A DNA stretch of 22,459 nucleotides, taken from positions 1 through 22,459 of IMG/VR virus record IMGVR_UViG_3300047557_001332; one strand, given 5' to 3'. The notes beneath the pieces were generated by a model. That model had not been told where the DNA came from, did no database searches, and saw only the letters and a program-made list of their open reading frames with translations. Source of the stretch: a virus. This document shows, one piece after another, positions 1 to 22,459 of this stretch (the first letter of the stretch is position 1; every line of letters starts with the position of its first letter). The position numbers and the translations under genes were made by a program.

Positions 1-58
1 CCACATCTGTTTTTATGTAAACAACATCACCGATATTGAATTTATTATTAATTTCCAT
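1..58 (-). CDS. Conserved small phage protein, 5' end only (partial)
   Basis: An ATG at 58 opens a frame that runs off the left window edge. The 19 visible residues begin MEINNKFNIGDVVYIKTD. The 'F.IGD.VYIKTD' start resembles a short, widespread phage protein whose function I do not know. It follows the thymidylate synthase C-terminal gene by only 5 nt (TAATTAAAATG), so it is probably the next gene of the same transcript. Too little is visible for a functional call. Confidence 0.6.
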   Translation of the reverse strand, partial: MEINNKFNIGDVVYIKTDV

Positions 59-63
59 TTTAA

Positions 64-873
64 TTAGTTAGAAAGTGGCATTTTGATAGTCGGGTGTGAT
101 TGGTAGTTTTGAAGTGTGAAATCACCAATAACATAAGATTCTATAGACGGTCTTGATTCTTCGTATGTTGGGAATGGGTTAAGAGTAGGTAACTCAAATG
201 GTTCTCTTGTTAATTGCTCTTTTACCCCATCAATCTGATTAAGGTATATGTGACAATCACCCATATTCGTAATCAACTCATCAGGAACCATATTAACCTC
301 CTTCGCTAATATTGTTAGAAGTAATCCATAAGATGCCAAATTAAATGGTGTTCCAAGTGGAACATCTTGGCTTCTAGCGTTATACATTAAAGAGATTGCT
401 CTGGTTGGTATTTTGTAAGGTGTGTTATCTACATTAGTTGGAGCCATCGTATCAGCTAATGGACCATATTTTTCTTTCCATATTGGAAATGCTATTTTAT
501 ATCTCTCTTCCAAACTCAACTCTCTTGTATAAACTTGAAATCCATAATGACAAGGTGGAAGAACTTGATTTGGTAAATCTGATGGGTTCCACGCAGTAAC
601 CATTAATCGTCTTGAATCAGAATTTGTTTTAAGGTCGTTGATTAGGTTTTGGATTTGGTCTATACCTGTTGTTGTAATATCGTAAACACCATCCCCCGTT
701 TCATTTGGTATTTGTTTAAAATCTTTACCCCAACTTCTCCATTGTGATCCATAGATTGGTCCTAGTTCTCCCCACTTTTTAGCAAATTCATCATCTGTTT
801 TTATTTTGTTGATAAATTCTTCTTGAGTAAGTGGTCTACCACTTTCGTGTAAATCATTTTTATTTGCTTTCAT
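64..873 (-). CDS. thyA: Thymidylate synthase, C-terminal fragment of a split gene
   Basis: This 269-residue protein is the C-terminal part of thymidylate synthase, which methylates dUMP to dTMP using methylene-tetrahydrofolate. It starts just upstream of the conserved WGELGPIYG segment (res 34-42). It holds the arginine pair of the phosphate site (SRR, 87-89), the nucleophile in PPCHYGFQ (C108), and RSQDVPLGTPFN with D170 and N178. An insertion of about 40 residues (about 118-158) separates the Cys region from RSQD; I know this form from Bacteroidota and their phages. The N-terminal part with R25 and E62 is a separate gene at 1630-1950, with an endonuclease gene between them. The first 30 residues (to LTQEEFINKIK) belong to a variable surface insertion, so the break falls outside the core. 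The start overlaps the end of the endonuclease gene by 14 nt. Family assignment is sure; activity as a two-chain enzyme is inference. Confidence 0.93.
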   Translation of the reverse strand: MKANKNDLHESGRPLTQEEFINKIKTDDEFAKKWGELGPIYGSQWRSWGKDFKQIPNETGDGVYDITTTGIDQIQNLINDLKTNSDSRRLMVTAWNPSDLPNQVLPPCHYGFQVYTRELSLEERYKIAFPIWKEKYGPLADTMAPTNVDNTPYKIPTRAISLMYNARSQDVPLGTPFNLASYGLLLTILAKEVNMVPDELITNMGDCHIYLNQIDGVKEQLTREPFELPTLNPFPTYEESRPSIESYVIGDFTLQNYQSHPTIKMPLSN

Positions 874-1582
874 TTTCTATATTTTTATATTTCCATTTAA
901 AACCTAAAGTAGATTTACATCTACCTCTACAACAATTTGTTATATTCCCACCATTACTACATCCTAACGATTTGGCAGCAGATGATGCACTATCAAATTC
1001 TTGTATAAAATTATCATCTAAATCAAATTGTAGTACTGGTTTTTTATTTTTTTCGTGAACCTTATTTAAGAATTTGGTATAGTCAGTTTTTCTATTTTTA
1101 ATAGATTCCTTCCAACTATCCCAATCTGTATTTTCTTTTGTTTTTTTATCTCTTTCATTAAAATCAACTTTTGCTATTCTTTCTCTTAAAATTTGTTTTC
1201 TTTCATCTTCACTCACATTTTTTAACCACTCATTTAGATGTTTACTTCTTTCTGAATTGTGAAAAACTGGGTTTGTAAAATCAATAAATTTACTAGTATC
1301 GCCACCATCACCAGACTCTTCTCTTAAATTAGCCCATTCCTTTGATTTAACAACATTATATAAATTACTTAATTCTATACCTTTTTTAATTAACTCATCA
1401 ACATTATTTGTTTCAAAAACAATTTCTGTTTCAATATCATTAATGGTAAAATTGTGTTTTTTAATGTGTTGTTTCCAAATCTTACCACTACCTAAATAGG
1501 TGATTGGGTCTTTTGTTGTTTTACCAAGATATCTCAACCCTAACGGACTTGTCTTAATATACAAATAGTATTTTGTTTCCAT
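860..1582 (-). CDS. GIY-YIG homing endonuclease with NUMOD1 DNA-binding domain
   Basis: This 240-residue protein is a free-standing homing endonuclease. The N-terminal GIY-YIG nuclease domain shows YYLYIKTSPLGLRYLGKTT (res 5-23), then YLGSGKIWKQHIKKH, a probable catalytic Glu near residue 70 (KKGIEL), and NLREESGDGG (about 85-94), all usual in phage members. A charged linker leads to a C-terminal NUMOD1 helix-turn-helix-like module (about 182-235: LQFDLDDNFIQEFDSASSAA, then SLGC and a GFKWKY end). Its gene sits between the two halves of thymidylate synthase: it starts 47 nt after the N-terminal half ends and its last 14 nt overlap the C-terminal half. T4 I-TevI is also a GIY-YIG enzyme in the thymidylate synthase gene but lies in a group I intron; here there is no room for an intron core upstream of the ORF. 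Confidence 0.92.
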   Translation of the reverse strand: METKYYLYIKTSPLGLRYLGKTTKDPITYLGSGKIWKQHIKKHNFTINDIETEIVFETNNVDELIKKGIELSNLYNVVKSKEWANLREESGDGGDTSKFIDFTNPVFHNSERSKHLNEWLKNVSEDERKQILRERIAKVDFNERDKKTKENTDWDSWKESIKNRKTDYTKFLNKVHEKNKKPVLQFDLDDNFIQEFDSASSAAKSLGCSNGGNITNCCRGRCKSTLGFKWKYKNIENESK

Positions 1583-1629
1583 ATTTTCTTTATTTTCTTT
1601 TTATATAAATATGGTGATGGATATAAAAA

Positions 1630-1950
1630 TTACATATTTTCCTCATCTTTTTTTAATTTTTCACACTCTTTGAGGTACGCTTGGTAAGCGTCCCCATCCC
1701 AAATGTGACAATCATTATCAACTAAATACTTTATATTAGTATCACCACGTAAGAACCATAATAGTTCAGTTACGATACCTTTCATATACATTTTCTTCGA
1801 AGTCAAAAGTGGAAATCCTTCACTCATCTTATGTCTTATTTGTCTGCCGAATACTGAAATAGTTCCAGTTCCGGTTCTGTCGCCCTTTTCAACCCCATTA
1901 TCAAGTATGTCTTGAAGTAAGGCTGTATACTGTTTATCTATGTTGTTCAT
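1630..1950 (-). CDS. thyA: Thymidylate synthase, N-terminal fragment of a split gene
   Basis: The 106 residues match the N-terminal third of thymidylate synthase: GDRTGTGT with the phosphate-binding R25, the FPLLTSKK segment, [12 protein letters not shown] with the conserved E62, and HIWDGD (82-87). The protein then continues into a variable insertion ([19 protein letters not shown]) and stops, well before the WGELGPIYG segment that opens the C-terminal gene at 873. A whole enzyme of this subtype would simply run on from DEEN into the KANKND sequence that starts the other half. The start overlaps the preceding stop by 4 nt (ATGA). Neither half has all active-site residues, so function would require both chains to associate; otherwise this is a broken gene. 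Confidence 0.92.
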
Positions 1951-2195
1951 AATCCAATCTCTTTTAATTGTTCTGCTGTTAATGATTTAATAGGCTCTGG
2001 TTTTGATGGTTTAGGAACTTCTCTTTTAAGAGGTTTTTTTTTAAACGTATATCCTGTAATATCTACGTATTTAAGTAATTCTTTATCACCTTCTATTGTA
2101 ATGCCAGGTACTTCGCCTCCAATTTTAATCATTGTAGTTTTGTATCCTAGCTTATTGGCAAGCCATTTTATAATTAGTATCGGTATTCTTTTCAT
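1947..2195 (-). CDS. Small phage protein of unknown function, 82 aa
   Basis: I do not recognise this protein. It has a basic, hydrophobic N-terminus ([19 protein letters not shown]) that could be a short amphipathic helix, a middle with [20 protein letters not shown], and a Lys/Pro-rich tail ([16 protein letters not shown]) ending [11 protein letters not shown]. The stop overlaps the start of the thymidylate synthase N-terminal gene by 4 nt, and its start shares one base with the end of the gene before, so it is translated in a coupled chain of small genes. No function can be read from it. Confidence 0.7.
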
Positions 2196-2431
2196 TATAG
2201 TAATCTCCCTTCTCCATTTTCATACCATTTTTCAACACTACCATACTTGGCAATCGCACTATTCGTTTCATTTTCAACTTTACGATATGCGTCTCTCCAC
2301 TTTTGTTTAGTTTCTTCATCAACATCTTTACTATATGTGCCAGATTCTAGCGCTAGTAAATCTATTTCATTATCTGTTAAATGAAATGGGTCTATTGGGT
2401 TAAATTTTGTTTTCATAATCATCACACTCAT
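2195..2431 (-). CDS. Small phage protein of unknown function, 78 aa
   Basis: I do not recognise this protein. It is soluble and charged, with the segments NPIDPFHLTDNEIDLLAL and KWRDAYRKVENETNSAIAKY and the tail WYENGEGRLL. The first ATG (2431) overlaps the preceding gene by 32 nt. The third in-frame ATG (2416, MKTKFNPI) reduces this to 17 nt and is an equally good start. The position in a run of short overlapping genes and the protein-like composition argue that it is real. Confidence 0.65.
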   Translation of the reverse strand: MSVMIMKTKFNPIDPFHLTDNEIDLLALESGTYSKDVDEETKQKWRDAYRKVENETNSAIAKYGSVEKWYENGEGRLL

Positions 2432-2621
2432 TTAAAAAATTTCTTTTAATATCATACTGACCTATAAATTCGTTTACAGTATCTGTATGGAATCCGACAC
2501 CCACTAATAATCCTTTAATAGCATCAGATATCTCTTCCATATTCGCATCCCAAGGAAGTTCTGCTGTTAGCTTTCTTCCGTGAAGTTCGATTGATATGAT
2601 TGTTGGTTTTTCTTTTTTCAT
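2400..2621 (-). CDS. Small phage protein of unknown function, 73 aa
   Basis: No family is recognised. The protein has a predicted beta-type start (TIISIELHGRKLTAELPWDA), a helix (NMEEISDAIKGLLVGVGF), and a polar tail with FIGQYDIKRNFLNECDD. It has an unusually strong Shine-Dalgarno site, GGAGG, placed 6 nt before the ATG (GGAGGTGAAAAATG). Most genes in this window lack one. The same junction sequence occurs before the gene at 2865. Confidence 0.7.
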   Translation of the reverse strand: MKKEKPTIISIELHGRKLTAELPWDANMEEISDAIKGLLVGVGFHTDTVNEFIGQYDIKRNFLNECDDYENKI

Positions 2622-2639
2622 TTTTCACCTCCGTATGTT
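2618..2639 (-). repeat. 22-nt direct repeat, copy 1, with Shine-Dalgarno and gene-junction relic
   Basis: This copy is identical over 22 nt to 2862-2883. It contains TACGGAGGTGAAAAATGA and supplies the ribosome binding site and ATG of the gene starting at 2621. Read in the frame of the other copy it would encode the tail TYGGEK and a stop. Here that frame is not used, because the upstream gene (2638-2865) already stops at TAA inside the repeat edge. The site therefore looks like the remnant of a gene end. Confidence 0.75.
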
Positions 2640-2865
2640 AAATTACTAAATTTACTTGTCCTGTTTTTAAATCTTTTGAAATCAATATTTTAATACCCAT
2701 AAATGTTTCAACTTTGACAATACCTACATAGTCTTTAATAACAGATCTTATCATGTAGTCTTTTGTTGATTCATTCATCAGAATGCCTAATGGGTCTTTG
2801 TTGTTGCGTGATTTGTATTCTTCTATTTTAAATTGAATATCATTCATTAATTCTGCATATGTCAT
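2638..2865 (-). CDS. Small phage protein of unknown function, 75 aa
   Basis: The protein begins MTYAELMNDIQFKIEEYKSR and has NKDPLGILMNESTKDYMI, then alternating hydrophobic residues (VGIVKVETFMGIKILISKDL), which suggests a small alpha/beta fold. I do not recognise a family of known role. It is preceded by GGAGG 6 nt before the ATG, and that Shine-Dalgarno lies inside the last codons of the upstream gene, whose TGA overlaps this ATG. The gene looks translationally coupled. Confidence 0.7.
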   Translation of the reverse strand: MTYAELMNDIQFKIEEYKSRNNKDPLGILMNESTKDYMIRSVIKDYVGIVKVETFMGIKILISKDLKTGQVNLVI

Positions 2866-2883
2866 TTTTCACCTCCGTATGTT
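2862..2883 (-). repeat. 22-nt direct repeat, copy 2, at a gene junction
   Basis: This is the second copy of the 22-nt repeat at 2618-2639. Here it is fully functional on both sides: it encodes the C-terminal TYGGEK and TGA of the gene at 2862-3080 and provides the GGAGG ribosome binding site and ATG for the gene starting at 2865. The pair of copies flanks exactly one gene (2638-2865). Confidence 0.75.
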
Positions 2884-3080
2884 TCGTTATAGTATTGTTC
2901 TGCATCTTCTTTATATCTGTTTGGGTCAACTGCTATGAACTCCATACCTGCTATAAAGTCATTCATCTTTTGTTCCTTCTCCATTTCTTTGGCTTGCTCA
3001 ATAGCTAAAGAAACTTCTATCCAATCATTTGCTCTTAATTTTAATTGATTTTCAAGCCATTCTACTGCTGTTTGTTTCAT
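2862..3080 (-). CDS. Conserved small phage protein (QTAVEWL...YYNETYGG type), 72 aa
   Basis: The start MKQTAVEWLENQLKLR, the middle EQAKEMEKEQKMNDFIAGME, and the tail EQYYNETYGGEK follow a layout I know from many short ORFs in phages and prophages of Bacteroidota; the function is unknown. It is highly helical and acidic. The ATG overlaps the stop of the HAD gene by 4 nt. The last codons double as the ribosome binding site of the next gene. The resemblance supports the proposed host phylum but not a role. Confidence 0.78.
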   Translation of the reverse strand: MKQTAVEWLENQLKLRANDWIEVSLAIEQAKEMEKEQKMNDFIAGMEFIAVDPNRYKEDAEQYYNETYGGEK

Positions 3081-3649
3081 ATCAAATATTTTAATATTTT
3101 TTTCTTAATACCGCTTTGCTTAATACCTTCATGTGAATAAGGAGTATGTACAAAGTTCTTTAATCCATGTCCTTCATTAGCGTCTGGGGACATATTCATA
3201 TCATCAACTGCTACCCAATGTGTTACATCTGGATTTGCTTTTAGATACTCTTCAATCTCTAATACTCTAGAACGCTCGAACCAGTACTTCCACTTAAATA
3301 GATTATAAGTATCAGAATCAAAATCTGCTAGATTAGGAGTTACAGCAATAGGTCTCTTAATGATACCTTGTGATATATAATAATCTCCTAATTCCTCTAA
3401 AGTAGCATGAAGCTTCCAATCAGAACTAACTACAATCTCTGCTCCCGTTTCTGTTAAGATACTATTTAATATGTCAATTGCTTTTTTATCAAAGTCATCT
3501 AGTCTATAGTTAACGGGTATTGGTAATTCAGTGTTAGTATCTAAATCGTACGCTGTTACAAACGAATCTCTTTTTCTTTTTCTATATCTGCTACCCCAGT
3601 TATCGGATAAGCATATTACTCCGTCATTATCCAAGAATATAACTTTCAT
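3077..3649 (-). CDS. HAD-family phosphatase, RNA-repair ('Swiss Army Knife') type
   Basis: This 190-residue protein has the HAD phosphatase motifs: motif I FLDNDGVI with the nucleophile D7 and the acid/base D9, motif II VVSSDWK (S75/S76), and motif IV VAVDDM (D149, D150), which binds Mg. The SSDWK motif and the absence of a large cap place it near the HAD domains found in bacterial RNA-repair proteins; known members remove phosphates from nucleic-acid ends, as T4 polynucleotide kinase-phosphatase does with its HAD domain. No kinase or ligase domain is fused here. A stand-alone end-healing phosphatase working with other repair factors is a plausible inference, not shown. The gene follows the 3651-3869 gene by 1 nt and overlaps the next by 4 nt. 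Confidence 0.8.
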   Translation of the reverse strand: MKVIFLDNDGVICLSDNWGSRYRKRKRDSFVTAYDLDTNTELPIPVNYRLDDFDKKAIDILNSILTETGAEIVVSSDWKLHATLEELGDYYISQGIIKRPIAVTPNLADFDSDTYNLFKWKYWFERSRVLEIEEYLKANPDVTHWVAVDDMNMSPDANEGHGLKNFVHTPYSHEGIKQSGIKKKILKYLI

Positions 3650-3650
3650 T

Positions 3651-3869
3651 TTATTTTTGTGGGTGTTGTGGTTTATCTAATTCTTTTAATAAAGCATCTG
3701 CATACGCAACAGCTGCTTCCGCCATTACTGCAGGATTAGCTCTTCTGTTCGATAAAAGTCCTTGCATTGCTAATCCAGCAAAGTATTCTCGTTTGGTTAG
3801 ACCTTTAAAGTTACCTTCACTATAATCTGTGTTGTTAAAGCTATGAATTAAGTTTTCTCCGTTTTCCAT
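3651..3869 (-). CDS. Conserved small phage protein (GLTKREYFAGLAMQG type), 72 aa
   Basis: The segment GLTKREYFAGLAMQGLLSN followed by an alanine-rich helix (AVMAEAAVAYADALLKELDK) is a layout seen in many phage and prophage proteins of unknown function. It is the first gene after promoter 3888-3919, so it opens a transcript that runs through the HAD phosphatase toward thymidylate synthase. The ATG at 3869 lies in an A-rich leader with no Shine-Dalgarno, as is usual for Bacteroidota. Confidence 0.8.
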   Translation of the reverse strand: MENGENLIHSFNNTDYSEGNFKGLTKREYFAGLAMQGLLSNRRANPAVMAEAAVAYADALLKELDKPQHPQK

Positions 3870-3887
3870 ATTATTTCTTATTATACT

Positions 3888-3919
3888 TAAAGATAATGAA
3901 AATATTTCGTATTTCCAAA
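3888..3919 (-). promoter_or_regulatory. Bacteroidota-type promoter, copy A
   Basis: On the minus strand, TTTG is followed after 20 nt by TATCTTTA, which fits the Bacteroidota primary-sigma consensus (TTTG at -33, TAnnTTTG at -7). Copies B (5967-5998) and C (7406-7437) share this architecture and much of the flanking sequence. The ATG of the 72-aa gene is about 19 nt downstream of the -7 box. It fills most of the gap between clpP and the next gene. Confidence 0.75.
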
Positions 3920-3925
3920 TCTTTT

Positions 3926-4489
3926 TTAAAGTATTTCGTCAATAACGCCCAACTTTAATGCTTGTTTAGAATCAATATACCAATCGTGTTTAGTTTCGTA
4001 TATAGATTGTAACTTATCTTTTGAAATCTTTGTATGCTCTAAAGTATGTTCCTCGATCATCTTTTGTAAACGTTTTGCTTCAATTACATCATCCTCCATC
4101 TCCTTAACGGTACCTCTCGCACCGCTACTTACTTGATGATAAAGATAAGTTGATTTAGCATATCCAAGTCTTCTGTGTCCGGCAATCGCGATTAAGAACC
4201 CACACGACATTGCGCAACCCGTAACGATTGTATAAATGGGTGCATTTGAATTTTCCATTATAGAAAGAAGCCCAAAACACTGATATACTTGTCCACCATA
4301 CGAATCAATATATATTTTGATTGGTTTAGGCTCGTATGAGAAATCATATAACGCAGCGATCTTTTTAATTTCGAAATCTGATTCGTTGATTTGAATAATC
4401 GATTGCGTAAGTTTATTGATTGATTCTTGATCTACTTGATTAGCGAGATATAAGTTTCTGGCTAATGGCTTTGGTATTTGAACTTCCAT
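3926..4489 (-). CDS. clpP: ClpP-family serine protease
   Basis: This 187-residue protein matches ClpP, the self-compartmentalised peptidase that works with Clp ATPases. The catalytic triad is visible: S95 in GCAMSCGFLI, H118 in YLYHQVSSG, and D169 in KHDWYIDSKQAL. PIKIYIDSYGGQV is the usual beta strand and glycine-rich turn before the oxyanion region, and the ending LGVIDEIL is typical. Phages use ClpP relatives either as prohead proteases or to act on host or viral proteins. No capsid genes are near; its neighbours are a tRNA and an SPFH lipoprotein, so a regulatory or host-directed proteolytic role is at least as likely. No ClpX or ClpA partner is in the window, so it may use the host ATPase. 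Confidence 0.9.
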   Translation of the reverse strand: MEVQIPKPLARNLYLANQVDQESINKLTQSIIQINESDFEIKKIAALYDFSYEPKPIKIYIDSYGGQVYQCFGLLSIMENSNAPIYTIVTGCAMSCGFLIAIAGHRRLGYAKSTYLYHQVSSGARGTVKEMEDDVIEAKRLQKMIEEHTLEHTKISKDKLQSIYETKHDWYIDSKQALKLGVIDEIL

Positions 4490-4505
4490 ATTATTTATTT
4501 ATTTG

Positions 4506-4578
4506 AACTCAGGACAGGATTCGAACCTGCATCTACCTAGCTACAATGCTAGGGCGTTACCAATTACGCTACCTGAGT
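4506..4578 (-). tRNA. tRNA, probably Thr (anticodon UGU), irregular anticodon arm
   Basis: The 73-nt cloverleaf has acceptor ACTCAGG/CCTGAGT (7 bp, perfect), D arm GCGT-AATTGGTA-ACGC with G18 G19, a five-base variable loop TAGAT, and T arm GCAGG-TTCGAAT-CCTGT (4 bp plus one G-T). No CCA is encoded and the discriminator is T. The anticodon arm is odd: CCTAG pairs with CTAGG around an 8-base loop CATTGTAG, or 6+6 bp around ATTGTA. By standard numbering from the 5' end, U33 is followed by UGU (Thr), but the stem is shifted one base, leaving no free base 26. It sits 8 nt after the SPFH gene and 16 nt before clpP. Confidence 0.85.
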
Positions 4579-4586
4579 TAATATTA

Positions 4587-5414
4587 CTATCTTACTGCTT
4601 TAAACAATGCTGGTACTTGACCATATTGAGGCAATACTCCATTCCATTTCTGGATAAATTGTTGTTGTAATAGATTATCCGTTAAGGTTGTTTGACGTAA
4701 TCTATTAGCTTCTGCTTCTGCTTTCGCTGTTGTAATCATTGCTTGAGCATCACCTTCAGCACGAGCTACTTTAATTTTAGCTTGAGCTTCTGCTGTCTTT
4801 ACTTGATTCTCAGCTTGAAGAGCTTGCTGTACTGCATTATTCTTAGCATTAATTGCATTCTTAAATGATTCTGGATATACTAAGTTACTTGTTAATTGCT
4901 GTACAATAAATCCTTCCGCAGTTAATCTACTATGTAAGTCCTTCATAACTAATGACTCAAACTTTTGTCTATTACTGATTAAGCTATCGGCATTAAATTC
5001 ATTAGCCGCTACACGAAATACATCTTGTACTGTTGTCTTTAAAAATGCTACCTCTAATTCTTCTAAGTCTTTTCTATATTTTCTGTAAATGTCTGGAGCT
5101 CTATCTGATACGATATTGTAATTGATAATTGGATTTACTGCAAACTCACTACCATCCTTTGAGTTAACTACGAATCCATGCTCTCCAGTATACTCAACGT
5201 GTCTTACGAATGTTGGCCATTCAATAACTGTTGATGTAAATGGATTGTAAAAGGTCCATCCTGTAACATACACAATGTCATTTACTCCTTTGTCATCCCC
5301 GAAATAAGAAACTTTCATACCTACGTGTCCAGCGTCAATCCGCGAACAACTTGTTAAGCTGAATAATGCAACGATACCTAGTACCATTAACATTGATTTG
5401 ATTTTATTTTTCAT
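4587..5414 (-). CDS. SPFH/prohibitin-domain lipoprotein
   Basis: This 275-residue protein begins with a lipoprotein signal peptide: basic MKNKIK, a hydrophobic stretch, then the lipobox SLTSC with C23 as the acylated residue. An SPFH (band 7) domain follows (about 25-190: DAGHVGMKVSYFG, ending in a region like FIVQQLTSNLVYPESFKNAI). Then comes the typical Ala/Glu-rich coiled coil (about 190-240: NNAVQQALQAENQVKTAEAQ and onward) and a short tail QFIQKWNGVLPQYG. SPFH proteins form membrane scaffolds; HflK/HflC, for example, regulate the FtsH protease. Membrane attachment through a lipid rather than a helix fits a protein facing the periplasm. Its role in infection is unknown; membrane remodelling, superinfection control or protease regulation are possible. 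It lies beside clpP and a small membrane protein. Confidence 0.88.
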   Translation of the reverse strand: MKNKIKSMLMVLGIVALFSLTSCSRIDAGHVGMKVSYFGDDKGVNDIVYVTGWTFYNPFTSTVIEWPTFVRHVEYTGEHGFVVNSKDGSEFAVNPIINYNIVSDRAPDIYRKYRKDLEELEVAFLKTTVQDVFRVAANEFNADSLISNRQKFESLVMKDLHSRLTAEGFIVQQLTSNLVYPESFKNAINAKNNAVQQALQAENQVKTAEAQAKIKVARAEGDAQAMITTAKAEAEANRLRQTTLTDNLLQQQFIQKWNGVLPQYGQVPALFKAVR

Positions 5415-5416
5415 AA

Positions 5417-5626
5417 CTATTTATTTAATATAAATTTTTTAAAGATTTTCCAGTTAAGGATAAGAACATACATAAGAATTGCACATCCAACAAAGAATGC
5501 AATTGTATTTGATTCATTTACTAAAGGAATAACAATGTATTCACACAAACTCCAAGTAATTGCTACGTGAAGAAATAAAAGTAACGCGAGATTGCGTTGA
5601 AAGAAGTTTTCTATTTTTTGTTTCAT
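5417..5626 (-). CDS. Small membrane protein, two TM segments
   Basis: The 69 residues contain two clear hydrophobic segments, about 13-36 (LALLLFLHVAITWSLCEYIV) and 43-60 (AFFVGCAILMYVLILNW), with basic ends (MKQK at the start, KIFKKFILNK at the end). By the positive-inside rule both termini would face the cytoplasm. I do not recognise a family. It starts 1 nt after the SWIM gene stops and ends 2 nt before the SPFH gene, so it may act with that lipoprotein at the membrane. Confidence 0.72.
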   Translation of the reverse strand: MKQKIENFFQRNLALLLFLHVAITWSLCEYIVIPLVNESNTIAFFVGCAILMYVLILNWKIFKKFILNK

Positions 5627-5627
5627 T

Positions 5628-5948
5628 TTATTTTGTTAATATTTGTTTGATATGTTTACAGTCTCTACGAAATCCAAAAGCTGGACAAGTGCAAGAATTA
5701 CCATGTTGAGCATCTATTACGACTTCATATATATTCCCTTTGCTTCCATGAACCATGTGCTTTGTAAAAGATACATTTTCTTGTTTAACGACTCTAGATA
5801 TCCCATCATCAATAACTACAACGTCCTCTACTTTTGTATTTGAAGGGACTTTAGTCCAAGACGGGACGATATATGTATATGCCCCGGCTTTAAATATAGC
5901 AAACGTACCGCTGCCGTTTATTGTTTTAGATTTTAATATCGTTACCAT
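5628..5948 (-). CDS. SWIM-type zinc-finger protein
   Basis: The 106-residue protein ends with a SWIM zinc finger of the form CxCx(8)CxH: SCTCPAFGFRRDCKHIKQIL with C86, C88, C97 and H99. The segment before it (GSKGNIYEVVI) is the strand that usually precedes the finger. SWIM fingers bind DNA or protein. The N-terminal half has no recognised domain. The start at 5948 (MVTILKSK) is chosen over the longer frame from 5984, because the longer version would run through promoter B and because 5948 lies at the same distance from that promoter as the start does in copy A. Confidence 0.82.
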   Translation of the reverse strand: MVTILKSKTINGSGTFAIFKAGAYTYIVPSWTKVPSNTKVEDVVVIDDGISRVVKQENVSFTKHMVHGSKGNIYEVVIDAQHGNSCTCPAFGFRRDCKHIKQILTK

Positions 5949-5966
5949 CTTATTTCTTATTATACT

Positions 5967-5998
5967 TAAAGATAAGGAAAACATTTCATATTTCCAAC
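5967..5998 (-). promoter_or_regulatory. Bacteroidota-type promoter, copy B
   Basis: On the minus strand, GTTG, 20 nt, then TATCTTTA. The region is near-identical to copy A at 3888-3919 from the A-rich leader (TTATTTCTTATTATACTTAA on the plus strand) through TTTCC. It lies in the gap between the ligase gene and the SWIM gene and should drive the SWIM, membrane, SPFH, tRNA and clpP transcript. Confidence 0.72.
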
Positions 5999-6014
5999 CT
6001 TTTTATAAGATTTT

Positions 6015-7106
6015 TTATTCGTAATCTCGTATTGCAATTACGTATGGAAAACGTGGTACATTATCGGGTGTTAAGTTAAAATACTTAATCGTAGCTTCTT
6101 TCCCGATAAGCGATTCTTTATCTTTTAACATTTGTTGACATACTTCCCAATTAAACTTAGGAGAAGCATTAAAGATTTTGCCGTCTTTATTCTTAAATAC
6201 AAAAGCGCCGACCATTCCGGCTTTATTCCCGTTCCCTTCTTCAATATCGATGATCGTATATTCTTCGTCAATAAAGGACTTATGCTTTAATAAAGACTTA
6301 GATCTTTTATTTTCGTATAGAGTATCTAAACGTATCATTTGCCCCTCATATCCGGCAGAAACATAGTCATAGTAATACCCTTCAACGTCATTCTCGTTAT
6401 CAAGTTGATCTGTTTGGACAAGAATGATAGAAGGATGATAGTTTGTAAGCAGTTTATATAATGTATGATATCTATCAGTAAAGATGCTGTTTCGGCTCGG
6501 CAAATCATATACGTGATACTGAATCTTTTCTTTTGATTCTAAAATATCATTAGCATTGGGCTTTGTCTTTTTTACTAAAGAGCATATAGCATTAAAATCG
6601 TTAGCAAATTTATCAGCATATAACTCCCCGTCAAAGATTAAGTCCGGATTGATATCTAATAATGGCTTAAGGGCTTCAAATATATGCGGGGCAGCTACAA
6701 TGGGCTTTCCGTTACGAGTCCACATACCGTCCTTTTTAACAATGCAACGAATACCATCTAGTTTGGGCTGAGAATATACTGGATATTTAATCTTACTCTT
6801 GTAATCTTCCCATTTATTAGCAAGCATCGGTTCAAAGTATAAAGAATTATCGATATCATTTATATTTTCAAATGCGCCCTTTTCCATTTTCTTACGATGA
6901 ATGGCTAATGCTTCTGAAAGAGCTTGTCCTTCGGGAGTAGTTTCATTTGAACGTCCTATGTTCTTTCCTTCGCATATCGTCCATTGCGTTTCTGTTTTAA
7001 CTCCGTCTGTATATCCAGAGATCGTACGATATTTGTTGGATTCGACTTCAATTGTCCATTCTAACGTTTTGCCGTTAGTAGCGCGTGAGTATAATGTTTT
7101 TTTCAT
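6015..7106 (-). CDS. ATP-dependent DNA ligase
   Basis: This 363-residue protein seals nicks in duplex DNA. The nucleotidyltransferase motifs are in order: motif I YSQPKLDGIR with the AMP-accepting lysine K115, motif III FDGELY (E161), motif IV EGQMIR (E254), and motif V LLKHKSF (K274/K276). The C-terminus (EATIKYFNLTPDNVPRFPYV) is an OB-fold end. A domain of about 90 residues precedes the catalytic core (LYSRATNGKTLEWTIEVES, TISGYTDGV, TPEGQAL); its strand pattern resembles the WGR-like N-termini of other phage ligases and may bind DNA. I place the start at 7106 (MKKTLYSR), 4 nt after the upstream stop. The longer frame from 7235 begins with a non-ATG codon and would overlap that gene by 125 nt. 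Confidence 0.92.
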   Translation of the reverse strand: MKKTLYSRATNGKTLEWTIEVESNKYRTISGYTDGVKTETQWTICEGKNIGRSNETTPEGQALSEALAIHRKKMEKGAFENINDIDNSLYFEPMLANKWEDYKSKIKYPVYSQPKLDGIRCIVKKDGMWTRNGKPIVAAPHIFEALKPLLDINPDLIFDGELYADKFANDFNAICSLVKKTKPNANDILESKEKIQYHVYDLPSRNSIFTDRYHTLYKLLTNYHPSIILVQTDQLDNENDVEGYYYDYVSAGYEGQMIRLDTLYENKRSKSLLKHKSFIDEEYTIIDIEEGNGNKAGMVGAFVFKNKDGKIFNASPKFNWEVCQQMLKDKESLIGKEATIKYFNLTPDNVPRFPYVIAIRDYE

Positions 7107-7110
7107 ATTA

Positions 7111-7398
7111 TTAGTCATCTTCTTCATCATCTTCAAAAAAGCCCAATGCTTTAGCTCGGGCATATCCAACATACTTACCATTTTCTGGATTAAGATATTG
7201 TCTTTTAGATTTGGGTAACGAAGCTTGATAATCAAGTTCGGCTTTATATTTTTTAAGATATACTTTATCCCAATCTATTCTTACCTCTAAAAGCTGTCCT
7301 TTATCATTAAAGACCCATGTATCTACACTAATATCGTCTGTATATACGTATTCTTTTTTAGAGGATTTTTTTGGTATGTCTTCGTTCTTTTTTGCCAT
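7111..7398 (-). CDS. Small acidic protein of unknown function, 95 aa
   Basis: No family is recognised with certainty. The N-terminus is lysine-rich (MAKKNEDIPKKSSKK), the centre has YVYTDDISVDTWVFNDKGQL and VRIDWDKVYLKKYKAELDYQ, followed by SLPKSKRQYLNPENGKYVGY, and the tail is very acidic (GFFEDDEEDD). It is first after promoter copy C and lies 4 nt before the ligase, so the two are probably co-transcribed and may work together, though nothing in the sequence shows that. Confidence 0.72.
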   Translation of the reverse strand: MAKKNEDIPKKSSKKEYVYTDDISVDTWVFNDKGQLLEVRIDWDKVYLKKYKAELDYQASLPKSKRQYLNPENGKYVGYARAKALGFFEDDEEDD

Positions 7399-7405
7399 CT
7401 ATACA

Positions 7406-7437
7406 TAAAGATAATGAAAACAGTCCAATATTCCAAA
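7406..7437 (-). promoter_or_regulatory. Bacteroidota-type promoter, copy C
   Basis: On the minus strand, TTTG, 20 nt, then TATCTTTA. The core shares AAAGATTTGGAA and TTTTCATTATCTTTA with copy A, but the spacer middle differs. The ATG at 7398 is only 7 nt downstream of the -7 box, so the message may be nearly leaderless. It should drive the acidic protein and DNA ligase. Confidence 0.72.
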
Positions 7438-7471
7438 TCTTTTTAAGACTGGAATACTAACTGCTTATAAA

Positions 7472-7933
7472 TCAATCGATTATTGTTTTCTGTTCTTCTA
7501 TTTCTCGTTCTTCTGTAGAAAGTAAGCCCTTTCCAAAACGATCGACACGTTTCCAATAACGGTCTTTAATACGATTAGATATACGTAATGGATTTCCTTC
7601 ATCATCAATACGTACAAACGTAATACTTGTTTGCGTTACGACTTCTTGCACTCCTGTATATACATTATGCTTTCTGGCTTCGATATACATTGTTACGGAG
7701 GTATTTCCGAACTTCTCAACCCGACCGTAGAACTTTATTATATTGTTTACTTTAACGGGCTGTTTAAATATTAGCTCAGCAATTTTTATCGTGACCATTC
7801 TGGGCGTATCACAGATTTGAGCTGAATATACTGCAGCAGCTTCATCTATTAAGGCCATCATGTGTCCTCCGAACATGTTACGGTGCACTCCTATATCAGA
7901 TGCTTTACAAACAATCGTACTAATTAATTCCAT
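7472..7933 (-). CDS. Acyl-CoA thioesterase, hotdog fold (YciA/BFIT type)
   Basis: This 153-residue protein is a single hotdog domain. The signature is HRNMFGGHMMALIDEAAAVY (res 17-36): a conserved Asn, Gly-Gly, and the helix carrying D30/E31, followed by the strands VTIKIAELIFKQPVKVNN, KFYGRVEKFGNTSVTMYIEA and TQTSITFVRIDDEGNP. That is the order in acyl-CoA thioesterases of the YciA group, which hydrolyse acyl-CoA to free acid and CoA. The C-terminal tail (KRVDRFGKGLLSTEEREIEEQ) is polar. It lies directly after the phosphatase and glycosyltransferase genes (2 nt gap), so an envelope-lipid link is possible. It is unusual cargo for a phage. The substrate cannot be read from the sequence. Confidence 0.85.
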   Translation of the reverse strand: MELISTIVCKASDIGVHRNMFGGHMMALIDEAAAVYSAQICDTPRMVTIKIAELIFKQPVKVNNIIKFYGRVEKFGNTSVTMYIEARKHNVYTGVQEVVTQTSITFVRIDDEGNPLRISNRIKDRYWKRVDRFGKGLLSTEEREIEEQKTIID

Positions 7934-7935
7934 TT

Positions 7936-8649
7936 TTATTTATGATAGTTTATTAATGTCCATTTACCATCTTTAGTTTCTGCTAGTGCCGTACAATTCT
8001 CACACCAATCCCCTGAATTCATATATTTATCAGTCATTGCTGGTTGATGAATATGTCCGCACACTGCTACATCACATCCTTTTTGCTTTGTTAATCTTAT
8101 AGCATTATCTTCAAAGTCATTTATAAAGTTTGTAGCTTTCTTAATGCCGTTCTTAATGTCCTTTGATATTGAGTAGTATGGTAATCCTCTCCAATGTCTC
8201 CATCTATTGTACCAACGGTTAATCCAAAGTGCAATATCATATCCTATACTACCGATATAAGCTAACCACTTAATCTTAGTGATAAAGACATCTAATACAT
8301 CCCCGTGAAATATATAGTAACGAGCCTTGCCGTGTTGATGAATCCAATCCTCTACAATCTTAATGTTTCCTAAATCGAATGGCAGAAAGTCTTTAAGGAA
8401 CTCATCATGATTACCTCTTATCCAAACTACCTCAGTATCCGTTTCTGATATCTTTAATAGTTTACGAATAATCTTTGTATCCTTCTTAGTCCATTTACTT
8501 CCTCTCTTTAATGCCCAACCGTCAATAATATCTCCGTTGAGTATTAAAGTGTCTGTTGATAAGGTTTCTAAAAAGTTTAAGATATCATCTCTTCTCGATG
8601 CCTTACTTCCCAAATGTAAGTCCGACATCACTACGGTATTATATTTCAT
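7936..8649 (-). CDS. LpxH-like metallophosphatase (UDP-2,3-diacylglucosamine diphosphatase family)
   Basis: The motifs of a calcineurin-like metallophosphatase appear in order: SDLHLGS, GDIIDGW, RGNHDE, HGD, CGHIHQP. The tryptophan-rich helical insert between HGD and CGH (about 142-157: LWINRWYNRWRHWRG) and the overall length of 237 residues match the LpxH-like group (COG2908), whose best-known member cleaves UDP-2,3-diacylglucosamine in lipid A synthesis. Bacteroidota carry several paralogues of this group with unassigned substrates, so the exact substrate is uncertain. The start is set at ATG 8649 (MKYNTVV), which overlaps the glycosyltransferase stop by 4 nt; the frame can be extended two codons to a TTG at 8655. 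The paired arrangement with a GT2 gene suggests joint action on an envelope glycolipid. Confidence 0.87.
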   Translation of the reverse strand: MKYNTVVMSDLHLGSKASRRDDILNFLETLSTDTLILNGDIIDGWALKRGSKWTKKDTKIIRKLLKISETDTEVVWIRGNHDEFLKDFLPFDLGNIKIVEDWIHQHGKARYYIFHGDVLDVFITKIKWLAYIGSIGYDIALWINRWYNRWRHWRGLPYYSISKDIKNGIKKATNFINDFEDNAIRLTKQKGCDVAVCGHIHQPAMTDKYMNSGDWCENCTALAETKDGKWTLINYHK

Positions 8650-9347
8650 GACCAATAATTATAATCTTGTTTATAGAAGTCATCATTGTTACGATTGAGC
8701 CAACAACGAATCATTAGTTTACACATATACCAAAATCCTTTATTCTTAAATCTTCTATCTGAAGTATAAGCATAATAGTTAAATATCTTAAAGTATTTTG
8801 GTTTAGCTTTCATTGATAAATGATAATCCTCAGCAAATTTATCTTCTTCGTTAAACTGACCTAATTCTTTAAAGTATTCAGAATTGAATAACATAAACCC
8901 TCCAACAGCAAACGGCGTCTTGAATGATATAATCCATTGAACTAAATCAAATAGCTTATAGAACAAAGCATATTTTAAATTCCAAGTACTAATATTACAA
9001 GTAGCTATTTTAATGTCTCTGTTAATCATAGCCGCTACCATTTGCTTTAAAGGTAGTTTAGATACATCCATATCAGCATCCAAGAATAATACATAAGGAG
9101 TTTTAACTTCTTTAAAACCATTATTACGTGCAGCTGCTGGTAATCCTCCCTTAACTACTTTAATATCTATATCGGATAAGTGCTGAATCATATCTACATA
9201 TACTAATGTATTGTCATCAGAAGAGTCAGCTATTATTATATTACGTACATCATGTGTAACTATTAACTTTAATAGAGTAGATGCTATTCCGACTTTCTCA
9301 TTTTTGCAAGGAATAACTACTGTTAAATTTTTGTTTAAAAAGCTCAT
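8646..9347 (-). CDS. Family 2 glycosyltransferase
   Basis: This 233-residue protein has a GT-A nucleotide-sugar transferase fold. It starts with LTVVIPCKNEKVGIASTLLK (res 8-27), continues with NIIIADSSDDNT, and has the metal-binding DxD in FLDADMD (88-94). Acceptor-side motifs follow (PFAVGGFMLFNSEYF, then EEDKFAEDYHLSMKA, where ED is the usual catalytic acid region). A hydrophobic stretch (KYALFYKLFDLVQWIISFKT) could make it membrane-associated. The gene overlaps its neighbours by 4 nt on both sides. It may glycosylate a lipid or surface structure of the host, or a phage component; the sequence does not decide. Confidence 0.87.
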   Translation of the reverse strand: MSFLNKNLTVVIPCKNEKVGIASTLLKLIVTHDVRNIIIADSSDDNTLVYVDMIQHLSDIDIKVVKGGLPAAARNNGFKEVKTPYVLFLDADMDVSKLPLKQMVAAMINRDIKIATCNISTWNLKYALFYKLFDLVQWIISFKTPFAVGGFMLFNSEYFKELGQFNEEDKFAEDYHLSMKAKPKYFKIFNYYAYTSDRRFKNKGFWYMCKLMIRCWLNRNNDDFYKQDYNYWS

Positions 9348-9580
9348 CGTATTATTTTTATTTCAGATTCCGTTTCAATTACAACTCTCGCTCCACAACC
9401 CAATAAAGGTTTAGCATCACATCCATGTCCTCCGTATATAATCTTACTCGGACCTAATATCTCTACTTCATTACAATAAGTATTAGTACGTCCTTGTTTG
9501 ATTGTTATGACAGGTAAGTATGTGCCTTTTGTTTTGTTAGAGCGTATGTTATGTTGATTTACATGAATCTTTGATTTCAT
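9344..9580 (-). CDS. Conserved small phage protein (KIHVNQHNIR type), 78 aa
   Basis: The protein starts MKSKIHVNQHNIRSNKTKG, continues with PVITIKQGRTNTYCNEVEIL, and ends with PLLGCGARVVIETESEIKII. This matches a short protein that recurs in many unrelated phages; its function is unknown. It has a predicted all-beta fold. It shares one base with the aminotransferase gene's end and overlaps the GT2 start by 4 nt (ATGA). Confidence 0.82.
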   Translation of the reverse strand: MKSKIHVNQHNIRSNKTKGTYLPVITIKQGRTNTYCNEVEILGPSKIIYGGHGCDAKPLLGCGARVVIETESEIKIIR

Positions 9581-10689
9581 TATATTTTTATATTATTAAA
9601 GAATTTCACGAACTTATCATGAGGTACGCTTACACAAACTCTACTGAATGAAGAATAAAAATCTTTATCATGATATGTGAATTTATCTAATCCAACAGCG
9701 CCGATTTTATTTTTGAATAAAAAGTCCTCATTTAAGTTTATAATAGAGAACATTCCTTTAGGTTTTGCTCCATGATAAATTTCATTTACTAAAAGATTAT
9801 TTTCATATAAATAATCAATATTCTTAAAAATATCATGTGTCGTCTTTTCTCTAAACTCGCTAACAGCATCATGTCCTTCTTTACTAGATAATAATTCATT
9901 AACTAATAATTGAGAACTAGAACAAACTCCGTTAAATTCATATAGAATACGAATATTCATCTCAGAATTAAAGTCTCTGTCATTACACCAAACAAATCCT
10001 AATCTCGAACCAGATACTCCTAATGACTTTGAAAATGATTCACAGATAATTATATTTTCTAGATTAGCGATCTTATCAAATAAATCCATATCATTTTTAA
10101 ATAGCTTTCTGTATGGGCTATCAAAAACGACAGTTACTCCTAAGTTATTTAATTTAACTATATACTCATATAAAAATTGGTCATCTAATTTAATCCCTGT
10201 AGGATTATTAGGGTCGCAAATAAAGATACAAGTATTGCTATTTAATTGATTAAGCTTCAAATCATCTAAACCATCATAAAATGAAAATGATTTATTTCGT
10301 ATAGTAGCCATTTTAGAATATGACCCCCAATAAAACTTAGGAAATAATATAGTATCTACATTTAACGTTTGTATAATTAAATCTAAACCAGGCATACCAC
10401 CTGGCATTACTGTTACGTTTGTAAATTGATCTGTAGATGTAGAAGGAAAATATTCTTTAATAATATTACGTCTTAATACTTCTAATCCTAAATTAGGAGC
10501 ATACATTTGATAATCCTTTGTATTTGGATCAATTCTCTTAACTACCTCAGTTAAATCAATATTCGTAACAGCATTAACTCCACGATTTAAATGTAAATAC
10601 TCTTCTCCAGTTTCTTTTTCAGCTTTTGATACCTTTTGACCAATTCCTACGATTGAGGAAAATGTAACATTGCTATGATTGATTTTCAT
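9580..10689 (-). CDS. PLP-dependent aminotransferase, class I/II (fold type I)
   Basis: This 369-residue protein has the full set of class I/II aminotransferase motifs. They are YAPNLGLEVLRRNI (63-76), the glycine-rich PGGMPGLDLI (96-105), CDPNNPTG (158-165), FDSPYRKL with the cofactor-ring Asp D190 and Y193, the PLP lysine K221 in ESFSKSLGVSGSRLGFVW with R229 for the phosphate, and near the C-terminus FSRVCVSVP, whose Arg binds the substrate carboxylate. It therefore looks catalytically complete. The residues do not tell which amino acid is used. Such enzymes are rare in phages. Possible roles include making a sugar-nucleotide or base precursor, or amino-acid metabolism. It shares one base with the upstream dNMP kinase (TAATG). 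Confidence 0.88.
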   Translation of the reverse strand: MKINHSNVTFSSIVGIGQKVSKAEKETGEEYLHLNRGVNAVTNIDLTEVVKRIDPNTKDYQMYAPNLGLEVLRRNIIKEYFPSTSTDQFTNVTVMPGGMPGLDLIIQTLNVDTILFPKFYWGSYSKMATIRNKSFSFYDGLDDLKLNQLNSNTCIFICDPNNPTGIKLDDQFLYEYIVKLNNLGVTVVFDSPYRKLFKNDMDLFDKIANLENIIICESFSKSLGVSGSRLGFVWCNDRDFNSEMNIRILYEFNGVCSSSQLLVNELLSSKEGHDAVSEFREKTTHDIFKNIDYLYENNLLVNEIYHGAKPKGMFSIINLNEDFLFKNKIGAVGLDKFTYHDKDFYSSFSRVCVSVPHDKFVKFFNNIKI

Positions 10690-11276
10690 TATATTAAGTT
10701 TTCTAGTATTAAGATATCCTCTAATTTTCTTTTCAAGTCTTCTAAAGTTCCATTATTATCAATTTCATAATGAAATCCAGTAAAGCCATCTAATGCTGTT
10801 TCTGATATATGTTCTACTCCTACCGTATTACCAGAATTACGTTTGATACGAATTAAGATACCATCATGATTATTAACGCTCTCAACTTCATTCATGAATC
10901 TTGTATCGGTAATAATCCAGTTAGGATATGTTTTATCTAATTTATAATCAGCCCACATAGCATTGATCCAAGAATCTTGATGAAGACCGTCTCTCATAGC
11001 TTCCGTTCCTAGTTTTTGAAGTAAATCTCTTACTGTCATAAATACAGGCTCTTCGTGATCGTTCCAAGTCGACCATTCTTTTCCAAGTAATGTCTTTTTG
11101 AATTCTTGATCTTCGAACTTCTCTACAGGAATACCCGTTAAGATAGAAGCTACCGTTTTAAGTTTTCCAGCAAACTTCTTTACTTCCCAATTATATCCTG
11201 GAGATAAACTTTTAATAATCTCTGCTGCGGTATCTTTGCCCGAACCGATTTTTCCTGTGATGCTAATAACTGCCAT
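10689..11276 (-). CDS. Deoxynucleoside monophosphate kinase (T4 gp1-like)
   Basis: This 195-residue P-loop kinase converts dNMPs to dNDPs for phage DNA synthesis. The P-loop is GKIGSGKD (res 8-15). The segments RDLLQKLGTEAMRDGLHQDS (83-102) and WIITDTRFMNEVE (120-132) are characteristic of the phage dNMP kinase family, and the latter supplies the Arg of the LID region. T4 gp1 accepts several dNMPs, including the modified hmdCMP. In a phage that modifies its bases, such a kinase may need to accept an altered nucleotide, although DpdA-type modification happens after polymerisation. It starts 4 nt after the neighbouring membrane-protein gene. Confidence 0.88.
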   Translation of the reverse strand: MAVISITGKIGSGKDTAAEIIKSLSPGYNWEVKKFAGKLKTVASILTGIPVEKFEDQEFKKTLLGKEWSTWNDHEEPVFMTVRDLLQKLGTEAMRDGLHQDSWINAMWADYKLDKTYPNWIITDTRFMNEVESVNNHDGILIRIKRNSGNTVGVEHISETALDGFTGFHYEIDNNGTLEDLKRKLEDILILENLI

Positions 11277-11280
11277 TGTT

Positions 11281-11496
11281 TTAATCTTTTTTCTTGTTGA
11301 ACCATCTTCTTACAACATATCCACGAACTATTGACAGAATCGTGAATAATACAGTAGCCATACCCAATTGTTTATAAGTATACTCCATTCCTATGATACT
11401 GTATATAATAGGACTGAATATAAGTGTCGTTAACAATCCGATACCCGTATTTGTAATGCTTTCTATAATAGAGTTTGTTTTAGTTTGCTGTCCCAT
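11281..11496 (-). CDS. Small membrane protein, DUF7220-like
   Basis: The 71 residues contain two hydrophobic segments (about 16-35, TGIGLLTTLIFSPIIYSIIG, and 44-60, LGMATVLFTILSIVRGY) and end in VVRRWFNKKKD. The pattern SIIESITNTGIG, then FTILSIVRGYVVRRWFN, matches a small phage membrane-protein family of unknown role (DUF7220 from memory). The gene overlaps the preceding membrane-protein gene by 17 nt in another frame. Confidence 0.75.
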   Translation of the reverse strand: MGQQTKTNSIIESITNTGIGLLTTLIFSPIIYSIIGMEYTYKQLGMATVLFTILSIVRGYVVRRWFNKKKD

Positions 11497-11746
11497 CGTT
11501 GTTATCCTTACTGCTATACTTTGCTGATATGTATGTTCCTATAGCTCCGCCCAATGCTGCCGGAATAAGCATCCAGTGATTCTCAATATAATTGATGGCC
11601 GTAAATGCACCGCTCAACATAATAAATGCTGAAAAGATAGAGGCCTTCATTGCTTGATGATTTGCCATTGCTTTAATATATACGCCCCAAAAATAATCAA
11701 CGGCGATCATAGTAAAGAATACTAATATGTATGTATAATTTATCAT
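11480..11746 (-). CDS. Small membrane protein, about three TM segments
   Basis: The 88 residues are mostly hydrophobic: about 4-22 (YTYILVFFTMIAVDYFWGV), 33-53 (MKASIFSAFIMLSGAFTAIN) and 58-75 (WMLIPAALGGAIGTYISA). A polar tail follows (KYSSKDNNDGTAN). No function is recognised. Its start overlaps the gp62-like gene's stop by 4 nt, and its end overlaps the next small membrane protein, so the two are probably made together. Confidence 0.75.
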   Translation of the reverse strand: MINYTYILVFFTMIAVDYFWGVYIKAMANHQAMKASIFSAFIMLSGAFTAINYIENHWMLIPAALGGAIGTYISAKYSSKDNNDGTAN

Positions 11747-12261
11747 TTTGATTTTGTTTTTTTAGATGCCGCTTTCTTTGGTTTAGCTACCGGCACTGGT
11801 TTATTTAATATAATAGCCTCAACTTGAGCTTCGGTATATCCATACTTTGATACTATCTTTACAATAGCTTCAATATTATTAGATTCTGTTAAGATACTTA
11901 AGTATTCCGATGCTTGAGACTTGGAGCATTCATATTCTTGGGCGATTAGGCCAATTAGATGATCGCTATAAGTATTATCTTTAGTTCCCTTTATCCAAGT
12001 ACTATAATAACTTCTCTTTGGTAATAGCTCGTTAAAGAACGTATATACCTCCCTTGGAGTTAAGTCCGATGATATAGCATATCTTTGGAATTCATTACAT
12101 AAATCCAATAAATCAGGATGCATCGATAGAATCATAATAATCATATATGGTTCTACTGCATTACGCTCTTCGTCGCTAAGATCAGACCACTTTCTTTCTG
12201 TCGTAGTCATGATCTTAACGAGGTCGAATACACTTACTCTTTTATTTTCTTGTTCTGCCAT
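11743..12261 (-). CDS. 62: Clamp-loader small subunit, T4 gp62-like
   Basis: This 172-residue protein aligns by eye with T4 gp62 (187 aa), the non-ATPase subunit of the phage clamp loader. The diagnostic stretch (about 71-128) reads FFNELLPKRSYYSTWIKG, then LIGLIAQEYECSKSQASEYL and SILTES. In gp62 the matching region has 'AAVPRGKRYGKWAKL', 'LIIKLLAKRYQVNTNDAINY' and 'KSILT'. The C-terminus is a Lys/Ala-rich tail (KPKKAASKKTKSK) without clear structure. In T4, gp62 and gp44 genes are adjacent; here a zinc-ribbon gene lies between them. Together the subunits load the sliding clamp made at 14622-15338. The match is from memory of T4 and not a computed alignment. Confidence 0.75.
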   Translation of the reverse strand: MAEQENKRVSVFDLVKIMTTTERKWSDLSDEERNAVEPYMIIMILSMHPDLLDLCNEFQRYAISSDLTPREVYTFFNELLPKRSYYSTWIKGTKDNTYSDHLIGLIAQEYECSKSQASEYLSILTESNNIEAIVKIVSKYGYTEAQVEAIILNKPVPVAKPKKAASKKTKSK

Positions 12262-12494
12262 TATGGTTGAGGGAATCTACTTGGAATTGAACCACATACT
12301 GTACATCTATATGTTTCTACAGGAATAATCTCTTCTCTTCCAGACGGAGACATCATAGGTGATAACTCCTTAAAGAACATTACTGGAAAGAATGTATTTC
12401 CGTCACATATATTTCCTTCTTCATCTAAATTTCCGCATACCATTGTTGGTTGCTCTGATAGCTTAATATTTAAGCTTTGTCCTGCTTGTTCCAT
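12261..12494 (-). CDS. Zinc-ribbon-like protein in the clamp-loader operon, 77 aa
   Basis: Four cysteines form two knuckle-like pairs: C20 and C30 in MVCGNLDEEGNICDG, and C64 and C67 in YRCTVCGSIPSRF. The layout is that of a treble-clef or zinc-ribbon domain, with a longer than usual spacing in the first pair. A hydrophobic FFPVMFFKELSPMM lies between. Its place between the clamp-loader ATPase and the gp62-like subunit, sharing one base with the latter (TAATG), suggests a partner of replication or late transcription. I know no named homologue. Confidence 0.72.
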   Translation of the reverse strand: MEQAGQSLNIKLSEQPTMVCGNLDEEGNICDGNTFFPVMFFKELSPMMSPSGREEIIPVETYRCTVCGSIPSRFPQP

Positions 12495-12499
12495 GTTGT

Positions 12500-13441
12500 T
12501 TATTTTTTATATATTTCCGAAATAATTTGAGCGAACATTGCAGATACGTTAATATCTTTATTCACACTAAAACTATCTTTATATTGATACTCAGCAATGA
12601 TTAAGATAATAGGTCCGATATGCCCACTTCCGTATGATTCGATTTCATCATACATTAATCTATATAGATCTGCAAAATCTTTTATCTTAGCATCTGCAAT
12701 TGCTTGACGAATCTTAGAAAAGCATTCTTTTGGATTCTTTTCTGATTTAAGAATATCAATACACTTCATAGCATAGCTGCCACGTTCTGCAATACCTTTA
12801 GATATGATTAATTCTCCGTTAGATGAATGTTGTTGACAAAGATTAATGATCTTTCTGATATCTGGATATCCTTCATTTACTAATGTAGCCACATCTTTAA
12901 TATCATAAGTAATCTTTTCGTTATGTAATATCTTTACCATTCTTTCCGCAACATCTTTTTTGTTGGGAGGAACGATTTGAAATACTTGACATCTACTTTG
13001 AATTGCTGGAATGATTCTATCCACATAATTACAGGTCAGGATAAAACGAGCGTGTTTACTAAACGTTTCCATTAAGTTACGAAGAGCGGCTTGACCGTTA
13101 ATCGTTACATAATCACTTTCATCTAAAATAACAACTTTGAACTTGTTAAAACTTATTGTACTTACAAAAGACTTTATCTTTTCCCTAATTGTATCAACGC
13201 TATTCTCATCGGATGCGTTAATATATAAGGTTTCAAAACCAAAAGTGTTTGTAATAAGCTTAGCGCAGCTCGTTTTTCCTGTTCCTGGAGGACCGTATAA
13301 TAAAAGATGCGGAATATCCTCTTTTTGAAGATATTGATTGATCTTTTCTTTTATATGCTCATTCCCAATATAATCATCGATAGTAACTGGGCGATAAGAT
13401 TCAGTCCAGATATCGTGTTCAGCATATTTATTAATTGTCAT
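12500..13441 (-). CDS. 44: Clamp-loader ATPase subunit, T4 gp44 / RFC small-subunit type
   Basis: This 313-residue AAA+ protein has Walker A GPPGTGKTS (50-58), Walker B VVILDESD (103-110), the SRC arginine-finger motif (QSRCQVF, 148-154), and the opening WTESYRPVTIDDYIGN typical of RFC/gp44 proteins. The later region (GYPDIRKIINLCQQ) is the sensor-2/lid domain, and a C-terminal helical collar follows. Four copies would join one gp62 subunit to open and load the sliding clamp at primer ends. The start overlaps the preceding 100-aa gene by 11 nt. Confidence 0.94.
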   Translation of the reverse strand: MTINKYAEHDIWTESYRPVTIDDYIGNEHIKEKINQYLQKEDIPHLLLYGPPGTGKTSCAKLITNTFGFETLYINASDENSVDTIREKIKSFVSTISFNKFKVVILDESDYVTINGQAALRNLMETFSKHARFILTCNYVDRIIPAIQSRCQVFQIVPPNKKDVAERMVKILHNEKITYDIKDVATLVNEGYPDIRKIINLCQQHSSNGELIISKGIAERGSYAMKCIDILKSEKNPKECFSKIRQAIADAKIKDFADLYRLMYDEIESYGSGHIGPIILIIAEYQYKDSFSVNKDINVSAMFAQIISEIYKK

Positions 13442-13733
13442 TCTTAGTAGCTAAATCGGTTGTAAACATATAACGATATTTCATCAATAGTCTTTGCATC
13501 TTTTGACGAGTCTTATATTCTTCGTATGTTTCTAACTCGCTACGCTCATTTGATAATGTCGTAATATCGTTAACTAATCTAAGGTTTGAATCTAAAGATT
13601 CGTCAATTACCCAGTTAATAAACTTAAAATGCTGTTTAGGGCCGATTACATAACTAGGTACAGACATACTCATATTTTTTAAGAATGAGTCTCTAAGTCT
13701 GTTTGTGTCTTGAATGATTGCTGTATTTATCAT
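13431..13733 (-). CDS. Small protein of unknown function in the replication operon, 100 aa
   Basis: Unrecognised. The protein is mostly helical: MINTAIIQDTNRLRDSFLKN, then VPSYVIGPKQHFKFINWVID and a charged helix ELETYEEYKTRQKMQRLLMK. It overlaps the clamp-loader ATPase by 11 nt and the HNH gene by 4 nt (ATGA). In T4 the translational repressor RegA lies near this position, but I see no RegA similarity. It might be a clamp-loader accessory factor, judged only by position. Confidence 0.7.
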   Translation of the reverse strand: MINTAIIQDTNRLRDSFLKNMSMSVPSYVIGPKQHFKFINWVIDESLDSNLRLVNDITTLSNERSELETYEEYKTRQKMQRLLMKYRYMFTTDLATKNDN

Positions 13734-14416
13734 ATTTTTGTTTTATTTTTATATTTTCTATTTTTAGCAGCTAGGGATAATTTATGTTTAGTTTCTTCTG
13801 TTATAACACGTTTACGACGTGCGATTGATAGCTTTAATCTTGTTTCTTCAGATACTATATGTCCCATATTTGCTTTTGATATTTTTCTTTTTGTTTCGGC
13901 AGAAATACTTCGACCAGTCATCGACTCTGATATTTTCTTTTTATGTAGTTCTGATAATCCACCTTTAGATTTTCTATTTTTTGCGGCATCGGACATTTTC
14001 TTTCTAGTCTCTTCCGAATGACCTTTTTTAGGTCGAGATAGTTTCTTTTTTGTTTCTTCTGAAATTGTGCGGTTCGAAAGAAACTTAGAATGAATTACTT
14101 TAACAGATTCATATACCCTGCTACTAGGAATATACCTCTTATTATACTTACTAGAGCCATTTATCATCATCCATAAAGCATATCGTAATTTGTTATTATC
14201 AGGATATATTTCACATAATAATCTATGAGCCATGTAATGTTCTTTAGCTGTAAGAAGAACAATGTTTGGGTGTCGTATATCATAGGCATTGCCTTCTCCA
14301 CCCAAACATTTAGGTACAATGTGATGAGCTTCATAATATATTCCTCCTTTTATCTTCTTTCTATCTTCAGACCTAGCCTTAGATATAATATCATTATAAA
14401 TCTTTTCGTAATTCAT
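13730..14416 (-). CDS. HNH homing endonuclease with NUMOD3 repeats
   Basis: This 228-residue protein has an HNH nuclease core, YEAHHIVPKCLGG (H31, H32), N51 in HPNIVLLTAKEHYMAHRLL, and H60/H64. About five NUMOD3 DNA-binding repeats follow from residue 115 on, each of the form (S/T)EET+xKxS, for example SEETRKKMSDAAKNR and SEETRLKLSIARRKR. The C-terminus is strongly basic. It lies between the sliding clamp and the clamp loader, a conserved region where phage homing endonucleases often settle. It does not appear to interrupt a recognisable gene. A 59-aa basic ORF overlaps its start by 23 nt. Confidence 0.9.
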   Translation of the reverse strand: MNYEKIYNDIISKARSEDRKKIKGGIYYEAHHIVPKCLGGEGNAYDIRHPNIVLLTAKEHYMAHRLLCEIYPDNNKLRYALWMMINGSSKYNKRYIPSSRVYESVKVIHSKFLSNRTISEETKKKLSRPKKGHSEETRKKMSDAAKNRKSKGGLSELHKKKISESMTGRSISAETKRKISKANMGHIVSEETRLKLSIARRKRVITEETKHKLSLAAKNRKYKNKTKI

Positions 14417-14573
14417 TTTGCGATTTGATTTTATTTTGATATCGTTCTCTACATACTTTATCGATACGCTCTTTGTTCTTCCAATAATATTTTTTTGAAC
14501 TTTCTCTACGTCTTTCGATTAGTTTAGCTTTTTCTTCATCGGTTAATTCTGCCGTTCTTTTTAATCGTCCCAT
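14394..14573 (-). CDS. Small basic protein upstream of the HNH gene, 59 aa
   Basis: The frame from ATG 14573 to TAA 14394 encodes MGRLKRTAELTDEEKAKLIE, then RRRESSKKYYWKNKERIDKV and CRERYQNKIKSQNELRKDL. It is extremely basic and helical; the KYYWKNKERI..RERYQNK pattern occurs in small phage proteins and in basic DNA-binding extensions of phage HNH proteins. The function is unknown. It probably travels with the HNH gene, which it overlaps by 23 nt, as a second part of the same cassette. It is preceded by a 48-nt AT-rich gap after the clamp gene (TTATCC twice, then TATAATTATA), in which a weak promoter is possible. Confidence 0.65.
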   Translation of the reverse strand: MGRLKRTAELTDEEKAKLIERRRESSKKYYWKNKERIDKVCRERYQNKIKSQNELRKDL

Positions 14574-14621
14574 ATTCTCTTTAATATAATTATATCGGAT
14601 AAGAGAAAAAGGATAAGAAAA

Positions 14622-15338
14622 TTACTGTATCGAGAGCTGAACTAAGTAATAAACTGAATTAAAATCCTTACCGGTAAAGGTAACTCTGGCTAATCCTTGA
14701 CCAGATACTTCAAATACTCCTGATTCTGCTCCTTTGTTTGCAGTTAAGATTTCTTTAAAGATATTAGCAGAGAAACATGTAGCACTTAACTTATTATTTG
14801 CTGTTGCATCTACCGAAAACTTAATTCTATTAGTATTTACTGTAGAATAATTAAGTAAGATCTCTGATGAAACTGCATCCGATACAACTGCAAAGTTTTC
14901 TGCTTCTGGCATACCATTCTTCGCCTTTAAAAACTTCTCTGAGAACTCTTTTGTAATATTAATGGTTACATCAAACTCAGGAAGGGCTTTTACTTTTGGA
15001 ACTGACTTAATAACAGATAAATCTGCTAACATATAAGTGATTGATGTATTAGCATCATTAACAATCATAGAAAATACTTTATCTCCTGATTTAACGAATT
15101 TAATATCAATGTTCTCATCTAATACAGAAAGCATTTTTAATAATTGGCTTGTTGTATAAACTGCCAACTCTGCATCTTCCATATCAACAGATTGTAATGT
15201 AACTTCTCCGATTACATTTTGATTTGCGGAAATAAATGAACAAACTAACTGTCCATTCTTCACAACTAATTTTACGCTGTCAGTGTTACCGGCTAAGTAA
15301 TAGCGATTAATAAAACTAACTAATTTTTCTTTTTGCAT
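14622..15338 (-). CDS. 45: Sliding clamp, T4 gp45-like
   Basis: This 238-residue protein fits the phage trimeric sliding clamp that tethers the polymerase and, in T4, also activates late transcription. Visible cues are the N-terminal FINRYYLAGNTDSVKLVV, the LVCSFISANQNVIGEVTL strand pair, the mid-length KMLSVLDENIDIKF, the second-domain SVDATANNKLSATCFSANIF, and the C-terminal FNSVYYLVQLS typical of gp45 proteins. Its length is close to T4 gp45 (228 aa). It is separated from its loader genes by the HNH cassette. The polymerase at 19338-21884 ends in a likely clamp-binding peptide, which fits the pair. Confidence 0.85.
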   Translation of the reverse strand: MQKEKLVSFINRYYLAGNTDSVKLVVKNGQLVCSFISANQNVIGEVTLQSVDMEDAELAVYTTSQLLKMLSVLDENIDIKFVKSGDKVFSMIVNDANTSITYMLADLSVIKSVPKVKALPEFDVTINITKEFSEKFLKAKNGMPEAENFAVVSDAVSSEILLNYSTVNTNRIKFSVDATANNKLSATCFSANIFKEILTANKGAESGVFEVSGQGLARVTFTGKDFNSVYYLVQLSIQ

Positions 15339-15356
15339 GACTTATTTTTATTTTCT

Positions 15357-15387
15357 TAATTATAATGATTTATTTTTAATTTTCAAA
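15357..15387 (-). promoter_or_regulatory. Possible promoter for the sliding clamp
   Basis: On the minus strand, TTTG, 19 nt, then TATAATTA, with CATTATAATTAAG resembling the CATTATCTTTAAG core of the three clear promoters. The -33 part overlaps the last codons of the DpdA-like gene. The -7 box departs from TAnnTTTG at one T, so this is weaker evidence than copies A-C. It would give the highly needed clamp its own transcript. Confidence 0.45.
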
Positions 15388-16584
15388 GAAATTTGACATA
15401 ACTTCTTTATGTTGCGAAGGAACCCACTGACCGCCATAGTTTACGTAATAGTGTCTATACTGCTCATAAATTCTAAAAGCATTATCGGGTTGAGCGAACA
15501 TCTCGTGAATTGATTTAAGGATAATATGCATATCGCTTGGAATAACTCCTTCTAATAACTCTACATCTTTACTGCAGAACTCAGAAATATCAAGCATACC
15601 TTTATTAAATACTAATAAGTTTTGAATAGTTGCTCTATCATAATACTCCTGCTTATAATCATTAACTACTCCCATTGTAAAGTTTTTAGATACCGGAGTT
15701 TCTAAAAGAACAGGTAATAATTGTGAATCTGTATACTTAATATCTCTCGACACGTGCATTTGAGTCCAATTTAATGTTCCAAAGTTCGGTCCTAAGATCA
15801 AATCACCATACACTGGAAATTGTCCTGGAGATGAACTATCTGTCATTAATTGTATTCTACCACCATAATACTTATTTAAAAGTGCTTGATATGTTCCTAA
15901 GATAAAGAAATCAGATACTTTTGAAATACCCAACATATGAATAAATTCATTTCTTGGATTTTCAAACTCTCTGTTTTCTAAGAAAAGAGCAATTGTATAA
16001 ATAAAATCCACTAATCTACGACTACCTCCAACACACCATCCTTTAAAATCAAAATGCTTAACGGTATCATACCACAAATTAAACTGACTAGGATTATTTC
16101 CTTGAAGTACATTTAAGAATCTAGTTTTACCTTGTTGCTTATTGGCAAAGTATTTAAAGTTATCATAACTAAAATCTAATGATTCTTGAAATTTACCTTC
16201 GTATGACATACGTGGCGGAATATCTAAATTAGCAGCTACGTCAGAATTTTCTTCTAAGAATGCTAATATTTGGTCTCTAATAGCTACATCCCATTTAATG
16301 GCTCCTGATGCAATCTGGAAACCTCCTGAATCACCAAATGTAAATACATTCTCTAATCCAAATGTAATACGAGAATCCATCTTTTTATAAAAGTGACCTG
16401 CTGTAATTAAGAAGTATGGGTGTCTAAATTCTGCTGGGAAGTCTTCCGCATAGAATCTGGAAGTCAATCCAGGTTCGATTTCTCTATTCTTCTTTAAAGA
16501 AGCTGCCGTTCCTCCTGCGGATAATGAAGGAATAAATAACGGCTTTCGAGTTGGGTTCGGTGCAACGATTTTTGATAAATCCAT
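15376..16584 (-). CDS. dpdA: TGT/DpdA-like 7-deazaguanine DNA transglycosylase
   Basis: This 402-residue protein has the TIM-barrel motifs of tRNA-guanine transglycosylase in the right order: FGDSGGFQIASG (D85 and SGGFQ 86-90), NLDIPP (D121), LNVLQGN (QGN 161-163), WCVGGSRR (GG 186-187), HMLGIS (217-221), and MTDSSSPG with D249 in the nucleophile position. The CxCxxC...H zinc site near the C-terminus of tRNA enzymes is not visible. Phage relatives of this kind (DpdA) exchange guanine in DNA for preQ0-type bases, which blocks host restriction. Here the gene is near GTP cyclohydrolase I and a QueD-like gene, which supports a DNA role over a tRNA role. QueE and QueC are not in the window and could lie beyond 22459. 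A TATCTTTA element precedes it. Confidence 0.8.
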   Translation of the reverse strand: MDLSKIVAPNPTRKPLFIPSLSAGGTAASLKKNREIEPGLTSRFYAEDFPAEFRHPYFLITAGHFYKKMDSRITFGLENVFTFGDSGGFQIASGAIKWDVAIRDQILAFLEENSDVAANLDIPPRMSYEGKFQESLDFSYDNFKYFANKQQGKTRFLNVLQGNNPSQFNLWYDTVKHFDFKGWCVGGSRRLVDFIYTIALFLENREFENPRNEFIHMLGISKVSDFFILGTYQALLNKYYGGRIQLMTDSSSPGQFPVYGDLILGPNFGTLNWTQMHVSRDIKYTDSQLLPVLLETPVSKNFTMGVVNDYKQEYYDRATIQNLLVFNKGMLDISEFCSKDVELLEGVIPSDMHIILKSIHEMFAQPDNAFRIYEQYRHYYVNYGGQWVPSQHKEVMSNFFEN

Positions 16585-16608
16585 TTTATAACTTATTTTT
16601 ATCTAATA

Positions 16609-16640
16609 TAAAGATAATATTTCAAATAACCTAATGTATG
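16609..16640 (-). promoter_or_regulatory. Possible promoter for the DpdA-like gene
   Basis: TATCTTTA on the minus strand (16609-16616) is identical to the -7 element of promoter copies A-C and lies 24 nt before the ATG at 16584. No TTTG is present at the expected -33 distance (the bases there read CATA), so only half of the motif is supported. The position directly after a terminator (16645-16666) favours a real start of transcription. Confidence 0.5.
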
Positions 16641-16644
16641 AACA

Positions 16645-16666
16645 TAAAAAAAGCCCTTTTGGGGCT
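16645..16666 (-). terminator. Rho-independent terminator after the MNKSQL gene pair
   Basis: Minus strand: AGCCC, loop CAAAA, GGGCT, then TTTTTTT. The 5-bp GC-rich stem with a U tract is the only clear intrinsic terminator I find. It lies 14 nt after the stop of the 16680-17435 gene and before the DpdA-like gene, so it separates the two transcripts. The plus strand also ends in a T-rich stretch, so it could work both ways. Confidence 0.8.
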
Positions 16667-16679
16667 AATTTTATTTTTA

Positions 16680-17435
16680 TTAAAGATTTTCGTAATTTTG
16701 AATTGGGTTCTCTTGTTTGAACTCTGCCCAACGTTCTGGAAACTTACTGATTGATGCTTTACCCACTTTGTAATCTTCATGTTCATGAATGCTAGGTGCA
16801 GGTTCTCCAGCGCTTCCATCGGTATAGCCCGGATTTGATTTGATTTCTGTTTCTGCTGCCACTTTATATTCGTTAGAAGGATATCCTTTTCCATTATTAG
16901 AACTTTGCTCTCTACGTATTGTAGCACCGAATGCGGCAGTTTGTAATTCTTCTGCTGTTGGTTTTGTAGCAACGTATATACCATGACCGAACCAAGTAAA
17001 TCTAGCAGTATCGCTTGGATTGACCATTTCCGTTCTTTCGCCGTTAGGAGTAACTACTGTTACTTCTTCAGTACGACCCGGTTTATTTAAATCGTATGTT
17101 ACGCTCTTTACAGAAACGTTATATCCATATCCACCGCCGCTTTTAGTACAAGATATTAATCCAGATGCTAAAATAAAACAAGTAGCTCCAAGAACGATTT
17201 TATCTTTTAGCCCTTCTTCAACATTAGCATTAGTAAATGAATCTCCGTTATACTTAACGATTTGCTCTTTTCCGGTAGCTTTGTTTATGATTTTAACGTT
17301 AATGGGTTCTGATGTATCAACTCCAGCTTTTGTTAGTGCCGTAGTTAATTTATCTTTACCGGATGAGCTTTGTTCTTCTTCGCGAATGTTATTTAATTCC
17401 TCACGAATAAGTTTATGTAGTTGCGATTTGTTCAT
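16680..17435 (-). CDS. Protein with MNKSQL N-terminal helix and internal lipoprotein-like signal, 251 aa
   Basis: I do not recognise a family. The N-terminus MNKSQLHKLIREELNNIREE is shared with the preceding gene product. A polar region follows, then at about 73-96 a perfect-looking lipoprotein signal: charged EEGLKDK, hydrophobic IVLGATCFILASG, and lipobox LISC with C96. After it come a glycine-rich spacer (TKSGGGYGYNV) and a beta-rich polar region (VKSVTYDLNKPGRTEEVTVV, TPNGERTEMV) with a Ser/Asn/Gly-rich C-terminal half, suggesting an exposed or secreted part. No Met lies just before the hydrophobic stretch, so a shorter lipoprotein starting there is unlikely. The start at 17435 (7 nt after the upstream stop) is preferred over a TTG-initiated frame from 17474, because it gives the shared MNKSQL start. 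A virion protein is possible. Confidence 0.72.
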   Translation of the reverse strand: MNKSQLHKLIREELNNIREEEQSSSGKDKLTTALTKAGVDTSEPINVKIINKATGKEQIVKYNGDSFTNANVEEGLKDKIVLGATCFILASGLISCTKSGGGYGYNVSVKSVTYDLNKPGRTEEVTVVTPNGERTEMVNPSDTARFTWFGHGIYVATKPTAEELQTAAFGATIRREQSSNNGKGYPSNEYKVAAETEIKSNPGYTDGSAGEPAPSIHEHEDYKVGKASISKFPERWAEFKQENPIQNYENL

Positions 17436-17442
17436 ATAAATC

Positions 17443-17844
17443 TTAGTTTTTTGTTTTCCAAAGTATTCCGGCAATAAATGCTTTTGCTAAGGCTTTTTCT
17501 TCGTTAGGATTATTTGATTTATCACGAGCATATTCTTGAGCTGCATTCATAATCTGTGGTCCTAATAAAGCAGGGTCAAAGTCTGGTGCTACGTCTGTAT
17601 AGAATTCTTTTAAACCCTTTTTAATCTCTTCTTTAATACGTACATCTTTAACATTAGGTGACTTTTTAATACCTGCAACGATTCGAAATAATTCAGTTGT
17701 AGATGGATCTGCCATAACTTTTTGTGTGGTTCTGGTTCCATTCTTATTGATTATCTCAAGTTCAAATTCTTTCGATTTAGATTCTTCTTTTAATGCAGTG
17801 CGAATCTCTTCTTTGATTAGTTCTTTTAGTTGTGATTTATTCAT
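17443..17844 (-). CDS. Protein with MNKSQL N-terminal helix, 133 aa
   Basis: No known family. The N-terminus MNKSQLKELIKEEIRTALKE is a basic/acidic amphipathic helix nearly the same as that of the next gene (MNKSQLHKLIREEL). The middle (FELEIINKNGTRTTQKVMAD) is strand-like, and the C-terminal half (GPQIMNAAQEYARDKSNNPN and KALAKAFIAGILWKTKN) is helical. Similar K..LK.LIKEE starts recur in proteins of large T4-like phages. The LIKEE motif has the [LI]xE form cleaved by T4-type prohead proteases, which would fit a capsid-targeting propeptide; this is inference. Confidence 0.72.
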   Translation of the reverse strand: MNKSQLKELIKEEIRTALKEESKSKEFELEIINKNGTRTTQKVMADPSTTELFRIVAGIKKSPNVKDVRIKEEIKKGLKEFYTDVAPDFDPALLGPQIMNAAQEYARDKSNNPNEEKALAKAFIAGILWKTKN

Positions 17845-17864
17845 TACAAGATATTTTATTATAA

Positions 17865-18959
17865 TTATTCCTGAATATCGAAAATAATACGTTTCATTTC
17901 ATCTATTCTATAATAATTAGTATCTAGATGTAATGCCCATTCCTCAATACCCTCTTTATACGTATCATAGTTCTCCATTTTATCTTTAATATACTCTATG
18001 ATTTGTGTATAATGCTCTGTATAATTTACGTAGCTTAATGTCCATTCCGAAGGATATCTCCACTTCTCAGGAACTATCTCTGTGAAGTTTAATCTGTTTG
18101 GGGCTAATGGTATTGCTCCATGCATAATAGCTTCAAATGCCGTTATGGAAGAAGAATCAATCAAATCGGATATAAATACGTATTTGGAAGAAGCTAACAA
18201 TCCATGATACTGAGTTTCGTTGGGCATCTTATCTTCTATACAAACCCATTCGTATTGAGGTAATGCTCGTTGCAGTTCGCGGAAGATAATTAGTTGACGA
18301 TCTACAGTTCCTCTATCAGCAAAAAGAATCATATTACGTTTAAGAGTTCCTTTATACTGCTTAGCATAATCTCTTACATGTTCCATTGGAGGCCCGGCTT
18401 TATGAATACGATTTGGCGCGTTGAATAGTTTCTTTGCTGCGATAGTTTTAAAGTTAGTTTTAAGCATAGCTAAATGATAATCACTATCATAATAGTTATA
18501 GTTAATAGCGGCGAATAAAGCTCGTTCTGCGTGCTTTTGCCAGATTAAGTTTTTAGCGAATGAAAGATAAGATGTTTTATTAAACGACCCCATTTGCCAA
18601 AATCCATGTATCCAAATAGGAACACGATAAACAGTAGATAAATATCTTAGTTGAAAGATTGCAGGATTCCAAGCATCCATAAAAATAAAATGATCTCCTT
18701 GACTAACTTTCTTATTATAAAAAAGCTCCGCAAATCTTGATGACTGCGAAGCTTGTTGATTTATAATATCTTTAAATGTTAATGGAGTATCATCTATAAT
18801 CGTTAATGGATTTGGTTGTATATCGTAAATGGTTTGAACTACATACTTTAAACCCTTTTGTTGGATATAATCTTCTAAAGTGTTTTGAATGTTGTTTTGC
18901 CAATTACGAATATACTTTAAATCAATCGTCTTACTATCTATGATAAAGATTGTTTTCAT
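17865..18959 (-). CDS. GT-B fold glycosyltransferase (GT4-like)
   Basis: This 364-residue protein is laid out as a two-domain GT-B glycosyltransferase. The N-terminal domain has the acceptor-side pattern (HFIFMDAWNPAIFQL, VYRVPIWIHGFWQMG). The C-terminal domain has RNMILFADRGTVDRQLIIFR, LPQYEWVCIE, LLASSKYVFISDL, and the sugar-nucleotide signature AFEAIMHGAIPLAPNR (274-289), equivalent to the E-rich site of GT4 enzymes. The substrate is unknown. T4 alpha- and beta-glucosyltransferases, which modify DNA bases, are also GT-B enzymes, and here the gene overlaps the QueD-like gene by 4 nt, so a role in DNA decoration is possible. A role on a surface glycan is equally open. Confidence 0.8.
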   Translation of the reverse strand: MKTIFIIDSKTIDLKYIRNWQNNIQNTLEDYIQQKGLKYVVQTIYDIQPNPLTIIDDTPLTFKDIINQQASQSSRFAELFYNKKVSQGDHFIFMDAWNPAIFQLRYLSTVYRVPIWIHGFWQMGSFNKTSYLSFAKNLIWQKHAERALFAAINYNYYDSDYHLAMLKTNFKTIAAKKLFNAPNRIHKAGPPMEHVRDYAKQYKGTLKRNMILFADRGTVDRQLIIFRELQRALPQYEWVCIEDKMPNETQYHGLLASSKYVFISDLIDSSSITAFEAIMHGAIPLAPNRLNFTEIVPEKWRYPSEWTLSYVNYTEHYTQIIEYIKDKMENYDTYKEGIEEWALHLDTNYYRIDEMKRIIFDIQE

Positions 18960-19315
18960 ACTAATTCACAGCGAGCGCCATTTTCATTATCTTCCCAAAC
19001 CTCAACCCAATTACATCCGAATTCGTTAAGGATTTCTTTTGCAAGCATTTCGCAAGATCTATGATCGAATAAATGACTACGAGCTGAACTATTATAATAT
19101 TTTTCGTGAAGATAATCTAATATATCACGCTTAAACATTATAAACTCTCTATCTCTGTCATCATGAAATACTTCTAACGAAGCTTTGAAGGTAAAGATGT
19201 GTCTGTGATAATCAGATAAGAACCCTACTTCTGGAAATACGTCTTTTGCTGCTTCCCAACGATGCATACCGTCTACACTAAGACTAACTATAACTGTTGT
19301 TTTTAAATCTTTCAT
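18956..19315 (-). CDS. QueD / 6-pyruvoyltetrahydropterin synthase-like protein
   Basis: This 119-residue protein follows the T-fold layout of QueD/PTPS. The three zinc-ligand histidines are H18 (DGMHRWEAA), H37 and H39 (DYHRHIFTF). EFIMFKRDILDYL stands for the usual 'DF..LK' helix, LFDHRSCEMLAKEIL for the D-H pair plus 'TSE.LA' helix, and WEDNENGARCEL for the terminal glutamate. The catalytic cysteine of QueD, four residues before the HxH, is replaced by Leu33. I recall a phage-rich QueD-like subgroup with the form 'VEGIHRW...HRHIF'. QueD converts dihydroneopterin triphosphate to carboxy-tetrahydropterin toward preQ0. With GTP cyclohydrolase I upstream and a DpdA-like enzyme downstream it probably belongs to 7-deazaguanine synthesis, but the missing Cys leaves the reaction uncertain. 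Confidence 0.78.
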   Translation of the reverse strand: MKDLKTTVIVSLSVDGMHRWEAAKDVFPEVGFLSDYHRHIFTFKASLEVFHDDRDREFIMFKRDILDYLHEKYYNSSARSHLFDHRSCEMLAKEILNEFGCNWVEVWEDNENGARCELV

Positions 19316-19337
19316 ACTATAATATAATAAATACTAA

Positions 19338-21884
19338 TTAAAAATCAAAGAAGGATTTCATATTATTATTCTGCGGAACTACTCCCCAACCCAATGCTCC
19401 AAAGAAATCATTAAGTTTATTTTCCAAGGAAGCTTCAAAGATGCTCGTATAATCTATATTTTCCTTAACGATAGAATAGATATCCTTTGGATCATTAAAG
19501 CCCGTTAAAGCTAAGGTTTCAATACCTAATCGGTTAGGTTTTAGATAAGTCCATTTAATCTTATCGCCATCACTAATCGGAGCCATTGAATTGATTTTAA
19601 AGTGCTCTAACAAATCATTAAAGTTCGCAGCAGATTTTGCGTGAATAGGCATTCCTTTAGGTCTTGTTTTGAATATCGAACCAGTCTTTTTACAGGGATA
19701 CTTACTTAATTCCTTAATACCAGATATCGTCATAATATCATAGATATCTAAGTTTGGTAATGAATCTTTAAGTTCAAATATCTTATCTACAATCTCTTGC
19801 TTCTCTGCTTTATTAAGAATATCAATTAAGATGCCCGACATAAATCCTCTAAATGCTTTTGGAAATGAAGAACGAACTACATCTAATCCTTTTACATCTA
19901 GTTTATATTCTTTTTTACCGTTAGTCATTTTAGAGATACTCACACCTTTTTCAGAGATAATTTTTTGAGCATATCGCTTCTTTGCAATCCATATCGCTGT
20001 TTCAGATACATATTCTTGCTTTGTTTGGAAATGATGCTCTGTAGCATTAAAGGCTCTCTTTGCAAAATCACTAAACGTAGAATTGATAATAGTTTCACAA
20101 GCTACAGCAAGTTTAAACGTTACCTCAGAACATTCTTCTTTAGTTAATTCTCGACCTCTATCTCTTTGCATCTTTTTAATTAATGGCATTGCTGAAAAGA
20201 ATGCAGAATCCGTATCGATATACAATACATAATCAATACCAGCAGTTCCTAGTTTTTGATTTAGCCATTCATTTGCATAACTTGTTTTATGCATAATAAC
20301 TGCTTTACCGCCCAACGTAGTTCCTTCGGCATTATCAATATCATAAAATCTAAAACCGGCATTACCTAATACACCATATAATGAGTTAGATAAGATCTTC
20401 ATAGTTAACTGTCTTGAATCAAAGAATCGATACATTTTTTCATTACCAGCTTCTCCGTTCTTTTTAGCCAACTGACGATATTCAGTTCTTTCAGCATCCC
20501 ATTTTTCTAAGATAGATGGAACCAATCCTTTTGTTTTAAGATCATAAATAACTCCAACAGCTGAAACTGAGAAGTTATTTTCTTCCAAGAATTTTCTTAA
20601 CTCAAGACCTTTCCAAGATTTAGATTTATACTTATATACATATTCTGTATCATCATTCATAAATCTCTTGTGGTCCCAATTCTCAATCTTACATACTTTA
20701 GTTTCTGGAGAAATATTAATCGTTCTTTGAGTAGATGGATAAAGTGCTTTTAAGTCCAAGTCATACACCCATTCATACAATCCAGGTTTAGGATCTTTTA
20801 CAAATGCTCCTTCAAATCCATTTTCGTTATTATCATCTTCATCCTCACTAGATTCTTCTCTTAAAGGTTTATTAGTAGCAATAACGCCCAAACGATTTAA
20901 GTAAGTAAGACAGGCACCATCTAGATATCTAGAAGAAGCAAATACATCTTCATAAGGAACATGTCCTTTATGAGCAATGTTTCTTGCTAATGTAATAAAG
21001 TCGAGCTTATCATCTAAATCAACAACTAATTGAACGTCATTAATATTATACTCAATAAACTTCTCTAAATCTGTTTTATAAAGATTATCTAAATCGCCAT
21101 CATACTTTATCTTTCCACGACCCAATTCCTTTTGTGAGATAAATTCTAAAGCATAAGACGGTTCTTCGTTATAAGTAAATGCTCTATACAAATACATATA
21201 ATCCAGCGCTGCTACACCACCAATATTCATTCTATCTTTACGGAAGTCTTTTGAAACTACTCCAACTGGACTTAACTGTTTCGCTACATTCGCTCCACAA
21301 AGTTTCTTAGCTCTGTTATAGATATAAGGAACGTCAAAACCATCTATATTCCATCCCGTTAAGATATCTGGACGAATCTCTAGATAAAGTTGAAAGAATC
21401 TCATTAATAAATCTTTCTCAGTAGAAAATGCTTCGAAGATATATTTATCCGTTCTTTTATTTTTTGTAAGATGTTCTTTATCTAATAATAATACGTTCCA
21501 ATCTTTAGAAATATTATCATATAAAGTTATCGCCGTTATTTCATTATCTGCATCCCATGGAGTAGAATAACCATCTCCTTTAGATACCTCAATATCAAAA
21601 AACATTGTAGTTATATTTTCTGAGATGTCATCCGTATCTCCATAGTTGTCTATCAGTATCCTAATTTCAGGTCTGATATCAGATTCATAAATAATTCCTC
21701 GTTGCTCATCTTCTTTATCCCAATTATATACTTTCTCTACACGATTACCGTCTAGAGCAGTATACAACCCATTAGGAGCTTTGATATAAGCATATTTCTT
21801 ATACTTGAAATTAAGACGACCTTTTTTATCATCCCAAACGATTACTTCGTTACTGTTTCGGTCGTAATATACGTTTTTGTACAT
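19338..21884 (-). CDS. 43: Replicative DNA polymerase, family B (T4 gp43-like)
   Basis: This 848-residue polymerase has a full proofreading domain: Exo I FFDIEVSKG (D97, E99), Exo II GWNIDGFDVPYIYNRA (177-192), and Exo III EYNINDVQLV (278-287). The polymerase motifs are motif A YDLDLKALYPS (374-384), motif B LTMKILSNSLYGVLGNAG (493-510), motif C YIDTDS (555-560), and later WIAKKRYAQK. Its length is near that of T4/RB69 gp43 (about 900). The C-terminus ends NMKSFFDF, comparable with the ...FDMFDF ending by which RB69 gp43 binds its clamp. The gene starts directly after folE (adjacent stop and start) and ends 22 nt before the QueD-like gene. It appears intact, with no intein or endonuclease insertion. 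Confidence 0.96.
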   Translation of the reverse strand: MYKNVYYDRNSNEVIVWDDKKGRLNFKYKKYAYIKAPNGLYTALDGNRVEKVYNWDKEDEQRGIIYESDIRPEIRILIDNYGDTDDISENITTMFFDIEVSKGDGYSTPWDADNEITAITLYDNISKDWNVLLLDKEHLTKNKRTDKYIFEAFSTEKDLLMRFFQLYLEIRPDILTGWNIDGFDVPYIYNRAKKLCGANVAKQLSPVGVVSKDFRKDRMNIGGVAALDYMYLYRAFTYNEEPSYALEFISQKELGRGKIKYDGDLDNLYKTDLEKFIEYNINDVQLVVDLDDKLDFITLARNIAHKGHVPYEDVFASSRYLDGACLTYLNRLGVIATNKPLREESSEDEDDNNENGFEGAFVKDPKPGLYEWVYDLDLKALYPSTQRTINISPETKVCKIENWDHKRFMNDDTEYVYKYKSKSWKGLELRKFLEENNFSVSAVGVIYDLKTKGLVPSILEKWDAERTEYRQLAKKNGEAGNEKMYRFFDSRQLTMKILSNSLYGVLGNAGFRFYDIDNAEGTTLGGKAVIMHKTSYANEWLNQKLGTAGIDYVLYIDTDSAFFSAMPLIKKMQRDRGRELTKEECSEVTFKLAVACETIINSTFSDFAKRAFNATEHHFQTKQEYVSETAIWIAKKRYAQKIISEKGVSISKMTNGKKEYKLDVKGLDVVRSSFPKAFRGFMSGILIDILNKAEKQEIVDKIFELKDSLPNLDIYDIMTISGIKELSKYPCKKTGSIFKTRPKGMPIHAKSAANFNDLLEHFKINSMAPISDGDKIKWTYLKPNRLGIETLALTGFNDPKDIYSIVKENIDYTSIFEASLENKLNDFFGALGWGVVPQNNNMKSFFDF

Positions 21885-22459
21885 TTATTTTAGGTTCTTA
21901 ACGAAATTATAAAACTCTTCTCTTACTGCAGCATCATCTTTAAATGCTCCAGTTAATTTTGAAGTTATCATTGTTGAATCATGTTGGATACCTCTTAAGC
22001 AAGCACATTGATGACCTGCTTTAATCATAACTGCAACACCAAGATTACCTTCGCAGGTCTTATCTAAATAATCGCTAATCTGCATAGTTAGATTTTCTTG
22101 GACCTGTGGCATACGACAAAAATAATCTACAACGCGATTTAATTTACTTAAACCAATTACTTTACCGTTTGCTGCTGGAAGATATGCTACATACGCTTTA
22201 CCTACAAAAGGCAAATGGTGATGACTGCAAATAGATTTAACATTGATATCTCCTTGAAAGACCATTCCATCGTATTGATCTGTATTAGAAAATGCTGTAA
22301 TTTTAGGTGGTTCATTAAACTTTGATTTAATTAAATCGTTAACAAAAGATTTAGATACTCTTCTTGGAGTATCCATTTCATGTGGATTATTATCAGGATC
22401 TAGTCCTAATGCTTTCATAAAATCATAATAATGCTTACTAGCATTCTCAATAATTTGTT
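21885..22459 (-). CDS. folE: GTP cyclohydrolase I, 5' end beyond the window
   Basis: The protein converts GTP to 7,8-dihydroneopterin triphosphate, the first step toward folate and toward preQ0/7-deazaguanines. Visible motifs are MDTPRRVSKSFV, the zinc and active-site segment SICSHHHLPFVGKAYVAYLP (Cys and His ligands), IGLSKLNRVVDYF, PQVQENLTMQI, and GHQCACLRGIQ with the second Cys ligand. An ATG at 22418 is possible, but the frame stays open to the window edge with homologous residues (QIIENASKHYYDF before MKALGLD), matching the helix before 'METPHR' in other FolE proteins. The true start therefore lies beyond 22459. Placed beside the QueD-like and DpdA-like genes, it fits supply of a modified DNA base. 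Confidence 0.95.
   Translation of the reverse strand, partial: QIIENASKHYYDFMKALGLDPDNNPHEMDTPRRVSKSFVNDLIKSKFNEPPKITAFSNTDQYDGMVFQGDINVKSICSHHHLPFVGKAYVAYLPAANGKVIGLSKLNRVVDYFCRMPQVQENLTMQISDYLDKTCEGNLGVAVMIKAGHQCACLRGIQHDSTMITSKLTGAFKDDAAVREEFYNFVKNLK

Follow-up and report, generated by a model that had tools for sequence, protein, structure and literature searches.

A candidate QueC-free branch of phage 7-deazaguanine DNA modification with a linked glycosyltransferase

Deazaguanine genes beside a phage DNA polymerase

Modification of phage DNA with 7-deazaguanines is already known. In this pathway, FolE, QueD and QueE make 7-carboxy-7-deazaguanine (CDG), and QueC converts CDG to preQ0 (PMC13329287). 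A gene cluster on an IMG/VR record raises the question of what becomes of CDG in phages where QueC is not found. The window, by which we mean the whole record of 22,459 bases, is a fragment; the tailed phage from which it comes has a replication module of the T4 type. Read along the minus strand, it carries folE, a DNA polymerase, a T-fold gene, a glycosyltransferase gene, two small ORFs, a dpdA-like gene and a presumed sliding clamp. The first-pass annotation had placed FolE, a QueD-like T-fold protein and a TGT-like protein beside the DNA polymerase, identities that our searches bear out, and had passed over the 364-aa glycosyltransferase gene. The cluster is not a chance association, because the same genes recur jointly in many unrelated phages.

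GTP cyclohydrolase I (FolE; 21885..22459, minus strand) matches PF01227 (E-value of 3.6e-48, model positions 9-178 of 179) and phrog_2197 (E-value of 6e-55). The contig edge truncates its 5' end: 177 aa can be read from the first visible ATG, the open frame runs on to the end of the record, and relatives of 209-213 aa start further upstream. The family B (T4 gp43-like) DNA polymerase (19338..21884, minus strand) was identified by tblastn through a match to Microcystis phage Mel-JY01 (41.8% over the full length); it lies within the cluster and is not itself a member of the modification pathway. At the other flank, the ORF at 14622..15338 (minus strand) has no family match in Pfam or PHROGs. It is presumed to encode a gp45-like sliding clamp from its position beside clamp-loader genes and because the syntenic region of ACP17 carries an annotated clamp and clamp loader. 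The two small ORFs between the glycosyltransferase gene and dpdA (17443-17844 and 16680-17474, minus strand) belong to no convincing family. They vary among relatives, with other genes occupying the same place in two of them (L002 and L003), and are probably unrelated to the modification cluster. The ORFs at this place (window 16680-17844, L002 9181-9906 and L003 8500-9900) are unrelated neighbours with a common N-terminal motif like MKKSxLKxLIKEEI, perhaps a targeting or processing signal.

Several features elsewhere in the window, all on the minus strand, deserve mention. Thymidylate synthase (64-1950) is split into an N-terminal part (1630-1950) and a C-terminal part (64-873) with a GIY-YIG-like endonuclease ORF (860-1582) between them. 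Rfam found no group I intron in this region, and the gene may be split by a free-standing homing endonuclease; thymidylate synthase also matches in separate pieces in a 197-kb relative. An HNH/NUMOD3 homing endonuclease (13730-14416) is inserted between the clamp and clamp-loader genes. A tRNA gene (4505-4578; Rfam, 50.9 bits) has an odd anticodon loop, for which ARAGORN gives two anticodon bases only. A metabolic island (7472-10689) encoding a YciA-like thioesterase, an LpxH-like phosphoesterase, a GT2 glycosyltransferase and a class I/II aminotransferase possibly modifies the host envelope.

The DpdA-like guanine transglycosylase of the TGT superfamily (402 aa; 15376..16584, minus strand) has, on its own, no match in Pfam, PHROGs or NCBIfam, nor a useful one in a direct PDB sequence search. 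The profile of its family does align with E. coli TGT (hhalign 95%, E-value of 1.9e-8) with the active-site motifs DSGG.Q, QG and GG and the nucleophilic Asp in register, and 2 of 16 relatives match PF01702 (E-value of 1e-6). Residues invariant in the family are DSGG.Q (D85), D121, QG161-162, G186, H216-L218-G219 and D249. The zinc site of tRNA TGT (C-x-C-x2-C...H) is present in E. coli TGT, whereas no Cys occurs among the invariant or near-invariant columns of the DpdA family. Relatives of the window protein carry the annotation queuine tRNA-ribosyltransferase.

The window DpdA is homologous to gp168 of PA5oct (E-value of 1e-22). An HMM built from its clade finds the proteins of Phosso and PA5oct (E-value of 1e-31), ACP17 and pf16 (6e-6) and Ps15 (1.5e-4), that of KVP40 only marginally (0.23), and neither E. 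coli TGT nor the DpdA of phage 9g. A grouping with tRNA TGT, which the first-pass annotation had named as evidence against DNA modification, is thus not what the searches return. ACP17, X1, BUCT-ZZ01, Ps15, pf16 and the KVP40 group, to which nt-1 presumably belongs, form one DpdA2 family. Vibrio phage nt-1 defines DpdA2, and its DNA holds mainly dPreQ0 (PMC6884629). Judged from these sequence comparisons, the window DpdA is a distant relative of DpdA2, to which a DNA-modifying function can be transferred with moderate confidence; it is far from the experimentally tested DpdAs. With the DpdA falling together with PA5oct, Phosso and DpdA2, and with QueE and QueD upstream of FolE in a relative, 7-deazaguanine DNA modification remains the best reading of the locus, as first proposed.

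The T-fold protein and the absence of QueC

The T-fold gene (18956..19315, minus strand) encodes a 119-aa protein with no Pfam or NCBIfam match. It belongs to phrog_17812, described as 'unknown function' (E-value of 2e-26), and a direct PDB sequence search with the protein alone gave nothing useful. An AlphaFold model based on 34 relatives (pLDDT 93.6) resembles E. coli QueD (4ntk; Z 11.9, 2.4 A over 106 residues), with other PTPS enzymes also among the top matches, and the phrog_17812 profile matches a phage QueD profile at 84.8%. Like QueD and 6-pyruvoyltetrahydropterin synthase (PF01242), phrog_17812 has the T-fold, the metal-binding histidines (H18, H37 and H39, invariant or aligned with the QueD HxH) and the anchoring glutamate (E108, invariant). 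It differs in having no PF01242 match and in the catalytic residues. Across 34 sequences, an invariant leucine (L33) takes the position of the QueD catalytic Cys, four before the HxH, and no motif corresponds to the Asp-His pair of QueD, whereas C27, D78 and H79 are invariant in 20 of 20 phage QueD sequences from the same contig set. Invariant motifs specific to phrog_17812 are EVFHDDRD, SCE and ED.ENG, within 25 invariant residues overall, and EVFHDDRD sits in a region where QueD has other residues. Moreover, phrog_17812 occurs in addition to a true QueD in relatives. We therefore rejected the T-fold protein as the QueD of this phage: the QueD-like fold recognised in the first pass stands, but not the QueD step. 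These residues suggest that phrog_17812 is a paralogue of QueD whose active site has been rebuilt, and its modelled QueD-type pocket appears well suited to a pterin-like or deazaguanine ring.

The window record is a fragment without QueD and QueE, so these genes, and the absence of QueC, are known from relatives. The 197-kb relative, whose DpdA is 90% identical to that of the window, has the order QueD, QueE, a second glycosyltransferase, folE, polymerase, phrog_17812, glycosyltransferase, dpdA and clamp. QueE and QueC had been expected upstream of the window or from the host. QueE, together with a canonical QueD, does lie just upstream there, but QueC was found neither in this relative nor in one of 115 kb. 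Since these relatives are without QueC, the preQ0 derivative originally proposed as the modified base is unlikely unless the host supplies QueC.

The same pattern holds among isolates. Of 12 isolate phages with phrog_17812, 11 have FolE, 11 have QueE and 11 have a PTPS/QueD protein (10 over the cut-off), the exception being Faecalibacterium phage Roos each time, and none has a canonical QueC. QueC-like matches in this set are a partial one in D479 (32.8 bits) and a sub-threshold one in X1. The former was dismissed as a counter-example, as it resembles a second QueC-like gene of KVP40 and D484, which have a real QueC too. In X1, the gene before dpdA, considered as QueC by comparison with Ps15 gp139, matches the glycosyltransferase HMM (E-value of 4e-90) while QueC proteins do not; X1 is among the training sequences of that HMM, and independent support comes from its BLAST match to the ACP17 and window glycosyltransferases. 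Seven long phrog_17812 contigs of 54-197 kb have no QueC, and an eighth has a sub-threshold match only. Conversely, Ps15, pf16, KVP40, D484 and 9g have QueC and are without phrog_17812.

Using HMMs of our own, we surveyed 94 loci with phrog_17812, which form 37 clusters at 80% identity; an HMM of the phiST kinase that drifted onto FolE was left out. A glycosyltransferase was present at 44 loci, a second type of TGT-like gene at 49 and a third TGT-like gene, assigned by eye, at one (Roos). The glycosyltransferase and the short TGT-like gene were together at none of the 94. The window-type DpdA is in view at 42 of the 44 glycosyltransferase loci; of the others, Phosso has its DpdA elsewhere in the genome and L078 is cut. 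The second TGT-like family is shorter, with motifs DNGA or DNSA, PQG or PQS, IG-S, H-LG, and DSS or TDS. A TGT-like family of 259-290 aa accompanies phrog_17812 in phiST, MA9V-3, D479 and Ahp1 (L016, L015, L107 and L110), and a kinase-like gene adjoins it in the first three.

Because these counts condition on phrog_17812, we also surveyed 34 loci chosen by DpdA alone, each flanked by 4 kb or more on either side. Here, 28 loci had both phrog_17812 and the glycosyltransferase, two had the glycosyltransferase only, two had QueC, in one case along with a distant glycosyltransferase, and two had none of these, while phrog_17812 and QueC occurred together at none of the 34. The surveyed loci are not phylogenetically independent, and we give counts and no probability. 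The phages involved are diverse and include Arenbergviridae, Kyanoviridae, Busanvirus, Straboviridae, Cbastvirus and jumbo phages. Two loci (L191 and L192) combine a window-type DpdA with QueC and have no phrog_17812, which amounts to a natural exchange inside a single clade of DpdA. At two others (L148 and L149), phrog_17812 and QueC are both missing although DpdA and a related glycosyltransferase are there, and the coupling of phrog_17812 to the glycosyltransferase is thus not absolute. These two instead have an ORF resembling hypoxanthine-guanine phosphoribosyltransferase and another, conserved, of 139 aa (L148 2457-8007, L149 2656-7989).

Taken with the residues of its pocket, this distribution suggests that the T-fold protein probably processes CDG in place of QueC. 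Cui et al. are said to have reported dDG in phages in 2023 and to have predicted a CDG decarboxylase, DpdL. The T-fold protein is perhaps this enzyme: the predicted step from CDG to 7-deazaguanine is the same, and phrog_17812 occurs where that step is needed. We know of no linked glycosyltransferase described for DpdL.

Two characterised systems resemble the cluster. The DpdA2 pathway of the nt-1/KVP40 group and Menderavirus Ps15 likewise groups FolE, QueD and QueE with a DpdA of the TGT superfamily in a single region, but it carries QueC and is without phrog_17812. In Ps15, QueC directly precedes dpdA; in X1, the glycosyltransferase takes that place and phrog_17812 follows dpdA. The archaeosine system of Enterobacteria phage 9g similarly has FolE, QueD, QueE and a DNA transglycosylase beside replication genes. 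It differs in that Gat-QueC is present, phrog_17812 is absent and its DpdA1 is not detectably similar to the window DpdA. Ps15 has a myo-inositol-1-phosphate synthase inside its FolE-QueC-DpdA-QueE cluster (L117 3454-4704), which might hint at another decorated deazaguanine, and in BUCT-ZZ01 a xanthine-guanine phosphoribosyltransferase annotated between QueE and QueD (L111 7441-7902) could salvage the guanine released by DpdA.

The linked glycosyltransferase

The start of the glycosyltransferase gene (17865..18959, minus strand; 364 aa) shares 4 bases with the end of the T-fold gene. Searches of Pfam, PHROGs and NCBIfam and a direct PDB sequence search with the window protein alone returned nothing useful. 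Its predicted structure (pLDDT 83.6) has a GT-B fold, the nearest among the matches listed being BshA, MshA and sucrose-phosphate synthase (Z 23-25), and 11 of 21 family members match PF00534. The EX7E motif, characteristic of retaining GT4 enzymes, is found in most relatives; the window protein has D268-x7-E276 instead. We regard it as a predicted GT4-type, retaining enzyme. The T4 alpha- and beta-glucosyltransferases offer a precedent for a GT-B enzyme that decorates a phage base after insertion, but their substrate is hydroxymethylcytosine, whereas the window enzyme is GT4-like. They are absent among the 50 fold matches listed for its model, although a relation to them may exist nonetheless.

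Homologues of the glycosyltransferase were found by tblastn in 14 of 50,697 phage records, and all 14 also have phrog_17812. The pairing recurs in the unrelated phages PA5oct, Phosso, ACP17, BUCT-ZZ01 and X1, with the two genes adjoining in the first three. At the 44 loci with both, they are always on the same strand and in 30 cases overlap or lie within 100 bp. This linkage points to a further modification beyond deazaguanine, and the GT4 enzyme probably adds a sugar to the modified base. On 7-deazaguanine, a sugar could be attached only at carbon 7 or at the amino group, which makes it an unusual and awkward acceptor. To our knowledge, no sugar-bearing guanine position in DNA has been described. 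Searches of open-access literature, outside which key papers lie, turned up no deazaguanine system described with a glycosyltransferase. The jumbo phage PA5oct has homologous DpdA, glycosyltransferase and phrog_17812 genes close together; the passages of its description that already note a system for deazaguanine synthesis and incorporation do not link a glycosyltransferase or a QueC substitute to it (PMC7824862).

A proposed pathway and its alternatives

From the computed gene identities, folds, residues, co-occurrence and mutual exclusion, we infer CDG as the substrate, its decarboxylation, DNA as the target and glycosylation of the base. FolE, with QueD and QueE as seen in relatives, would make CDG from GTP. 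QueC is replaced, and CDG is therefore the point of divergence: phrog_17812 would act on it, most likely as a decarboxylase that yields 7-deazaguanine. The DpdA-like transglycosylase would then swap 7-deazaguanine for guanine in the phage DNA, and the GT4 enzyme would add a sugar to the base, or act on the free base before insertion. On balance, we favour the view that the cluster encodes a form of phage 7-deazaguanine DNA modification that dispenses with QueC, comprising CDG processing, DpdA insertion and probable glycosylation. Its most specific form, a glycosylated 7-deazaguanine in DNA reached from CDG through phrog_17812, DpdA and a GT4 sugar transfer, possibly with C-glycosylation at carbon 7, is a tentative proposal to which we give somewhat less than an even chance.

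The missing QueD catalytic residues might also mean that phrog_17812 is a CDG-binding partner or pseudoenzyme. DpdA would then insert CDG itself, with the glycosyltransferase, where present, capping the carboxylate, or with the carboxylate as the final group. With that carboxylate, the glycosyltransferase would have an oxygen to act on, and L148 and L149 have DpdA and the glycosyltransferase with neither phrog_17812 nor QueC. Still, 25 invariant residues, including EVFHDDRD, suggest a working active site and not a relic, and we consider this reading unlikely, if by no means far-fetched. An ordinary preQ0 or archaeosine pathway, with QueC provided by the host or encoded elsewhere in the phage, seems improbable to us. 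The window is a fragment, and many 7-deazaguanine phages infect hosts with genes for the queuosine pathway (PMC6884629). Yet the 197-kb and 115-kb relatives have no QueC, the 12 isolates keep FolE, QueD and QueE with no canonical QueC in any, and phrog_17812 and QueC are mutually exclusive.

It is very doubtful that the cluster modifies tRNA through a tRNA-targeting DpdA-like enzyme, as membership of the TGT superfamily and the annotation of relatives could suggest. The family is without the Cys-x-Cys-xx-Cys zinc site of E. coli TGT, the single-clade HMM finds DpdA2 proteins and not E. coli TGT, and dPreQ0 is present in the DNA of nt-1, the phage that defines DpdA2 (PMC6884629). Finally, phrog_17812 and the glycosyltransferase could make a glycosylated pterin from the FolE product, comparable to the cyanobacterial biopterin glucoside and with no role in DNA. 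The PTPS fold, the presence of folE in the same cluster and the resemblance of the glycosyltransferase model to tetrahydrobiopterin glucosyltransferase (5zes, Z 20.4; 9v0l, Z 20.2) are consistent with this. However, the fold is generic and the best listed structural matches are other GT4 enzymes, DpdA and QueE would have no role, and 49 loci combine phrog_17812, QueD/QueE and another TGT-like gene with no glycosyltransferase, making such a product scarcely credible.

Returning to the QueC-free branch, the reciprocal gene replacement in many unrelated phages predicts a branch of guanine hypermodification that bypasses preQ0, and the cluster supplies a candidate for a glycosyltransferase acting on DNA bases. 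The isolates PA5oct, Paride and its kin, ACP17, X1, BUCT-ZZ01 and Phosso share this gene set. The DNA of the window phage and its relatives may carry a modified, perhaps sugar-coated base that is so far undescribed. If so, a sugar on guanine would join the known sugars on cytosine and thymine derivatives as a route past restriction and CRISPR.
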